From: Limnothrix sp. FACHB-406
GTDB lineage: Bacteria > Cyanobacteriota > Cyanobacteriia > CACIAM-69d
Direction of reading: 5' to 3'
NCBI RefSeq assembly: GCF_014698235.1
Contig: NZ_JACJSP010000005.1
Span: forward strand, 1 to 64,000
Length of the DNA stretch: 64,000 nucleotides
Part shown: one piece after another, positions 1 through 64,000 of the stretch
Position numbering within the stretch: the stretch's first letter is position 1
How the letters are laid out: each line of letters starts with the position of its first letter
Made by a program: the position numbers and the translations under genes
The notes under the pieces: model-generated
Seen by the model: the letters and a program-made list of their open reading frames with translations, nothing else
What the model was told of the DNA's origin: nothing
The model's database searches: none

Positions 1-150
1 CTGTGATGGGGGTAGCGAGGCGAGGCTTTCGTAGAGCATCTCTCGATGGTGGTGACAGCGACTTTCCACACCACTATTCTATTCGTGCAAGAGGTCTAAT
101 CCCTAGAAACCCCTAGAAATTCCTAGGTTGCTGGGATTCCCAGGGATTCC

Positions 151-1089
151 CTAGGCAGCCCTCGGGAATTCCGGGAACTGCCTAGGGGGCGTGGCGACAA
201 TGGGCGGCCGCGCCAGGCGCTGAGCCAGGGGAAGCAAGGACGTGGCGGTGGTTCCCGCTGGCATGATTCGGCGATCGCTCGGGTTGGGAGCCATCAGGGT
301 ATCGATCGCATCGGCGATCGAGTCCGGCAACCCCGGCACAGCCCAGCGCCAGTCAAAGTCAGAGTCAACACTTTGGGCAATCAAATCTAAGGGATGCTGC
401 CCCGTGAGCCAATGCACGATCGTGCGGCCCAGGCTAAACCAATCGCTGGCGGGGCCAATGGGCTGCCCTTGCCGCTGCTCTGGGGCAATGTAGCCAGCGG
501 AGCCACAGGCCGCCGCCCGCTCACCCACCAGCATTGCCGCATCAAAATCCACCAGGGCCAAATCCCCCTGGGGTCGCCGAATCAGATTGGCGGGCTTCAC
601 GTCCCCATGGATCCAGCCGGCTTGGTGCAGGTTGTGAAGCAGGCTGCTGAGTTGCACCCACCAGCGAATCGCTGCCATGGGGTCGATCGCCCCCTGTCGA
701 TCGAGATAAGCCTCTAGGGATTCCCCCGCGATCGCTTCCATCACCAGCCCCTGAAAGGGCCAGCGGCTGTCGATCGGTCGCCAGCAAAAGAAGCCATCCA
801 CGGCCGCCTTGGGGATTTGGGGATGCTGGGGGCCGCGCATCAGCACTTCCGCTTCCCGATAAAGCCGATCGAGCCGGGTTGATTGTTGACGAATCAACAG
901 TTTCAAAACCTTGGGCCGATCGTCGTCTTCCAAGTCCACCACCTCAAACACTTGCACCTGACCGACTTGGGGCAATCGTGCGGCGGCGGCATTCAGCCCC
1001 CGCAGGATGCTGTAGCGATCGTGAATTAAGGTTCCGTCGGGCCAAGCCGTTTTCCGATCCTGAGACAACACCGGAGAGGGAAGGATCAT
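151..1089 (-). CDS. Serine/threonine protein kinase-like protein
   Basis: Predicted cytosolic Hanks-type protein kinase of 312 aa, probably phosphorylating Ser/Thr on unknown partners. Visible: candidate ATP-binding lysine K63 (VLKLL), candidate helix-C glutamate E79, catalytic loop HGDVKPANL at 161-169, metal-binding DFD at 181-183 in place of DFG, and APE at 202-204. The glycine-rich loop is poor: the region around 31-50 lacks a clean GxGxxG, and HGD replaces HRD. No transmembrane segment or C-terminal sensor domain follows the kinase fold, so this is a bare kinase domain. It starts at ATG and is divergent from the NTPase gene at 1660. The fold is fairly sure; activity is uncertain because of the changed loops. 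Confidence 0.8.
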   Translation of the reverse strand: MILPSPVLSQDRKTAWPDGTLIHDRYSILRGLNAAAARLPQVGQVQVFEVVDLEDDDRPKVLKLLIRQQSTRLDRLYREAEVLMRGPQHPQIPKAAVDGFFCWRPIDSRWPFQGLVMEAIAGESLEAYLDRQGAIDPMAAIRWWVQLSSLLHNLHQAGWIHGDVKPANLIRRPQGDLALVDFDAAMLVGERAAACGSAGYIAPEQRQGQPIGPASDWFSLGRTIVHWLTGQHPLDLIAQSVDSDFDWRWAVPGLPDSIADAIDTLMAPNPSDRRIMPAGTTATSLLPLAQRLARPPIVATPPRQFPEFPRAA

Positions 1090-1659
1090 GGGGCATTCTC
1101 GACCAAAGTTTCAAGAATTCAGCAACACAGAGCAAGCAGCTAGGGCGCAATTACTCAAGCCCTAAACCCAACATCAACTGCATTAACATCGCCTTGCTTG
1201 GAAATTTTTATGCAGGCTCCAAAACCTGGAATTGTTGTTGATTTAGCCCAAAAACCATCAGCAGCCCATTGGCTTGGATCCGGCTGCGGCCCATGACAGC
1301 GGGCTTTGGCCCAGAACCCAGATGAATTGCTCGCGGCTTTTGGCCCAGATCCAGGGGCGATCGACCCTAGGTCTGTCCGTTGAACGAATTTGTTGAACGA
1401 GTCCTCTGAGCTAACAGGAATTCACGAGGGCTGAACAATCAGTTTCCCCCACGCGATCGGCGCGGAATCGGTGGCGAAATCAGCTTGAAAATCAGAATAT
1501 CTCGATTCATTTTGTAAGAGCCAAAGCCAAAATCTTAGGTAAAACTCTAAAATCTTAGGTAAATCTCAAATCTTCGATCAATTCGATGAAACTGACCTGA
1601 ATCTCGGCCACGAACTTTGGCTAATCGAGCCTTTCCCGAAGGAGGGTGACCAGCAAACG
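1090..1659. other. Intergenic region between divergent genes
   Basis: About 570 bases without a credible gene. It contains AT-rich stretches around 1490-1580, including a short direct repeat aaaatcttaggtaaa near 1530-1565. Promoters for the kinase and the NTPase probably lie here, but I could not identify clear boxes. Confidence 0.5.
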
Positions 1660-4029
1660 ATGGATAGCAAAAGCACGTTGTTTCAGGAGGTGGGGTGCGA
1701 ATGGAATCTCGAAGGTCTCTATCGCGACTTGGGCCGAGTCAAGGCCCGGCTGCTGTGGGCAAAGCAGGGGCAGCCCTGTCCGGAGTTTCCTGCCGCTGGT
1801 GATCCTCGGCGATCGCAACTCAGCCGCACTGAACGCCTCTATTTGCGCGGATTTCTCACAGGAATGAGCATTAAAGCCCTGGCAACAGTGCTTGAAATTA
1901 ACACCGATGCTCTCCGAACGGAACTCACAAATAAGCTTTACACTTATCTTAAAGCATTATTAAATTGGGAAGGGCGTTTTTGTCATCGCCGAGCTTTGGC
2001 AATGTTAGCAGAACGTCCCTATCGAATTTCCGCCGCTCCGATCGCGGAGCATCGAAACTTGAAGGTTTATTTACCAGCTCAGGATAGTGCGATTTTGGAG
2101 GGCCGCGATCGGGAGTGGGAACACCTGATTCACTGGCTGCAACGGAATCAAGAAGAGCGATTTTGGGTGATTGAAGGCGCTGGCGGAACCGGTAAGACGG
2201 CCCTGGTTTTAGCGAGCGTTCATTATTTAATTCAACAAAACTCTTGCCCTTTTCAGCGGGTCTTGTTCACTTCCGCTAAAACCCATTACTTAACGGGAAT
2301 GGGGTTGCTGCCAGGATGTCGATCGCAACAAACCCTAGAGCAGCTATTATCGGAAATTTTGCAAGATCTCACATCCGATTCTGATCGGGTGGCAAATGAA
2401 TGGAACGATCGCCCGTTGCCCGATCGAATGCGACAGGCTTGGACTTTGATGGCTCAACAACCCATGTTGTTGATTTTGGATAGTTTTGAGGAAGTGACGG
2501 ATCCGCAGGCCACGTTGGCGTTTTTGTATGAATTGCCGGCCACGGTCAAGGTGTTGTTCACCTGTCGCTATCGGTTGCCGATCGCCCGATCGCTCCACCT
2601 AGATCCCCTGGAGCCAGAGGCGGCCTTGCGGTGGATCATGCAGCGGGTTCCGGAAACGGGTTGGCCTTGGTCTCTGGGGCAATATCGGCGCTTGGTGGCG
2701 GCGGCGGGTTCCCTGCCGGGGCCGATCGCTTGGGGGTTGGGGCAATTGGCGGCGGGCCAACCAATCGCCTGGGTCATTGCCCAACTGGAGCAGCCGGATC
2801 ACTGGGTGACGCAGTTTTACTGCGCCAATACCCTGGAGGCTTTGGGCGGGCAGTTGGCGGGGCAATTCCTGTTGGCCCTCAGTTGGTTTGCGGTTCCCGT
2901 GCAACCGGCACTGTTAGCCCAAGTGGCCGGAGTGGATCCAGAAGCCCATGCCACTTGGGCCCATTTGGCCAAGCTGGCTGAGCAGTCCATGGTGACCCTC
3001 CATTGTGATGGGTGCTATGGTCTGTCGTCCTTGGCTCGGCGTTATGTGGCCACGGTGGGGGTCGATCGCCTGGCCCCAACTCAAGAAATGGCGATGCGTG
3101 AGCGATGGTTGCAATGGGCGATCGACTACGTGCGGCAACATGGCCAGGGCGATCGCCTGGAGTGGTTAACCGATCACCAGGCGATCGATCTCCATTGGGA
3201 CACCCTGAATCAGGTTTTGGATTGGTGTTTGGCGGCCGGGCGATTGGAGTCGTTTTGGCAGGTTTTTCAACCCCTCAGGGGCTACAGCCACTTTCGCGGT
3301 CATTGGTCGGAGCGGATTGCCCGCGATGCCAAAGCCATCCAACTGGCTCGTCAGCAGCAGAACTCGGCCTTGGAGGCACGCTTTTTGTTCGATCGCGGTT
3401 GGACCCATGCCCTCCGCAATGACTCCCAATCCCTTCGCCAGGCTTGCGCGGATTTTGAGGCCGTTTGGCAATTGCGAGATCACCTGGATCTAGATTTGCA
3501 GTCGGATTTAGCCATTAACCAACTGCGCCTGGCCTATGAACAGGGATCGATCGACCATGGCGATCGGTGGAAACACCGTGTTGAGCAGCTCATTCACAAT
3601 CCCCAGCTCAACGCTGAGCACCGATTGCGCTTGGAGTGCCAGAGTCTTTACTACGAAGGCGATGTAGCCCAGCAGGCACAGAACTCCGCCGAAGCCTTGC
3701 GACTTTATACAACAGCCCTGAAAAAAGCACAGGCCTTGGGTTGGCAACGGGGAACGGCCTACATTCAGTCCTCGATCGGGCAGGTGCGGATGGCGCAGGG
3801 GCAATATTCCCGAGCTTTGCGGGAGTTGGAAGCTAGCTACCGGTTGGCGGCAGTGATTGTTGATCAGCGGTGTTGTGCCTATTGCTGCAAGCATTTGGCC
3901 CGCGCGGCCTTGGCCGGGCGATTGCGCAAGGAGTCGCGTAATTGGGCCGAGCGGGCGATCGATCACTTCCAAACCTTGGGAATGGTCACCGAGGCCCAAG
4001 AAATGGAGGATTTTCTGAAAAATCTCTAA
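1660..4029 (+). CDS. STAND/NB-ARC-like signalling NTPase with TPR-like C-terminus
   Basis: A 789-aa multidomain protein. Residues 55-100 look like a helix-turn-helix or small helical domain of the kind placed before NB-ARC modules in cyanobacteria. The P-loop is GAGGTGKT at 173-180, Walker B is LLILD at 270-274, and VLFTCR at 298-303 is the sensor-type arginine segment of STAND ATPases. The C-terminal half is all-helical with TPR-like repeats (about 590-780: repeated AEALRLYTTAL / YSRALRELEASY patterns). STAND proteins act as ligand-triggered oligomerising switches in signalling or defence; the ligand and output here are unknown. Effector domains such as nuclease, TIR or protease are not visible. 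The ATG start was chosen because conserved-looking sequence begins shortly after it. Confidence 0.75.
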   Translation: MDSKSTLFQEVGCEWNLEGLYRDLGRVKARLLWAKQGQPCPEFPAAGDPRRSQLSRTERLYLRGFLTGMSIKALATVLEINTDALRTELTNKLYTYLKALLNWEGRFCHRRALAMLAERPYRISAAPIAEHRNLKVYLPAQDSAILEGRDREWEHLIHWLQRNQEERFWVIEGAGGTGKTALVLASVHYLIQQNSCPFQRVLFTSAKTHYLTGMGLLPGCRSQQTLEQLLSEILQDLTSDSDRVANEWNDRPLPDRMRQAWTLMAQQPMLLILDSFEEVTDPQATLAFLYELPATVKVLFTCRYRLPIARSLHLDPLEPEAALRWIMQRVPETGWPWSLGQYRRLVAAAGSLPGPIAWGLGQLAAGQPIAWVIAQLEQPDHWVTQFYCANTLEALGGQLAGQFLLALSWFAVPVQPALLAQVAGVDPEAHATWAHLAKLAEQSMVTLHCDGCYGLSSLARRYVATVGVDRLAPTQEMAMRERWLQWAIDYVRQHGQGDRLEWLTDHQAIDLHWDTLNQVLDWCLAAGRLESFWQVFQPLRGYSHFRGHWSERIARDAKAIQLARQQQNSALEARFLFDRGWTHALRNDSQSLRQACADFEAVWQLRDHLDLDLQSDLAINQLRLAYEQGSIDHGDRWKHRVEQLIHNPQLNAEHRLRLECQSLYYEGDVAQQAQNSAEALRLYTTALKKAQALGWQRGTAYIQSSIGQVRMAQGQYSRALRELEASYRLAAVIVDQRCCAYCCKHLARAALAGRLRKESRNWAERAIDHFQTLGMVTEAQEMEDFLKNL

Positions 4030-4048
4030 ACATTTTTAACGAGGTCTT

Positions 4049-4271
4049 TAGAGCGGATTGATAAAGCGACTATAAATTCCTTTCCAAGATTACTGATTGA
4101 CTGACAAAACGCTCAAATGCTTGGTTTTTCGGTAGGTTGGGTTGAGCTTTGCGAAACCCAACTCGATCACTACGAACCTTGCTGTTGTTGGGTTTCGTGC
4201 CTCAACCCAACCTACAAAATGATCGTTGATCAGCCGATCTGGAGGAAAGGGATTTTCGTGAAAGAGGTCTA
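4049..4271. repeat. Dispersed miniature element, copy A
   Basis: This stretch matches, at roughly 75-80% by eye, a second copy at 23670-23900. Shared blocks include gattgactga, taggttgggttgagctttg, cgaaacccaactcgatcact, ttgggtttcgt and aatgatcgtt, ending in agaggtcta. The core is palindromic (taggttgggttgag against ctcaacccaaccta). The right end ends in AGAGGTCTA; the left end is decayed. It carries no transposase and looks like a MITE-type non-autonomous repeat. Boundaries are approximate. Confidence 0.7.
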
Positions 4272-4561
4272 ATTTCCCACATCTGCAACGCCTGACTCGG
4301 CCGTTGCTCTTGGTCAAGGGAACTGATCCTCAAAACAAATGCTCAAAACAAATGGCAAAAACAGAGAAGCGCAACAGTTAATAAAACTGCTGCGCTTCCT
4401 CAAAGCCGCGATCGGGTGCTTCTGGCCCCGGTCGTGGGTTAGACCCAATCCATGGCACAACCCAGAGGTTAATGGAAAATTGGATCCACGACGGAGCAAG
4501 GAAACCCAAAACGTTTTTAGCCACAGGCCGCTTCGGCCACAGAAGAGAGACTTGGGTTGGG

Positions 4562-4744
4562 TTAGACCGCTGCACCGTCTTGAACGTCGGTGGTCGTTTC
4601 CTCTTCATTGGTTTCCGCTTCGGCCGATGCAGACGGGCGACGAGAGCGGTGCATCCGTCCACTGTTGGAGCGCTTGCGGAATTTACGTGCGTAAGCCAAG
4701 TTACGCTGTGCTTTTTCTTTTTTGAGGTTACGGCGCTTTGCCAT
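4562..4744 (-). CDS. Conserved small basic cyanobacterial protein (60 aa)
   Basis: Begins MAKRRNLKKEKAQRN and is strongly basic over its first 40 residues (RKFRKRSNSGRMHRSRR), with an acidic Glu/Thr-rich tail. I recognise this as a small family conserved in cyanobacteria with no assigned function. The basic, disordered character suggests nucleic-acid or ribosome binding; that is inference. The start at 4744 was chosen because the basic conserved block begins there; an open frame continues upstream but is low-complexity and overlaps cca antisense to nothing useful. It lies about 100 bp downstream of cca on the same strand. Confidence 0.8.
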   Translation of the reverse strand: MAKRRNLKKEKAQRNLAYARKFRKRSNSGRMHRSRRPSASAEAETNEEETTTDVQDGAAV

Positions 4745-4842
4745 GTTCCATTTCCCGTTCAGCCCACCTAGCATAGCGCATCTCGATCGCCTTGAGATTG
4801 CCTTTCGCGATCGACCCGCAAAGGTTGGCCCGCAAAGGTTGG

Positions 4843-6099
4843 CTATGTCGGGAAGGATTGGGCTGATTGGAGCCAGCTTTGGGCAAACTGCCGAGCGCTT
4901 TCGGAACCCTGAATTTGTCCAATGGCCTGGGCCCGCTCCAGGGCCGCCAACAGTTGACCGACGATCGGCCCCCGGGGCAAGCCAAATTCCGTCATCAACT
5001 CGTGACCCGTGAGCGGTGGGCTGGGGTGGGCGACCGGATCGGTGGCATCTTGCCAACGGCCAATCGCCTCGGCCAGGGCGATCGGGGCCGTTCCTTCCGC
5101 CAAAGCCAGGAGCACGGCTGCCAAAAATCCCTCCCCAGCCGCCTTGCAAAATTGGTACTGAGCCGCGCGATCGAGAGGCGAGAGGCGATCGGCCGGCAGG
5201 CTAGCCTTGGCCCCCAGAATTGCCAGCAGAATGCGCTGATCAAGCCGGCTGGTTTTGAGTTGCTCCAGGGCCCGTTGGGCGATCATCAAATCTGACCCCA
5301 ACAAACAGGCCAGCCGGGCCGCCGCCAAGGGCGATCGCCCATTGGGCAGGGGACAGTTGAGGGGGGCATCGGGCCAAAGGTTTTGTAATTGCTCGATCGC
5401 CTTGGATAGGGCCGGGAGTGTTACCCCATGCTTTCCTTGCCAAGGGGGCAGCCAATCGCGCAAAAGCTGAATTTCGCTGGCCGCCATCAGTGCCCGATCG
5501 CCCCGGGGCGTTTCCAACAAATAGTCCAACTCAGCTCGCACTCGTTCGGCGGCCACAAGCCGCAAATTCGGTACCTGTTGGGCGATCGCCTGGGCCGTGG
5601 TCGGCTCCATTTGAAGGTTCAATTGGGCGCTGATTCGATAGGCCCGCAACAAGCGCAGGGGATCCTCCCGCAGGTTTTCCACGGACACCATCCGCAGGGA
5701 TCGATCGGCTAAGTCTCGCCGGCCTTCGAGGGGATCCACCCACTCCTGACGATGGGGTTGATAGGCGATCGCATTCACCGTGAAGTCCCGCCGTCGCAGA
5801 TCCGCCTCGATCGAGTCGCCCACTTGGGCCGCCACATCCAGCGTTCCCTGCGCAAAAACCACCCGCGCAATCTGGCGTTCTCGATCCAACACCACAAACC
5901 CTGCATCGTAGCGCCCAGCAATCGATCGGGCCAGCTCGATCGCCCCCGTCGCCAGCACCACATCCAAATCCACCGCGTCGCGTTGCCGCCCCAAAAGGGC
6001 ATCCCGCACGGCTCCACCCACCAGATAAGCCGTCTCGGGTAAATCCGTCAGTTTTAAGGGGGTGAGTTTTAGGGGCCAGTCCTGCAAATCAAGGCTCAT
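4843..6099 (-). CDS. cca: CCA tRNA nucleotidyltransferase / poly(A) polymerase family
   Basis: 418 aa class II nucleotidyltransferase of the Pol-beta superfamily, which adds or repairs the 3' CCA of tRNAs, or part of it when the work is split between two enzymes as in some cyanobacteria. Motifs: GGAVRD at 28-33, the metal-binding DLD at 44-46, and the family motif around REDPLRLLRAYR near 145. Both tRNAs in this window lack an encoded CCA, consistent with a need for this enzyme. It is the last gene of a probable minus-strand operon behind the YtxH-like and DUF948 genes, only 9 bp after the latter. Confidence 0.93.
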   Translation of the reverse strand: MSLDLQDWPLKLTPLKLTDLPETAYLVGGAVRDALLGRQRDAVDLDVVLATGAIELARSIAGRYDAGFVVLDRERQIARVVFAQGTLDVAAQVGDSIEADLRRRDFTVNAIAYQPHRQEWVDPLEGRRDLADRSLRMVSVENLREDPLRLLRAYRISAQLNLQMEPTTAQAIAQQVPNLRLVAAERVRAELDYLLETPRGDRALMAASEIQLLRDWLPPWQGKHGVTLPALSKAIEQLQNLWPDAPLNCPLPNGRSPLAAARLACLLGSDLMIAQRALEQLKTSRLDQRILLAILGAKASLPADRLSPLDRAAQYQFCKAAGEGFLAAVLLALAEGTAPIALAEAIGRWQDATDPVAHPSPPLTGHELMTEFGLPRGPIVGQLLAALERAQAIGQIQGSESARQFAQSWLQSAQSFPT

Positions 6100-6108
6100 C
6101 TCGACAGC

Positions 6109-7002
6109 TCATTTCGATCGCTCAACCAGGGTTCCATCTCCAGATTCAGGGTCGGAGTTAGTGCTTGCTTCAGGGTTGCGATCCTGACCTGAATTTCGAT
6201 CGCGGCCCGAATTGGGATCATTGCCTAGCTGCTCCAGTTCACCGGAGGTTGCTGAATGGTTCAGACCTCGCAAATTTTGCAAATCTTGGAGCGCCTGTTG
6301 ATCTCCATAGTTGGCTCGATGGCTCAAATGATCTAATTCATCCAGATCCTCGATATCCAGATCCTCGACATCCAGATCTTCCAAATCATCATCGAGATCA
6401 TCATCCAGCTCATCTTCTAGGTAGGCCTCCGCATAGCGATCGGGCGGTTGCCAAGTGGATCCACTCGGTAGTCCCGGCCGTTCCGCTCGCCGGTTCAGCC
6501 CCTCAGTTCTTGGGTCGTTTCGCTCATCGCGATCACTCCGTTCGTTGCGATCGTTCCTGAGGTCACCCCGCAGTTCGCCCCGCAATTCATTCCGTTCACT
6601 GCGCCCTTCCAATCGGTTATCTCGACGGCGATCGCGACCAGGTTTCACCAACACCTGCCAAGCGGCCTGAAGACCTGCCGCCGCCCGTCGGGCCGTGGCT
6701 CCCACTCGCCGGGCCTGCCGCCGGGCCGTGTCCAAGCTGCTGTCCACCTTCTGCACCACTTGACCGGCGCTTTGCACGCCATTGGTCATGTCATCCGTCA
6801 GGTCACTAATTTCCAAACCCGTGAGGCGAATGGCTTCCAGGGTGGGCGGCAATTCCCTCGTGAGGGTGTCAAATAACTTTTCGGCGCTGCGGGCGGCCCG
6901 CCCCAATTCTTGCAGGGCAGGAATGGCAGCGGCCAGGGCGATCGCCAAGCAAACGCTGACGAGCAAAAACGATAGCCCCAGCCAAAATAACGGATCGATC
7001 AT
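6109..7002 (-). CDS. DUF948-type membrane protein with charged low-complexity tail
   Basis: 297 aa. An N-terminal membrane segment (residues about 5-29, LFWLGLSFLLVSVCLAIALA) is followed by a helical region (30-105: RAARSAEKLFDTLTRELP, SAGQVVQKVDSSLDTARRQ) typical of DUF948 proteins. The rest is disordered: an Arg/Asn/Glu-rich block (about 120-170, ERNELRGELRGDLRNDRN) and an acidic block (about 195-225, LEDELDDDLDDDLEDLD). The tail is encoded by short imperfect repeats in the DNA (6330-6420 and 6530-6600), so its length may vary between strains. Function unknown; envelope-associated by prediction. The gene sits 26 bp after the YtxH-like gene. Confidence 0.75.
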   Translation of the reverse strand: MIDPLFWLGLSFLLVSVCLAIALAAAIPALQELGRAARSAEKLFDTLTRELPPTLEAIRLTGLEISDLTDDMTNGVQSAGQVVQKVDSSLDTARRQARRVGATARRAAAGLQAAWQVLVKPGRDRRRDNRLEGRSERNELRGELRGDLRNDRNERSDRDERNDPRTEGLNRRAERPGLPSGSTWQPPDRYAEAYLEDELDDDLDDDLEDLDVEDLDIEDLDELDHLSHRANYGDQQALQDLQNLRGLNHSATSGELEQLGNDPNSGRDRNSGQDRNPEASTNSDPESGDGTLVERSK

Positions 7003-7028
7003 GGGTTCAGAGGACGGAATGCGCGCCG

Positions 7029-7484
7029 TTAGCGATCGCCCGTTTGGGTCATGGGGGCGGCCATACGGTTATAGGCCAACTGGCGGGGCTTCGGAGTTGG
7101 GGCTGAGCCGGTTGGGATTGCGTCGCCCTCTTCCGACAAGCTGACATCTTCTTGATCCACCGTTTGGCTGGCGGCCACACCGCTGGCGATCGCGTCTCGC
7201 AGTCGATCGAGCGCCCCTTCTAGGCGATCGCGAGTGCGATCGGACCAAATGGCCGCTTGGTCGCGCACCACCTGCCCCAACTCCTCCAACGCTCCCGGCA
7301 GGCGATCGCCCGATTGCTTCACCGTTTTTTGTAAGGTGTTTTGCAAAGTGTTTTGCAAAGATTGCTGTAGGCGCTGGCGGGAAGCTCGACCCGATCGGGG
7401 AGCCAACAATAATCCTGCTACGGCTCCGGTTGCCGCCCCCAACAGGATCCCCAGCGCAAATCGATCGGACTGACGTTTAGACAT
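7029..7484 (-). CDS. YtxH-domain protein
   Basis: 151 aa from the ATG at 7484 (MSKRQSDRFALGILLGAATG). An alanine/glycine-rich hydrophobic segment followed by LLLAPRSGR is the YtxH signature. A Gln/Leu-rich amphipathic helix follows (repeated QQSLQNTLQNTLQKTV, from short DNA repeats at 7320-7370). YtxH proteins are small stress- or envelope-related membrane proteins of unclear activity. An upstream in-frame ATG at 7502 would add MPRVII; I prefer the internal start because the conserved N-terminus begins there. First gene of a probable operon with DUF948 and cca. Confidence 0.7.
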   Translation of the reverse strand: MSKRQSDRFALGILLGAATGAVAGLLLAPRSGRASRQRLQQSLQNTLQNTLQKTVKQSGDRLPGALEELGQVVRDQAAIWSDRTRDRLEGALDRLRDAIASGVAASQTVDQEDVSLSEEGDAIPTGSAPTPKPRQLAYNRMAAPMTQTGDR

Positions 7485-7502
7485 GATGATGACGCGGGGC
7501 AA

Positions 7503-7852
7503 ACGGCACAGCTAGTGGAACTCATGCGGCCATGGAACCTTAGCCCAGAGACCTTTCGATTCTACCCTGCAAAATTGCGGGGTGGCCGCCGCTTCAGGAA
7601 TCCCAGAGCCTAATTCAGTCCAAGGCTCAACTAATTCCAATGCTCAACTAATGCCAGTGCCCAATTCATCCCCAGGCTCAATTCATCCCAAACAAATACC
7701 CGGCCACCATCCTTCGGTTAACCGGGCAAGCAGTCGATTATGAGTCTTGAATGGGGCAACTGAATCAAACGACCATCCAGAGAACCCTGAGGGCATCGCT
7801 ATCGGGCATCATCTACCCTGTTGCTCGATCGCCCTCCATATTCACTCATCCA
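7503..7852. other. Intergenic region downstream of psbV
   Basis: 350 bases with no credible gene. Contains short repeats (caattcatcccca, gctcaactaatgcca variants at 7625-7690) and a weak hairpin around 7700-7728 (CCCGG/CCGGG). A terminator for psbV is expected on the minus strand, but no convincing stem plus T-run was found. Confidence 0.4.
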
Positions 7853-8350
7853 TCAAGTTGAATAACGAGTCTTACCAGCGCCCCAGCGGGAACCAATCAC
7901 CTTGGGTTGGCTCAGAATATGACCAGCGATCGCTTCCAATTCCTCATCGGTCAGGTTCCGCATCTCCGGGAAAATGTCAGAACTGCGGGTGCTGGGGTGC
8001 AGTTCATAAATTTCCGTTTCACCGTCGTAGGTGGTCGGATTCTTCATGTAGTCCACCAGGCCAGCGATGTGATCGCGGCTAGGAACGGCACCCGCCAAGG
8101 ACGAAGGCGACAGATCCACATCGGGGCTGGTCTTGGTCACACCGCCCGCATGGCACTGGGCACAAGTGTCATTAAACAGTCTCTTGCCCAGAGCCACTTG
8201 CTCCAGGGTCAAGGTGACGGTATCACCCTTTTCGCTGACCTTGACCGTGCGCAGTTCCGGCTTCATTTCCGCCGCGCTTACGGGGCTAACGGCCAGTTGG
8301 AAGGCAAAAAACGCCACCGCTACAACTAGCAAAACAACCTTTTTCAGCAT
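7853..8350 (-). CDS. psbV: Photosystem II cytochrome c550
   Basis: 165 aa extrinsic lumenal cytochrome that stabilises the oxygen-evolving Mn cluster of photosystem II. An N-terminal signal peptide (residues 1-26, KKVVLLVVAVAFFAFQLAV ending SPVSA) targets the lumen. The haem c site is CAQCH at 63-67. The second axial ligand expected at mature His92 is H118 in ELHP, which fits exactly if cleavage occurs after A26. Length matches the family. It is transcribed alone on the minus strand, with a roughly 700-bp upstream gap to accD. Confidence 0.97.
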   Translation of the reverse strand: MLKKVVLLVVAVAFFAFQLAVSPVSAAEMKPELRTVKVSEKGDTVTLTLEQVALGKRLFNDTCAQCHAGGVTKTSPDVDLSPSSLAGAVPSRDHIAGLVDYMKNPTTYDGETEIYELHPSTRSSDIFPEMRNLTDEELEAIAGHILSQPKVIGSRWGAGKTRYST

Positions 8351-8457
8351 AGTTCTTTCTAGACTTGAGTCTCTTGATCTCGATCAAAGTCAGGCCGATG
8401 TTATAGCCGGCTAGATTGTCGCTCGGATCGCGCGATCGCCCCCGCTGCGGCACTCTA

Positions 8458-8782
8458 ACCACAATTCACATCCTCCCCATGCTAAAGCAACGGGGATTCC
8501 CGATCTAGGCAGCCAGCTAAAACGGCTGCGTTGATCGGTGGTTTGACCCCAAGGCCCTCTCCACTGCCCAGTGACGGGAGCGGGGTTGGTTCCGGTGTCT
8601 TTTCAAAGTGTCCGAGTCTCACCCAGCGATCGCCGGGTAATGATAACGGTTGCCTTTGGCCGGCAAAGCCCTAAACGGTAAATGTTTTGGAGAAAAAATG
8701 CGGTAGCCAAAAGTTGATTTTAATCTTACCGGATTGAGGGCAAAGCCCCCGCCTTTCAGGCTCCGGGAGATGGCAAGTTATC
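8458..8782 (-). mobile_element. Possible decayed IS200/IS605-family relic (3' end / omega-RNA-like region)
   Basis: Read on the minus strand, the stretch ends in ggaatccccgttgctttagc followed by atggggaggatgtg, a CCCC...GGGG hairpin resembling right ends of cyanobacterial IS200/IS605 tnpB elements. Just inside are a GCAGCC/GGCTGC hairpin and a GC-rich block (ccccgctcccgtcactggg). At the other end (8745-8780) catctcccggagcctgaaag plus gcgggggcttt forms another palindromic end. There is no intact tnpA or tnpB between the ends. The resemblance is from memory of such ends, so this is a tentative call. Confidence 0.45.
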
Positions 8783-9062
8783 AACTCAAGCCGCATCAGT
8801 GGGCATGACTTTCCAAGATCGGGGGCTGAATAACCGTTGGGGGTCAAGGCTTTCAGCCCATGGCCCTAGTCTCGCTTCGGGGGCGGGGTGATCCCCCGTA
8901 GAGCCTGGATTCCGAAACCATCGTTCGGAAACATATCGCAATCTCGGGTTGCAATCTCGGGCCGCAATCTCGGGTCGTAATCTTGGCGAGGGCCGCTGGA
9001 GCGAATCGAATTGGGTGAACCAAATCACTGCGAGTCGGTTGGGGGATAGCCGGTTAGAGGAT
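8783..9062. other. Non-coding stretch with a 13-bp tandem repeat
   Basis: No supported gene. At 8938-8984 the unit gcaatctcgggtt occurs three times with changes in the last two bases (8938, 8951, 8964), followed by a partial fourth copy. Lies downstream of accD. Confidence 0.6.
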
Positions 9063-10049
9063 TTAGGGCTGGGCCGCGATCGAGCCAGGGGCGATCGAAC
9101 GTTCCACATGCAACCCATCCCGTTGACCATCCAGCATCACCTCATCCCGCAGCCGGGCCCCATTGGTGGGAGCCGTGGACACCGCCCGTCGGGAAGCATG
9201 ATGCAATCGAACCAAGCGGGCCAACGTAGACTTCAGTTGGGTTCGCGGCACGATCGCATCCACAAACCCGTTTTGTTGCAAATATTCCGCCGTTTGGAAA
9301 TTATCCGGGAGCTTTTCGCGCAGGGTTTGTTCAATGACCCGCCGACCCGCAAACCCGATCAATGCTTTGGGTTCTGCGATGATGATGTCGCCGAGCATGG
9401 CAAAACTGGCCGTCACACCGCCCGTGGTGGGATGGGTCAGCACAGGGATGTAGAGACAGCCGGCCTCGCGATGCTGCTCCAGGGCCCCGGAAATTTTGGC
9501 CATCTGCATCAAACTCAGCATTCCTTCCTGCATTCGGGCCCCCCCGGATGCGCAGACAATCACCATGGCCCGGCGTTCAGCGGTGGCCCGCTCGATCGCC
9601 CGAGTGAGCTTTTCGCCCACCACGGATCCCATACTGCCGCCCATGAACCGAAAGTCCATTACCCCTAGGGCGATCGGTTGGCCTTCCAAATCACCCAAGC
9701 CCGTTTGCACCGCATCAATGAGGCCGGATTTGCTTTGGGCCTCCACAATTCGATCGCTGTAGGACTTGCGATCGAAAAAGCCCAGAGGATCCACCGGGCG
9801 CACATCCCGATCCAACGCCACCCAAGTACCCGGGTCAATTAATTGCTGGATCCGCTCATCGCTATAGACCCGCATATGATGCCCACAATCCAGGCAAACC
9901 ATCTGATTTGCCTGAAGGTCTTTCGTGTAGGCGAGAACGCCGCAGGCTTCACACTTCGTCCAGAGACCATCGGCGATTTCTCGCTCTTGGCCTGAATGTC
10001 CAGCCGGATCGCTCTTACGACGATTTGCAAACCAATCAAACAACGACAT
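9063..10049 (-). CDS. accD: Acetyl-CoA carboxylase carboxyltransferase subunit beta
   Basis: 328 aa beta subunit of the carboxyltransferase half of acetyl-CoA carboxylase, which with AccA makes malonyl-CoA for fatty acid synthesis. The N-terminal zinc ribbon is visible (C33, C36, C52, C55 in KCEACG and CLDCGHH), followed by the crotonase-like carboxyltransferase core ([45 protein letters not shown]). Length fits the family, though the C-terminal 35 residues are poorly conserved in composition. The ATG at 10049 directly precedes the conserved [12 protein letters not shown]. Transcribed alone. Confidence 0.96.
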
Positions 10050-11166
10050 GGGTTCAATACTCTCCGGGTAGATTCCCCGCCCCTCGGGGCGTTACAATAC
10101 TCTTGCGGACACCAGAAACGGTTGCGTCAAAGGCACTGGTAACGGTCGATTGGGGGTGTTGTAAACCATCCCAGAGGCTCGGCGGATTCGTTCCAACAGG
10201 GCTACCAAAATGCGTTGCTGCTTTCGGCCGGCGCAGTTTACCTGCTTCCAGATGCGCCCTTGCCAGCAGCGGGTGATCGCTGCCCTAGTTTCCCACGCTC
10301 TGGCCCAGAACCCAAAATTCTTCCCTTAGCCATAACGCGCTTAGATTTGCTGATCGCCCTGTTTTGTAATCCAGGGTCGCGATCCGGTGAATCTTGCCAT
10401 GATTCAGTGGCAACGTGATCAGCGGCAACGTGATCAGCGGCAATACAATCTTGCCAGGATTGGGATCGGCGCGATCCGCAATCCCTCATCGCGCTTGATC
10501 CCTCATCGCATCTATCGTATCCATTTGGCCGTATCCATTTGGCTGTATCGATTTTGGGTCAACCTTGGGCTGACGCTTGGACTCAGCAGCCTCGATCTGG
10601 TCTCAATCCAACCTCGGGTTCAGCAAGATAGTCCCTTGATTGAGCCATAGACAGGCGCGCACGCGATCGGCGATCGGGTCAGCCAACGGCGGCGGTTGTT
10701 CAAAACTTGCGCCCTGTTAGCCTGTGCCTTTTTTTAGGGGGCTTCCGTGTTGTCGTTCTGGTTACGCATCCCAAAGGCTGACACTGGGGGCATTAGCTCC
10801 GAGAATTTGCGGAGACAACCAATTGAGTGGTGAGACACCTTAAGGGATTTCTCTCTGAATTGATGTAGTAGAAAATACAAGTGTTTTAAAGATTGAGAAT
10901 CATCACTAATTCATGGCCTAAAAAAAGAATTTCATGCCTGAAAACAAGCGCTTTAAATTTCAATCCTGGCTAGACTTGGCTGATGTTCTCAATTCCTGAG
11001 ATTAGGGGGTGTCACACAGCAATAAAGTCTGGCCATTTCTTGCTAAAACAAAGGGCGATCGCCCCTGACGGCTAAGACTTCCTTAGAAATTGGTGGTATT
11101 TGTTCATCTACCAGAACAAGGGGCTAAAGTTCTAATAGAGTGCGTCAGGGATTTCACGGGTGCATC
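10050..11166. other. Long intergenic region, possible terminator or RNA at 10645-10740
   Basis: About 1.1 kb between divergent genes with no supported gene. Short direct repeats occur at 10404-10443 (ggcaacgtgatcagc, about 2.5 copies) and 10510-10550 (cgtatccatttggc). At 10649-10735, ACAGGC pairs with GCCTGT and is followed by gcctttttttag, resembling a Rho-independent terminator at the end of a roughly 80-nt transcript. A second hairpin CTCCG/CGGAG lies at about 10797-10815. No known RNA family was recognised. Confidence 0.4.
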
Positions 11167-12291
11167 ATGAACGGATCGGCTGTGGCCAAGCTGGTCGAAT
11201 CGTCGCAATACTGCGCGATTGCTGATGATTCTCTTAAGGATGAAGATAACGCTGCTTGGGTCTTAGGACTCGAGTCAGATGTGCAACGGGAATGGATTGA
11301 ACGGATTGGTTGGATTCGTAAGGTCGATCGATTGGCGGAGGCAGAACTTGTCTGTAAAGAAAATCACACATCTACGGAGCAGCCTAGTTTCCTCGCGTTC
11401 TATCGCTCTTGGAAGCGTTTGCTGAGCCATGGCCCGGCGGCCATGGTCACAGAAGATGCCAGCTTGCTGGTGACAATGCAACAGCGCTGGTTTCATGCGG
11501 AGGCAAGTCTGAGCGATCGCTTATCTGTGCAGTCGTGGGATCGGTATCTGGATGCAATCTTGACCTACCACACGGACAATCTACGGATTGAAACGTTGGC
11601 TGACTATGAAACGATGCTGGAGACGTTGGCGGGTTCCTTTTTCCAGATTCTGCCGTTTTTGAGTCCGTCCCAGTGGGAAGCGGCCTATCACTTTGGAGCG
11701 GTCGATCAGTTCTATAACAACCTGCGCGACATCGATGAGGATGCGCGCCAAGGGATCTGCTACTTTCCCCAGGAGGTGTTGGATCGGTTTGGGGTCGATC
11801 GGGCGGCGGTTTTGGATCGATCGTGCATCGGCACGCCGGCCTATCACGACATGATGGTTTTTTGGGTGGATGATTATTTGCCGCAGTTGCGCCGACGGGC
11901 GTTCAAGCTGGTTTTGGCGCGGGATTTACACCCATCCTGGGTCATTTTGCGCAACTGGTGTCTGCATCGCTATGCCCGCATTGAGCGGGTGCTGCGGGAG
12001 TGCGATTTTGATTTTGTGCAATTCCAAGTCCTTTACTGGCAAGCGGTTCGCGAGGATTTGGATCAATGGCAGGAGCGATCGTTTATCACCACTGCGACGG
12101 CTATTTCACCCACCTTGCAGCGATCGGCCCAGGCGGTTCAAGTGGCTGCTTTTTTGAAAACTAGCCCGCTAATGGTGCGGACTGCCCAGCGGCTGGTGCA
12201 ATGCCTCTGTGAGATGCAAGGAACGTTGCTGAATTTGGCTTGGGGAAATTATTGGCCATCCTCAGTGGAGGAGGTGGTGGCCAGGCTCTGA
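11167..12291 (+). CDS. Squalene/phytoene synthase-like protein, divergent
   Basis: 374 aa from the ATG at 11167 (a GTG at 11140 is an alternative). The stretch 174-192 (YHFGAVDQFYNNLRDIDED) with following FPQEVLDRFGV matches the second aspartate-rich region of head-to-head prenyl synthases, including an intact DxxxD as DIDED at 188-192. The first Asp-rich motif is recognisable in position but changed: the segment WIRKVDRLAE gives DRLAE at 54-58 instead of DxxxD. The family condenses two C15 or C20 prenyl diphosphates to squalene or phytoene. Whether this protein still does so is doubtful; it could be a specialised paralogue. Monocistronic, convergent with pilD. Confidence 0.72.
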   Translation: MNGSAVAKLVESSQYCAIADDSLKDEDNAAWVLGLESDVQREWIERIGWIRKVDRLAEAELVCKENHTSTEQPSFLAFYRSWKRLLSHGPAAMVTEDASLLVTMQQRWFHAEASLSDRLSVQSWDRYLDAILTYHTDNLRIETLADYETMLETLAGSFFQILPFLSPSQWEAAYHFGAVDQFYNNLRDIDEDARQGICYFPQEVLDRFGVDRAAVLDRSCIGTPAYHDMMVFWVDDYLPQLRRRAFKLVLARDLHPSWVILRNWCLHRYARIERVLRECDFDFVQFQVLYWQAVREDLDQWQERSFITTATAISPTLQRSAQAVQVAAFLKTSPLMVRTAQRLVQCLCEMQGTLLNLAWGNYWPSSVEEVVARL

Positions 12292-12298
12292 CTTGGGC

Positions 12299-13147
12299 CT
12301 AGCGCACCCAAAATTGCCAATAGGCTGTGATGATTTCTGGGCCCCACAGCATGGCGATTAGGCTGCCCAGGGCCAGAAATGGGCCGAAGGGTAAGACCCG
12401 ATCGCGCCGTAGCCAACCCAGGCCCATTGCGCCCAAACCGGCTACTGCCCCGATCGCGCAGGCCAAAAAACTCGCCAGCAACAGCAATTTCCAGCCCAAC
12501 CAAACCCCCAGCATGGCCGCCAGCTTCACATCTCCGGCCCCCATGGCCGTGCGTCCCCAAATCAAGCTGCCCAGGGTGGCGATCGCCTGAAACAACCACA
12601 AACCAAGCGCCATGGCCAACAGGGCATCCAGCAATCCGGCCGCCGCGCCGCTGCCCTGGCCCGCGTCAATCGCTCCGAAGGCGGTTCTGAATCCCAACCC
12701 CAACAGCAGGCCCGATTGGGTGAGCGAGTTGGGCAGGGTGAGGGTGTCCCAATCAATGAGCGCCAGGGCCAGCAGCCAGCTCACGAAGATCCATCCTCCC
12801 AAAATCATGCTCAAGCCCCAAGGACTGAACACCAATTCCGGTTCGGCGGCGCTAATTCGCAGGGCGATCGCGGCAAATAACAGCCCGGTGGTGGCTTCCA
12901 CCAAGGGATAGCGCGGGGCGATCGGGGCTGCGCAATAGCGACAACGGCCCCGCAACCACAGCCAGCCGAAAACCGGCACATTGTCGTGGGGAGCCAGCCG
13001 GTGCAAACATTTGGGGCAGCGGGAGGGCGGGTGCAGCAGCGACAGGCCAGCGGGGAGGCGATAAACCACCACATTCAAGAAGCTTCCGACGGAAACCCCC
13101 AGGGCGATCGCCACCACCGCCAGCGCCAATTGTTCGGGGGTGAACAT
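12299..13147 (-). CDS. pilD: Prepilin peptidase / N-methyltransferase
   Basis: 282 aa inner-membrane aspartic protease that cleaves and N-methylates type IV pilin precursors, needed for pili, motility and natural transformation. The N-terminal domain has the two CxxC pairs (C44/C47 and C69/C72). The aspartate catalytic pair is D132 or D134 in ALIDWDTL and D206 in MGAGDVKLA. About seven hydrophobic segments follow. Its ATG overlaps the stop of the upstream small gene (ATGA), so the two are translationally coupled. Confidence 0.94.
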   Translation of the reverse strand: MFTPEQLALAVVAIALGVSVGSFLNVVVYRLPAGLSLLHPPSRCPKCLHRLAPHDNVPVFGWLWLRGRCRYCAAPIAPRYPLVEATTGLLFAAIALRISAAEPELVFSPWGLSMILGGWIFVSWLLALALIDWDTLTLPNSLTQSGLLLGLGFRTAFGAIDAGQGSGAAAGLLDALLAMALGLWLFQAIATLGSLIWGRTAMGAGDVKLAAMLGVWLGWKLLLLASFLACAIGAVAGLGAMGLGWLRRDRVLPFGPFLALGSLIAMLWGPEIITAYWQFWVR

Positions 13148-13419
13148 CAGGACGAGCGGCCCACCGGCTGCTGTTGAACCAAGGCTTCCACCACTTCCGG
13201 CGCATGTTGAGCCAGCCGACTCCCAGCCCGAGCCATTTCCGCTACCCGATCGAGATGCTGAACCTGCTCAGAATACTCACTCAAGCTAAAGCTATTGAGC
13301 TGCATCAGCAGTTGGTAAGCATCGCCAATCCAGTGCAAACAAGTCGCCTGCTCGTTGCTGAGGGGTTGATCCTGCACGATTTGGCGAATCCAGTCGGGTA
13401 AAGCGTTAGGGTCAGACAT
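13147..13419 (-). CDS. Conserved small hypothetical protein coupled to pilD
   Basis: 90 aa from the ATG at 13419 (MSDPNALPDWIRQIV). Soluble and mostly helical, with no signal peptide or known motif. Segments such as QATCLHWIGDAYQLLMQL and EQVQHLDRVAEMARAGSRL suggest a helical hairpin. The stop overlaps the pilD start by ATGA, which argues for a real gene and for co-expression with pilD. I recognise no function. The frame is open further upstream, but the short start gives a typical N-terminus. Confidence 0.65.
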   Translation of the reverse strand: MSDPNALPDWIRQIVQDQPLSNEQATCLHWIGDAYQLLMQLNSFSLSEYSEQVQHLDRVAEMARAGSRLAQHAPEVVEALVQQQPVGRSS

Positions 13420-13507
13420 GGAACTCAGGAAACTGAAAGAGCCAATCCTCAATTTAATCCGAATGCAGCCCTCTGCGCGATTGGGATCTCACTCATTGCG
13501 CATTTTG

Positions 13508-13660
13508 TTGCATTGCATTTTGTTGCATTGGTTGCATTGCATTTTGTTGCATTGGTTGTTGCGCTGGTTGGTGGCATTGAGCGTTCGGCTGGCTCAATTC
13601 CGTTGGCTCAATCTCGTTGGCTTAATTTCGTTGGTTGAATTCTGCTGGTTGATTGCTGCT
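13508..13660. repeat. TTG-rich low-complexity repeat with a perfect 24-bp duplication
   Basis: The 24-bp unit starting ttgcattgcattttg and ending ttgcattgg occurs twice in perfect tandem (13508-13531 and 13532-13555). It is followed by degenerate ttggctcaattccg / ttggcttaatttcg / ttggttgaattctg units to about 13660. It is non-coding and lies just downstream of the YkgJ-type gene. Confidence 0.85.
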
Positions 13661-13670
13661 GGTCAAATGC

Positions 13671-14108
13671 CTATTGATATTGATCCAATCCAGACGGATC
13701 GAATCCAGACGGATCCAACTCCAACGGATCGAGGGTTGCTGGGGCGTTGGTGCTGAGGGTGAGGCCCACGGCGCGATCGAACCGATGCATTTCCAAGCTC
13801 AGATCGCCATAGACTCCGCTGATTTGATCACGACAGCACTCGATCGCAAAATCGTTCAACTCCGCTGGCTCAATTTCGAACATCCGCTGAAAGGTTTCGA
13901 CTTGCACCCGACAGAACCAGGGGCGATCGTCATAGATCGTGCATTCTCGGTTCAATTGGTCATAATTCATGCACCAACCATCGGGCCCCACCATGCTCAG
14001 ATAGAGCAATAAATCCTCAGGTTCTAAATAGCTTTCCAGGTCGGGGCGTTCGTTGGGATCGAGATGACAGCAGGCTCCACAGCCTTTGATACATTGCCAG
14101 GTTGCCAC
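13671..14108 (-). CDS. YkgJ-family cysteine-cluster protein
   Basis: 145 aa from a GTG at 14108, giving MATWQCIKGCGACCHLDP, which matches how family members begin; a TTG at 14147 would extend it. Cysteines at 6, 10, 13 and 14, with later ones in WCMNY, ECTIY and WFCRV, form the putative zinc- or iron-chelating cluster of the YkgJ/UPF0153 family. Biochemical role unknown; cytosolic. The last 20 residues (LDPLELDPSGFDPSGLDQYQ) come from a 15-bp repeat in the DNA and are probably disordered extra sequence. Confidence 0.8.
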   Translation of the reverse strand: MATWQCIKGCGACCHLDPNERPDLESYLEPEDLLLYLSMVGPDGWCMNYDQLNRECTIYDDRPWFCRVQVETFQRMFEIEPAELNDFAIECCRDQISGVYGDLSLEMHRFDRAVGLTLSTNAPATLDPLELDPSGFDPSGLDQYQ

Positions 14109-14533
14109 CTCAGTTGTCCTCGTCAGTAGGGTTGATGGATTGTGCAAAATTGACCACCGATGACTTGCTTTTTCCTGCGCTGGAGTTCGCCGGGGGCCTT
14201 GCCAATTAAGCTTCCGATTCGGTTTCTAAATTCGGTTTCTAAACTCGGTTGCCAAATCGGGTTACCAAATCGATTTCTCAATCATGCCTCGATCGGGTTT
14301 CGATCGCGCCTCAGTGATTGATATTTCAATTCCTAAATGGGTTCCTAAGTTTACGTCTGGGTGTAAGCCCGCATAAATTACCAAGGGCATGAATTACCAA
14401 GACACTGTTTTTGATCTTGATTACTCTTGATTTTATATTTTGCTTCTTTATTTTTGCTTTTTTACTGACTGGCTTGGCTGAAGCGCAATCAGCAAGCTTT
14501 CAATCAAAAAGCTTTCTCTAACTAATTTTTTAA
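14109..14533. other. Intergenic region with short repeats
   Basis: No supported gene. At 14216-14250 the phrase ttcggtttctaaa is repeated with variants (ttcggtttctaaattcggtt, then actcggttgccaaa). The remainder is AT-rich up to the tRNA-Gln gene. Confidence 0.5.
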
Positions 14534-14605
14534 CTGGGGCGCTAGGATTCGAACCTAGGAATGGCGGGACCAAAACCCGCTGCCTTACCGCTTGGCGACG
14601 CCCCA
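14534..14605 (-). tRNA. tRNA-Gln (TTG)
   Basis: 72-nt cloverleaf on the minus strand. The acceptor stem TGGGGCG pairs with CGCCCCA and the discriminator base is G. The anticodon stem GCGGG/CCCGC encloses the loop TTTTGGT with anticodon TTG, reading CAA/CAG. The T arm contains ggTTCGAATcc. No CCA is encoded. Confidence 0.97.
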
Positions 14606-14752
14606 TTGCCCGAAGGCTTGAGTATAGTAACAACAACTTCCGAGAAGGGTCAAGGGGTTTTCTGAATTTTTTTGAATTTTTTTGAACCGGGTTCGCAAGG
14701 CAGAGGAACGGGGGCGATCGCCCCGGGGGATGGATCCTTGCCTAGCGCTTGC

Positions 14753-16192
14753 CTAGTCCTGACTGGCCTGTTGATTGGCACGTTTGCGCTCGGCCAGCTT
14801 CAGCAGAATTTCCGCGTGGATGTCGCGGGTAATGGGGTAGAAATAAGCCAAAACCAAGCCGCCAATCAAGGCTGCCGTGGGCAAGGGGCCGATCGCCAGC
14901 CGAATGGCCAACAGGGCTGAGGCCGGTTGGTTGGCCGGCGTGCCTCCGGCGGCTGTGGGCACATAACCAGCCACTTCCAGCGCAATCCCCACCAGCCAAA
15001 GCGCCAGAGCCAACCCCAACTTTTGCAAAAAGACCATGAAGGCATAGAACACACCTTCCCGACGTTGCCCAGTGGTTAGCTCATCCAGCTCAATCACATC
15101 CGGCAGCATCGACCAAGGGACTAGATAAGCCGTGGAGACCCCAACGCCAGCCATCACGGCCAACAGGTACAGCAAGCCCGTTTGCCCCGGTTGCAGCAAT
15201 AACAAACCCGCTTGGGCAATGATCCAAAGGCTCATGCCCGCGAAGTAGACTCCCCGTTTGCCCCAACGGCGGCTGAGGGCACTCCACACAAACAACATGG
15301 CAAAGGCGGTGAGCTGCACCCCGATCGCGACCATGAAGAAATCTGCTTGCTGTAGCCCCATGTAGCTCACCACGAAGTAGGGCAGGATGGAGGCGGTGAG
15401 TTGCACAGCCAGCCAGGAACAGAGATAGATCCCAATGACGTAGAGGAAGGGGCGATTCTGAAAGACGATCGCCAGTTGTTGTTTCAGACCCAAGCTGGGG
15501 GCGGTTTCATTGCGTTCGGCGCAGCGGCGTTCGGCGGCCATGCCATACCGAAATGTGCCCACGACGCACCAGAGAATGGGCAACACAGAAAACAGGGTGC
15601 AAATGGCGGCTAGCCAGATGTATTGCCAAACGGGGTCGGGAATTTGATCGGCAACGACCTTGCCCAAGATCAGCGAGAGAAGACTGCCCCCGATCGAGAA
15701 GGCAAACCGGAAGCTGTTGAGGCTGGTGCGTTCGTCATAGTCATCCGTTAGCTCAGCGGTGAGGGCTGTGTAGGGTAAGTTCACCGCCGTGTAGGCAATA
15801 TTGAACAGCAGTCCCAAGACCACGTAGTAGCCATAGAGCAGCCAGGTGTTGCCCGGCGGCACCAGCCACTGCAAGAAAAAGAGAATGCCGAAGGGAATCG
15901 CCCCCCAGAGCATCCAGGAATATCGACGACCCCAACGGGAGCGGGTGCGATCGCTCATTACGCCAATGATTGGGTCGTTGATGGCATCGCCAATTTTGCT
16001 CACCATCAGCACCGAGCCAGCTAACCCGGCGGGCAACCCGGCCACATCGGTTAAAAATGCCAACTGCAAAAAGACAAGCAGGTTGGCGGTGATGGCGGGG
16101 CCTGCGTCGCCGGCCCCATAGGCCAGCTTGGCTGGGAAGGTTAACCGATCGGGAATAGAAGCACGCTCAGCAGTCACAGGTCTCAGTCTCAA
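14753..16192 (-). CDS. GPH-family (MelB-like) major facilitator transporter
   Basis: 479 aa with about twelve transmembrane segments. The N-terminal AYGAGDAGPA and the loop after TM2, INDPIIGVMSDRTRSRWGRR, are hallmarks of the glycoside-pentoside-hexuronide:cation symporter family. The substrate cannot be told from sequence; in cyanobacteria these are usually annotated only as MFS or sugar symporters. The loop VPWSMLPDVIELDEL between TM8 and TM9 is also typical. It stands alone, next to tRNA-Gln and behind the chorismate mutase gene on the same strand. Confidence 0.85.
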   Translation of the reverse strand: MRLRPVTAERASIPDRLTFPAKLAYGAGDAGPAITANLLVFLQLAFLTDVAGLPAGLAGSVLMVSKIGDAINDPIIGVMSDRTRSRWGRRYSWMLWGAIPFGILFFLQWLVPPGNTWLLYGYYVVLGLLFNIAYTAVNLPYTALTAELTDDYDERTSLNSFRFAFSIGGSLLSLILGKVVADQIPDPVWQYIWLAAICTLFSVLPILWCVVGTFRYGMAAERRCAERNETAPSLGLKQQLAIVFQNRPFLYVIGIYLCSWLAVQLTASILPYFVVSYMGLQQADFFMVAIGVQLTAFAMLFVWSALSRRWGKRGVYFAGMSLWIIAQAGLLLLQPGQTGLLYLLAVMAGVGVSTAYLVPWSMLPDVIELDELTTGQRREGVFYAFMVFLQKLGLALALWLVGIALEVAGYVPTAAGGTPANQPASALLAIRLAIGPLPTAALIGGLVLAYFYPITRDIHAEILLKLAERKRANQQASQD

Positions 16193-16221
16193 AACTGCCG
16201 CTAGCTTAACCCCTGAAAGAA

Positions 16222-16632
16222 TTAGGAGTTAACGATCAGTTCCTTTTGGCGCACTTCTTGGGCTGAAACCCAATCGGGGCGTAGGTGCTTGGCTCCTCGG
16301 AGATAGGGATGATGAATCCGAGCGATCGGGTCAGGGGTGTTGAAATGCACGAGCAGTCGAATGCATTGGGGCAAACTGCCATCCACATGCATTTGCTGCA
16401 CATCCATCAGGGGCACGTTTTGCCAGTTGGGCCGCTCGCGGGCAATCTTGGCGGGAAACACGGCATCCAGGTCACGGGTCACCGAAAAGGTGACGCTCAC
16501 CACCTCATCCATCTCCAGACGATTGTGGGTTTCCAAAGCGTCGAGTAGCTCATGAACCGCCTCCCGAATGGCTTCAATGGTGTTTTCGGTTGCGGTAGTT
16601 GCTCCTCGAATGGCCCGGACTCGCCAACCCAC
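16222..16632 (-). CDS. aroH: Chorismate mutase, AroH type
   Basis: 136 aa from a GTG at 16632, chosen because it gives MGWRVRAIRGATTATENT, the standard start of this family, and has GGAGG about 8 nt upstream; longer frames begin at 16704. Converts chorismate to prephenate at the head of Phe/Tyr synthesis, feeding TyrA at 26.3 kb. Conserved residues visible: R5 and R8 in WRVRAIRG, the C-terminal half with VTFSVTRDLDAVFPA and VPLMDVQQM. Trimeric pseudo-alpha/beta barrel type, distinct from the AroQ all-helical class. Confidence 0.92.
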   Translation of the reverse strand: MGWRVRAIRGATTATENTIEAIREAVHELLDALETHNRLEMDEVVSVTFSVTRDLDAVFPAKIARERPNWQNVPLMDVQQMHVDGSLPQCIRLLVHFNTPDPIARIHHPYLRGAKHLRPDWVSAQEVRQKELIVNS

Positions 16633-16933
16633 GTTCCTGTCCTCCCGATCGAATATGAGGGTGAATGTCACGATTGGGCTTGGCCTGTCGTGGCGATCGC
16701 CCAAGCATCAGTCACTCGTGACTGATTAGTGACTGATTAATAGCTAGTTATAGCTCAGTTGGGGTTGCATCTCTACTGTGCAGAATCAAGCCGAGAAACA
16801 ACACCTAAAACCGCCTGAAAATCGACTGCGAGGCCGGGCTAGGGCAATGCGGCACGCTCTGCGATTCGCCAGATATGTTTGAAAATGCTGACCCCAAGCC
16901 TGAGCTAGATCGTGTTTTTGAGCCTGAGGGAGC

Positions 16934-18244
16934 CTATAGGCGCATGACCGCATCACTGGCGCTGACGGCCACAAGAGCCGATCGCACCAAATCGGGAGTG
17001 GCTCCGGTGATGGTGGCCAAGGTCTGACCCGTGGGCAATTGCAGCACCGTGGAGCCGCCCTGATTTTGCAGCGTCAGTTGCTCCAAGCTCACGGAACCGA
17101 CAATGCCGATTCGATCGCCCTGAGCCGCACTGAAATCCACCACCAAATCCGCCGCTGCCCGAATCCCGATCGCCGTATCAGTGCGCAGCAGGAACGTATC
17201 GGCCCCCGCGCCGCCGGTTAACGTATCAGCCCCAAAGTCACCACAAAGGACATCGTTACCATCGCCCCCCAGCAGCACATCATCGCCCTGGCCGCCGCGC
17301 ACAAAATCATCACCCGCGCCGCCATTGACCGTATCGTTGCCCTGATTGCCGTTGAGGAAGTCGTTGCCCCCGTCACCGTTGATCAAGTCATTGCCATCAA
17401 TGCCGCGCAGATAATCATCTCCGTCGCCACCGAAGAGCGAATCATTGCCCGCATCACCCCAGACAATATCCGCCGCACTGGAGCCGGTGATCACGTCATC
17501 GCCCCCCAACCCCCGCACGCCGCTGGGAGTGGTTTGGCTTTGGGTCGCCGTCAGGGTCACGGTTTCTGCCGCTTCTGTGAGGAAGGTGAATTGGCGGGGC
17601 AGGTCAGCCCGGTTCAGAAAATTGTGCGCAGTGTTCAAGCGGGTTGCATCCGTCAGCACCACCGAAGTTCGGCCCGGCAAAACTCCATCCACCACCTTGG
17701 CTGCCGTGATGCGATCGCCCGCTTGGATCGCATCCACCGCCGAAAACCCTTGGGTTACCTGGCCAAAGGTGGCGTAATTACCATCCAAAAACGGCAATTC
17801 CTTCAGGGCAATGTAGAACTGCGAAGAACCGGAATCGGGCGATTGGGCCCGGGCCATGGCCAGGGTTCCTTGCTTGTGGGGCAAGGCCACCGGCTGAGTG
17901 GTGGTTTGGCTATAGATCGGTTCCGTTGCGCCCTGAACTTTGATTTCGAGGGGAATGCTGCGGGCTTGGTTGGTGTCTGGGTCAATGAACCCGCCCGTTC
18001 CCAAGCTGCTGAGCGGCACGTTGGGATCTTTGCTCGCCGGATCTCCCGCTTGCACCACAAAGGGATCGGGCGATCGCACCACGCGGTGAAACGAAATGCC
18101 GTCATAAAATCCCCGCTCCACCAAGTCCACAAAATTGCCGGCTGTGACGGGGGCGTTGGCCCCATCGATCGCCATTTCGACGGACTGACCGTTCACCAGC
18201 ATGATTACGGTGGCGGAACCATTTAAACGAGCCGCAGGAGCCAT
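16934..18244 (-). CDS. Cyclophilin-type peptidyl-prolyl isomerase fused to RTX calcium-binding repeats
   Basis: 436 aa. Residues about 10-205 are a cyclophilin domain ([68 protein letters not shown]). Residues about 240-350 hold around eleven GGxGxDxLx nonapeptides ([30 protein letters not shown]), which bind calcium and are the mark of type I-secreted proteins. A beta-rich C-terminal segment (about 360-436) fits the secretion-signal region. There is no Sec signal peptide, in keeping with type I export. Predicted extracellular foldase; no ABC/HlyD exporter genes are nearby. The proline-isomerase active-site arginine is probably the R of FHRVV. Confidence 0.88.
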
Positions 18245-18605
18245 ATTCGCAAAATCGGTTGGGTTGCTTCAAAACCAAAATATCAGGCAAGTCCAGGCCC
18301 TGAGTTTTCAGCCAATCAAAAATTCAACCGCCAAGGGTTCCGAACCGGGAACGTTTGGGCAAGGTTTTGGCAACCTCTCCCAGGTTTTTGGCCGTTCAGA
18401 AATCGTTGGGACTGTTTGGGCTGCTTTTCCGGAGCAGGGGTCTGGCTGCCGCTAGATCGGTGACGTAATCGAACTAGCCAGAGTTTCGGAGCCGGGCGAT
18501 CGCTCGGCTTAATCCGCAGATTCAGGGTGATCGGGTTGGCTCCGGAACTGGGATTCTCAATCGGACTGGCTATAATCGGAGCGATGCCCTTGGGACGGTG
18601 ATTTC
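18245..18605. other. Intergenic region
   Basis: 361 bases between divergent genes. Nothing coding. A possible -10 box (TATAAT in ggctataatcgg) lies at about 18570-18577, suitable for the downstream PPC-domain gene. Confidence 0.5.
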
Positions 18606-19064
18606 ATGCTTTTTTGGTCTTTTTTGCAGCGGCGTGGTGTGGTGGGAATGATGGGCGCGATCGCCCTGGTCACGGCCGGCAGTGGCGGGGCGATCGCCCA
18701 AGCCAGCCCGACCTATCAACCGGGCACGATTTCCAGCAGCAGCGAGTTGAACGACACCCTATCGACCAAGGACATTCCCACCGGCCAAGGGGGATTTGCC
18801 CGGGACTATAAAATTTCGCTCACGGCAGGCGATCGGGTTGAAATCACCGCCAGCTCCGACAGCTTCGATACCGTCCTGATGCTCATTGCCGATGACGGTT
18901 CCAGCGTTGCCGAGAACGACGACGGCCCCGACAGCGGCACGAACTCCCTGATTTTCACCAGCATTCAGAACACAGGCGAATATGTGGTGCGGGTTCAAAC
19001 CTTTGGCAAAGCTGTTGGCGGCCCCTTCAAGCTCAAGGTCACCCGCCTGCAACCGATCCAATAG
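18606..19064 (+). CDS. Secreted PPC-domain protein
   Basis: 152 aa. A signal peptide (1-31, GVVGMMGAIALVTAG ending GAIAQA) is followed by one bacterial pre-peptidase C-terminal (PPC) beta-sandwich domain: GDRVEITASSDSFDTVLML, DDGSSVAENDDG, NTGEYVVRVQTF, GPFKLKVTRL. PPC domains usually trail secreted proteases; here the domain stands alone, so it may be a small periplasmic or extracellular carbohydrate- or protein-binding module. An upstream TATAAT-like box is visible. An inverted repeat at 19138-19163 follows the gene. Confidence 0.8.
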   Translation: MLFWSFLQRRGVVGMMGAIALVTAGSGGAIAQASPTYQPGTISSSSELNDTLSTKDIPTGQGGFARDYKISLTAGDRVEITASSDSFDTVLMLIADDGSSVAENDDGPDSGTNSLIFTSIQNTGEYVVRVQTFGKAVGGPFKLKVTRLQPIQ

Positions 19065-19137
19065 GTGTTAGAAAGCTGGTTCTTCCAAAAAAATTAGCGA
19101 ATCCCTTGCCAATCCTGATCAAGTTTGCTAATTTATT

Positions 19138-19163
19138 TAGGCGCTGAAAACAGCAGCGCCTAA
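19138..19163 (+). terminator. Stem-loop between the PPC gene and tRNA-Phe
   Basis: tttaGGCGCTG, loop aaaacag, CAGCGCCtaaa. It is an 11-bp stem if the flanking A/T pairs are included. No strong T-run follows, so terminator function for the PPC gene is plausible rather than certain. Confidence 0.5.
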
Positions 19164-19171
19164 AAACCCTA

Positions 19172-19244
19172 GCCGGGATAGCTCAGCCGGTAGAGCAGAG
19201 GACTGAAAATCCTCGTGTCGGCGGTTCAAGTCCGCCTCCTGGCA
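19172..19244 (+). tRNA. tRNA-Phe (GAA)
   Basis: 73-nt cloverleaf. Acceptor GCCGGGA pairs with TCCTGGC (one G-T wobble) and the discriminator is A. D arm gctcagccggtagagc, anticodon stem GAGGA/TCCTC around loop CTGAAAA (anticodon GAA), T arm GGCGGttcaagtCCGCC. No CCA is encoded. Confidence 0.97.
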
Positions 19245-19781
19245 TTACTGAAAAATCAAAAATTACGCTCATAGATTCTTCTATCTTGAGTGTTATCTTT
19301 CGATCCCTGTTGTCTCCTCAACGACTAAGATATGAGTAGGGCAATAGCCCTGATCAGGTAATAGGGTCAACGATTGATCGCAGCCTAACAACCAAGAATG
19401 AACGGCAACAGAGTGAAAGACCAAGCGGTCTGCTGATGCTGAATGTTGCGGTTGCCGGGCTGGGCGTGAGCGGTTGTTTCCCACTTGCCTCTAAATCTTG
19501 AACAGGTTGAGAGCCAAAGGCCGATCGGGTGATCAAAAGGTTTTTGGCAAAATGTGCATGGCAAAATGTTCACCTTGAAAACATGCACTTTGAAAACGTG
19601 CATTCTAGAGTCCCCCTGCTGCTGCTCGATCGACCGGGATCCATCAACACCCACTCAAGAACGCGACCAGATTGAGTGCTTTAGACTCAGCAAGGTTGAG
19701 CAAGGCTTAGTAGGGATATTGAGAAAAACCCAGAGCCATTAGGGTTTCCAGCCAGCAAAGTCATAAAAATATAACAATTGA
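19245..19781. other. Intergenic region with small repeats
   Basis: No supported gene. Contains an inverted pair CGGCAAC (19402) / GTTGCCG (about 19451) and a short direct repeat ttgaaaacatgcac / ttgaaaacgtgcat at 19575-19605. Promoter of rnhA is presumably near the end. Confidence 0.45.
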
Positions 19782-19805
19782 TTGCCAACGGCCCCACCAC
19801 TAACA

Positions 19806-20717
19806 ATGACACCCTCTCCCATCGCCTCCATGCCCCCACGGTCGATCGACTCACACCAGATTTCGCGTATCTACACTGATGGGGCTTGCTCTGGTAATCC
19901 AGGGCCCGGCGGTTGGGGTGTTTTAGTGCGATTTTCAAATAGCTCTTGTCATGAATTGGGTGGAGGTACTTCCAACACAACTAATAACCGGATGGAAATG
20001 CAAGCCGCCATTGAAGCGCTGCAATTCTGGCATCAATACGGCCAGGGCGAGTCAATCACTTTACTAACGGACAGTCAGTACGTTATTAAAGGGATTACAG
20101 AGTGGGTGCGAAACTGGCGACGAAAAGGCTGGAAAACTGCCAGCGGGCAACCGGTGCTCAATCGAGATCTTTGGGAGCGTCTGGATGCTTTGAACAATCC
20201 CGCTGTGCGCTGGGAATACGTGCGCGGCCACTCGGGCGAGGCGGGAAATGAACGATGTGATGAAATTGCCCGCGTTTTTGCGGCCGGCCGATCGCCTAAA
20301 TTAGATCAATTGAAGCTAGAGATTTTCGATCGCTCGGAGTTTCCGGAATCGGAGCCTGCGAGCAAATCCCATCTCGATGCTTCAGACACAACTACAGTCT
20401 CGATAGCAGCTATACCTGAAACCATGTCTGAACCTGTTTTGGATCAACTGGCGATCGCGCCAACGGATGCCGATCTGCGCGACGTGCGTGTGGGTCAATT
20501 GCGCAACTTGATCGAAACCCTGCGCATTGCGGATGAGGTCGCCGATCGAGGATATCTGATTGCCAGCTCGGAATTGGCTGATCTGATGGACGTTAACGCC
20601 AGTGCCGTGACCAGTCGGGGTGAAAACTGGGTCTGGCGGAACTGGATTGTGACTCGCGTGCGACGTGAGGGCAACCAAATTCTGTGGCAATTGGAACGGA
20701 TCCTCGAAGATGACTAA
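19806..20717 (+). CDS. rnhA: Ribonuclease HI with C-terminal extension
   Basis: Degrades RNA in RNA-DNA hybrids. The RNase H catalytic acidic set is complete: D in YTDGACSGNPG, E in NNRMEMQAAIEAL, D in LLTDSQYVIKGI and D in GNERCDEIA. After about residue 150 there is a variable linker and then a C-terminal domain (about 230-303, VGQLRNLIETLRIADEVADR ... VTSRGENWVWRNWI) of the type added to RNase H in some cyanobacteria; its HTH-like pattern suggests DNA or RNA binding, by inference. The start is uncertain: ATGs at 19782, 19806 and 19830 are all in frame before the conserved IYTDGACSG. Confidence 0.9.
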   Translation: MTPSPIASMPPRSIDSHQISRIYTDGACSGNPGPGGWGVLVRFSNSSCHELGGGTSNTTNNRMEMQAAIEALQFWHQYGQGESITLLTDSQYVIKGITEWVRNWRRKGWKTASGQPVLNRDLWERLDALNNPAVRWEYVRGHSGEAGNERCDEIARVFAAGRSPKLDQLKLEIFDRSEFPESEPASKSHLDASDTTTVSIAAIPETMSEPVLDQLAIAPTDADLRDVRVGQLRNLIETLRIADEVADRGYLIASSELADLMDVNASAVTSRGENWVWRNWIVTRVRREGNQILWQLERILEDD

Positions 20718-20910
20718 ACGAGGTGCTTGGCTAGTTCAAGTCTAAGGACGCTGAGGCGCTGATCCGCTTTAGCATCCTCAACCCGAGTAACCAAACACAT
20801 CTCGTTTGCAGTAACCGCACCGCCCTCCATGACGATCCCTCGCAGTCTTTTGCACCAATCGTTCATGACCGGCTCTCAACTACTCTGCCGTGTCTTGTGA
20901 GCCAATCGCG

Positions 20911-22101
20911 ATGGACACAACCGCATTGGAGTATGACCCTGCTGTGGGCGGGTCTTCCCCAGTGGCGATCGCTCGCCGAAACACATACCAAGTGAAAACG
21001 AAAGCTCTCGCCCTGGGGTTTCATCAGGTGGGAATAGCAGCTATAAGCTCAGAGTACCCACCCTTACCATCGGCCGTATCAGCCCTCCAACACTGGCTCG
21101 ATCGCGGGTTTGCCGCCGAAATGAAATGGATGGCGGCTCCCAAGCGATTTGATGCGCGAGAATTTATGCCCGAGGCGCGATCGGTCATTTGCGTTGCCCT
21201 GAATTACTACAGCCCTGAACAGCGGCCCCTTGAGCAGCGGCCCCTCGAACAGCGACCCTTAGACCCATCCTCTTCCCAAGCTGAGTCAGCGATCGAGCCT
21301 GCCCCAGCTCAGCCCGAACTTAACCAGCCCGAACTTGACCAGCCCCAATTTGGCAAAATTGCCCGCTATGCCTGGGGGCGGGATTACCACCGAGTTTTGG
21401 AAACCCGCCTGAAGGCTCTGGCTCAGTGGTTAGTGACGTTGGATCCCCGAGCACAGAGCCGCTGGGCCGTGGACAGCAGCCCGGTGCAGGACAAGGCCTG
21501 GGCCCAGGAGGCGGGTTTGGGGTGGATTGGCAAAAATGGCAATTTAATTACGCGCCAGTATGGTTCCTGGGTGTTTTTGGGGGAGCTGTTCACCACGCTG
21601 GAATTATTGCCCGATCGCCCACATACCAGCCATTGCGGCACTTGTACCCGTTGTCTGGAGGCTTGCCCCACGGGGGCGATTCCCGAGCCGTTTGTGGTGG
21701 ATGCTAACCGTTGCATTGCCTACCACACGATTGAGAACCGCGCGGAGACCCTGCCTTCGGAAATTGCCGAGAACCTTCAGGGTTGGGTTGCGGGCTGCGA
21801 CATTTGCCAAGATGTTTGCCCCTGGAATCAACGATTTGCCCAGCCGACGGATATTGAAGACTTTCGACCGCGATCGGGGGTGGTGGCTCCGCGCTTGGAT
21901 CAGCTTGCTCAGCTCAGCGATGAGGCTTGGGATCAAGCCTTCCGGGGATCCGCTTTACGACGCATTAAGCCTGCGATGTGGCGACGAAACGCCCGTGCTA
22001 GTCTGAAATTAGACCCGAATGTTTCGTTTCAAGCTTCGTCGCAGTCCCTGCCCCGATCGGCCGATCTCCCTCCCGATCGCCCCATCGATCCCTACCATTG
22101 A
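20911..22101 (+). CDS. queG: Epoxyqueuosine reductase
   Basis: About 396 aa from the ATG at 20911 (a GTG at 20890 is possible). Last step of queuosine synthesis for tRNA wobble bases, using cobalamin and two [4Fe-4S] clusters. The ferredoxin-like cysteines are visible in [16 protein letters not shown] and [11 protein letters not shown], and the reductase core in [22 protein letters not shown]. An insertion near residues 107-145 is low-complexity (repeated EQRPL, then [13 protein letters not shown]) and comes from a 15-bp repeat at 21219-21262; it lies between the N-terminal domain and the core and should be a flexible loop. Confidence 0.94.
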
Positions 22102-22128
22102 TCCCCAACTGGATTCTGAGTCTCATCC

Positions 22129-22881
22129 TTGAACGCCCATCACGTGCTTGCGTCTACGGCGGCGGCCGGCGGGCCGCAGTCCTTGCCCACCAGTGCTGCA
22201 TCGGTTGATCCTCAGCACTTGCGGTTAATTTTGTTCGACTTTGATGGCACGTTGGCAGACTCCTTTCAGGCGGTGGTTGAAATTCTTGATCGCCTCTCGG
22301 GACGCTTTGGCTATCCCCGTTTGACCCCGGAACGAATTGCCCGACTGCGGGATTGTGATTCCCGCATGGTGCTGCAAAACAGCAATGTGCCCCCTTGGCA
22401 GCGCCCTTGGCTGATCTATTGCCTGAAACGGGAACTCCAGGCCGATTTGCATCGCCTCCAGCCCATTCAGGGCATTGAGGACGTGTTGCGAGAACTGCGA
22501 TCGGCGGGCTACCGGCTGGGGATTGTGACTTCCAACCAGCGATCGACGGTCGATCGATTCCTCACCCTGATGGGCTGGCGGCACTATTTCACCTGGATTG
22601 ATGCCAGTTTGCGTCTGTTCAGCAAAGATCGCGCCATCTCGCGGGTGCGGCGGCAGGCCGGCCTTCAGCGCGAAGCCGTTGCCTACGTGGGCGACGAAAC
22701 AAGGGATGTGGAAGCGGCCAGGCGATCGGGCGTGGTCAGCCTTTCCGTGGCTTGGGGGTTTAATTCTGAACGAGCGTTGCGCAACAGCCAGCCGGATATG
22801 CTGTTTCAGCATCCTCAGGAGCTGTTAACTTGGGTGCGATCGACCGCTGCGGCCTCGGAAAAATCCCAAACTCATGCCTAA
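22129..22881 (+). CDS. HAD-superfamily phosphatase (phosphoglycolate phosphatase-like)
   Basis: About 250 aa. HAD motif I is LILFDFDGTLADSFQ (about 33-47), motif II GIVTSNQ, motif III lysine in the RLFSKDRAI segment, motif IV YVGDETRDVEAARRSG. The helical cap between motifs I and II is of the Gph/phosphonatase type. Substrate not determined by sequence; phosphoglycolate from photorespiration is a reasonable guess in a cyanobacterium with glcD. The start is unusual: a TTG at 22129 or GTG at 22144 before the conserved region. Confidence 0.85.
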   Translation: MNAHHVLASTAAAGGPQSLPTSAASVDPQHLRLILFDFDGTLADSFQAVVEILDRLSGRFGYPRLTPERIARLRDCDSRMVLQNSNVPPWQRPWLIYCLKRELQADLHRLQPIQGIEDVLRELRSAGYRLGIVTSNQRSTVDRFLTLMGWRHYFTWIDASLRLFSKDRAISRVRRQAGLQREAVAYVGDETRDVEAARRSGVVSLSVAWGFNSERALRNSQPDMLFQHPQELLTWVRSTAAASEKSQTHA

Positions 22882-23143
22882 ACGAGCTGGGCGAATGCAG
22901 CGTTAATTCCCGGGGCGATCGGGCATGAATGCATAGGTTTAATCAACGGTCAAATAACGGTGAATTAAGCAGAGATTAATCCTTGTATGGGGATCGAAAT
23001 TCCCCGGCAGCGGTAAACTCAGACAGCATTCTTTGGCGACAGTGGCGGACTGTGGGCTACCTTGTTGTGATTGCCCATTTCCAGCATCGCGTCACCAGGA
23101 ATTCAACCTAACAATCTCAACTGACTACACAAGGGGCAACCGC

Positions 23144-23563
23144 ATGACGCGCGCCATTATGGAAACCGCCAAGGGCACGATTCATATCGAGCTGTTCGAT
23201 AATGATGCTCCCAACACGGTGAAAAACTTCGTGGATCTGTCGGAAAAGGGCTTTTACGATGGTCTGACCTTCCACCGCGTAATCCCCAATTTTGTGATCC
23301 AAGGTGGCTGTCCCAATGGTGATGGTCGTGGTGGCCCGGGCTACACGATCAAGTGCGAAATTAATTCGAACAAGCACATGGCGGGGAGCCTGTCGATGGC
23401 CCATGCCGGTCGCGACACGGGTGGCAGCCAATTCTTCATTTGCCATTCGCCCCAGTCGCACTTGGACGGCGTGCATACGGTGTTTGGTCGCACGGAGGAC
23501 ATGGATGTGGTGAATGCAATTCGTGCCAATGACAAGATTCTGTCCGTGAAAATTGAGCACTAG
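23144..23563 (+). CDS. Cyclophilin-type peptidyl-prolyl cis-trans isomerase
   Basis: 139 aa single-domain cytosolic cyclophilin (PpiB type) that speeds proline isomerisation in folding proteins. Conserved blocks: [42 protein letters not shown] with the catalytic Arg in [34 protein letters not shown]. The ATG at 23144 is preceded by AAGGGG at a good distance, so the longer upstream open frame is not used. It is the plain counterpart of the RTX-fused cyclophilin at 16.9 kb. Confidence 0.95.
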
Positions 23564-23646
23564 GCTCTAACTCCAGAATCAAAAACCAGGATTCAAAATG
23601 AGGGTCTTCAACCCTTGATTCTGGTGTTGCAAAATCGCGAGGGTAA

Positions 23647-23670
23647 GGGGCTTCAGCCCCTTGTCTTTAG
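23647..23670 (+). terminator. Rho-independent-like terminator after the cyclophilin gene
   Basis: AAGGGGCT (23647-23654), tc, AGCCCCTT (23657-23664), then gtcttt. A second hairpin upstream at about 23589-23627 pairs ccaggattcaa with ttgattctgg and agggt with accct. The same AAGGGGCTTnAGCCCCTT motif recurs at 50758-50775 after the ABC-F gene. Confidence 0.65.
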
Positions 23671-23900
23671 ACCTCTTGCATCAATCAAGAACCTCATCCC
23701 AAATCCCGCTCCCAGATCCCTGATTGACTGAAAAACACTCAAACACTGGGTTGTTCCGTAGGTTGGGTTGAGCTTTGCGAAACCCAACTCGATCACTGCA
23801 AGCCTTGCTGCTGTTGGGTTTCGTACCTCAAGCCAACCTACGAAATGATCGTTAATTAGCCCATCTTGATCAGAAGGGGTTAATTTGTGCAAGAGGTCTA
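23670..23900. repeat. Dispersed miniature element, copy B, with 13-bp terminal inverted repeats
   Basis: 231 bp bounded by perfect inverted repeats TAGACCTCTTGCA (23670-23682) and TGCAAGAGGTCTA (23888-23900). The interior matches copy A at 4049-4271 (gattgactga, taggttgggttgagctttg, cgaaacccaactcgatcact). If the outer TA is a target duplication, the element is GACCTCTTGCA...TGCAAGAGGTC inserted at TA, as for IS630/Tc1-type MITEs; that assignment is inference. The end motif GTGCAAGAGGTCTA also occurs alone at about 85-99. Confidence 0.85.
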
Positions 23901-23934
23901 TTGTTTTGAGGGGCTGAGACTGAGGGGCGATCGC

Positions 23935-24666
23935 CTAGGTTTCTCGGAGCACATAGCCCACGCCGCGCACAGTTTGGATCAGGCGCTTTTGGCTTTCGTC
24001 TTCGAGCTTTAGACGCAAATAGCGCACATAGACTTCGATGATGTTTGATTCGCCCATGAAGTCGTAGCCCCAAACATTTTCGAGAATTTGCTCGCGGGTG
24101 AGCACTTCGCGCGGGTTTTCCATTAGGTAGCGCAATAGCTCAAATTCCTTCATGGTTAGGGCGATCGTGTGGCCGTTGCGGATGGCCGTGCGGCGATCGA
24201 GATCTAGGGCCAAATCAGCAAAGTGCAACAGAGGTGTGCCCGTTTCCGTGGGGCGTAGATAAAGCCGCACCAATTCCAGTAATTTTTCACTGCGGTAGGG
24301 CTTGAGCAAATAGTCATCGGCCCCGGCTTCCAGGCAAGCGGCCCGGTCTTCCACTTCATCGCGGGCCATGATCAACAACACGGGGGCCACGTTCCCCAAC
24401 TCCCGCAGTTGATTGCATAGCCACAACCCCGATTCGCCGGGAACCAACAGCCGATCGACCACAATCAGGGAGACGGGCAAGTCTCGCGCATAGGTCAAAC
24501 CGGCTTGGGCATCCTTGGCCGTGGCGACGGCATACCCGGCGTTTTTGAGATCCGTCATGGCCCGATCGAGGATCGAATCATCACTTTCCACGAGCAAGAT
24601 CGGAGCGTTGAGCGTGCTAGTGGGTGGGGCGATCGAGGATTCAGTTCCGGCCATAGGACGCGACAA
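23935..24666 (-). CDS. nblR: OmpR-family response regulator, NblR-like
   Basis: 243 aa. The receiver domain occupies 20-140: acidic pocket in LLVESDDS, phospho-accepting Asp in IVVDRLL, conserved Lys in LLKPYRSEKL. The winged-helix DNA-binding domain lies at about 150-240 (LTMKEFELLRYLMENP, REVLTREQILENVWG, VEVYVRYLRLKLE-like, IQTVRGVGYVL). The combination VESDD ... GESGL ... MARD ... ACLEAGADDYLLKPYRSE is what I know from NblR, the regulator of phycobilisome degradation and survival under stress. The symbol is by family resemblance; another orphan OmpR regulator is possible. No histidine kinase gene is adjacent. Confidence 0.68.
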   Translation of the reverse strand: MSRPMAGTESSIAPPTSTLNAPILLVESDDSILDRAMTDLKNAGYAVATAKDAQAGLTYARDLPVSLIVVDRLLVPGESGLWLCNQLRELGNVAPVLLIMARDEVEDRAACLEAGADDYLLKPYRSEKLLELVRLYLRPTETGTPLLHFADLALDLDRRTAIRNGHTIALTMKEFELLRYLMENPREVLTREQILENVWGYDFMGESNIIEVYVRYLRLKLEDESQKRLIQTVRGVGYVLRET

Positions 24667-25061
24667 GAAAACAGCAACAATCAGTCAAAATCCAAACAGT
24701 CAAGCTCAAGGCAAACAAGACCAAAACAAAGATAATTTAAACTCCAAAGATAACCATAGGAAGGGCAATTGAAGGGCAATTTCTGGATTAAGCAGCATCC
24801 AAAATCTGCACATCATTGGCCGATGGTTCGCTGAAGTTAAGCATCCAGCAAAACAGATTTGGCTCGATTCGATCGTACTCCGGTTTTCGTTCAACTTCAG
24901 CGCCCGCAGGATTCAAAGAGATGGCGCAGGGCGATCATTGAGCGATCGCAACGATCGCGAGGACTGCCCCCAGCCGATCGAAAAATCCCACCCCCTTGAG
25001 CGTCCGACTGGTTAGACAATAGGGGTTCGCCCTCTCAGCTTATTTCCAGCCAGGATTTCCC
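24667..25061. other. Divergent promoter region of nblR and thiG
   Basis: 395 bases without a supported gene. A short direct repeat gaagggcaattt / gaagggcaattg lies at 24762-24785. No TPP-riboswitch core was found upstream of thiG. Confidence 0.5.
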
Positions 25062-25922
25062 ATGACGCAGATTTCCAATGCACCGACGCTTGCGGCCCAA
25101 GATTGGATCCCCACTGATTTGGTGTCTGACTTGCCCCTGACGATCGCCGGTCGCACCTTTCGATCGCGCCTGATGACCGGCACGGGTAAATATCGCAGCA
25201 TCGAGCAAATGCAGACCTGCATTGCCGCGAGTGACTGCGAAATTGTGACCGTGGCCGTGCGCCGGGTGCAGACCCAAGCCCCGGGTCATGAGGGGTTGGC
25301 CGAGGCGATCGACTGGTCAAAAATTTGGATGCTGCCCAACACAGCCGGCTGTCAGACGGCCGATGAGGCGATTCGGGTGGCGCGGCTGGGGCGCGAGATG
25401 GCCAAGCTGCTGGGCCAAGAGGACAACAACTTTGTGAAGTTGGAAGTGATCCCCGATTTGAAATACCTGCTGCCCGACCCGATCGAAACCTTGCGGGCCG
25501 CCGAACAGTTGGTGAAAGAAGGCTTTGCCGTATTGCCCTACATCAACGCCGACCCGCTCTTGGCCAAGCATTTGGAAGAGGCGGGCTGCGCCACCGTGAT
25601 GCCCTTGGGTTCCCCGATCGGGTCGGGCCAGGGCCTGAAAAACGCCGCCAATATCCAAATCATTGTGGAAAACGCCAAGGTTCCCGTGGTGGTGGATGCG
25701 GGGATTGGCACGCCCAGCGAAGCCACCCAGGCGATGGAGTTGGGCGCTTCGGCCGTGTTGATTAACACCGCGATCGCCCAGGCCCAAAACCCCGCCGCCA
25801 TGGCCCGCGCCATGGCCCTGGGTACGGCGGCCGGTCGGTTGGGCTATCTAGCCGGGCGAATTCCGGTGAAGGGATTGGCTAGCGCTAGCTCACCCCTGAC
25901 CGGTTTGGTGACCAACAGCTAA
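25062..25922 (+). CDS. thiG: Thiazole synthase
   Basis: 286 aa TIM-barrel enzyme that builds the thiazole phosphate ring of thiamine from 1-deoxy-D-xylulose 5-phosphate, dehydroglycine and ThiS thiocarboxylate. Signature segments: [31 protein letters not shown], the Schiff-base lysine in [41 protein letters not shown] and [13 protein letters not shown]. Length is usual with a short N-terminal extension. The ATG at 25062 was taken; no clear SD. Monocistronic, followed by psb34 after about 85 bp. Confidence 0.95.
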
Positions 25923-25951
25923 GGATGACTCTTGACCGGGGCCGGTCGATG

Positions 25952-26009
25952 TTTGTTACAGTGGCGAATTAATGCTGTGTTGCTAACAATTGCAAAGGAC
26001 TGTAACAAA
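25952..26009 (+). promoter_or_regulatory. Perfect 11-bp inverted repeat across the psb34 leader
   Basis: TTTGTTACAGT (25952-25962) and ACTGTAACAAA (25999-26009). The second arm runs into the A of the psb34 start codon, and the AAAGGA ribosome-binding site lies at the end of the loop, partly overlapping the second arm. It may be an RNA hairpin that hides the start, or an operator; the GTTACA half-sites resemble the RpaB/HLR1 element, but in opposite orientations. Confidence 0.6.
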
Positions 26010-26179
26010 TGCCTTACACCACGGAAGATGGCGGTCGCCTGAATAATTTCGCCAAAGAACCGAAGATGTATACCGCTGACACGCCCTCTTCAACGGAAAA
26101 GCGGAACTATGTGGTTTTGGGCGCTCTGGGTCTGGGATTGGTGCTCGGGGTGATGGCGATCGCCTTTGTGGTGTCCTAG
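26009..26179 (+). CDS. psb34: Photosystem II assembly protein Psb34-like
   Basis: 56 aa: begins MPYTTEDGGRLNNFAKEPK and has one transmembrane helix (about 34-54, VVLGALGLGLVLGVMAIAF). The N-terminal TTEDGGRLNNFAKEP block is characteristic of Psb34, a small single-helix protein related to high-light-inducible proteins that binds CP47-containing photosystem II intermediates during assembly. RBS AAAGGA is present. The gene lies between thiG and tyrA; the next start is 91 bp downstream, so it may be cotranscribed with tyrA. Regulation may involve the inverted repeat overlapping the start. Confidence 0.88.
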   Translation: MPYTTEDGGRLNNFAKEPKMYTADTPSSTEKRNYVVLGALGLGLVLGVMAIAFVVS

Positions 26180-26270
26180 GGGCCAACCACCGAATTATCC
26201 GGATCATCAAGACTGCTGTGGGGTTGGGGTGCGGCCGTGCCGTGCCCCATTGTTTTGGGACTGGGGAGCT

Positions 26271-27110
26271 ATGAAGGTTGGTGTGGTTGGCTTGGGGTTG
26301 ATTGGTGGGTCGCTGGGCTTGGCCTTGCGGCCCTTGGGGCACGAAATTCTGGGGGTGGCGCGGCGACCGGCAACGGCGGCCCGGGCGATCGAGCTGGGCA
26401 TTGCCGATCAGGCGGGTTGTGACTTGTCGCTGCTGGCCGAAGCCGATTTGGTGGTGTTGTGTACGCCGATCGGGGCGATCGAACCGACGGTGCGCCAACT
26501 GATTCCCCACCTCAGCCCCCACACGGTGTTGACCGATGTGGGGTCGGTGAAACAGGCGATCGTCCAGGCGATCGAACCCCTGTGGCCCAACTTTGTCGGG
26601 GCCCATCCCATGGCGGGCACGGCGGACAGCGGCATTGAAGCGGCTCTACCGGACTTGTTTGTGGGTCGCCCCTTTGCGATTACACCCACCGATCGCACCC
26701 CCACCGAGGCGATCGCCCGGGTCACGGCGATCGCCCAGGATTTGCGATCGACCCTGTACCGCTGCACCCCGGAACAACACGATCGGGCCGTGGCTTGGAT
26801 TTCCCATTTGCCCGTGGCGATTAGCGCCAGCCTGATTGCGGCCTGCGGGGCGGAACCAGATCCCGAAACCCTGGCATTGGCTCAATCCTTGGCTAGTTCG
26901 GGATTTCGGGACACCAGCCGGGTCGGCGGTGGCAATCCAGAACTGGGGGTAATGATGGCCCAATTCAACCGGCCGGAATTGCTGCGATCGCTCCAGCGCT
27001 ATCGTGATCAACTGGATCAGATCATCGGGGTGATCGATCAACAGGACTGGGCCGCACTCCAGACCTGCTATGAACAAACCCAACAGGCGCGATCGGCCTT
27101 TGTCGATTAA
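26271..27110 (+). CDS. tyrA: Prephenate/arogenate dehydrogenase
   Basis: 279 aa from the ATG at 26271 (MKVGVVGLGLIGGSLGLAL), which places the Rossmann GLGLIGGS motif at 7-14 and has GGGAG upstream. Oxidatively decarboxylates prephenate or arogenate on the way to tyrosine; cyanobacterial enzymes usually prefer arogenate and NADP. Other conserved parts: VLCTPIGAIEPTV, LTDVGSVKQAIV, FVGAHPMAGTADSGIEAA, WISHLPVAISASL and SGFRDTSRVGGGNPEL. No ACT domain. It uses the product of the chorismate mutase encoded at 16.2 kb. Confidence 0.93.
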   Translation: MKVGVVGLGLIGGSLGLALRPLGHEILGVARRPATAARAIELGIADQAGCDLSLLAEADLVVLCTPIGAIEPTVRQLIPHLSPHTVLTDVGSVKQAIVQAIEPLWPNFVGAHPMAGTADSGIEAALPDLFVGRPFAITPTDRTPTEAIARVTAIAQDLRSTLYRCTPEQHDRAVAWISHLPVAISASLIAACGAEPDPETLALAQSLASSGFRDTSRVGGGNPELGVMMAQFNRPELLRSLQRYRDQLDQIIGVIDQQDWAALQTCYEQTQQARSAFVD

Positions 27111-27120
27111 GCAACCCAAC

Positions 27121-27241
27121 CTGGTAGGGGCGCAACGCTTGCGCCCTCGATCAATTCAATTCAATCTGGTAGGGGCGCAACGCTTGCGCCCTCAGTAATT
27201 GCGGCTCAATCGATCGAGGGCGCACATCGGTGCGCCCCTAC
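27121..27241. repeat. Miniature inverted-repeat element with an internal duplication
   Basis: ctggtaggggcgcaacgctt plus gcgccctc occurs twice in direct orientation (27121-27148 and 27166-27193). An inverted end gagggcgcacatcggtgcgc followed by ccctac closes the unit at 27241. Each arm is itself palindromic (GGGCGCAACGCTTGCGCCC). It looks like a MITE or nested insertion in the tyrA-menG gap, with no gene. Confidence 0.8.
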
Positions 27242-27315
27242 GGGAATTGGGGGTTGATTTCCCTTTTTTTAAAACGATTCAAGACAACCATAATTTTTGG
27301 ATTTTTCGGGTTCCT

Positions 27316-28017
27316 ATGACTGCTTCCGCCGATCGCGTTCAAGGCATCTTTAACCGGATTGCGCCTGTTTATGACGATCTCAACGATTGGTTGAGTTTGG
27401 GGCTGCATCGGGTTTGGAAACAGATGACCGTGAAATGGAGCGGCGCAAAACCCGGCGATCGCGCGTTGGATCTCTGTTGTGGCAGCGGTGACTTGGCCCT
27501 GCGGTTGGCGGCGGCGGTGGGCCCGGGCGGTCAGGTGGTGGGGGCGGACTTTTCAGCGCAAATGCTCGATCTCGCTCGGGAGCGGCCCCAAGGGTTTCGG
27601 CTGTTGGCCCCGATCGCCTGGGTGGAAGCGGACGCGCTGAATTTGCCCTTTGCCGATCGGGAGTTTGACTGCGCCACGGTGGGCTATGGCTTGCGGAATG
27701 TGACCGACTTTGACCAAGCCCTGCGGGAGCTATATCGCGTTCTGAAAACCGGCGCGACCTTGGCGGCTTTGGATTTCCATCGGCCCGACAGCGCGATCGC
27801 CCAGCAATTTCAGCAACTCTATCTCGATCGGCTGGTGGTTCCCGTCGCCCAGCAATTTGGCGCAACGGCTGAATATGAATACATCCTGCCCAGTTTGCAG
27901 CGGTTCCCCGTGGGGCGCGAGCAGGTGCAGCGGGCCCAGGCGATCGGCTTTCGATCGGTGCGGCACTATCCCTTGGTGGGCGGCTTGATGGGCGTGTTGG
28001 TGGCAACCAAGCCCTAG
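27316..28017 (+). CDS. menG: 2-phytyl-1,4-naphthoquinone methyltransferase (UbiE/MenG family)
   Basis: 233 aa SAM-dependent methyltransferase; in cyanobacteria MenG makes the last step of phylloquinone, the photosystem I electron carrier. Visible: VQGIFNRIAPVYDDLNDWLS at the start, SAM motif ALDLCCGSGDLAL, then DFSAQMLDLA, and GYGLRNVTDFDQALRELYRVLK of the UbiE family. The ATG at 27316 begins MTASADRVQ; the longer upstream frame is repeat DNA. The stop overlaps that of the convergent DUF3067 gene in the shared CTAG. Confidence 0.92.
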   Translation: MTASADRVQGIFNRIAPVYDDLNDWLSLGLHRVWKQMTVKWSGAKPGDRALDLCCGSGDLALRLAAAVGPGGQVVGADFSAQMLDLARERPQGFRLLAPIAWVEADALNLPFADREFDCATVGYGLRNVTDFDQALRELYRVLKTGATLAALDFHRPDSAIAQQFQQLYLDRLVVPVAQQFGATAEYEYILPSLQRFPVGREQVQRAQAIGFRSVRHYPLVGGLMGVLVATKP

Positions 28018-28331
28018 GGCAGATCCAGTAGCCACTCGGAGGCGCGATCGCCCAGGTCGATCGGGATGCTCACGGCCTTGCCCTGCCGGGGCCGGTTTTT
28101 GGTGGTTTCAATAAACGATCGCACCTGTTCCGCCGCGCCCCAGCCTTGGATGTAGGTGGCCACCGTGGACAGATGCTCAAAATATTCCGCTTCCGTCATC
28201 GGAAACGACATCTGTTCCAGGTAGCGCCACATCACCTGCACAAAAATTTTGTCTTTGATTTTGCGGACTTGCACATCGTAGGAAAAGCCCCACTTGTCCA
28301 CAATCCATTGGTGTAAGTCCTGACCAGTCAT
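28014..28331 (-). CDS. DUF3067 family protein
   Basis: 105 aa, begins MTGQDLHQWIVDKWGFSYDVQ. This small soluble family is conserved in cyanobacteria and plastid-bearing eukaryotes; function unknown. Core patterns RKIKDKIFVQVMWRYLEQMSF, EAEYFEHLSTVATYIQGWG and RPRQGKAVSIPIDLG are clear. It is convergent with menG, with stop codons overlapping in CTAG at 28014-28017. The upstream 290 bp separates it from petC, which runs the other way. Confidence 0.85.
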   Translation of the reverse strand: MTGQDLHQWIVDKWGFSYDVQVRKIKDKIFVQVMWRYLEQMSFPMTEAEYFEHLSTVATYIQGWGAAEQVRSFIETTKNRPRQGKAVSIPIDLGDRASEWLLDLP

Positions 28332-28622
28332 GGCGCGATCGAGTGATGGTGATGATTAAAAAGCAGGGGCCTGGCCGTCAGGACAGGTTGCAAACCTGAC
28401 CCTACCATTCATGATTATTTGTAACGCAATATGAAGTTTTATACGGATCTGTTACGACCGCCCGATCGCCCCTCAGCAACGCGATCGCCTGGCCCGAGAG
28501 ATGCAATAATACCCTAGCAATTGCGGTGGCTTTGTTTGACCCGTTCAAACCCCACCCTTGCAGTCATACAATCTTTAAGATTCGTTATAGAACCCCCAAG
28601 AGAAGGCACGCGAGTAGGCATT

Positions 28623-29162
28623 ATGGCTCAAGCTTCCAGCCCTGCGGACGTACCCAGCATGGGTCGCCGCCAGTTCATGAATTTTCTGACCTTTGGCTCG
28701 GCAACGGGTATCGCCCTGGGCGCGCTGTACCCCGTTGTGCGCTACTTCATTCCTCCTTCGACCGGTGGTACTGGTGGCGGCGTAGCGGCTAAGGATGCTC
28801 TGGGCAACAGCGTTAAACTCAGCTCGTTCCTGGCCGAGCACAACGTGGGAGATCGGGTGTTGGTACAAGGCCTCAAGGGCGACCCCACCTATCTGATCGT
28901 CAACAGCAAAGAGGCGATCGCCGACTACGGTCTGAACGCCGTTTGCACCCACCTGGGCTGCGTGGTGCCCTGGAACGCCAGCGCCAATAAATTTATTTGC
29001 CCTTGCCACGGTTCCCAGTACAACAACGAAGGCAAAGTTGTCCGCGGCCCCGCGCCCCTGTCCCTCGCCTTGGCCCACGTATCGGTTGATGACGACAACG
29101 TGAGCCTCAGCCCCTGGCCGGAAACCGACTTCCGCACCGGCGAAGAACCCTGGTGGTCGTAA
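28623..29162 (+). CDS. petC: Cytochrome b6f complex Rieske iron-sulfur protein
   Basis: 179 aa. N-terminal [17 protein letters not shown] is the twin-arginine-like signal anchor (TM about 18-40), followed by the flexible glycine hinge ([13 protein letters not shown]) and the lumenal 2Fe-2S domain. The cluster ligands are in CTHLGC and CPCHGS. Carries electrons from plastoquinol to cytochrome f. ATG at 28623 is preceded by GGCACG-type sequence rather than a strong SD. First gene of the conserved petC-petA operon, with 52 bp between the genes. Confidence 0.97.
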
Positions 29163-29214
29163 TTTCTACAATTGCTCATCAATATCGCGGCTGACCGTAC
29201 TTTTTAGACAACTC

Positions 29215-30177
29215 ATGAAGACTGCTTTCAAGGTTTTGACTCGCGGTGCGATCGCCGCGATCGCCGCGATCGCCCTGTTGATCGGTGGCGACTTCGTAGC
29301 TCCCCAGGCTGCCATGGCCTATCCGTTCTGGGCCCAACAAGTGGCTCCGGCAACCCCCCGGGAAGCCACGGGCCGGATCGTTTGCGCCAACTGTCACCTG
29401 GCCAAGAAGGAAACGATCGTGGAAGTGCCCCAATCGGTACTGCCCGACACCGTGTTTGAAGCCGTGGTGAAAATCCCCTACGACACCAGCGTGCAGCAAG
29501 TGACCGGCACGGGTGAACCCGGCCCTCTGAACGTGGGTGCGGTGTTGATGCTGCCCGACGGCTTCAAGATTGCGCCCGAAGACCGGATTCCTGAAGAACT
29601 GAAGGAAAAGACCGAAGGCCTGTTCTACCAGTCCTACGCAGAAGGTCAAGATAACGTGGTGATCGTGGGGCCGCTGCCCGGCGATCAATACCAAGAAATC
29701 GTGTTCCCCGTGCTGTCGCCTAACCCCGCTGAGGACAAGGCGATCAAGTTCGGCAAGTACGCGGTGCATGTGGGTGGCAACCGTGGCCGCGGCCAGGTTT
29801 ACCCCACGGGCGACAAGAGCAACAACACGGTTTACAACGCTTCGGCGGCTGGCACGATCGGCTCGATCGCCAAGACCGATGACGGTGGCTACCGCGTGAG
29901 CATCACCAAGGAAGATGGCTCGACGGTGGAAGATGCCATCCCCGCTGGCCCGCAACCGATCGTCAAGGAAGGCGATGTGGTGACGGCTGGTCAAGCAATC
30001 ACCAACGATCCGAACGTGGGCGGCTTTGGCCAAACCGATACGGAAATCGTGCTGCAAGATCCCAACCGCGTCCTGGGTCTGCTGGCCCTGTTTGTGGCGG
30101 TGATGATCACCCAAATTCTGTTGGTGCTGAAGAAGAAACAGGTGGAGAAGGTACAAGCCGCCGAAATGAACTTCTAG
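29215..30177 (+). CDS. petA: Cytochrome f
   Basis: 320 aa c-type cytochrome of the b6f complex that passes electrons to plastocyanin or cytochrome c6. The signal peptide ends in PQAAMA and the mature protein begins YPFWAQQ, whose N-terminal Tyr is an axial haem ligand. The haem site is CANCH. A single C-terminal membrane helix (about 284-303, [20 protein letters not shown]) anchors it, followed by [15 protein letters not shown] on the stromal side. Follows petC and ends at a strong terminator. Confidence 0.98.
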
Positions 30178-30220
30178 GATTTGCTGCCTAGGTTCCTTCG
30201 TGCCTTCATTGCCCGATCGC

Positions 30221-30258
30221 AAAGCCCCTGCTCAGTTCATGAGTGGGGGCTTTGTTTT
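30221..30258 (+). terminator. Terminator of petC-petA
   Basis: AAAGCCCC tg CTC, loop, GAG tg GGGGCTTT followed by gtttt. The long GC-rich stem with a T-rich tail directly follows petA. Confidence 0.9.
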
Positions 30259-30303
30259 GGGGTTAATCAACGGTTCAAGCTTGATTGGGATTTCAAAAAC
30301 AGC

Positions 30304-31104
30304 CTAGTTGCCCATGGTTTCAAAAAACGCCTGGGCATTTTGGGAAGGGATAATCCGCACCCGCGATAGCCACTCATCTTCCCGCTCCGAAAGAACCGAA
30401 AGAAACTCATCAAAATCCACCACCTGAATTTGAACGGTGGCGGCTAGCTCGGGATTTTGTTCCGCAAAGGTTTTGGCCACCACTTCCGCTTGGGCCCGAT
30501 CCATATAAAAGCGAATTTCTTCCGTTCCATCCCGATCGACCGTGACATAGGTGGGGGCTGACCCATCGCTTGCGGTGACCAAAAATAGTGGAATTCCCTG
30601 CAATTTTTCCGGCGGTTGTTGATTTAATGCCAACAGTTCCCGGGCTAATTTCACCTCTTCCAAATCAGGGATTAGTTGCAATTGATATTCGGTGGATGGT
30701 TTCTGCAACAGCTCATAGATTGCCGACAGGGGAATGGCATTGACCCGTAATTCGCTGGATGAACTCACGGCTCCCGCTTGCAGTCGCTTCAGCCACTCTT
30801 GGGCATCTTGCGGGTTCAAAAACATCCGAGCCACCGTTGTGCGCTGGCCATCGGCATTTCCCACATCAATCAGGGCGGGCGTACCTTGGGCATCGGTGAG
30901 GGCAAAAACCGGCACGGCTTCTAATTTGCGGGCAATTTCCTCCGGGGGCAGCGCTGCCAAGGGGCCGATCGCGGCCAACCAAGCCAGGGAGCCGATCGCC
31001 CAGCCTCCAGCCAAGTGCCGCCAGTTCGATCGCACTGACTGCCAACGCTCTCGCAATCCCAAACTCACCATCGTCCATTCCATCCTGTTGATCAAACCGT
31101 TCAT
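30304..31104 (-). CDS. Tic22-like protein, downstream copy
   Basis: 266 aa. A membrane or signal segment lies at about 32-50 (LAGGWAIGSLAWLAAIGPL), cleaved or anchored near LAALPPEE. The Tic22 fold is suggested by EEIARKLEAVPVFALTDAQGTPAL, VARMFLNPQDAQEWLKRLQ, GIPLFLVTASDGSAP and IRFYMDRAQAEVVAKTF. Cyanobacterial Tic22 is a periplasmic or thylakoid-associated chaperone linked to outer-membrane biogenesis. It is the second of two tandem, diverged Tic22-like genes. Starts at 31104, 31083 or 31071 are possible. Confidence 0.75.
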   Translation of the reverse strand: MNGLINRMEWTMVSLGLRERWQSVRSNWRHLAGGWAIGSLAWLAAIGPLAALPPEEIARKLEAVPVFALTDAQGTPALIDVGNADGQRTTVARMFLNPQDAQEWLKRLQAGAVSSSSELRVNAIPLSAIYELLQKPSTEYQLQLIPDLEEVKLARELLALNQQPPEKLQGIPLFLVTASDGSAPTYVTVDRDGTEEIRFYMDRAQAEVVAKTFAEQNPELAATVQIQVVDFDEFLSVLSEREDEWLSRVRIIPSQNAQAFFETMGN

Positions 31105-31167
31105 GCGCCTGGTTCCATGCCCAGGGCGATTCCCAAACCAGTCTAGGAGCTAACCCACTTTCCAAAA

Positions 31168-31206
31168 TCAAAACCGACCAGTGCGCTAATTGCCCCGGTC
31201 GGTTTT
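31168..31206 (-). terminator. Terminator between the two Tic22-like genes
   Basis: AAAACCGACC (31170-31179) pairs with GGTCGGTTTT (31197-31206). Read on the minus strand the stem is followed by gattttgg, giving a T-rich tail. It suggests that the upstream Tic22-like gene ends in its own transcript. Confidence 0.75.
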
Positions 31207-31244
31207 GCACACCATTTAGCGGGTGTGATGATTAGCGGGTGCGA

Positions 31245-32132
31245 TTAGCGATTAGCCGGTTGTCCTCCCAACCCAGCAGCCCCGCTCGCGGGAGCCGGAG
31301 TGGCAGGGCGAGCACCCGACTGCCCAGCACCCTGACCATTGGGCTGACCGGGTTGGTTCGATCGCATGGCCCGCATATAAAACGCCGCTGCCGAAGAGGA
31401 CGGAATCAAGCGCACACTGCCCACTAACGAGTTAGGATCCGTGGCCTTTTTCAGCTCCTCAATCAGTCCATCCAGCGTAAAGACCCGCAGTTGGGCCCGG
31501 TTGATGATGTCTGGTTGACGCTGTTTGTAATCATCCAGCATCGCTTGCAAGTCTCGCTTGCTGAAGAAAAACGGCACCACTTCGCGATTGTCTGCCCGCA
31601 GCGTCAGAGGCGCATCCTCCGCTTGGGGATCTACCGCATAAAACAACGGAATCCCCGCAAATTGCTCAACGGACTGGCCCTGTTGCTTCAAAATCGCGAT
31701 CGCCGCTTCCACATCTTCCTTGCTGGGGGTGACCACCAAGTCGGGCATTTCTGGCTTATTTTGAGCCTCCGTCCACATCCGATAGAACTGGCCCAGCGTC
31801 AACAGAGCCAAGCTAACTTTGCGGGATTCAGGTGGCGCTTCGCTTTGGACGCGATTCGCAAAAGCCCGCACATCCTCCGGATCCACAAAGTGCAAAATTG
31901 CGCCATCAGCCGGTTTGGGTTCGGCGGCCGGTTGGTTCTGTTGCTTGGGGAACACCAAAATGGGCTGGCCATTTTCTTGGGTGACGGAAAACAACGGCAC
32001 CACATCCAAGCGCCGCACAATTTCATCGGTGCTCAGGGCCTGCACGATCGAAGGGAAACAGACCATCGATCCCAGCACCGCGCTCACGGCGGCCAGGGTT
32101 GCGGCTGAAGCGCGAGAAAACAACGATTTCAC
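31245..32132 (-). CDS. Tic22-like protein, upstream copy
   Basis: 295 aa with a clear signal peptide (1-34, ASAATLAAVSAVLGSMVCF ... VQA). The mature part has the repeat pattern of Tic22: STDEIVRRLDVVPLFSVTQENG, ILHFVDPEDVRAFANRVQSE, AGIPLFYAVDPQAEDAPL, VPFFFSKRDLQAMLDDYKQRQ. The C-terminal 45 residues are Pro/Gly/Ala/Gln-rich (NQPGQPNGQGAGQSGARP) and probably disordered. A periplasmic chaperone role is expected from the family. Upstream lies a 570-bp gap. The two copies are clearly diverged, so the duplication is old. Confidence 0.8.
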   Translation of the reverse strand: MKSLFSRASAATLAAVSAVLGSMVCFPSIVQALSTDEIVRRLDVVPLFSVTQENGQPILVFPKQQNQPAAEPKPADGAILHFVDPEDVRAFANRVQSEAPPESRKVSLALLTLGQFYRMWTEAQNKPEMPDLVVTPSKEDVEAAIAILKQQGQSVEQFAGIPLFYAVDPQAEDAPLTLRADNREVVPFFFSKRDLQAMLDDYKQRQPDIINRAQLRVFTLDGLIEELKKATDPNSLVGSVRLIPSSSAAAFYMRAMRSNQPGQPNGQGAGQSGARPATPAPASGAAGLGGQPANR

Positions 32133-32705
32133 GAAAAGCCTCCTGAGTCTCGGAAAGCGACAGCCCGGGTGAATGCACTGGCTGGCTGTCTAAATGAAGC
32201 GAGTTAGATACCCAAACGAGCTGATCCCAAGTCGATAGTGATTTAACGCTGTCGTTTGCACGCTTTCACCCTCAACAGTGCCAGAGCGTCTGGTGATGAA
32301 AAACGTTTACGCGCCAGTGTCAGCCTGTTCGGGGCGATCGGGCTTGGAGTCTCGATGGAATTGCCATCTCATAATACGACCTCTTGTTAAAGCTGAAGAT
32401 TTTTAAAAATTTCGCGAAGTATTCGTGCCAGTTTCTAAATTGCCCCGCTTAGCACCATCCCTTCTGGAATGGCTGAAACGTTCCAAACCCTTGAGAGCGC
32501 AACGTTACTGTGCTCAAGGTCAATTTATGAACTGATCCGGATCAATCAAAGTCTGAAGCTCAGTTGCGAAAGTGAAAATGCCAATCCTCGTGCTGGTTTT
32601 GAGACCTTCTATTGTCAGTTTCAGAGCGATCGGTTGCAGTTTTCCCGAAATGCGAAAGGTCAACCGAAAGAAGGACTAGAGACTCTCAATATTGCACGAG
32701 GTTGT
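32133..32705. other. Intergenic region upstream of a small secreted protein
   Basis: 573 bases. The frame used by the next small gene is open upstream to about 32469, but that extension has no coding character. AT-rich stretch at 32390-32440. No known RNA recognised. Confidence 0.4.
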
Positions 32706-32939
32706 ATGACTCAAATGCACATTTCCCCTACCAAGCCGTCCCTGTTCGCCCGCGTAGGTGCAGCGATCGCCACTGGGGTTGTGACCATCACAGCGGCAGG
32801 CGTGATCCAAAATGCTGCCCCGTTGGTCGCTCAGGCAACCTCTGCTCATGATCAAGACTCATCCCAAGCCCTCTTGGTCGTGGCCCGCGCGGTTAGCAAT
32901 CAAGATCCCCCACGCCGTGGTGATGAACGTCGTGGCTAA
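32706..32939 (+). CDS. Possible small secreted protein (77 aa)
   Basis: Starts MTQMHISPTKPSLFARV at an ATG with GAGG 5 nt upstream. A hydrophobic stretch (about 18-38, GAAIATGVVTITAAGVIQ) followed by APLVAQA looks like a signal peptide with cleavage near residue 44. The mature part would be about 33 residues, ending basic (DPPRRGDERRG). No family recognised. Coding status rests on the SD and the signal-like segment only. Confidence 0.45.
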   Translation: MTQMHISPTKPSLFARVGAAIATGVVTITAAGVIQNAAPLVAQATSAHDQDSSQALLVVARAVSNQDPPRRGDERRG

Positions 32940-33839
32940 AGGCGTGGCTAAATTCGACAACCTAACTGGCAAAACTGACCAACAATATTTGATCAATCCA
33001 GAGATTGATCAATCCAGAGACAAAGATGATCTCAATCGATCGAATCTTTTCATTACTGGTTCAGCGTTGGTTTAGGGTTGGCTGAAGGTTAATTTAGCGC
33101 GAGTTTAGTGATTTCTGACCTCTGGTTGTTTGAATTGTGGTGACGAGTTGAGATGACCCGGAGCAACTGCCTCATTGGGATCGATCGAGCTTCATCATGG
33201 TAACGCTGTCTCACTCCCCAGTCATGCTCAGGGGCGAAAGTCAGGTGCATGGTTTGAGGCAAATTGAAAGTCAATGAGTCAGTTGTTGAAGCTGGTTTCT
33301 GAGCATCGTGTTTTCCATCATTCGGCTGTTTCGCGACTAAGTATCATGTAACCTCCCAGATTGCATGAATGCTTTGGAATCTGGACTGACCTGTTATGAC
33401 AGAATCCTCCGTTGGGGGATTTTTTATTGCTATTTTCTGCAAGCCTAATTGACAGGAAAAATTTCTAGACTGCAATAGGTTGTTTTGAATTTAATTCGAG
33501 CTGGTTGATAATTAATTAGACTTGATTTAAACAATTTTTGGTGAACTGCTGAACTAGAGAAAACGGCCTGAGATTTGAACAATTTTCGATGGATAATCAA
33601 AAATTAACAATTAACCATTGATCATGCCCCGATGAGCGATCGCGCCGCAAAGTGGCCGACACCGGAATCATCAGCGCTTGAATGGTCTATAGAATTTTGA
33701 TTGGGAACTTGAACTGGCTTTCTGAACCGGGTTTCTAAACTGGATTCATATCTAGCACTCGATCGGCTGAGTTGGCTGACTGGAGTGCAGGCTAACTTGG
33801 CACTAACGCAATGCCAATTCAATCAACTAATTCTAACTA
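32940..33839. other. Non-coding region with one candidate small RNA
   Basis: About 900 bases without a supported gene, except for the candidate RNA at 33350-33426. AT-rich from 33430 to 33600, with gatcaatccagagattgatcaatccagag as a short tandem repeat at about 32992-33020. Confidence 0.45.
33350..33426 (+). ncRNA. Candidate small RNA with terminator
   Basis: TATCAT (33342-33347) could be a -10 box. The following about 75 nt carry acctccc near the 5' end, a CAGATT/AATCTG hairpin (33357-33383) and a Rho-independent terminator: AATCCTCC (33403-33410), gtt, GGGGGATT (33414-33421), then a run of T to 33425. No family is recognised. Confidence 0.5.
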
Positions 33840-33869
33840 TTGCGCCTATTATCATTGCGCCTGCTGTCT

Positions 33870-34601
33870 ATGAAACTTCGACAAGTCTTTGTCCAAATCT
33901 GGCGTGTGAATGCAGTCCTGATCCTGTTGGGTGGTTTGCTCTCTCTGGGTGTGATGGGATTAGCCCTGATCTCAATGCTGCTGCACAACGCGCGATCGCA
34001 CTCAGCTTCGCAGGTGATGAACATTGACCAAACCCAATCGATTGAAACCCGAACCCGATTGGGAAATTTTGCGCGAATCGAGGGAACCAATACCTTACGC
34101 GCACCGCTGCACCTAACCCAGGATTATGAACAAAGCCGTGGATTTGCCAACTCTTCCTATTCCAAAGAGGCAGATTCCCTACAGAACTATCTCTTTTTTA
34201 ACGAGCTGACACGTCAAACCTATTGGCTCAAACCACCCGATCGGGGACTGATTTGGGTGGATGAAAAGCTTTTAGCCGCTCCCGTCCAGCCCACGGATCC
34301 TCCGACCACAACGCCAGTTGGGTTCGTTTATCTAGTCATTACAACCGACAGCAACCAAGATCGCCGCCTGACCGAAAAGGATCGCAAAACCCTGGCGATT
34401 TCCGATGCCAACGGTGAGCGCTTTGCATTGTTGATTGAGAATGTGGACGAGTTTCACGGCGCATCGGGGGTGAAAGATCAGCGCCTTTCGGTGTTTTACA
34501 CCCGTGACCAAATGCTGAATGTGGCAGAGTTGGATCTAAAAACTCAAAAAGTCTTGAGCACCACCTCAGTTCCCAGGCCCCAAGGTTCACCGGCTCCCTA
34601 A
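33870..34601 (+). CDS. Membrane-anchored protein with EF-hand-like motif, function unknown
   Basis: 243 aa from the ATG at 33870 (MKLRQVFVQIWRVNAVLIL); an upstream ATG at 33840 is possible. One N-terminal transmembrane helix (about 12-36, VNAVLILLGGLLSLGVMGLAL), then a periplasmic or extracytoplasmic domain. TDSNQDRRLTEKDRKTL at about residue 160-176 fits an EF-hand or dockerin-type calcium loop (DxNxDxxL..xD). I know no family name. It is isolated, between regions with candidate small RNAs. Confidence 0.7.
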   Translation: MKLRQVFVQIWRVNAVLILLGGLLSLGVMGLALISMLLHNARSHSASQVMNIDQTQSIETRTRLGNFARIEGTNTLRAPLHLTQDYEQSRGFANSSYSKEADSLQNYLFFNELTRQTYWLKPPDRGLIWVDEKLLAAPVQPTDPPTTTPVGFVYLVITTDSNQDRRLTEKDRKTLAISDANGERFALLIENVDEFHGASGVKDQRLSVFYTRDQMLNVAELDLKTQKVLSTTSVPRPQGSPAP

Positions 34602-34629
34602 GCTGAATCGCCAACGCCGAACTGAGGAG

Positions 34630-34893
34630 ATGCCCGAAAAGTATCTTGAGGCACTCGCCAATCATCAACGATCGTGGAGGCACGCGGCTGGGGGTGTCTC
34701 ATCACTCCCCCGCGTCATCCCCGATCTGCGTCCAAGGACTTATTTCAATGCTCTGCTCCGGATCACCGAGCCGGATTGCGCTCCCTGGCTGGTTGTTCCA
34801 ATTTTCAGGTTAGAAAACCCCAATTCCGGTGATTGGGAAGCTTTTCGGCCCGTATCTCACCCAGAATTGGTAAAAATTCTACAAGAAGACTAA
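34630..34893 (+). CDS. Hypothetical protein (87 aa)
   Basis: MPEKYLEALANHQRSW ... EAFRPVSHPELVKILQED. Soluble, no domain recognised. It begins 29 bp after the preceding gene on the same strand. GAGG sits directly before the ATG, closer than a normal SD. The last third (WLVVPIFRLENPNSGDWEAF) has protein-like composition. Could be spurious. Confidence 0.4.
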   Translation: MPEKYLEALANHQRSWRHAAGGVSSLPRVIPDLRPRTYFNALLRITEPDCAPWLVVPIFRLENPNSGDWEAFRPVSHPELVKILQED

Positions 34894-34924
34894 ACTTTTG
34901 CTTCGTGAAATGCTAATATCCAGT

Positions 34925-35031
34925 TAGAGCGAAAGCCAAAGGGCCACGTTCAAGTAGCCCTCAAGTTTTCCTCCCAAAAGACGTAGACGAATTCGGAGTC
35001 GCCTTCCCCCCTCGCGATTCCGATTTTTTTT
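34925..35031 (+). ncRNA. Candidate small RNA ending in a strong terminator
   Basis: TAATAT at 34914-34919 could be a -10 box. The about 105-nt product would hold an AGGGC/GCCCT hairpin (about 34939-34963) and a terminator CGGAGTCGC (34994-35002) / GCGATTCCG (35014-35022) followed by eight T. Alternatively the terminator simply ends the 34630 gene. No RNA family recognised. Confidence 0.45.
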
Positions 35032-35059
35032 ATCGAAATCTTGCTCAAATCAGGCTTCC

Positions 35060-35577
35060 GTGGAACCACCGGCTAGTGAGTTACCCCCCGTAACTCATCA
35101 AGCGTTGCTTGGCGGCTCCCTGCGTTGACCTACCCTAACGATTAAGGTTTCAGGTAAAGCTGAGCTAAAACTGCGAATGCACCCTGGGGCTGCTCGCCAG
35201 TTATCCAAGACAGAGGTTGAGAGCAAAGACAAACTCAAGAGAGCGTCAGCATCTGTGTTCTCTCGCCTGAGTTGCTGTCCTGATTATTCCCTAGGAGCAG
35301 GGGATTCGACAAGTTTTTGGCTACCGTCTTCATCAAATCTTTAAAAAAGTTGCGAAAGTCCGGCAAGCGATCGAACGCGGAGATCGCTGCTATTGGGCGG
35401 AAATTCTGATGATGATGAGGCCAAGATGGCAATGGGGTGATGGTGGTTCTTTGCGGTTGGCCGCAAGCCGGGGCCTGGAAATAGGCGAGAATGAAGGACT
35501 GTTGGGCTGGTAATGCCGCCATTGCACGATCGCCCCAATTTCGATCGCCCTCATCCCTCGCTTGTAGTTAATCGCTT
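35060..35577. other. Non-coding region with a strong long hairpin
   Basis: GAGTTAC (35081-35087), five C, GTAACTC forms a tight hairpin, extended imperfectly by GGCT/AAGC-type pairs out to about 35065-35135. A second hairpin GAGAG...CTCTC lies at about 35239-35267. A structured RNA is possible, but none was recognised. No supported gene. Confidence 0.4.
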
Positions 35578-36900
35578 GTGTTACCTGAATCGATTCTGAA
35601 GCAATTAACGGATTTGGCCCGGGTGGACGGGGCAACGCTCCACTTGGGGGTCTATTACAAAAATACGCTTGTGGCCCTGTGCCATGCCTTGGAAGATGCG
35701 ATCGCCCAGTCCCAGGGCCGGCCGGTGGTGCTGGCGGCATTTCAACTGGGTAAGTGGTATTTGCAAGAGGCCGATCGCTATGGGCAGTTGGCAGATCGAT
35801 CGCGCCAGATTGTGATTCTAGCTGCGCCGGATGCGGGATTTGCAGAACATCCCACCAGTCAGCGATCGAACGTGGCGATCGTGCCCCTCAGTCCCACGGA
35901 TCCGGTCGCCCAAGAATGGCACTTAACCATCGTGTCGCCGTCCTACTGTGCCATGGTGCTTTGCCAGGAATTGACGGCGGCGGACTATGGCCCCGAAGGG
36001 CCGCCCCAGTCGGACTTAGAGCGTAAGTTCTATGGCTTGTGGACTTTTGTGCCCCAGTGGGTCGATCGCGGTGCGGCCTTGCTGGTGGAACGGGTGGCTC
36101 GCTATCAACCAGCCCTCGCAGAACAGCTCCAACGGCAATTGGCAGCGGTGGCCCAAGAGCAGGCCACGGCCCCAGGAGAAGACTGGTTAACCATTACCCA
36201 GCAGGTGGTGAACTACTTGCAAGCCACCCATCAACATCGCCACCCGGAGTTGCAACCGGGGCAATTGGGGTTTGAAGTGGGGGCCCCTCTGGATCAAAAC
36301 CTGGTTTCCAACGAATTACAGGCGTTTTTGCGATTAGCGGAACTGCTGGAACTGTCCGATGGGCAAAATTCTGGATCGGCGGCGGAAGTGGCGGCGCTGA
36401 CGGAGGCGATCGGGCAATTGCTGGATTTGCCAGCGGCCCAACTCAAACGAATGCGATTGGCCGCCGCGCTCCATCGCCTGGGCCGTTGGCCCGCCGTTTG
36501 GCGTGAAGGGCTGGCTGACCCATCTGCCGATTGCTGCGATCTCAGTGCGGTGCAGGTGTTGCGAGTGATGCCGCGCTTGCGCCCGATCGCCCACATCTTG
36601 AACCATTTAACGGAGCATTGGGACGGCTCCGGGCAGCCTTCGGGGTTGGCGGGGGATGCTATTCCGCTGGAGTCGCGATTGGTGGCCCTTTGTGCCGACT
36701 TCCAGCACCGTCGATCGGGCGGTGAGCAACCGAACGAAATTTTGCAGCACTACCGCGATCAGTCAGGACGCTGGGATCCAAAGCTTTTGGAGGCTTTGAC
36801 CCTGTTGGCCCAGGGATTGCAACAGGGCTGGGAATTGCCACAGATGTCGCTGCGAGCTTCCTCGGGGTTGTGGCTGTTGGATGAGGGGGCGATCTCCTAG
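35578..36900 (+). CDS. DICT sensory domain protein with degenerate HD domain
   Basis: 440 aa with a GTG start. The N-terminal part (about 1-165) matches the DICT domain found in cyanobacterial diguanylate cyclases and two-component proteins (HLGVYYKNTLVALCHALEDA, PVVLAAFQLGKWYLQEADRY, SPSYCAMVLCQEL). The C-terminal part (about 230-430) is helical and resembles an HD or HD-GYP domain: LHRLGRWPAVW, LNHLTEHWDGSGQPSGLAGDAIPLESRLVALC. The HD dyad looks lost, although HWDGSGQPSGL recalls the HD-GYP HHExxDGxGYPxGL loop. So it is likely a sensor rather than a c-di-GMP phosphodiesterase. Confidence 0.75.
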   Translation: MLPESILKQLTDLARVDGATLHLGVYYKNTLVALCHALEDAIAQSQGRPVVLAAFQLGKWYLQEADRYGQLADRSRQIVILAAPDAGFAEHPTSQRSNVAIVPLSPTDPVAQEWHLTIVSPSYCAMVLCQELTAADYGPEGPPQSDLERKFYGLWTFVPQWVDRGAALLVERVARYQPALAEQLQRQLAAVAQEQATAPGEDWLTITQQVVNYLQATHQHRHPELQPGQLGFEVGAPLDQNLVSNELQAFLRLAELLELSDGQNSGSAAEVAALTEAIGQLLDLPAAQLKRMRLAAALHRLGRWPAVWREGLADPSADCCDLSAVQVLRVMPRLRPIAHILNHLTEHWDGSGQPSGLAGDAIPLESRLVALCADFQHRRSGGEQPNEILQHYRDQSGRWDPKLLEALTLLAQGLQQGWELPQMSLRASSGLWLLDEGAIS

Positions 36901-36946
36901 GCAATTCCCCCTGCTCAACTCCATCACTTTCAGTTTGACCGGTGTT

Positions 36947-37621
36947 ATGACTAGTCTTTCTCCGCTTGATTTGGATGCCATTCGCGATGGTCAGCTTTTG
37001 CAGCTAGCCGATCGGGATCTGACGGGTGCGGACTTGGAAGAGGCCCAGCTATCCAGGGCGGATCTGAGTCAGAGTCGGTTGGTGGGAGCTATTTTGACTG
37101 GGGCAGACCTGCGCCACGCTTGCTTAAACCGGGCGGTGCTTTCGGGTGTGAATGGGGTGGGACTGCAAGCAACTGGGGCGATCGCCCGGGGAATTTGGGT
37201 TGGGGCCAATTTAACCCAGGCGGATTTTGCGGAAGCGGATCTGCGGGGGGCTAATTTTCGGGGAGCGATCCTGATGGGGGCGAACCTGACTCGGGCCATG
37301 GCGATCGGGGCGGTTCTGAGCGGGGCCAACCTCGCCGGAGCCGACTTGCGAGGAGCCGACTTGCGAGGAGCCGACTTGCGGGGAGCCAACCTCAGCCAAG
37401 CCCAATTGCAGGGGGCGGACTTAAGCCAGGCCGATTTGGCCGGAGCCAGCTTAACCGGAGCCAATTTGGAAGAGGTGAACGGCCAGGGGGCTAATTTAGC
37501 GGGGGCTGATTTCACCAATGCCTACGGACTTTGTGCCAACTGGTTGGAAGCGCGTGTGACGGGGGTGAACCAGCGAGGGGCGATCGCCCTGGATTTGCCG
37601 CCGGAACCCCCGCAGCTCTGA
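36947..37621 (+). CDS. Pentapeptide repeat protein
   Basis: 224 aa from the ATG at 36947. A short helical N-terminus (LDLDAIRDGQLLQLADRD) is followed by about 35 A(D/N)LxX pentapeptides (for example LAGADLRGADLRGADLRGA), which fold as a right-handed quadrilateral beta-helix. Cyanobacteria have many such proteins; functions are mostly unknown. The central part is encoded by near-perfect 15-bp tandem repeats (37340-37385), so copy number may vary. It starts 46 bp after the DICT gene and may be cotranscribed. Confidence 0.9.
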   Translation: MTSLSPLDLDAIRDGQLLQLADRDLTGADLEEAQLSRADLSQSRLVGAILTGADLRHACLNRAVLSGVNGVGLQATGAIARGIWVGANLTQADFAEADLRGANFRGAILMGANLTRAMAIGAVLSGANLAGADLRGADLRGADLRGANLSQAQLQGADLSQADLAGASLTGANLEEVNGQGANLAGADFTNAYGLCANWLEARVTGVNQRGAIALDLPPEPPQL

Positions 37622-37663
37622 ACCTGGGCATTTAGCCCCTGGCCCAGTTGGTTTCAAGTGGGT

Positions 37664-39031
37664 TTAGCGATCCGGAGCCAACAGGGCCCGCACCACCCGA
37701 TCGAGGCCAACCGATCGGGAAGCCTTCAGGAGCCAAACATCTCCCGATCGCAACTCCCCTTGCAGGCGATCAATCAGTGCTTCGTGGGTGGTGAAGGTCT
37801 CGCAGGGAATGCCCTCGGCCCCCGCTGCGAGATGCAAGGCCGTGGGGTCATCGGCCAAAATCAACAGACCCTCCAGGCGTAAATCTCGCGCCAACTCACC
37901 CACCTGTTGATGGAACTCGGGCGCGCGATCGCCCAATTCCTTCATGGTTCCCAAAACCGCCAAGCGCCGCTGCCCCGGTGTTTCCGCCAACAGGTACAGA
38001 GCCGCCGTCATCGACTCCAAACCAGCATTGTAGGTTTCATCCAACAGGGTCACCCCATTGGGCAAGTCGTGGCGACGGGCCCGCCCATCGGGTAATTCCA
38101 CCGCCAAGCCCGCCGCGATCGGCTCCCAATCTACCCCCAACACCTTGGCCACAGCCAAAGCGCCCAGAAAATTGAGGGCATTGTGACGACCGGGCAACGG
38201 GAGGGGAAAGGTTTTGCCTTCCACGCTCAGGGTTTGGGCATCTAGCAAGTGACCGCGAAAGGTTCCGTTGGCAAAACCGTAGTCAATCACTTCCCCCGGC
38301 CAAAGGCGGCTGGCCGTCTCCATCAGCCGGGCACAGTCGGCATTCAACACCGCCACACTGTCGATCGGCATTTCCGTCAGCAGTTCGCACTTGGCCTCCG
38401 CGATCGCCTGTTCCGATCCCAGCAATCCAATATGGGCCGTGCCCACGTTGGTGATCAGCCCCACATTTGGGCGAGTAATTTGGGTTAGCTCGGCAATTTG
38501 TCCCCGACCGCGCATGGCCAACTCCACCACAGCGAAATCATGTGCTCCGGTGATTTGCAAAAGGGTTTTGGGTACGCCAATTTCGTTGTTGAAGTTGGCG
38601 TGGGTTTTGTGAACTTGGCCCGCTGTGCCCAGGACGGCGGCGATCAGCTCCTTGGTGGTGGTTTTGCCCGCCGAACCGGTCACGCCCACGACGGGGATGT
38701 TTGCCCGATCGCGCCAGGCCCGTCCCAAGGCCTGATAGGCCGTCAGGGCATTGGGGACGATCAGTTGCGGACAGGGCTGGTCGATCGGCTCCTCAACGAT
38801 CGCCGCCACGGCCCCCGCCGCGATCGCCCCCGGCACAAACGATCGCCCATCGAAATTCTCACCCCGCAGGGCCACAAACAGGTCGCCCGCCCCGATCGCG
38901 CGGCTATCGGTGCTGATTTGGGCGATTGGCCGATCTAGGGCGCGATCGGCTAAATGCCGCACCGTTGCTCCCGTGATGTGGGCCACTTCCTGCAAAGAAA
39001 ATGGCGCGATCGTTCCTAAGCCGTTGCCCAT
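37664..39031 (-). CDS. murF: UDP-N-acetylmuramoyl-tripeptide--D-alanyl-D-alanine ligase
   Basis: 455 aa Mur ligase adding D-Ala-D-Ala to the peptidoglycan precursor in the cytosol. N-terminal domain: ISTDSRAIGAGDLFVALRGENFDGR. ATP-binding domain: VVGVTGSAGKTTTKELIAAVL (P-loop GSAGKTTT), THANFNNEIGVPKTLLQI. C-terminal domain: LLDETYNAGLESMTAAL and LAVLGTMKELGDRAPEFH. The segment after DETYNA follows the MurF pattern rather than MurE. ATG at 39031. Convergent with the pentapeptide gene. Confidence 0.95.
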   Translation of the reverse strand: MGNGLGTIAPFSLQEVAHITGATVRHLADRALDRPIAQISTDSRAIGAGDLFVALRGENFDGRSFVPGAIAAGAVAAIVEEPIDQPCPQLIVPNALTAYQALGRAWRDRANIPVVGVTGSAGKTTTKELIAAVLGTAGQVHKTHANFNNEIGVPKTLLQITGAHDFAVVELAMRGRGQIAELTQITRPNVGLITNVGTAHIGLLGSEQAIAEAKCELLTEMPIDSVAVLNADCARLMETASRLWPGEVIDYGFANGTFRGHLLDAQTLSVEGKTFPLPLPGRHNALNFLGALAVAKVLGVDWEPIAAGLAVELPDGRARRHDLPNGVTLLDETYNAGLESMTAALYLLAETPGQRRLAVLGTMKELGDRAPEFHQQVGELARDLRLEGLLILADDPTALHLAAGAEGIPCETFTTHEALIDRLQGELRSGDVWLLKASRSVGLDRVVRALLAPDR

Positions 39032-39229
39032 GACCCTACCCTTATGCTCAAGATCTCTGAAAGATATTGCCTAATATCGTCGCACCGGATCAGCCGTTGC
39101 TAAACCTTGGGCTGATCGGTTGGGATGCTGCTGGCCATGGACTCTTTCCGGCGGCCGCTCCCACGGTTGATCGCGATCGACCCAATTCCTGAAAACCCAA
39201 TTCCTGAAAACCCATAACCTCGTTTCGTG

Positions 39230-39712
39230 ATGCAACGACCGCTGTTGGTTCACCGTCCCCTCGCCCCCGCCGATCGCCAGCACCGGTTGATCGGCCTGTC
39301 GCTGGTGGCCTCCCCGATCGTTGCGGCCCACTGGCTGGCCCACAGTCACCAAACTTCACCGCTGATCTGTCCCTTTCACTGGCTAACGGGGTTGCCCTGT
39401 CCCGGCTGTGGCTTAACCCGATCGTTCGTGGCGATCGCCCGGGGAGACTGGCCAGGGGCGATCGGCTACCATCCCTTCGGCCCCCTGTTGTTCGCGGCCC
39501 TGCTGGGTTTGGGATTGCAATGGGCTGTGGAACTACGGGTGCGACGGCGATTGGTCTGGCTGATCGGGCGATCGGGCCGGCGGGCGATCGGGCGCGGGCT
39601 GCTGATTCTCGGGCTGGTTTGGTACAGCGCCCGACTCTACGGCCTGTGGAGCAGCGGCGCGGCAGCCCTGGCCTGGAGCCGATCGCCCCTGGGTCAGTGG
39701 CTTGGTGGTTAG
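39230..39712 (+). CDS. DUF2752 membrane protein
   Basis: 160 aa from the ATG at 39230 (a GTG directly upstream is possible). Three membrane segments (about 20-38, 75-97, 120-140). The motif CPFHWLTGLPCPGCGLTRSF, a Cys-rich segment between TM1 and TM2, defines DUF2752. Function unknown. Upstream at 39185-39220 the phrase cccaattcctgaaaa occurs twice in tandem. Confidence 0.85.
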   Translation: MQRPLLVHRPLAPADRQHRLIGLSLVASPIVAAHWLAHSHQTSPLICPFHWLTGLPCPGCGLTRSFVAIARGDWPGAIGYHPFGPLLFAALLGLGLQWAVELRVRRRLVWLIGRSGRRAIGRGLLILGLVWYSARLYGLWSSGAAALAWSRSPLGQWLGG

Positions 39713-39897
39713 CACCCGGCCACAACTCCCGCAAACGATTCCGCCCAAAGTGGTTCCATTTGGTACGATAGATATTTGGCGATTTTCTTAGCGATCGCCC
39801 TCTTTTGCCAGCGCCCAATTTGCCTCAAAAGAGTCAGCGTCATGCCTTTGGGCCTGTGCGCCATATTTTGTCCACCTATCGCAAGGAGTGAAACCGC

Positions 39898-40077
39898 ATG
39901 ACCCAAGTGGTTTTGGGTGAAAACGAAGGAATCGAATCCGCGCTACGCCGTTTCAAGCGCCAAGTCTCGAAAGCCGGTATCTTGGCGGACGTGAAATATC
40001 GCCGGTACTATGAAACCCCGATCGAAAAGCGCAAGCGTAAGGCCGCTGCTGCCCGCCGGAAGCGCCGTTATCGGTAA
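39898..40077 (+). CDS. rpsU: 30S ribosomal protein S21
   Basis: 59 aa: [19 protein letters not shown] then [19 protein letters not shown] and a basic tail [16 protein letters not shown], the full S21 signature. It binds the 30S platform next to the anti-Shine-Dalgarno region of 16S rRNA. A good AAGGAG lies at 39883. A strong terminator follows 27 bp after the stop, so it is monocistronic. Confidence 0.97.
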
Positions 40078-40104
40078 AGTTTTTTGAGCAATTGCACCGT
40101 ATTG

Positions 40105-40148
40105 AGCGGGGACAAGGGAGGTGAGCCTATGTCCCCGCTCTGTTTTTT
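40105..40148 (+). terminator. Terminator of rpsU
   Basis: AGCGGGGACA (40105-40114), a 15-nt loop, TGTCCCCGCT (40130-40139), then ctgtttttt. A perfect 10-bp stem with a T-run. It may also end transcripts coming from the convergent DMT gene. Confidence 0.93.
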
Positions 40149-40156
40149 GCCAGTTT

Positions 40157-41101
40157 CTAAGGTCGATGCCAAACTGAGGCGATCGCCCGGCCCAGTTGCC
40201 GCCCCAGCGATCGCACCGGGAGCTGGCACAACAAACAGGCCCCCAGCACCAAAGCCGCTCCCACCCGGCCCCGATCGCCCAACTGTTCCCCCAACCAAGC
40301 CGCCGCCATCAGGGCCGCCCAAACTGGCTCCAAGGTATACAAAATCGCCGCCACCGGAGCCGCCACTGATCGCTGGCCGATCGCCTGCAACCAGGCCGTG
40401 CCCGCCGTGGCAAAGGTTCCTAAATAGACCAAATCTAGCCAAGGAATGGTTTGGGGGTTCCAAATTGCAGACGAAATCGCCCATGAAGACCCCCACACCC
40501 ACAGGGCCGCCGCCAGAGTCGTGATCCCCAACTGAATCAATGACAGCCACAGCACTTGGGCCCGAGCCGCGTAGGCCTCCATCCGCCAAATATAAAAAGA
40601 CCAAGTGATAGCCGTGCCCACGCTCCACAAATCCCCAATATTGGGCGGTGCGCCATCGTAGGACAGCAACGCCACCCCCAACGCCGCGATCGCCGCCGCC
40701 CACCAAACCTTAGGGAACAGCCGCTGGCCCGCAACGCCCGTCAGCAATGGAACCAAGACTACATAGAGGGCGGTGATAAACGCGCTACGCCCCGCTGTAG
40801 TGTATTGCAGCGCGATCGTGTGAGCCACATAGCCCAAGGCCATCCAGAAGCCTAATTCCAAGCCTCCGCGCCCAGTAACCGCCCAAGCGGCTGAATTTTT
40901 CGGCAAACCGCTCCAAAGGGTGATCGGCAACAAAGTAATGGTGGCAATGCCAAACCGCACCAACATCAAAATGCTCGGGGAAACGGCCTCTAAACTAGAC
41001 TTGACAACAACATAGGTACTTCCCCAAAGTACGCCCGCAACTAACAGCGCGATCGGGTTCAACCATTGCTCGCGATCGGCCCTTTCTACCCCGTGGATCA
41101 T
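40157..41101 (-). CDS. EamA/DMT-family transporter
   Basis: About 314 aa with ten predicted transmembrane helices in two EamA repeats (first: VAGVLWGSTYVVVKSSLEAV, second: LWSVGTAITWSFYIWRMEAYA). Drug/metabolite transporter superfamily; substrate unknown, usually an exporter of amino acids or metabolites. I chose the ATG at 41101 because GAGG precedes it by 6 nt; an ATG at 41113 is in frame. Either way the start codon overlaps or passes the start of the divergent gene at 41100. Confidence 0.87.
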   Translation of the reverse strand: MIHGVERADREQWLNPIALLVAGVLWGSTYVVVKSSLEAVSPSILMLVRFGIATITLLPITLWSGLPKNSAAWAVTGRGGLELGFWMALGYVAHTIALQYTTAGRSAFITALYVVLVPLLTGVAGQRLFPKVWWAAAIAALGVALLSYDGAPPNIGDLWSVGTAITWSFYIWRMEAYAARAQVLWLSLIQLGITTLAAALWVWGSSWAISSAIWNPQTIPWLDLVYLGTFATAGTAWLQAIGQRSVAAPVAAILYTLEPVWAALMAAAWLGEQLGDRGRVGAALVLGACLLCQLPVRSLGRQLGRAIASVWHRP

Positions 41102-42497
41102 GTCTCGCCTCAATGATCGTGCTTACCAACTCCTGAAGGGAGCTATCCGTGCCCGCTATCAACAACAACCCGCCGCCCGGATTCCCAAGGAAGTGCTGTG
41201 GCAGCGGTTAGAAAAGTTGCGGTTGCAGTCTGGCGAGCCGGCCAGCTTTGAAGATCTGCGGGCGATCGTGAGTGATGCTTTCCCGGATTTTGATCTGGGC
41301 TTGCTCAAGTCCGCCGCTCGCCTTAACCAGCCTAAGACGGGCTGGGGATTTTGGGCTTGGGGATCTTGGGGCTGTGGTTTGGCGGGCGTGGTGGTGGCGA
41401 CGGGGGGAATTGCCCTGGCCAACCTGCCATTGCCGCCGATTCGGAATGTGGTGGCAGACAACGCGCCATTGCTGTTGCTGCCCAGCTTTTGGATGATGGA
41501 TCAAGATTATCGAGCCGCCACCGCCGCCACGGCCCAGGCCAAGCAATTGCTCGACAATGCCACCAGTGCGGCCGATATTGAACTGGGAGCCACCAAAACC
41601 CAAGCGGCCCAAGCAGCGCTCGATCGCCTGCCCGTTTGGTTTTTGGGGTCTCGGCCAAAGACTTATTGCAGCCTGTTTTCATGCCGGTGGCGATTCACGT
41701 TGGATGAATTTGCCGCCGCCCGCCAAACCGTGGCCCGTTTGGAAGCGCAAGTGTTTCAGGAGCGCAATGCCCAAGCCTTGTTGAATCAGGCCTTGGCAAC
41801 CGTGGAAACGGCCCGCCAACAGCACCAAAGCGCCAAGGACAGCAGCGCCCAAAACGCGGCTCTCGGTGATTGGCAGTCAGGAATCGATCGCCTGCGGGAA
41901 GTGCCCCAGAAAACCTTGGCCGGGCGGCAAGCACGGGCCAAACTGGTTGGGATCGATCGAGACTTTCAATCGGTCACTGGTCGGGCGGTGGGGCGGCAGC
42001 AAGTGGGCAGCCTGATCACGGGGGCCAAGGAATATGGGTTTCGGGCGGCCTTGGCTGCTCAAAAACCTCCTCACCCGGTGGAACAGTGGCGGGTGGTGCA
42101 AAACCTGTGGCAAGAGGCCTTGGCCCTGTTGACCCAAATTAAGGATGATGATCCGCAATTTGCGGCCGCCCAGCGACTCCGGGCGGAATATGCGCAAAAT
42201 CTGGCAATTGCCAAGCAGCGGGAGGCTTTGGAGCGCCAGTCGATCGAGTCTTTGGAACAAGCGGATCTGCAAATCGCCCAATGGCGCACCCTGGCCGCTG
42301 CTGACCCCAGCAATCCCCGACTGTTGGGAACGCTCCAGGAGATCGAAAACAACTTGGAGCGGGTTCACCCGGCCAGCACTGCCTACGCCAAGGCTGAACA
42401 GTTGCGCCAGTTTGCGAACCAAGCGCTCCAGCGCTACCAACCCATGACTCCGCAGCCCAATGTTGCCCCGGATGCTCCTGCCACCCAAGCTCGCTAG
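41100..42497 (+). CDS. Conserved cyanobacterial membrane/coiled-coil protein, function unknown
   Basis: 465 aa. N-terminal 75 residues are a small helical domain (LNDRAYQLLKGAIRARYQQQ, SFEDLRAIVSDAFPDFDLGL). One membrane segment follows at about 88-110 (AWGSWGCGLAGVVVATGGIAL), possibly a second at 120-136. The remainder is helical coiled coil with Ala/Gln-rich heptads (LDEFAAARQTVARLEAQV, LNQALATVETARQQHQ). No catalytic motif seen. A structural or scaffolding role at the membrane is inferred. Head-to-head with the DMT transporter, with overlapping start codons in CATG. Confidence 0.7.
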   Translation: MSRLNDRAYQLLKGAIRARYQQQPAARIPKEVLWQRLEKLRLQSGEPASFEDLRAIVSDAFPDFDLGLLKSAARLNQPKTGWGFWAWGSWGCGLAGVVVATGGIALANLPLPPIRNVVADNAPLLLLPSFWMMDQDYRAATAATAQAKQLLDNATSAADIELGATKTQAAQAALDRLPVWFLGSRPKTYCSLFSCRWRFTLDEFAAARQTVARLEAQVFQERNAQALLNQALATVETARQQHQSAKDSSAQNAALGDWQSGIDRLREVPQKTLAGRQARAKLVGIDRDFQSVTGRAVGRQQVGSLITGAKEYGFRAALAAQKPPHPVEQWRVVQNLWQEALALLTQIKDDDPQFAAAQRLRAEYAQNLAIAKQREALERQSIESLEQADLQIAQWRTLAAADPSNPRLLGTLQEIENNLERVHPASTAYAKAEQLRQFANQALQRYQPMTPQPNVAPDAPATQAR

Positions 42498-42558
42498 GGC
42501 AAGAACGACCCAGCCTTTCCCGGGCGATCGCCCATGGTTACGAGAGGGTTGATTGGTA

Positions 42559-42657
42559 CTCCCATGCACCGGGGATTGTTGTTTTTGCGCGATCGGTTGC
42601 GGTGCATGGGAGGGATGGGGAAATGGTCGTTCATGGCCAAGCGTTCTCCCATGCACC
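42559..42657. repeat. Three-arm repeat able to form alternative hairpins
   Basis: Arm 1 ctcccatgcaccg (42559-42571), arm 2 cggtgcatgggag (42600-42612) and arm 3 ctcccatgcacc (42646-42657). Arm 2 can pair with arm 1 (13 bp, 28-nt loop) or with arm 3 (12 bp, 33-nt loop), but not with both. It lies between the convergent genes ending at 42497 and 42677. Confidence 0.85.
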
Positions 42658-42676
42658 CTACTGCTGGGATGGTTCC

Positions 42677-45097
42677 TCAGGGGCGATCGCGCCAGGGCTG
42701 GGCGGTGGTCAGGTGGTGGTGATAGAGCGGAACCCAGAGCCGATAGCCGCTGGGGCTGTTGGGGTCGGGGCGGAGAATTTCTTTGTGGAGCAGCTTTTGC
42801 AGGGGGCGATCGTCTTCGGGACGGAGGGGCTGCTGGGTCAGCAGTTGCGTCAGGGCGGCCCGTTGGGATGCGGTGAGGGAGCCTGACCAAAATTCCCGCA
42901 GGATTGTGTCCCCGGATCCGGTGGCCCGATCGAGGGCGCGATCGACATCATCCACGGTGGCGCGGCGGCGTTGTTCGTGGTTCAGCAGTTGCACCACTTC
43001 AAAGCAGAGGTTTTGAGTCCAGTAGGGGTGGCCGGCTGTCCAGTGCCAGATCCGATCGACGGCTGCGGGGTCGTAGATCTCGGGGAAGTCGCGCTGGGGT
43101 TCGGGTTTGATGATCAGGTCGCGGCTGTCGGCTTCGCTGAGGTAGGAGACTTTGACGGTGCGGGTGTTGATCAGGTAGTCGCTCCAGTAGGGGTTGAGTT
43201 CGTTGGGGTCGTGGGAGCCACAAAACAACAGCGTCCAGGCACGGCGATTTTGGAAGATGTAGCGAAAGAAGTTGAGGGGGGCGCGGCTGCCAGTGGTGTT
43301 GATCAGTTCCTCTAGTCGTTCGTATTCATCCAAGCAAAGCCAGAAGCGCCGGTTGGGATAGCGCCGTTCAATCTCGCTGAACCAGTGCTGGAGTGCCGAG
43401 AAGGGATCGTCCTGGAGGGCTTGGGCATTGGGTGGGGGCAGGCGCAGGTTGCGGGCTTGGTCGGCGGCTCGGGTGATGTCTTGGGCGAGGTTGCGGGCAA
43501 AGCCGGCCAGGCTGCTGGCGGAACCAGCGGAGCCTTGCAGGTCTACGCGCAGGGGCACGATTTCGCTGTTGAGGCAACGGGGCAAATAGTTGAGGGCCCA
43601 GCTTTTGCCCATTCGGCGGTTGCCCCACAGCAGCAGCATGGGCGGCGAGCTGGCTTGGGCCAGGTTTTCGAGTTCTTGGAACACATCGCGCCGCCCCCGA
43701 AACTGTTGCACGGCGGCGGTGTCAATCAGGCTGGCGTTGGGGCTGTAGGGGTTGGGGAGTTCGCCGGTGCGTTGGGCGGCTTCGCTGAGGCGGTCTTGCA
43801 AATCTTGGATCGCCTGTTGCCATTGGCGCGCGGCCCGCAACAGATCGGGAATTAAGGCGCGATCGGGCAGGGCGGCAATGTCGGCCGTGAGGGCTTCCAG
43901 GGCTTGCTTGGGCCATTCTAGGTTTTGCTGTTGGCGATAGGGGCTAGTGGCCGCGTTGGTGGCTCGAATGTCGCCAGCCAGTTCCAAAAAACGCAACAAA
44001 ATCGGATTGACGCGATCTGTTTTTCTGATCAGTTGAGAGAAAAACTGAGAAAATCGCCATGCCATTCGATCAAATGAGTCGGAGACCCAATCTGGCTCGG
44101 AATTTTCGTCATCAAAACTCTGAGCAGGAATCCAGGCAATTTCCTGAGAAACAGCTTCAATGTCTTGAACATTGCGGCAAGCTGCCAGTCGAAGCGCAGC
44201 AATGCTTTTCATGACTTGGCGGGCACGGCTTTTTTGATTGGTGAATTCCAATAAATACTCTAGTTCTCGTTTGCCGAGTTGAGGTGACTCTTGATAAAGT
44301 CGAATCAGGTTTTTGTTTAAGAAAGGCAAGGGAAAATAAATAATTTCATCTAGGCGATAGGGAAAATAGGGAATGGCGGCTGCCACCGAATTGCCAATAA
44401 TGAATCGATCTAGAATCAACGACCAAATCGGTGCAAAAATACCCCAATAAATTCTGAAAATTCCTAGGGGCCAACCAATCGTAAAGGCCACGCCTACCGC
44501 CACGTCTCCCCCCACGCCTACCGCCACGCCTACCGCCACGCCTCCCGCCACGCCTACCGCCACGCCTCCCGCCACGCCTCCCGCCACGCCTAACGCCACG
44601 CCTCCCGCCACGCCGAACGCCATTCGGCCAAGCTCACCAGGCATTAATAGTCCTATTAAGACACTCAACCCTAGCCCTATGGTGAATATGACGGCCGCCA
44701 TCAAATAGCCATGACGTTGTGACCAGCCTCGACGGGCTAAAATTAATCCAATTAACCAACCTACTAGCGTTGATCCGGCATTGACAAAATATGTATCTGT
44801 CAGGAAGTCAAAATTGCTGAACTGCCCTAGCCCACCAATGACCATACTGATCATGATCGGTGCAAATACTGTCAGCCACCAAGCTTGGTTTGCATAAGCC
44901 TGCAATCGTCGATTGTTTGGATCTTTTTTGAGGAAAAAAAAGGGATTAGAGTCCCACTTTAAATCAGGGTGAATTGTCTTTAGTTCAGCTTGGAGCGAAA
45001 AGGGTTTGAAATAGCTGAAATAGAGTAACCGCAGGGCAGAGCGAACCGATCGCCCAAACTGCGCCCAAGCCTTAGCCTGCTTTGGTTTATTTCTCAT
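42677..45097 (-). CDS. Membrane protein with C-terminal AAA-type ATPase domain
   Basis: 806 aa from the ATG at 45097. N-terminal half: membrane segments at about 71-90, 105-122, 130-152, then a Gly/Val/Ala repeat region (161-208, units GVAGGVAV) likely packed in the membrane, and more hydrophobic segments to 230. Residues 270-460 are helical. The C-terminal ATPase has P-loop GNRRMGKS at 492-499, preceded by FRGRRDVFQEL, Walker B FWLCLDEYERL with D590/E591, and a sensor-like FCGSHDPNELNPYW. It ends with a winged-helix-like segment. The Gly-Val repeat comes from a 12-bp tandem DNA repeat. Base composition shifts near 44.0 kb, suggesting domain fusion. Overlaps the upstream ATPase gene by 11 bp. 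Confidence 0.75.
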   Translation of the reverse strand: MRNKPKQAKAWAQFGRSVRSALRLLYFSYFKPFSLQAELKTIHPDLKWDSNPFFFLKKDPNNRRLQAYANQAWWLTVFAPIMISMVIGGLGQFSNFDFLTDTYFVNAGSTLVGWLIGLILARRGWSQRHGYLMAAVIFTIGLGLSVLIGLLMPGELGRMAFGVAGGVALGVAGGVAGGVAVGVAGGVAVGVAVGVGGDVAVGVAFTIGWPLGIFRIYWGIFAPIWSLILDRFIIGNSVAAAIPYFPYRLDEIIYFPLPFLNKNLIRLYQESPQLGKRELEYLLEFTNQKSRARQVMKSIAALRLAACRNVQDIEAVSQEIAWIPAQSFDDENSEPDWVSDSFDRMAWRFSQFFSQLIRKTDRVNPILLRFLELAGDIRATNAATSPYRQQQNLEWPKQALEALTADIAALPDRALIPDLLRAARQWQQAIQDLQDRLSEAAQRTGELPNPYSPNASLIDTAAVQQFRGRRDVFQELENLAQASSPPMLLLWGNRRMGKSWALNYLPRCLNSEIVPLRVDLQGSAGSASSLAGFARNLAQDITRAADQARNLRLPPPNAQALQDDPFSALQHWFSEIERRYPNRRFWLCLDEYERLEELINTTGSRAPLNFFRYIFQNRRAWTLLFCGSHDPNELNPYWSDYLINTRTVKVSYLSEADSRDLIIKPEPQRDFPEIYDPAAVDRIWHWTAGHPYWTQNLCFEVVQLLNHEQRRRATVDDVDRALDRATGSGDTILREFWSGSLTASQRAALTQLLTQQPLRPEDDRPLQKLLHKEILRPDPNSPSGYRLWVPLYHHHLTTAQPWRDRP
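44495..44620. repeat. 12-bp coding tandem repeat (Gly-Val-Ala)
   Basis: About ten copies of units such as cacgcctaccgc and cacgcctcccgc, in frame with the membrane ATPase gene and encoding GVAVGVAGGVA on the minus strand. Copy-number change would keep the frame and lengthen or shorten the hydrophobic segment. Confidence 0.9.
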
Positions 45098-46256
45098 TAC
45101 TTGGCTCCAATAGTCGATTTGGCAACTCGATTGCGCTGTTGATCGCTTCTTGTACCTGCGGCGATTTCCAGGCTCCAATTGCGATCCCACCAATGGCGAT
45201 GAGGATGATCATTCCTGTCGCGATCGTTCCTGCTTCATCCAGCTTTGCCCCCAGCCACATTGCCAACTGCCCCGCCGTTTTGGGCATCCACAGCAGCGCC
45301 GCTACCAGTTGCTTTCCTCGCCCCGGCCGCGGCTCCGACGGCAGCTCCACCGATCGCGTTTGCGCCAAAAACTTTTGATGGGCCCAATCCAGCGTTTTGC
45401 CCTCACGCCGCGATCGCCACAAGCAAGCCCCCGCCTTTTGCAACAGCTCCGGCGCATACCCCTCCGGTTGCTTCACCCACCTCAGCGCCGCCGCCTTGTC
45501 CGCAGCGCTCAACCCCGCCCCAGGACAACTCAACAGTGCCTCCGCCTCCTGCCGATTCAGCGGACACAAATTCACCTTCTGCAACACATTGAAAAAGTCC
45601 GATGTGATCTTCTTTTCGCGGCTGTAAATCTCCACATCCCGCCGCGAAGCCACCACCAACAACAGCGGTGAATTTTGGGTCAGCGATCGCCACCCATCAT
45701 AAAAATTCATCCCAAACTCCTCGGGATGATCCATCGCATCTTCAAAATCATCCAGACAAATCAACCAGCGCCAACCCGCCAACCGCAACGCCGCCAACAC
45801 CGGCTTGATGCAACTGCCATCCTGGGCGCTGTCTTGGTTGACCGTGGCGATCGCCCGTTGTACTTCCGTTGCGATCGAGGAGTTGCCCTGAATCACCGGC
45901 TGCCCCAACAAATCCTGCAAAATCCGCTGATGAAACCCATTCACCGTGCGGCATCCGGGATCTTTGAGTGATACCCCCGTCACCACCCAAGTGCCCAGAT
46001 GGTTGGCCTGGGCAATGGTCGCCGCCTGGGTTGCAAAGTAGTGCAGCAACGACGACTTGCCCAGCCGCGCCGCCCCATGCAGGTTCACACAACGCGGCGA
46101 TTCGCAAAACAGATGAGATTCAATGTCGCTGATGGTATCGTTGCGTCCGACCAGCTTGGCACGATCGGCGATCGGCTGGCCAAAGGTGAACGGAGAGCCG
46201 GTCGAAGCAGAGGAGGATGGGGGCACGATCGCGATTCCCACAAAAATTTGTGACAA
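45087..46256 (-). CDS. P-loop ATPase with C-terminal membrane anchor
   Basis: 389 aa (TTG at 46256; GTGs at 46241 and 46226 are alternatives). AAA/STAND-like ATPase: FGQPIADRAKLVGRND precedes the P-loop HGAARLGKSS at 60-69, Walker B WLICLDDFED with D169/D170, and VVASRRDVEIYS is a sensor-like strand. A winged-helix-like segment follows (EAEALLSCPGAGLS ... APELLQKAGACLW). One hydrophobic helix at about 345-362 (IATGMIILIAIGGIAIGAW) makes it tail-anchored. The domain order is the reverse of its partner downstream, which has the membrane part first. The two genes overlap by 11 bp and are almost surely co-translated. Function unknown. Confidence 0.75.
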   Translation of the reverse strand: MSQIFVGIAIVPPSSSASTGSPFTFGQPIADRAKLVGRNDTISDIESHLFCESPRCVNLHGAARLGKSSLLHYFATQAATIAQANHLGTWVVTGVSLKDPGCRTVNGFHQRILQDLLGQPVIQGNSSIATEVQRAIATVNQDSAQDGSCIKPVLAALRLAGWRWLICLDDFEDAMDHPEEFGMNFYDGWRSLTQNSPLLLVVASRRDVEIYSREKKITSDFFNVLQKVNLCPLNRQEAEALLSCPGAGLSAADKAAALRWVKQPEGYAPELLQKAGACLWRSRREGKTLDWAHQKFLAQTRSVELPSEPRPGRGKQLVAALLWMPKTAGQLAMWLGAKLDEAGTIATGMIILIAIGGIAIGAWKSPQVQEAINSAIELPNRLLEPSNEK

Positions 46257-46392
46257 TCTTAGCCTCGTTGCTTCACTGAGGGGCGATCAGACCAGCAACT
46301 CTGCCCATCCTAACAACCTCACCAAGGCGCTAGTCGATCGTGAGGGGCAAGGAGCCTAACCCCCTTGTCTACGATGATTTGGGGCATAACGA

Positions 46393-46527
46393 GTAGGGTG
46401 GGCACTGCCCACCACATATTTCGCCAAAACGACATCCATTCTCAAAACAATGATCGCCGCTTCTCGAAGTGCAATCAAATTACTTTAGCGATGGGCTATG
46501 GGCGGAGGTGGGCATTGCCCACCCTAC
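46393..46527. repeat. Miniature inverted-repeat element next to xisH
   Basis: 135 bp with terminal inverted repeats gtagggtgggcactgcccac (46393) and its near-perfect complement ending cattgcccaccctac (to 46527), one mismatch in 21. Each arm is itself palindromic (GGGCANTGCCC). No gene inside. Upstream of XisH/XisI. Confidence 0.88.
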
Positions 46528-46530
46528 AGG

Positions 46531-46551
46531 CTCAACCCAACCTACTCGACT
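46531..46551 (+). repeat. 21-bp direct repeat, left copy (flanks xisH-xisI)
   Basis: Begins ctcaacccaacctactcg and ends act. It is identical to the copy at 47377-47397. The two bracket the XisH/XisI gene pair with 826 bp of spacing. Confidence 0.85.
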
Positions 46552-46570
46552 ACTCAACTAAAATAGGGTC

Positions 46571-46987
46571 ATGCCTGCTAAAGATCTCTATCACCAAACT
46601 GTTTGCAATGCCCTAATTGATGATGGCTGGACGATTACGGATGATCCCTTGATTCTAAAAATTGGTGCGCGATCGGTCTTTGTCGATTTGGGTGCAGAAC
46701 GCCTAATTGCGGCTGAACGCGGTTCTGAAAAGATTGCGATCGAGATTAAAAGCTTTCTCAGTGCCTCTCTTGTCAGCGATCTCGAAAATGCCTGGGGACA
46801 GTTTTTTATGTATGCTCGCGCTCTAGAGAAACGCGAACCCGATCGAATTCTGTATTTGGCCGTGACTCAAGAAACTTTTAATACGATTTTTCAAGAGCCG
46901 ATCGGTCAACTTTTATTAGAAGAACCGGGTTTTCATTTGGTTGTTTTTGATGCAAAAACGGAGAAAGTTGCAGAATGGAAGCCTTAG
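46571..46987 (+). CDS. xisH: XisH family protein (element excision controlling factor)
   Basis: 138 aa. Matches XisH: MPAKDLYHQTVCNALIDDGW, then VDLGAERLIAAERGSEKIAIEIKSF, AWGQFFMYARALEKREPDR and a DAKTEKVAEW end. The IEIKSF segment with an upstream acidic residue fits a PD-(D/E)XK-like endonuclease core. In Nostoc/Anabaena XisH and XisI are required with XisF for excision of the fdxN element; but xisH/xisI pairs are widespread in genomes without that element, as here. ATG at 46571. The end overlaps the xisI start by 13 bp. Confidence 0.9.
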   Translation: MPAKDLYHQTVCNALIDDGWTITDDPLILKIGARSVFVDLGAERLIAAERGSEKIAIEIKSFLSASLVSDLENAWGQFFMYARALEKREPDRILYLAVTQETFNTIFQEPIGQLLLEEPGFHLVVFDAKTEKVAEWKP

Positions 46988-47334
46988 AAGTCAAGACAAT
47001 TCCTAACCTCGACCAATGGCGATCGCTCCTAGAAAAAATCCTTAGCGATTATGCCAAGTTGCCCTATCGCTATGGAGATGTGGCAACCTATTTGGTGGTT
47101 GACCAAGATCGCAATCATTTCCTGCTCATGCAAGAAGGCTGGGAAGAGAATCGACGAGTGCATGGCTGCCTAGTTCATGCCGAAATTCGGAACCAAAAAA
47201 TCTGGATTCACTACGATGGCATTGAAGGCGGGATTGCTAATGAGCTAACAGAGTTGGGAGTTCCGAAAGATCACATCGTCTTAGCTTTCCATGCTCCCAC
47301 CGTTCGGCAATATACGGGCTACGCGATCGATTAA
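46975..47334 (+). CDS. xisI: XisI family protein
   Basis: 119 aa. Conserved XisI features: WRSLLEKILSDYAKLPYRYGDV, DRNHFLLMQEGWEENRRVHGCLVHAEIRNQKIWIHYDG, GIANELTELGVPKDHIVLAFHAP and TGYAID at the end. Always paired with XisH; the 13-bp overlap indicates translational coupling. Toxin-antitoxin-like or excision-control roles have both been considered for the family; no recombinase gene of the XisF type is seen in the window. Confidence 0.9.
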   Translation: MEALEVKTIPNLDQWRSLLEKILSDYAKLPYRYGDVATYLVVDQDRNHFLLMQEGWEENRRVHGCLVHAEIRNQKIWIHYDGIEGGIANELTELGVPKDHIVLAFHAPTVRQYTGYAID

Positions 47335-47376
47335 TCCCAGCAAGAATTAGCTGTGACCGCGTTGGGTTTCGCACTG

Positions 47377-47397
47377 CTCAACCCAACCTACTCGACT
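47377..47397 (+). repeat. 21-bp direct repeat, right copy (flanks xisH-xisI)
   Basis: Same sequence as 46531-46551. It also forms the right arm of a hairpin gttgggtt (47361-47368) / aacccaac (47380-47387), which could act as a weak terminator for xisHI. Confidence 0.85.
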
Positions 47398-47819
47398 TAA
47401 TCAGGTGGATGACGATTGATAGACTTGAGTAGTTTTCGTAAGTTCACCACACCTGATCGATTTAGCTTCAATGCTTCGACAGTTGCTCGCCCGATCGGTG
47501 TTAAGCCAATTGCCAAGCTACAGTCTTCATTCCAAGCAAAGTGCTCGTTCCACACCTGCTGTCGAGGATTGAATAAACCGGTCATCTGTCCAGTCAAAGG
47601 ATCGATCGCAGAGATTTTATTATATTTATGATTGTTGCAACCCTGACAAGCCAAGGCTAGGTTCTCTAAAGCTGTTTCACCTCCTTGACTGACAGGAATA
47701 ATGTGCTCAATGGAAAATGCCTGTAGTGCAAACTGAACTTGGCTACGACAGTACTCACAGCAGTTAGCAGCGCGTATTTCAACGGCTGTACGAATTGCAG
47801 ATGAAATTTGACGACTCAT
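47397..47819 (-). CDS. HNH endonuclease-like protein
   Basis: 140 aa. Treble-clef HNH nuclease: zinc cysteines in CCEYCRSQ and CQGCNNHK, catalytic His pair in FSIEHIIPVSQGG, Asn in TALENLALAC. The C-terminal part (NPRQQVWNEHFAW, TPIGRATVEALKLNR) is typical of small cyanobacterial stand-alone HNH proteins. Acts on nucleic acid; the target is unknown. Its ATG overlaps the stop of the upstream gene (ATGA), so it is the second gene of a two-gene unit. Confidence 0.88.
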   Translation of the reverse strand: MSRQISSAIRTAVEIRAANCCEYCRSQVQFALQAFSIEHIIPVSQGGETALENLALACQGCNNHKYNKISAIDPLTGQMTGLFNPRQQVWNEHFAWNEDCSLAIGLTPIGRATVEALKLNRSGVVNLRKLLKSINRHPPD

Positions 47820-48226
47820 TCAATAACTGTCGGTAGTTGAAGTAGACCTAGATCAATCATGAGTTGATCTAAGGAAGTCTGTCGGAGTTGCGCTAGTTGC
47901 AGCAAGTTCCCTAAACGCTCGGCTTCTAGATTTTCGATGCGATCTCCTAGCGTAATTAACTCTGAATATTCTTCTGATGTCAGAGCATTTGCATCGCGCT
48001 GGATCAATAAATAGTGATAACGCTCTTGCAGCTCTACAGAAATCGCCTGATTAATCGCCAATAGCAATCGAGATTCATCAGCACTCAGGATGACTGGGCG
48101 TTTCTTTGTCGCATTGGGAACAGATGGCCATGCTAGAAACAGCGATCGAATTAATTCGCCGATTAAGATCAATCGATCGCGCACTGACCAAGTAGCAGCC
48201 TGTGATCGTAAATCCTGAAGGTTCAT
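47816..48226 (-). CDS. Small helical protein paired with the HNH nuclease
   Basis: 136 aa, soluble, all-helical. The N-terminus MNLQDLRSQAATWSVRDRLILIGELIRSL resembles the short helical motif of addiction-module antitoxins (LSxxERLxLIxxL). The middle and end (ADESRLLLAINQAISVELQ, LTSEEYSELITLGDRIENLEAERL, QLRQTSLDQLMIDLGL) match a cyanobacterial family that I have seen next to HNH genes. ATGA overlap with the nuclease suggests that its product controls or stabilises it. No catalytic motif. Confidence 0.7.
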   Translation of the reverse strand: MNLQDLRSQAATWSVRDRLILIGELIRSLFLAWPSVPNATKKRPVILSADESRLLLAINQAISVELQERYHYLLIQRDANALTSEEYSELITLGDRIENLEAERLGNLLQLAQLRQTSLDQLMIDLGLLQLPTVIE

Positions 48227-48337
48227 AGTGCTTGGTCAATCTCCTGACTTGAAAAATTTGTCTTCCTGGAATCAATAATTGCTTATGAAATCTGGATATT
48301 GGTTGTAGTAGGCTTAGTACCGATCAATCTAACTTGC

Positions 48338-48676
48338 TCAACTCATTGATGGTAGCGATATCGCCTCTTGTTGAATGCGATCGCGCCATTCTTCGCGAAT
48401 ATTTTTGAGGGTGACAACATCAACCGGGCAATTCAACAAGTCCGATAAATCCTGAATACAGCCAATTCGATCGAGCAAACTGCGATCGGGTTCCATCTTC
48501 ACCAAGAAATCGATATCACTTCCGGCAGTTGCTTCGCCTCGGGCCACAGAACCAAAAATGCGAATGTGGCTGATGCCATGTTCCGCCGCGATCGCCTGGA
48601 TTTGCTCACGGTAATGAATCAGGCGCGATCGCAACAGCAGCGTTGCGGGGGTGACTGAAGGCGTGATCGCTAGCAT
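48338..48676 (-). CDS. MNT-type nucleotidyltransferase (MntA-like)
   Basis: 112 aa from the ATG at 48676. The Pol-beta nucleotidyltransferase motif RIFGSVARGEATAGSDIDFLV is complete (GSxARGE...SDxD). Family members are antitoxins that AMPylate or polyadenylate HEPN toxins. There is no HEPN gene on either side, so the gene is an orphan or acts in trans. The frame is open upstream to 48754 but without family similarity. Divergent from the ABC-F gene. Confidence 0.82.
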   Translation of the reverse strand: MLAITPSVTPATLLLRSRLIHYREQIQAIAAEHGISHIRIFGSVARGEATAGSDIDFLVKMEPDRSLLDRIGCIQDLSDLLNCPVDVVTLKNIREEWRDRIQQEAISLPSMS

Positions 48677-48785
48677 GAATCGGGTGGGATGTCGGGGCAA
48701 TGGGTCGATCGTAGCAAAGGTCGTGGGGGCGATCGCGGCGGGCCGTGGAATCATAGACAGTAGTGTTTAGCCCCTGCCCGATCGC

Positions 48786-50726
48786 ATGAGTCTGCTGTCT
48801 CTGAAGAATGCCCACAAGGATTTTGGAATCAAGGAAATTCTGCGGGATGGAACCTTTAGCATTGAGCCGACGGACAAAATTGGCTTGATTGGCACCAATG
48901 GTTCGGGCAAGTCCACGCTCCTGAAGATGCTGGCGGGGCTGGAGCCGATCGACCGGGGCGATCGGCTGGTGAACCCCAACTATCGGCTGGTCTATTTGCC
49001 CCAAGATCCGCCCCTCGATTCCGATCGCACGGTGCTGGAGCAGGTATTTGCCGATAGTGGCGAGCAAATGGCGCTGGTGCGGGAATACGAGGATTTGTCC
49101 CACCGGCTGGGCCACACTACGGGGCCGGAGTTGGATTTGGTGATGGCGCAGTTGGCCAGCCTGGGCGACAAGATGGCGGCGGCGGGTGCTTGGGAATTGG
49201 AAACCCAAGCAAAAATCGTGCTGTCTAAGTTAGGAATCGAGGATTTTGAAGCAAAGGTAGGGACACTTTCTGGGGGCTATCGTAAGCGAATTGCCCTCGC
49301 GGCGGCGCTGTTGGCCCAGCCAGATTTGTTGTTAATGGATGAGCCAACGAACCATCTGGATGCGGATTCGGTGAACTGGTTGCAAGATTATTTGCGCCAA
49401 CAGTTTCGCGGGGCGTTGTTGTTGGTAACGCACGATCGCTACTTTCTCGATCGGGTGACAAATCGGATTTTGGAACTCGATCGCGGCGATCTGTTCAGCT
49501 ATGCCGGGAATTATGGCTATTACCTGGAGAAAAAGGCAGAAGCGGAAACGGCAGAAAACAGCCGTCAGCGGAAATTTCAAGGGGTTTTGCGGCGGGAGCT
49601 AGAGTGGCTGAAGCGCGGCCCGAAAGCTCGCAGCACCAAGCAAAAGGCCCGGATCGATCGCATCCAAGACATGCGCGAAACGGAGTTCAAAGCCAACCAA
49701 GGCAAGGTGGAAATTGCCACGGCGGGTCGGCGGATCGGTAAGAAGGTGATCGAGCTGGAGAAGTTGACCTATGAAGTGGGCGATCGGGTCTTGATTCGCG
49801 ATTTCACCTATCAATTTTTGCCGGACGATCGCGTGGGGATCATCGGCGGTAATGGGGTGGGTAAATCAACGCTGATGAACCTGATCATGGGTAAGTTGGA
49901 ACCCACGGCGGGCCAGGTCGATCGTGGTAGCACGATCCAAATTGGCTATTTTGATCAGCACTCGGATGACTTGTCTGATAAGGGTGATATGCGAGTGCTG
50001 AATTACCTGAAGGAAACGGCGGAACTGGTGAAAACCGCCGACGGGCAAATCATCACCGCCTCGCAAATGTTGGAGCGGTTTCTGTTTCCGCCCGATCAAC
50101 AATATGCGCCGATCAGCAAACTTTCGGGGGGCGAACGGCGGCGTTTATTCCTGTTGAAGGTGTTGCTGGAAGCGCCAAATGTGCTGATTTTGGATGAACC
50201 AACCAACGATGTGGATGTGCAGACCTTGGCGGTGTTGGAAGAATATTTGGAGGAGTTTAATGGCTGCGTGATTGTGGTGTCGCACGATCGCTACTTTCTC
50301 GATCGCACCGTTGAAAAAATCTTCGCCTTTGAGCAAGCCGGTCAGATTCGCCAATATCCCGGCAACTATTCGGTGTATTTGGATTTGCGATCGCCTGATC
50401 TGCCCAGTGATACTGCCGAGAAAAACGGGCGATCGGCTGAGAAGAAGGCTAGTGCAACAACCACGACGGAGCCGGATCAAGGCAATTCATCCAAGGGGCG
50501 ATCGCGCAAATTGTCCTATAAAGAAAAGCGCGAACTGGAACATTTGGAAACCCATTTACCCCAGTGGGAAGAGGAAAAAGCGACCATTGAAAAACGCCTC
50601 TATGAAAATCCTCCCAGTGGCTATAGCGAGGTCGAAAAATTATCGCAAAAGCTGGCGGATCTCAGTCACCAAATTGATCAAGGAACCGAGCGCTGGCTGG
50701 AATTATCTGAGCTGGCTGAATCCTAG
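48786..50726 (+). CDS. ABC-F family ATPase (Uup-like)
   Basis: 646 aa with two ABC ATPase domains and no membrane segments. First: GTNGSGKSTLLKMLAG, LSGGYRKRIALAAALL, LLLMDEPTNHLD. Second: GGNGVGKSTLMNLIMG, LSGGERRRLFLLKVLL, VLILDEPTNDVD. The linker between them is charged (REFQGVLRRELEWLKRGPKARS-type), and the last 80 residues form a coiled coil (KEKRELEHLETHLPQWEEEKATIEKRL) as in Uup. ABC-F proteins act on the ribosome or, for Uup, in genome stability. Downstream hairpin AAGGGGCTTAAGCCCCTT at 50758. Confidence 0.92.
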   Translation: MSLLSLKNAHKDFGIKEILRDGTFSIEPTDKIGLIGTNGSGKSTLLKMLAGLEPIDRGDRLVNPNYRLVYLPQDPPLDSDRTVLEQVFADSGEQMALVREYEDLSHRLGHTTGPELDLVMAQLASLGDKMAAAGAWELETQAKIVLSKLGIEDFEAKVGTLSGGYRKRIALAAALLAQPDLLLMDEPTNHLDADSVNWLQDYLRQQFRGALLLVTHDRYFLDRVTNRILELDRGDLFSYAGNYGYYLEKKAEAETAENSRQRKFQGVLRRELEWLKRGPKARSTKQKARIDRIQDMRETEFKANQGKVEIATAGRRIGKKVIELEKLTYEVGDRVLIRDFTYQFLPDDRVGIIGGNGVGKSTLMNLIMGKLEPTAGQVDRGSTIQIGYFDQHSDDLSDKGDMRVLNYLKETAELVKTADGQIITASQMLERFLFPPDQQYAPISKLSGGERRRLFLLKVLLEAPNVLILDEPTNDVDVQTLAVLEEYLEEFNGCVIVVSHDRYFLDRTVEKIFAFEQAGQIRQYPGNYSVYLDLRSPDLPSDTAEKNGRSAEKKASATTTTEPDQGNSSKGRSRKLSYKEKRELEHLETHLPQWEEEKATIEKRLYENPPSGYSEVEKLSQKLADLSHQIDQGTERWLELSELAES

Positions 50727-50871
50727 GCTTCAGAATTTGATGCTGACCACCTGAGACAAGGGGCTTAAGCCCCTTGCCCCGACAATTTAGCTAATCGTTT
50801 GATTGAGATCTTCTATAGTAGTGATTGAAGGTTTCTCGCCGTTTTCCTCGCTGTTTTCTGTGTCACACACC

Positions 50872-52359
50872 ATGGTTTTTGCACCGTCGCTATCGGCTAC
50901 TCGCCCCGATTGGGAAGAGATCGCCCGGGAATTTGTGAACGCCTTGGGCGATCGGGCGGTGATTCGCCGCAAAGATGAACTGCTGACCTACGAATGCGAC
51001 GGGTTAACCAGCTATCGTCACCGGCCAGCGCTGGTGGTGTTGCCCCGCACCACGGAGCAGGTGGCAGCGGCGGTCAAGCTCTGCAATCGGTTTCGTGTGC
51101 CCTTTGTGGCGCGGGGGGCGGGCACGGGCCTCTCCGGTGGCGCACTCCCGATCGAGGACTCGGTGCTGATTGTCACGGCGCTGATGAAACAAATCCTGAA
51201 GGTGGATTTGGACAATCAACGGGTGGTGGTACAACCGGGGGTGATTAACAATTGGGTGACGCAGGCGGTGAGTGGTGCGGGATTTTATTATGCGCCCGAT
51301 CCATCGAGTCAAATTATTTGCTCGATCGGGGGAAATGTGGCGGAAAATTCCGGCGGGGTTCACTGCCTCAAATATGGCGTAACCACCAACCATGTTTTGG
51401 GTCTGAAATTGGTGTTACCCGATGGGGAAATCGTAGAAGTGGGCAGCGCCGTGCCGGAAATGCCCGGTTACGATTTAACAGGAATTTTTGTGGGTTCTGA
51501 AGGTACGTTGGGTATTGCCACGGAAGTTACCTTACGAATTCTGAAAACCGCCGATGAAATTGCTGTTTTGCTGGCCGATTTCACCAGCATGGATGCGGCG
51601 GCTAAAAGTGTGGCCGATATTATTGCCGCCAAGATTATTCCTGGTGGCATGGAAATCATGGATAACCTCAGTATCAATGCGGTGGAGGACGTGGCTAAAA
51701 CCAATTGCTATCCCCGCGATGCAGAGGCGATTCTATTGGTTGAATTGGATGGCTTGGCAGTCGAAGTGGAAGCCAATGCCGATCGCGTGGCCCAAATTTG
51801 TCGCGAAAATGGCGCGCGAAATATTGCGATCGCCACGGATCCCCAGGAACGCTTAAAACTCTGGAAAGGTCGCAAGTCCGCCTTTGCTGCCGCTGGCCAT
51901 GTCAGCCCCGATTACTATGTGCAGGATGGTGTTGTACCGCGCGGCAAATTGGTTTGGATTCTGCAAGAAATTGCCAAACTGAGTGAGGAATACGGCTATA
52001 AAGTCGCCAACGTGTTCCATGCAGGCGATGGCAATTTGCACCCGTTGGTTTTGTACGATAAGTCCGTGCCGGGACAACTGGAAGCCGTGGAGGAAATGGG
52101 CGGCGAAATCCTCAAGCGCTGTGTGCAAGCGGGCGGCACAATCTCCGGTGAGCATGGCATTGGGGCTGAGAAGCGCTGTTATATGCCCGATATGTTTTCG
52201 GCGGCGGATCTGGAGACCATGCAATGGCTACGATCGGCCTTTGATCCCTTGCGTTTAGCCAATCCCGACAAGGTATTTCCCACGCCCAAAACCTGCGGTG
52301 AAGCGGCGAATGCTCAGGCTCCAGCGCAGCGATTGGTTGAGGGAGTCGATCGCTTCTAA
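50872..52359 (+). CDS. glcD: Glycolate oxidase subunit GlcD (FAD-linked)
   Basis: 495 aa from the ATG at 50872. FAD-binding type 4 domain: TTEQVAAAVKLCNRFRVPFVARGAGTGLSGG, PDPSSQIICSIGGNVAENSGG, CLKYGVTTNHVLGLKLVL, GSEGTLGIATEVTL. C-terminal FAD-linked oxidase domain: VFHAGDGNLHP and GGTISGEHGIGAEKR. In cyanobacteria it oxidises glycolate in photorespiration or acts as a D-lactate dehydrogenase; sequence alone cannot separate them. glcE/glcF are not adjacent. The longer upstream frame (from 50803) was rejected. Confidence 0.93.
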   Translation: MVFAPSLSATRPDWEEIAREFVNALGDRAVIRRKDELLTYECDGLTSYRHRPALVVLPRTTEQVAAAVKLCNRFRVPFVARGAGTGLSGGALPIEDSVLIVTALMKQILKVDLDNQRVVVQPGVINNWVTQAVSGAGFYYAPDPSSQIICSIGGNVAENSGGVHCLKYGVTTNHVLGLKLVLPDGEIVEVGSAVPEMPGYDLTGIFVGSEGTLGIATEVTLRILKTADEIAVLLADFTSMDAAAKSVADIIAAKIIPGGMEIMDNLSINAVEDVAKTNCYPRDAEAILLVELDGLAVEVEANADRVAQICRENGARNIAIATDPQERLKLWKGRKSAFAAAGHVSPDYYVQDGVVPRGKLVWILQEIAKLSEEYGYKVANVFHAGDGNLHPLVLYDKSVPGQLEAVEEMGGEILKRCVQAGGTISGEHGIGAEKRCYMPDMFSAADLETMQWLRSAFDPLRLANPDKVFPTPKTCGEAANAQAPAQRLVEGVDRF

Positions 52360-52472
52360 ATACCCATCGCTAAAGAGCCATCCGGCCGGGAATCAATGAG
52401 TAGGGCAGAGATGGGGCGATCGAGCAATCTTGAATCAAGAACTCGATCGCCCGTTATCCCACCGCTTGCTCA

Positions 52473-53774
52473 TCACTCATTGGCGCGATCGGGACTCATG
52501 ACCTGGGGTTTCACCTGTAATGACAGGTTTTGTCCGTTGCGATTGATGGCAAAGGTGAGAGGACGGGTTATGCCCGTGGCTTCCACCATTTGCTGCACTT
52601 CGCTGGGATCTTCCACCACCTTGCCATCAATCTGAAACACCGTGTCTCCGGGGCGCAAACCCGCTTCCGCAGCGGGCGATCGGGGCATCACTTGCACAAT
52701 CAGCACCCCCGCATCCAGTTCGATTTTGGCGTTGCTGTTCGGGTCTTCGTTGATCTGCTGCTTCAGTTCGGGCGTGAGCTTCACCATCCGCACCCCCACG
52801 AAGGCGTGATCTGCCCGGCCCTTGGCCACCAGTTGCTCGGCAATTTGGCGGGCCCGATTGATCGGAATCGCAAAGCCAATCCCCTGGGCCCCTCGGATGA
52901 TGGCCGTGTTCATGCCAATCACGGCTCCCCGCTCATCGATCAGCGGGCCGCCGGAGTTACCGGGGTTAATGGCTGCGTCGGTTTGGATGAAGTTCACCCG
53001 CTTGTCCGGTACGCCGACCTGATTGCTCGATCGCCCGGTGGCACTAATAATTCCGGTGGTGACTGTGTTGTCCAGCCCCAGGGGGTTCCCGATCGCGATC
53101 GCCCATTGTCCCGGTTGCAACTGGTCAGAGTTGCCCAAGTTAACCGTCGGTAAATCCTTCGCGTTGATTTGCACCACCGCCACATCCGTCAGGGAATCCG
53201 CCCCAACCACCTTGCCGTCAAACTTGCGCCCATCCTTCAGGGTCACGGTCACCGAAGTGGCTCCCTCCACCACGTGGGCATTGGTGAAAATTTTGCCGTC
53301 ATTGGTCACCAGAAAGCCCGAACCGGAGCCACGGGTTTCTCGCTCCTGGGGGGCGGGCCCTTCTTCTCCAAAGAAGCGACGGAAAAAGGGATTGCTAAAT
53401 TCACCGGGAATTTCGTTCCGAACGGTGCGGGCGGAGTCAATGCGCACCACGGCTGGCCCCACGCGATTGACCACGGTGGTGACGAAGTTGCCAGGGTTGT
53501 TGGCATTGGCGGCAGATCCCAACGGCAGCGACACCGGCACGGAACTGGTGTTGGGCAGGGAGGCCGGCTCGCCCCCATTGGCTAAAATTCCCCAAGCATT
53601 AGGCGACACCATCCGCACCCCTGCCAAAGCCGCCCCCGCCCCAAACAGGATTAGGGAAACGTAGAGCAGGGCCTTCGATCCGCCGCCGGAACGATTGGGG
53701 GGATTTTGAAATTGCACCCGATCGGGGCGATCGTTGGGAGATGTCATGGCAGCTTTCGGCAGTCGAAACGTCAT
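52473..53774 (-). CDS. HtrA/Deg-family serine protease with PDZ domain
   Basis: 433 aa. An N-terminal membrane anchor or signal (about 36-55, ALLYVSLILFGAGAALAGV) precedes the trypsin-like domain: catalytic His in FTNAHVVEGA, Asp in DSLTDVAVVQI, Ser in GNSGGPLIDE. One PDZ domain follows (LIVQVMPRSPAAEAGLRPGDTVFQIDGKVV). Envelope or thylakoid-lumen quality-control protease; cyanobacteria have three (HtrA, HhoA, HhoB) and I cannot say which this is. ATG at 53774; an ATG at 53747 is in frame. Convergent with glcD. Confidence 0.94.
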   Translation of the reverse strand: MTFRLPKAAMTSPNDRPDRVQFQNPPNRSGGGSKALLYVSLILFGAGAALAGVRMVSPNAWGILANGGEPASLPNTSSVPVSLPLGSAANANNPGNFVTTVVNRVGPAVVRIDSARTVRNEIPGEFSNPFFRRFFGEEGPAPQERETRGSGSGFLVTNDGKIFTNAHVVEGATSVTVTLKDGRKFDGKVVGADSLTDVAVVQINAKDLPTVNLGNSDQLQPGQWAIAIGNPLGLDNTVTTGIISATGRSSNQVGVPDKRVNFIQTDAAINPGNSGGPLIDERGAVIGMNTAIIRGAQGIGFAIPINRARQIAEQLVAKGRADHAFVGVRMVKLTPELKQQINEDPNSNAKIELDAGVLIVQVMPRSPAAEAGLRPGDTVFQIDGKVVEDPSEVQQMVEATGITRPLTFAINRNGQNLSLQVKPQVMSPDRANE

Positions 53775-54001
53775 CGGGCTGTGTCCTTATCCATTCTGGC
53801 CTGTTTGACCCCAATCTAGTCAGCTTGTTTGACGGGGTTATGGTACAGACATGACGCGGTGATGACGCTTGCGCGGCAAACAGTTCATGCTAAGCCAGCG
53901 GAGAGCCACGTTTAGGCCATGATAACGAGGGGATTGCTGGATCTTGATTGCTGGATCTTGCTGTCCAGATCTCCTACTTTGGGTTCTTATCCGCTGACGC
54001 T

Positions 54002-54364
54002 ATGGCTCCTTTGGTATCTCCCCCGCAACCTGAACCATCCGCCCATTCCCGATCGCCCCGCTTGAGTCCACCCAAGACCCCCACTTCCCCCAAGCTGCCC
54101 GCTAGTGGGCCCGATTGGTGGCTGTTGGCCCGCCAGCGCTCCGTGGTGCAGCGGGCCCTGCGTACCTCGCTGTTGGTGGGCACGATCTTGGTGGGCATTA
54201 ATCACGGTGATGCTCTGCTGCGGCGCGACTGTCCGCCCGATCGCCTCGCCAAAATTGGGCTAACTTACATGGTTCCCTATTTGGTGGCCACCTTTGCTTC
54301 CGTTTCCACCCTGCGGGAATTGGGGCGATCGCCCATGGCCGATCGCGAGGAAAACGGTAACTAG
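54002..54364 (+). CDS. nrtS: NrtS-like nitrate/nitrite transporter small protein
   Basis: 120 aa from the ATG at 54002. A disordered Pro/Ser-rich N-terminus (about 1-40) is followed by VVQRALRTSLLVGTILVGINHGDALL and LTYMVPYLVATFASVSTLREL, two transmembrane helices with the INHGD loop. This resembles NrtS, a small cyanobacterial nitrate/nitrite transporter. Its stop overlaps that of the convergent phasin-like gene in CTAG. The function rests on the family resemblance. Confidence 0.7.
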   Translation: MAPLVSPPQPEPSAHSRSPRLSPPKTPTSPKLPASGPDWWLLARQRSVVQRALRTSLLVGTILVGINHGDALLRRDCPPDRLAKIGLTYMVPYLVATFASVSTLRELGRSPMADREENGN

Positions 54365-54738
54365 GATCCCGCCTGATCCCGCAGCCGTCGCAATTCCGCC
54401 TGGAGCCGTTCCACTTCTTGGCGCATGGCATCCAGATTGGCCCCACCATTGGCCGGATCTGCGCTCACTTCCGCGTCCAAAATTTCAATGCGGCGCGGCT
54501 CTTGGCCGGCGGATGGCTCGCGGCTGGGGGCGCTGTCTTGGGATTGTTGAATCAGGGCTTCCACGGCGCGGCGAGCTTCTTCGGTGGACATCTCGCCTCT
54601 TGCCACCATCTCATCGGCCAGTTGTTGCAGTTTGCTGGGCAAGTCGGTGAAGGTTTCACTGGCCTTTTCACCGGCATAGCTGGCAAGGCCAACACCCAAA
54701 TACAGGGCTTTTTGCACCAAGTTACCGAAGTCAGGCAT
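54361..54738 (-). CDS. Phasin-like / granule-associated-type protein
   Basis: 125 aa from the ATG at 54738 (MPDFGNLVQKALYLGVGLASYAGEK). Amphipathic helices (TDLPSKLQQLADEMVARGEMSTEEARRAVEALI) and a C-terminal coiled coil (LDAMRQEVERLQAELRRLRDQ) fit the phasin / PhaF-like family found in cyanobacteria, where some members coat polyhydroxybutyrate granules. Whether this organism makes such granules is not shown here: no phaC/phaE is in the window. Could instead be a general membrane-stress protein. Confidence 0.72.
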   Translation of the reverse strand: MPDFGNLVQKALYLGVGLASYAGEKASETFTDLPSKLQQLADEMVARGEMSTEEARRAVEALIQQSQDSAPSREPSAGQEPRRIEILDAEVSADPANGGANLDAMRQEVERLQAELRRLRDQAGS

Positions 54739-55357
54739 GTTGCTTGCTCCTGAGAAAACGGGTCGATCGAACGGATGGGCAAAATCGAGCGGCGGCCGGA
54801 GCCAAACCAAGGGCCCAGCACCGGGGCAAACCCGCCAAGGATTCGCATCCAGCCTAGCGCGGGAGTTCCCCGATCGCGCCGTTCTTTCCAGCGAATTTCG
54901 GGTAAATTCAGGGCCAATCAACGGCTATGGTGTTGTCGAGATTGGGCAAGCGGCAACGGTTGTCTGGCTTGTTGTCTGGCTTGTTGTCTGGATCATTACT
55001 GGATCATTATCTGGCTCATCGATAGATCACGATCAATCACCTATAGGATCATCAGGATCATCTTCATCCATAAATCATCCATCGATACTGGTATCGATAC
55101 GGGTAGAGAGATACTTGTAGAGCGTTGTTGAACACGATCGATTCCTGGTCAAAATTGCCAGGGATGGCCAAAACGCTTGTTCGCCCGGCGGTTTTGCGGC
55201 TGAATGGGCGATCGTCTGCCCTGTTTGCTCTGGTCACTGGCTCCGCTTGCTGGCCCAGTTTGCTTGAGCAATTTGCTGGCGAAATGGCTTGTTTTTGCTG
55301 CTTGTTTCCGCTGTTTTCTTCTGTTGCTCTTTCTTGTTGTTTTTTGAGGAAATTCCT
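54739..55357. other. Intergenic region with short tandem repeats upstream of glmU
   Basis: No supported gene. At 54958-55020 gttgtctggctt is repeated, then ggatcattactggatcattatctgg. At 55275-55345 the DNA is rich in tgctgttt-like units just before glmU. Frames open here look compositionally non-coding. Confidence 0.5.
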
Positions 55358-56713
55358 GTGGTTGCCGTTGCGATTCTTGCGGCCGGTAAAGGCACGCGCA
55401 TGAAATCTGATTTACCCAAGGTGTTACATGAATTGGGGAGCAAAAGCGCGATCGCCCGAGTCTTGGATAGCCTGTCTCAATTATCGGTCGATCGATGCCT
55501 GACCATTGTTGGCCATCGAGCAGACTTAGTGCGATCGCACCTGGCCGCCTGGCCGCAAATGGAATTTGTGGAACAACGGGAACAACAAGGAACCGGCCAC
55601 GCCGTTCAACAATTACTCGCTCCTTTAGCGGACTATGAAGGCGATTTGCTGGTGCTGAATGGGGATGTGCCGCTCTTGCGCCCAGAAACCCTAGCCAACC
55701 TTCTGAAAGTTCATCAAACTCACCAAAATTCTGCCACCATTCTGACAGCACAACTGGCGAATCCCCAGGGCTACGGTCGCGTTTTTTGTGATCAAAATCT
55801 GATTGTCCAAGAAATTATTGAAGACCGAGATTGCAGCCCTGAGCAACGCCAAAATTGCCGAATTAATGCCGGAATTTATTGTTTTCGCTGGTCGGCATTG
55901 GCGGCTTTTTTACCCCAGCTCAAAAATGACAATAGCCAAGGGGAATATTATTTAACCGACGCGATCGGGGCCTTGGATCCGGTCATGGCTTTGGATGTGG
56001 CCGATCCGGAGGAAATTTGGGGATTTAACGATCGGGTGCAATTGGCGGCGGCGGCCCAGGTGTTGCAACGACGCACCAAGGAGCAATGGATGCGATCGGG
56101 CGTGACCCTGATTGATCCCAGCAGCATCACGATCGACGATACGGTCACCATCGGCCCCGACGCGATCATTGAACCCCAAACCCATCTGCGCGGCCACAGC
56201 TCGATCGGAGCCGGAGCCAGAATCGGCCCCGGCTCACTGATTGAAAACGCCACGATCGGGGACGGCTGCCAAGTGCTCTATTCCGTGGTCACCGACAGCG
56301 AAATTGGCCCTAACAACCAAGTGGGGCCCTTTGCCCATGTGCGCGGCCATGCCAGCACGGGCCCCGATTGTCGCCTGGGGAACTTTGTGGAACTGAAAAA
56401 TGCGCAATTGGGCAGCAACACCAAAGCCTCCCATCTGTCCTATTTGGGTGATGCCACCTTGGGCGATCGGGTCAACATCGGCGCAGGAACGATCACGGCG
56501 AACTACGACGGCGTGAACAAACACCGCACCGCGATCGGCGATCGCAGCAAAACCGGTGCCAACACAGTGCTGGTGGCTCCCGTCACCATTGGCCAAGACG
56601 TGACGATCGCCGCCGGTTCCACGGTCACCGAAGACGTGAGCGACGATGCCTTGGTGATTGCCCGATCGCGCCAAGTTGTCAAACCCGGTTGGCGCTTGCC
56701 CAGTGCCGACTAG
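55358..56713 (+). CDS. glmU: Bifunctional GlcNAc-1-P uridyltransferase / GlcN-1-P acetyltransferase
   Basis: 451 aa from a GTG at 55358, with GAGGA about 8 nt upstream; this puts [20 protein letters not shown], the uridyltransferase signature, at the N-terminus. Makes UDP-GlcNAc for peptidoglycan and LPS. The C-terminal half is a left-handed beta-helix acetyltransferase (hexapeptide repeats such as [58 protein letters not shown]). Length is normal. A very strong terminator follows. Confidence 0.95.
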
Positions 56714-56750
56714 GCTCGTATTCCAAATAGCTGTTGATGAACCTCTTCCC

Positions 56751-56797
56751 ATCGGGCGCTATTGAACTGCTGCAGTTCCTAGCGCCCGATGTTTTTT
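56751..56797 (+). terminator. Terminator of glmU
   Basis: ATCGGGCGCTA (56751-56761), inner GAACTGC/GCAGTTC, and TAGCGCCCGAT (56780-56790), followed by gtttttt. An almost continuous stem of about 19 bp with a T-run. Confidence 0.95.
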
Positions 56798-57148
56798 CAG
56801 AATGATTTTCAGAGTGATTTAAGGAAAATTTTAGAAAAATCTGCCAAATTACCGACTCAGAATGGCTTTTTCTCTAAAAAATACCTGGAGCATCGCCATT
56901 TCGAGAGCAGCTTGGCGCAAGCCCCGTCGCTGACGGGCTTGAAGAAGCTCAGTGACACAATGCACGCCTGATGACGATCTCGATCGCAGCGAGTAAAGAT
57001 TTGTATCACAGAATACGGTCTATTGCGATCGCCTTGATCTTCCGCAATGATCACGCTTTCTTACTGGGGTGAATCACCTGGCCAGCGCACCCAAAGCGTC
57101 ATATTAGAAACGTAGATTCGACTGCGAATGTCGATGCAGGGGTGAATT
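56798..57148. other. Intergenic region
   Basis: About 350 bases without a supported gene. A 60-codon frame at 56789-56971 has no recognisable protein character. Upstream of 57149 a TATTAGAAA-like stretch (57101) could be a promoter. Confidence 0.45.
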
Positions 57149-57367
57149 ATGCAACCGCCCGTTCGACTATTGCCCTTTGCATTGTCCGAGTTATTTGCCC
57201 AAGTGACGGCGACCGGTCGCCTCACCCTCGCCGATCGCTACGGCTTGCTCGCAGCGCTCCTGGACGACTCGATCACGGAAGAGGAACGAGCCTCTATTGA
57301 TCGTCTTTTGCGATCGATTCGTCGTGGGCGGGTGGAGATAGTGAACGATTTGTCCACACTGGTGTAG
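57149..57367 (+). CDS. Conserved small cyanobacterial protein
   Basis: 72 aa: MQPPVRLLPFALSELFAQV, GRLTLADRYGLLAALLDDS, ITEEERASIDRLLRSIRRG. A soluble helical protein that I recognise as a conserved cyanobacterial hypothetical family; function unknown. It ends 257 bp before a clear terminator at 57625, with no other gene between. Confidence 0.72.
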   Translation: MQPPVRLLPFALSELFAQVTATGRLTLADRYGLLAALLDDSITEEERASIDRLLRSIRRGRVEIVNDLSTLV

Positions 57368-57624
57368 TGGGGTCAGTGGATCCCAGGATTTAATCCTGAA
57401 GGCTGCCTTGATCTCCTCAAACTCAGTCACAGCAATCGTTTCGGGTCGGCGGTCAACCCCTTTGGCCGCCATCCACCCAAGGGCAACAACTCCAACGACC
57501 GGGCTGAAGCATCACAATTCCCTCGCGATCGCGCCAGTCAAATCCACACCGCTTTTGCATCTCAGTGCGGTTTCTAGGCAACCCCTGAGATGCCTAAAGC
57601 CCTTAAAGCACACTCAGCACAGCT

Positions 57625-57656
57625 AAAGCGCCGTCCGACAGAGCCGGCGCTTTTTT
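57625..57656 (+). terminator. Rho-independent terminator
   Basis: AAAGCGCC (57625-57632), loop gtccgacagagcc, GGCGC (57646-57650) then tttttt. Pairing of AAA with the first T adds to the stem. May end the transcript of the small gene at 57149. Confidence 0.85.
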
Positions 57657-57829
57657 CGTGTTTTTTCCGGTTTTTCCTGGCTCAGAATCGGATCCCGATC
57701 GGCCAGCGGTGAATTGTGGTGGACAGGCGGCGATCGTTGCAGCCCCAAAAGGGCGGGGCTGGAACCCCTGTTTTCTGATAAAATTTTCGGCAGCTTTTAA
57801 TAAAATTCGTGTTGGAGAGGATACCCACA

Positions 57830-57967
57830 ATGGAAGCCGCCTTGCTGTTGGCCAAGTTGCCCGAAGCTTACTCCGCCTTCTCGCCGTTGGTTGACGTTCT
57901 GCCGATTATCCCTTTGCTGTTCCTGGCGCTGGCCTTTGTGTGGCAAGCTGCTGTTGGTTTCCGCTAA
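57830..57967 (+). CDS. psbK: Photosystem II reaction-centre protein K
   Basis: 45 aa: a short cleaved leader MEAALLLA and then [37 protein letters not shown], split here for length; the mature N-terminus KLPEAYS and the single transmembrane helix (about 22-42) are diagnostic. Small PSII subunit needed for stable binding of PsbZ and plastoquinone assembly near CP43. RBS GGAGAGG is well placed at 57814-57820. Usually a monocistronic gene in cyanobacteria, as here. Confidence 0.96.
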
Positions 57968-58487
57968 AGCACGACACCTTTCGGCTAGGCCTAGGCTGAA
58001 AACCAGCCTGTTGAACCCCGTCCTCATCCAAAATTGTCCAAAAGCGTCCAATTTTGTCCCAGCCTCGCTGAGTTTCTCTAAGTTGCTCTGAGCTTAATGA
58101 CCTGAGATTTCCTGTCTAGGTTTTGGCTCAACGACTGGACATTTGAGCGCGCGATCGGGAGCGATCGCCCACTGATTCAGCTCAGTTCAACGCAGCTTTC
58201 CTGAATTAGATCAACTCAGATTTTCATTATCTTCTGACCAAAAAGGCGTACGATCGTGCGCTTTTTTTGTGTCTGTCAAGATCCAAGTTAATTGCTCTGG
58301 AATTGCTCTGGAATCACTTTGGAATCGCGCTGGCAGGCTGAAGCTCTCACCACGAAAGTATCAAGCGGTGGTTTCTGATCCCTAGAGTCCGGCAGCCACA
58401 GGATTAAGCTAGGGCAAATTTCCAGGAAATCTTGCTAGGGAAAATAACTAGGAGAAACTTGCCCCCAAATCTTATCCTTCTCGGCTC
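57968..58487. other. Intergenic region with a palindromic terminator
   Basis: 520 bases without a gene. A palindrome ctaggcctag lies just after psbK (57986-57995). The bidirectional terminator is listed separately at 58241-58268. Repeats of ttgctctggaatt follow at 58292-58325. Confidence 0.5.
58241..58268. terminator. Bidirectional terminator downstream of psbK
   Basis: AAAAGGCGtACGATCGTgCGCTTTTTTT: a palindromic stem (GCG, ACGATCGT, CGC) flanked by A-run and T-run, so it can end transcripts from either side. Confidence 0.8.
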
Positions 58488-58910
58488 TTATCCTTCTCGG
58501 CGCAGGTTGCGATATTGATAAAACACAAACGCATCAAATAAAACGCAAACAAAGCTACAGGCCAACCCAATGACCAACGTGCCTTGAATGGGGGAGCCAT
58601 TACCAAAAACAGTTAAAAATAAAATGATGTGCTGCAATGTTGTGGCCGCAATCATATTCAAAACCGGCACGTAAACCCAAACCCCGATCGCCAGCAGCAA
58701 AATGCCCAAACCCGCCACGGGAATCAGAAAACCCAAGCTGGCGGCCAAAATTAAGGACTGCAATAGATCAATCAGCATTGTGTTTACGGAACTCAGGCGA
58801 TCGCGCACCATTTGGCTATCAATGACCAATCCGGGACAACGCCCCGATCGCCCCCCGATCGCCCCCAAAACCTGTGCAATTTGTTGATACATTTCCACCC
58901 ATCCTTGCAT
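58488..58910 (-). CDS. Small integral membrane protein, function unknown
   Basis: Up to 140 aa; starts at 58910, 58811 or 58778 are possible. From the ATG at 58778 it reads MLIDLLQSLILAASLGFLI and gives three membrane helices (LIPVAGLGILLLAIGVWVYV, LQHIILFLTVFGN, LVIGLACSFVCVLFDAFVF). It ends with a basic cytoplasmic tail YQYRNLRREG. No family name known to me. The N-terminal extension (QQIAQVLGAIGGRSGRCPG) looks less protein-like. Confidence 0.6.
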   Translation of the reverse strand: MQGWVEMYQQIAQVLGAIGGRSGRCPGLVIDSQMVRDRLSSVNTMLIDLLQSLILAASLGFLIPVAGLGILLLAIGVWVYVPVLNMIAATTLQHIILFLTVFGNGSPIQGTLVIGLACSFVCVLFDAFVFYQYRNLRREG

Positions 58911-59808
58911 CGCCCCAATCCTCCCCGCTAAAACTTTCCCTGAGGCGATCGCTCCATAGTCTCAGCATTCACCCTGAAGCCGCATCACTGGTCTTGGCAC
59001 ACTTTCCAATCCAACACCAACTCCACTCAGCGATTGAAATCGGGGTTATTGGGCTGTTTGTTCCCTGACGATTGAGCTATGGCCGTGGGGCCGATCGCGT
59101 TTGTTGATTTTGTTGATGTTGATCCAGTTGATGTTGAGCCATCGGAGCGCTGGCTAAGGGTCTCCTGGGGTTGGAGCAGAATTTTCAGTCCGGTTTAAAA
59201 ATGCACCCGATCGGGCAGTGAGTGATGAGGATGATTGCCTCGCTAGCTATGCCCCGTTGCTCTGCCCATCAATATACTTCCAGAATACGAATTGATTTTA
59301 GGGCTTTCCGTTGAAACACCGGTTTTGTCAAAAATCTTCAATATCAGACCTAATTAGACTCAAAAGGATGACGAATTATCAAATAACGATGTGAAAATAC
59401 GATAAAAAATCATTACGCTTTTCCTGCTTTTGCATCATAGTTGACAATTGCCTTGTTTCCGTTTGCCTTGATTTGTTTCTAATCATGTTTCTAATCGTGT
59501 TTTGAGTCACGACTGTTGAGTCGCAACCATTGATCAGTGACGATTAATGAATGACTTTGTATGAATCATGCAGTGATTTTCTGTAGATTCTTTATGGATT
59601 TTTAAATTTTTATGAACCACTAATTTGGCAAACATCAGAAATCGCCCAGACCTACAACGAGGTCATGGGCGATCCGAGGAACTAGAACGAGTTAATGGAC
59701 GCGAGCAAGAACTCCAGCACCAAGTAACAACTGTTTAGAAACTGGTTGAATCAAAGAATGCAAACCAGCTCAAAACGGACATGAGATTGGCGCAAGATTA
59801 GCTTGCCC
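58911..59808. other. Long AT-rich non-coding region with one hairpin
   Basis: About 900 bases without a supported gene. At 59641-59674, ATCGCCCA gACCT ... AGGT ca TGGGCGAT forms a strong hairpin without a T-run. The region 59330-59640 is AT-rich, with repeats such as gtttctaatc (59475-59500). Confidence 0.5.
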
Positions 59809-61179
59809 TTAAGACAGCCACTCTAACTTGGCTTCTTCCTTGCTGTTGGTGTTGCGGGCGGGCGTTTGGCGCTCGAACTTCATGTGAATCGATCGCGTCT
59901 GTTCGCCATCGGCCGCCACCGCCATGATCGGATAATCGATCATGCCGTCTTGGAAGGACATCTGGAAGCGGAATGTCCCATCGGGATTCAGTTTGATCGG
60001 TTGTCCGCCGATCGTCACCGTGGCATCGGGTTCCGTGGCTCCGTAAACAATCAGTTCCGCATCGGCCACCAGCCAGAATTGACGCGGGCGGATGGGCGGC
60101 ATCGAAGCCCCAAACCCAATCCCGGACATCATCATGCCCACACCGGACATGCCCATCCCCGAGGCCGACAGGGCCCCCGGCAGACCCGGCGCACCCACTG
60201 CACCAGCCCACATGCCCACGCCCGAGGGGAAGACATAGGAGCTGATGGCTTGCTCGCCCAGGTGCTGGATTGAGCCTGCGGGAACGGAACCGGGCACATG
60301 CTGCATGGAACCAAAGAGGGAACCGGCCACGCGCATGGCTTCGACTCCGGCGGCCATTCCAAACACCTGTTGGTAAATGGCGTTTTCGGCGGCTTGGGCG
60401 GCTTTTTGGGCGGGAGGAATCAGGGTGGCCACGGTGGTGCCGCGCAGATCCTGTTCCCAATCAACGGTTACAAATACGTCTTCGATCCAGTCGGAGGGAT
60501 ACACGGGCGGAATCCGAACCGGGGCCGATCGCGCCAGCACGAGCCACCGGCCGTCGCCGCAGCGGTAACCAATTTCGATCGCGTAGTCCCGATCGCTGAT
60601 CGGAATGGGCAAGTACCATTCCCGAGCCAATTCATCGCAGGGGAACTCTTGAACCGTGTGGGCCCGTTGGACACTCAAGTCCAAATCGGTCACGTCATAA
60701 ACCCGTAACGCAAGCTGAAGACCCCCTTGGGCCCGCAACTCAGCTTTGTGCTCATTGGGAATGTCCCAATAGGTGTAGGCCCATTGGGGATCGCGAGGCA
60801 ACAGAAGAATCCGACTTTCGCCATAGCCACCGGGCAGGTCGGGCAATCCTTCATCAACACCGGAGAGAGTTTCCGGATCCAAAATCAGCTCTTCGGAGAG
60901 GTCGGCGAGGTTGTTCGGTTGTCCGAGGTCGAATTTTGCAGCTTCCACAGCTTCTTGGGCCTCAATGGTACGAACGGGAATAACTTGGGCGATGGCTGGC
61001 GGGGCGGTGGGTGGCGTAGGGCTAGATGCCGGCAGACCAGCCGATTTGGTCTGAATGGAGGCCAAAAGCTGATCTTTCCGCATTCGGCTATAGCGCGAGA
61101 TACCTAACTCGCTGGCAACACGGCGCAGTTGGCGCAGTGTCATTTCCTCTAGGGGTGGACGTTCTTTGGGCGCGCTCAT
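59809..61179 (-). CDS. DUF4912 protein with Rho N-terminal-like domain
   Basis: 456 aa from the ATG at 61179. Residues 12-46 (MTLRQLRRVASELGISRYSRMRKDQLLASI) match the Rho termination factor N-terminal / SAP-like fold. DUF4912 covers about 110-240: SRILLLPRDPQWAYTYWDIPNEHKAELRAQGG, LALRVYDVTDLD, EWYLPIPISDRDYAIEIGYR. A Gly/Met/Pro-rich low-complexity segment follows (about 300-350), then a short beta-rich domain (VTIGGQPIKLNPDGTFRFQMSF) and a basic end. The role is unknown; a nucleic-acid-binding regulatory protein is inferred from the N-terminus. Confidence 0.82.
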   Translation of the reverse strand: MSAPKERPPLEEMTLRQLRRVASELGISRYSRMRKDQLLASIQTKSAGLPASSPTPPTAPPAIAQVIPVRTIEAQEAVEAAKFDLGQPNNLADLSEELILDPETLSGVDEGLPDLPGGYGESRILLLPRDPQWAYTYWDIPNEHKAELRAQGGLQLALRVYDVTDLDLSVQRAHTVQEFPCDELAREWYLPIPISDRDYAIEIGYRCGDGRWLVLARSAPVRIPPVYPSDWIEDVFVTVDWEQDLRGTTVATLIPPAQKAAQAAENAIYQQVFGMAAGVEAMRVAGSLFGSMQHVPGSVPAGSIQHLGEQAISSYVFPSGVGMWAGAVGAPGLPGALSASGMGMSGVGMMMSGIGFGASMPPIRPRQFWLVADAELIVYGATEPDATVTIGGQPIKLNPDGTFRFQMSFQDGMIDYPIMAVAADGEQTRSIHMKFERQTPARNTNSKEEAKLEWLS

Positions 61180-61441
61180 CAACTCGAAAGCTCCTCAGCG
61201 TATAGGGCAGGCCATCAAAGGGCGATCGCACGTCAATAGCAGCAATGATGCCTTGGGCACGGTTTGGGATGGGCGATCCCAATCTCAGCTCTTGATGGCC
61301 GTTATCCTACTGAACTCGATCCCCACCCGTCGAGGGCGATCAAGCTTAATGTCAAAATTTCATGACATATTGATCCGGATGTGCAAAACCCACTTCAGAA
61401 AATGTCAGGTTTTCTTGACTTATCCGAATTGAGAAGGGGCC

Positions 61442-63733
61442 CTACGCGATCGGGTCAGCGGCTGGCTGCCCCACCGGCAACCGCAGCCGAAACGTGGTTC
61501 CCTTCCCCAGGGTCGATTCACAGTTGATTTGGCCCCCGTGGCGATCGACCACGATTTGATAGGCGATCGCTAGCCCTAGGCCGGTTCCCTTGCCCACCGG
61601 CTTGGTGGTGAAGAAGGGATCAAACAACCGATGGCGAATGGTTTCGGAAATGCCGATGCCATTGTCTTGGATGACCAATTCCGCTTGGGGGCCCTGGTCG
61701 GTTTTCAGGGCCACCGTTTGCAGGGTGATGGTGGGTGTCCACCGGGCAGTTTCTCCTGAGCTTTGTTGAGCCATCTGCTGCTGCCAGGCCTGATCGAGGG
61801 CCTCGATCGCGTTGCTGAGGAGATTGATGAATACCTGGTTGAGCTGCCCGGGATAGCACCAAACGGGCTGTAGGTCGCCATATTGCTTAACGATGCGAAT
61901 TTCTGGGCGATCGCTATACCGCTTTAGGCGATGGGACAACATTAGCAACGTGCTGTCGAGACCATCGTGCAAACTCACGGGTTTGAGATCTACCTGATCT
62001 AAACGTGAGAAATTACGCAAGCCCTGCACGATTTCCTGAATCCGTCGAGTCCCTTCCTCCATGGATTGGATCAGGTTCGGCAAGTCATCCAGCACAAAGG
62101 TTAATTCCTCGGTGTCGATGGTGGCATTGGCTGCCGGGTCGATCGCCCCTGATCCCGCCCCAGATTGCGTGAGTCCCAACAGGGTTAAACAATCCGTGAG
62201 TTCTTCAATGTATTGCCGCAATACCCCCAAGTTGCCATGGATAAATGCAACGGGATTATTGATTTCGTGGGCAATGCCCGCCACCATTTGCCCCAAGCTG
62301 GACATCTTTTCAGTTTGAATCAGTTGGGCTTGGGCACTTTTGAGATCCTCAAGGGCCTGGGCTAAATCGGCCGTTCTTGTGGTCACCCGACTTTCTAGGG
62401 TTTGATTGGCGGATTCCAGAGCGATCAGGGAATTGCGGAGGTGGTCGGCCATGCGGTTAAAGGCCTGGGCCAGCTCATCCAATTCGCGAATATCAAAGGT
62501 TTCCGCTCGGTGATTAAGCTGACCGGCCGCCAACTGGCCAGCCGCTCCGGCCAGAGACTGCACGGGCCGCCCCAAACGACGCGCCATCACCAGGCCCAGA
62601 AACACAGCCAGGACGATCACCAAACCGCAGAGCAGGGTTGTGACGCGGCGATTTGCCTCAATTTGCCCCATAAAGGCCGATCGAGGCACAGTGGCCACAA
62701 TCACCCAATCGAGGCCATCGGAATCCCGCCAAGGGGAAGTCCAGAGGAGATAGGTTTGGTGATCGACCTGGAAGGTTTCTGACAGGGGACTAACCACGGC
62801 CCCCAAACCGCCTTTTTGATTCAAATGATCGAAAGCGGCGACCAATCGTAGATCATTGCTGGTGCGGGCAGTGATCCGCTCCAGGGTTGATCCCTGTTCG
62901 GACGTTTTGAGCACAAACAGGGGTTGCTCGTTGCTGCTGGCCACCAAGTTTCCGTTCCGCTCCAGAATGGTGATGGTTAATTCTGGGTGAACGTTCAACT
63001 CCTTGAGCATGGCGCTGATGCGGGCCAACAACAGGTCAACCCCGATCGCCCCGATCGGTTGGCCACGGCGATCACGAAAGGGAACGGCGTAGTTAATTGA
63101 CACAAACTCTGGGGTGCTATCCCAAGCGTAAATGGCACTCCAGCCAGGACGGTTGCGCCGAATGGCCGCCTGATACCAGGGTTCTTTGCGGTGGTCATAG
63201 GAATACACCCCCAGCCGTTGCTGGCGACGACCTAGCCGATCGGCCCGATATTCCTCATAGCGCCAACCCAAGGCGGCCGATCGCTCCCCCACAATCAGCC
63301 CATCCCGCCCCACACCGGAGCCTGCAAACTCCCCCGTGGCTAAGCCGAAGTTGATGTAGCTGGCATCGAAGGCCTGGCGTAATTGCCAGCTATATTGCCC
63401 CACCTGTTGCAAATTCTGGGGAGAGACCAACTCCGAGTTGAGGGCCATCAGAAACAGCCGGGTGGCCCGCTTGGGTTGCTCAAAGTATTGGGCTAGGCCA
63501 CCACGAATCCGTTCCCGGAGTTGCAGGTGCAGGCGATCGGACAGCTCTTGGACCGATTGCTCTCCCGCCCACAGGGACAGGGCCCCGGCCACCACCACCG
63601 CCGCACAGGAAAGGCTCACAAACGGAAACGTTAACACCCAAGCCAGCGATCGCCGCTTGGCCCGGGCAGAAATATCGGGAGGGCGAAAATAAGGCTCCAT
63701 GGAATTGGGGGTTGTGGGGACTTTCGCAATCAT
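61442..63733 (-). CDS. Sensor histidine kinase with Cache domain and HAMP
   Basis: 763 aa from the ATG at 63733; an upstream TTG at 63796 is less likely. TM1 about 30-55, then an extracytoplasmic dCache-type domain (PWYQAAIRRNRPGWSAIYAW, SINYAVPFRDRRGQPIGAIGVDL), TM2 about 368-390, HAMP (GRPVQSLAGAAGQLAAGQLN), a coiled coil (ALESANQTLESRVTTRTADL), HisKA (GQMVAGIAHEINNPVAF with phospho-accepting His) and HATPase (NQVFINLLSNAIEALD, IQDNGIGISE, TKPVGKGTGLGLAIAY). Membrane sensor of a small ligand; no response regulator is adjacent. Confidence 0.93.
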   Translation of the reverse strand: MIAKVPTTPNSMEPYFRPPDISARAKRRSLAWVLTFPFVSLSCAAVVVAGALSLWAGEQSVQELSDRLHLQLRERIRGGLAQYFEQPKRATRLFLMALNSELVSPQNLQQVGQYSWQLRQAFDASYINFGLATGEFAGSGVGRDGLIVGERSAALGWRYEEYRADRLGRRQQRLGVYSYDHRKEPWYQAAIRRNRPGWSAIYAWDSTPEFVSINYAVPFRDRRGQPIGAIGVDLLLARISAMLKELNVHPELTITILERNGNLVASSNEQPLFVLKTSEQGSTLERITARTSNDLRLVAAFDHLNQKGGLGAVVSPLSETFQVDHQTYLLWTSPWRDSDGLDWVIVATVPRSAFMGQIEANRRVTTLLCGLVIVLAVFLGLVMARRLGRPVQSLAGAAGQLAAGQLNHRAETFDIRELDELAQAFNRMADHLRNSLIALESANQTLESRVTTRTADLAQALEDLKSAQAQLIQTEKMSSLGQMVAGIAHEINNPVAFIHGNLGVLRQYIEELTDCLTLLGLTQSGAGSGAIDPAANATIDTEELTFVLDDLPNLIQSMEEGTRRIQEIVQGLRNFSRLDQVDLKPVSLHDGLDSTLLMLSHRLKRYSDRPEIRIVKQYGDLQPVWCYPGQLNQVFINLLSNAIEALDQAWQQQMAQQSSGETARWTPTITLQTVALKTDQGPQAELVIQDNGIGISETIRHRLFDPFFTTKPVGKGTGLGLAIAYQIVVDRHGGQINCESTLGKGTTFRLRLPVGQPAADPIA

Positions 63734-63796
63734 TGGCTCAAAGTTGGGTCTAGACGGCGATGCTTCCCCGGCGACAGCGGTTAAATCAAGGGGCAA

Positions 63797-64000
63797 TTTT
63801 GCAATTGCTTGAAACGCCTAACGCCAAGCGATCAACAAGCAATCAACAAGCAATCAACAAGCGATCAGCAAGTGATCAACAAGCGATCAGAGGCGTGGCG
63901 CTAGACCCCGCTGCCCCGTGGGCCATGCGGGGAGTTGAACTCACGCGCCCGATCGATGGAGGTCAGACGGGTGGGTGAATTCTCTTCGTTATGATTGCCA
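63797..64000. other. Window end: 11-bp tandem repeats upstream of the histidine kinase
   Basis: From 63823 to about 63890 the unit aagcgatcaac / aagcaatcaac occurs six times in tandem, mostly 11 bp with single-base changes. 11 bp is close to one helical turn. The remainder up to the window edge is unresolved; no gene is supported. Confidence 0.7.

Follow-up and report, generated by a model that had tools for sequence, protein, structure and literature searches.

Two overlapping genes, P2 and P1, in the window (the 64,000-nucleotide stretch of Limnothrix sp. FACHB-406 DNA that was analyzed) encode STAND ATPases that are both predicted to be membrane-anchored. The two genes stay side by side and have evolved in parallel in several bacterial phyla. 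STAND ATPases of this kind act as switches in immune responses and in cell death, and the pair probably functions as an alarm or defence device at the membrane.

Organization of the pair

P2 lies upstream of P1 on the minus strand (Table 1). An 11-bp overlap of two genes had been described in an earlier note on this DNA, and both open reading frames are found where it placed them, sharing positions 45087 to 45097. P2 has no ATG start. Its candidate starts are a TTG at 46256 and in-frame GTG codons at 46241 and 46226, and the ortholog in genome G001 starts at a GTG that matches the one at 46241. P1 starts at the ATG at 45097, which has GGAG shortly before it; an 838-residue frame from 45193 was set aside as merely a longer TTG reading.

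Table 1. Positions of the two genes, their features and their divergent neighbours in the window
Feature	Positions	Strand	Remarks
P2 gene	45087–46256	minus	389 aa; STAND ATPase first, one TM helix at the C-terminal end; TTG or GTG start
P2 STAND domain, residues 31–292	45381–46166	minus	nSTAND1 27.9 bits (cut-off 27.1)
P2 Walker A, GAARLGKSS (GAARLGKS from residue 61)	46050–46076	minus	sequence motif
P2 Walker B, LICLDDFED, residues 165–173	45738–45764	minus	Walker B Asp followed by Asp instead of Glu
P2 C-terminal TM helix, residues 341–366	45159–45236	minus	hydropathy; position kept in homologues
P2/P1 overlap, ATGAGAAATAA	45087–45097	minus	11 bp; from both ORFs
P1 gene	42677–45097	minus	806 aa; N-terminal multipass membrane region, then a helical linker and a STAND ATPase with a winged-helix-like end
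P1 motif LLYFSYFKP, residues 24–32	45002–45028	minus	family consensus LLYWxYFKP / LLFWLFFRP
P1 membrane domain, residues 72–229	44411–44884	minus	hydropathy, about five or six TM segments; low model confidence
12-bp tandem repeat, about 11 copies of GGCGTGGCG(GTA/GGA)	44487–44622	minus	in-frame; encodes (Gly-Val-Ala-X)n of the membrane domain
P1 linker, STAND and C-terminal region, residues 366–806	42680–44002	minus	conserved core (alignment A1)
P1 Walker A, GNRRMGKSW (GNRRMGKS at residue 492)	43598–43624	minus	sequence motif
P1 Walker B, LCLDEYERL, residues 587–595	43313–43339	minus	sequence motif
XisH	46571–46987	plus	divergent neighbour; XisHI span 46571–47334; associated in some loci only
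XisI	46975–47334	plus	divergent neighbour; associated in some loci only

Structure of the two proteins

The Walker A and Walker B motifs of the STAND P-loop domain are present in both proteins as the earlier note quoted them. Hydropathy and the motif positions bear out the opposite domain orders that it reported, with the membrane region preceding the ATPase in P1 and the ATPase preceding the anchor in P2. Structure prediction of each protein, which had been proposed as a check, gave folds that match solved STAND/ORC-like ATPases (probability 1.00, E about 1e-5 to 1e-7) with modest TM-scores. In the AlphaFold2 model the P2 STAND domain has a pLDDT of about 80–96 over most of its length, and its Foldseek matches are ORC/Cdc6 and the archaeal ATPase 2qen; the top PDB structural match of P1 is the NRC4 resistosome. 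A sequence search of the PDB gave nothing meaningful.

In Pfam, the window P1 matches neither nSTAND1 nor nSTAND2, and the related P1 of locus L046 scores 41 for nSTAND1. The nSTAND2 score of P2 is 20.6, against a cut-off of 24. The Walker B motif is DE in every scored P1, and the sequence AGHPYW of P1 fits the GxP-type motif of STAND NTPases. P2 retains an intact Walker A in the window. The Walker B glutamate of P2 is replaced in 18 of the 22 window-like members, by Asp (13) or by Lys or Arg (5), and after the NTPase core the window protein has EGYAPELL at the position of the GxP-type motif, which in relatives reads HPxLLQ. Near the N-terminus of P1, an LLYWxYFKP-type motif occurs within the first 90 residues in 44 of 54 homologues.

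The first reading of the sequence had overlooked a 12-bp tandem repeat that codes for part of the P1 membrane domain. This minisatellite was found in 13 of the 380 cyanobacterial genomes searched and lies without exception inside or just before a P1-like gene; a repeat-only match in genome G002 was taken as spurious low-complexity similarity.

Conservation and evolution

A P2-like STAND gene is situated upstream of the P1-like gene, on the same strand, in 55 of the 57 loci with sufficient upstream DNA, which come from Cyanobacteria, Chloroflexota, Pseudomonadota and Desulfobulbaceae. In a second sample, a STAND partner lies upstream in 14 of 15 loci. Synteny had been named as the test of the pairing, and in both samples the homologues are usually adjacent. 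The P1 tree closely matches the P2 tree, with a correlation of r = 0.978 overall and of 0.893 and 0.916 inside subfamilies; none of these values was reached in 2000 permutations each.

Compared with a congeneric genome, P1 is 86% and P2 67% identical, with dN/dS of 0.21 and 0.35, respectively; both genes are therefore constrained, and the reading frames are not due to chance. With both frames intact and dN/dS well below 1, neither half looks like a pseudogene. Adjacency, mirrored trees and purifying selection on both genes support the suggestion of a two-component membrane ATPase system. The dN values of 0.22 for P2 and 0.08 for P1, against 0.010–0.028 for MurF, EamA, the 465-residue gene and ABC-F, show that the pair evolves fast relative to neighbouring genes. 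Searches of the congeneric genome G002 and of G004 detected neither P1 nor P2; in both, EamA and the 465-residue gene are adjacent. Both the rapid evolution and the patchy presence count in favour of a conflict-type switch. The named hosts of P1-like genes belong for the most part to filamentous lineages. A largely filamentous distribution is that described for STAND/EAD conflict systems (PMC7159879, PMC8195603).

Attached domains in relatives

Relatives retain the two ATPases and vary in the domains attached to them, which include trypsin, EAD1, TIR, CHAT, HTH, BTAD, CHASE2 and DNA methylase. Effector or effector-recruiting domains (EAD1, trypsin, TIR-EAD9, CHAT) occur on the partner or on a neighbouring gene; TIR and trypsin were seen again with further relatives, and one related protein has the arrangement TIR-TIR-STAND-STAND. 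An Acinetobacter plasmid carries a gene that joins a P1-type STAND to an N6-methylase/specificity protein; this fusion gene overlaps a second STAND gene and lies after a type I R gene. A CHASE2 domain (E 1.3e-52) takes the place of the P1 membrane domain in locus L065, BTAD is found on Chloroflexota P2 proteins, and an HTH domain on many from Nostocales. In these other members BTAD, HTH and CHASE2 suggest sensing or the control of gene expression no less than killing.

In the window itself, neither Pfam, NCBIfam nor PADLOC recognizes an effector domain in either protein, in agreement with the first reading, and the window has no effector enzyme, which counts against a conflict-type switch. The first reading had left the role of the pair unassigned; the evidence narrows it to a STAND switch that belongs to the conflict or signalling type.

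Genomic surroundings

The XisHI genes lie next to the pair both in the window and in G001 and overlap a P2-like gene in locus L032, and in locus L202 an open reading frame judged XisI-like by eye lies 21 bp downstream of P1. No XisHI homologue was found near the pair in the 80 genome-contig loci scanned. The XisH/XisI, HNH and MNT neighbours noted earlier lie mostly outside the conserved unit, and XisHI/HNH/MNT were dropped as a fixed part because they are not general across the scanned loci. The HNH gene and a 136-residue gene are not members of the unit, since they are missing between XisI and MNT in G001.

The neighbourhoods of 15 P1 loci (147 proteins) were compared with 148 control proteins encoded some 300 kb from them in the same genomes, using PADLOC at E ≤ 1e-8. 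There was no defence enrichment near the P1 loci (41 PADLOC families among the neighbours against 63 among the controls). Neither P1 nor P2 matches a PADLOC family of known anti-phage systems, Avs included, and no P1 relative was found in viral contigs or phages. These three results count against a conflict-type switch. P2 was not found in plasmids.

A possible mechanism and its alternatives

The reading that we prefer, tentatively and at a little under an even chance, is that the pair forms a hetero-STAND switch at the membrane, of the kind found in conflict systems, in which the Gly-Val-Ala helices of P1 serve as output or sensor. P1, which keeps a full Walker B, would be the ATPase of the pair. 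P2 would probably bind ATP, with little or no hydrolysis, and act as the regulatory partner; NB-ARC proteins likewise have LDD at Walker B, so the inactivity of P2 is uncertain. At rest, the multipass domain of P1 and the C-terminal helix of P2 would hold the two proteins together at the membrane. A phage component, membrane stress or another infection or damage cue might then trigger ATP-dependent co-oligomerization of P1 and P2, clustering the "glycine-zipper" helices of P1. The clustered helices could alter membrane permeability or pass on a transmembrane signal, and the cell would be stopped. Complex formation, trigger, oligomerization and membrane output are all steps that we infer. In relatives the same core may act instead through soluble effectors (TIR, trypsin, CHAT or those recruited by EAD).

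It is conceivable, though rather doubtful, that this portable heteromeric two-STAND core, common to several phyla, represents a distinct class of bacterial immune or signalling switch with many inputs and outputs (membrane pore or sensor, CHASE2, TIR, trypsin, CHAT, EAD, transcription factor, restriction-modification). In the branch of the window, its membrane part would be tuned by in-frame changes in copy number of the minisatellite, which was found only in the P1 family among the cyanobacterial genomes searched. The repeat offers a testable case of a transmembrane domain changing length in four-residue steps.

The pair could instead serve sensory signal transduction. The P1 membrane domain would sense an envelope or extracellular cue, the STANDs would relay it, and the N-terminal domain of the partner, DNA-binding in relatives, would alter gene expression, the window version relaying to a further partner. 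The CHASE2 replacement in L065, BTAD and HTH on P2 proteins, and the lack of defence enrichment around P1 loci fit such a role. However, the window P2 has no DNA-binding domain, the TIR, trypsin, CHAT, EAD and restriction-modification domains of several relatives are more typical of conflict systems, and the pair evolves fast and is patchily present. We regard a sensory role as rather unlikely. It is improbable that XisH and XisI form the true output, with the STAND pair as their membrane-linked regulator, as their proximity to the pair in some loci might suggest, given their absence near the pair in the 80 scanned loci; XisHI are in any case common in filamentous cyanobacteria.

A membrane transporter or channel assembly energized by the two ATPases would account for one operon holding both of them and a multipass, glycine-rich membrane domain. 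The earlier note had named a known transporter complex as the finding that would speak against its proposal, but Pfam gives no ABC or other transporter family, none was noted among the top 50 structural matches, the P1 and P2 folds match STAND/ORC, and the membrane domain is dispensable or swapped in relatives, unlike a permease. A transporter is very unlikely. Some homologues elsewhere have in-frame stops, as a decaying mobile remnant without present function might, but the intact, constrained frames of the window already disfavour this, and it is scarcely credible here.

Comparison with known systems

In the literature searched, nothing on a membrane operon of two STAND genes or on a glycine-zipper repeat of 12 bp was found beyond the papers of Kaur et al. 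and context, and the conserved two-gene STAND unit, with its co-evolving ATPases and its exchange of attached domains among known immune effectors, sensors and regulators, was not found described. The closest published concept is the nSTAND2 operon (Kaur et al. 2021, eLife e70394, PMC8195603). There, each of the two genes codes for a STAND NTPase, the NTP motifs of one are eroded, and the products are predicted to form a hetero-multimer; the inactive STAND bears a GT4 or HEPN effector. The present pair resembles it as a bacterial operon of two STAND genes, and several P2 relatives exceed the Pfam nSTAND2 cut-off. Its defining features are nevertheless lacking: the window P1 has no nSTAND2 match and P2 falls below the cut-off, and GT4 and HEPN are absent by Pfam from the pair and its relatives. 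The pair also differs in that both window proteins have predicted membrane anchors and the swapped domains are TIR, CHAT, EAD, trypsin, BTAD, CHASE2 and methylase.

The EAD/STAND and MoxR-vWA conflict systems, enriched in multicellular bacteria (Kaur et al. 2020, eLife e52696, PMC7159879), share a modular NTPase core with swappable trypsin, TIR and EAD domains. Here, however, no MoxR, vWA or VMAP was identified, and the core is a STAND pair with a membrane domain. System 4 of the same paper, the membrane-associated EACC1 system, likewise has two genes and a membrane helix with small or glycine residues, but it combines an EACC1 domain with a caspase protein; both domains are absent here by Pfam, and both genes encode ATPases. 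Avs, bNACHT and eukaryotic NLRs differ in that no C-terminal repeat sensor was recognized in the pair, which has two genes and no PADLOC match. Like them, and like the resistosomes represented by the NRC4 match of P1, the pair has a STAND switch with an N-terminal output position, and as a hetero-NLR with a membrane output it would provide a simple model in prokaryotes.

Domain organization of the gene pair

The two genes overlap by 11 bp, the 3' end of P2 reaching into P1, and their products have opposite domain orders. P1 has its multipass segment near the N-terminus (residues 72-229) and, after a helical linker, its STAND domain at the C-terminus, whereas in P2 an N-terminal STAND domain precedes a single predicted transmembrane helix (residues 341-366). 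P2 exceeds the Pfam cut-off for nSTAND1 (27.9 against 27.1) and P1 falls slightly under that for AAA_22 (26.7 against 27); L046, a relative of P1, passes nSTAND1 at 41 bits. Neither protein has a PADLOC match. No effector domain is visible in either, in agreement with the earlier note, which had also described the overlap and the reversed order correctly.

Structure prediction, proposed in that note, yielded confident STAND domains in the AlphaFold2 models (mean pLDDT 79 for P2 and 73.7 for P1), the membrane domain being modelled at low confidence. In Foldseek, the matches of the P2 model were ORC/Cdc6 and an archaeal ATPase (2qen); for the P1 model, the NRC4 resistosome came first. The TM-scores are modest and thus support the fold class, but not a close relationship.

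Features of the window and of the compared loci
Feature	Sequence	Coordinates	Strand	Remarks
P2	window	45087-46256	minus	389 aa; start TTG 46256 or in-frame GTG 46241/46226
P1	window	42677-45097	minus	806 aa; ATG at 45097
12-bp repeat, MINISATELLITE	window	44487-44622		P1 residues ~162-203, (Gly-Val-Ala-X)n
465-aa gene	window	41100-42497		family not recognised
HNH gene and 136-aa gene	window	47397-48226		between XisI and MNT; absent there in G001 (L030)
RelE/ParE-like small ORF (by eye)	L030 (G001)	4750-5013		between 465-aa gene and P1; not noted in window
EAD1-STAND gene, XisH, XisI	L032	4797-6792		STAND gene overlaps XisH; XisH overlaps XisI
VapB-like and PIN-domain toxin-antitoxin genes	L108	7054-7661	same as pair	between P2-like and P1-like genes
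Single TIR/STAND protein	L039	3223-6585		1120 aa; two TIR-type and two STAND-type ATPase domains

Linkage and co-evolution

Searched with a profile of the conserved core of P1 (A1, E <= 1e-20), 93 of 390 cyanobacterial-class genomes were seen to contain relatives. The best 80 loci of a GTDB scan span Cyanobacteria, Chloroflexota, Parabeggiatoa, Magnetococcales, Ca. Electronema and another Desulfobulbaceae. The synteny that the earlier note proposed to test is conserved: a P2-like gene lies upstream, in the same orientation and no more than four genes away, in 55 of the 57 loci with a P1 ORF uncut by a contig edge and at least 1.3 kb of upstream DNA. The distance between the two is in many cases -82 to +133 bp; passenger genes, where present, widen it to 0.3-1.5 kb (3.1 kb once). 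VapB-like and PIN-domain genes lie between the two in several Nostocales (L108, also L097, L110, L113 and L125, same strand). Of 15 cyanobacterial loci sampled in addition, 10 had a clear P2-like gene and four a more divergent STAND partner, directly upstream or nearby; L196 had none. The architecture seen in the window is matched exactly in Cyanobacteria, in an Ardenticatenia MAG (L066) and in loci of Parabeggiatoa (L072) and Magnetococcales (L073).

The P1 and P2 trees correlate at r = 0.978 over 60 pairs, at 0.893 within the window-like subfamily (0.900 when only its cyanobacteria are taken) and at 0.916 in the other large clade, shared host phylogeny contributing to each value. None of 2000 permutations attained the observed values.

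Every scored P1 has D-E at Walker B. Among 22 window-like P2 proteins, 18 have D (13) or K/R (5) in place of the glutamate, the four with E being all non-cyanobacterial; P2 proteins of other clades retain E. This replacement suggests that P2 may be the partner that hydrolyses ATP poorly or not at all, although NB-ARC proteins also show LDD at Walker B, which counts against certainty.

Sequence divergence and the P1 minisatellite

The pair is constrained yet changes fast. Between the window genome and G001, a congeneric genome, dN is 0.219 for P2 and 0.081 for P1, against 0.010-0.028 for MurF, EamA, the 465-aa gene and ABC-F. The C-terminal tail of P2 diverges most. For P2 as a whole dS is also elevated (0.62), so that, as well as fast evolution, a swap for a divergent allele could account for this. 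Apart from repeat-only similarity in G002, neither P1 nor P2 was detected in congeneric G002 or in G004, where the EamA transporter gene and the 465-aa gene still adjoin, as they do in G001. P1 comes after the 465-aa gene in the window and G001. HNH genes are also found close to the pair at loci L084, L090 and L101, as well as, by eye, at L202.

The P1 of G001 has exactly one extra 12-bp unit (810 aa). GC content is 0.79 in the repeat and 0.55 in the remaining P1, and GCG encodes 8/8 alanines within it against 8/74 outside. A comparable GC-rich unit occurs in the L046 and L072 genes, elsewhere about 40% GC. Three units of the pattern GGCGTGGCGNNN are present in 13 of 380 cyanobacterial genomes, the reversed control matching none. 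Compared by eye, the listed places lie in all 13 at most ~1.1 kb upstream of a P1-core match on the same strand, which puts them in the stretch encoding the N-terminal portion of a P1-like protein; in G003 the pattern also occurs at the two contig ends that hold the halves of one P1 gene. Several assemblies break at the repeat. These two G003 contigs (C144 and C90; L031, L034) both terminate inside the Gly-Val-Ala minisatellite, and several contig-edge loci start 133-185 aa ahead of the conserved core. Annotations made from short reads therefore probably overlook or fragment this gene.

Possible function and relation to known systems

The domains found in partner proteins or encoded by adjacent genes are EAD1 (L032), trypsin-like peptidase (L033, L197), TIR-EAD9 (L035), TIR (L200, L202), CHAT (L124), HTH (L105) and BTAD (L111), and CHASE2 replaces the P1 membrane domain in L065. 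In L226, from a mobilizable Acinetobacter ursingii plasmid (NZ_MH220285.1), an N6-methylase/specificity protein ends in a fused P1-type STAND domain; the downstream gene, overlapping by 8 bp, codes for another STAND, and upstream lies a type I R gene, as in a restriction-modification operon. What stays the same is thus the two STAND ATPases, with varying inputs and outputs. To these the window pair adds membrane domains only. Judging by the overlaps, the XisHI cassette of L032 is predicted to be translationally coupled to its STAND gene.

Some form of joint action of P1 and P2 is very probable. The preferred, still tentative, reading is a membrane-bound hetero-STAND switch of the conflict-system type: P1 and P2 would form a complex, a trigger would act on it, ATP would drive oligomerisation, and the output would be at the membrane. 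The main rival, in which a membrane sensor would pass its signal on to gene regulation, is rather unlikely; it is favoured by the relatives with CHASE2, BTAD and HTH, and by the lack of enrichment for defence families among genes neighbouring the pair.

The nearest published concept to such a hetero-STAND switch is the nSTAND2 two-gene operon, in which both proteins are nSTAND2 and the effectors are GT4/HEPN (PMC8195603); the window pair differs in both respects. The tests made here did not place it in any named STAND/EAD conflict system, and it is like these systems in its proposed way of working (PMC7159879, PMC8195603).
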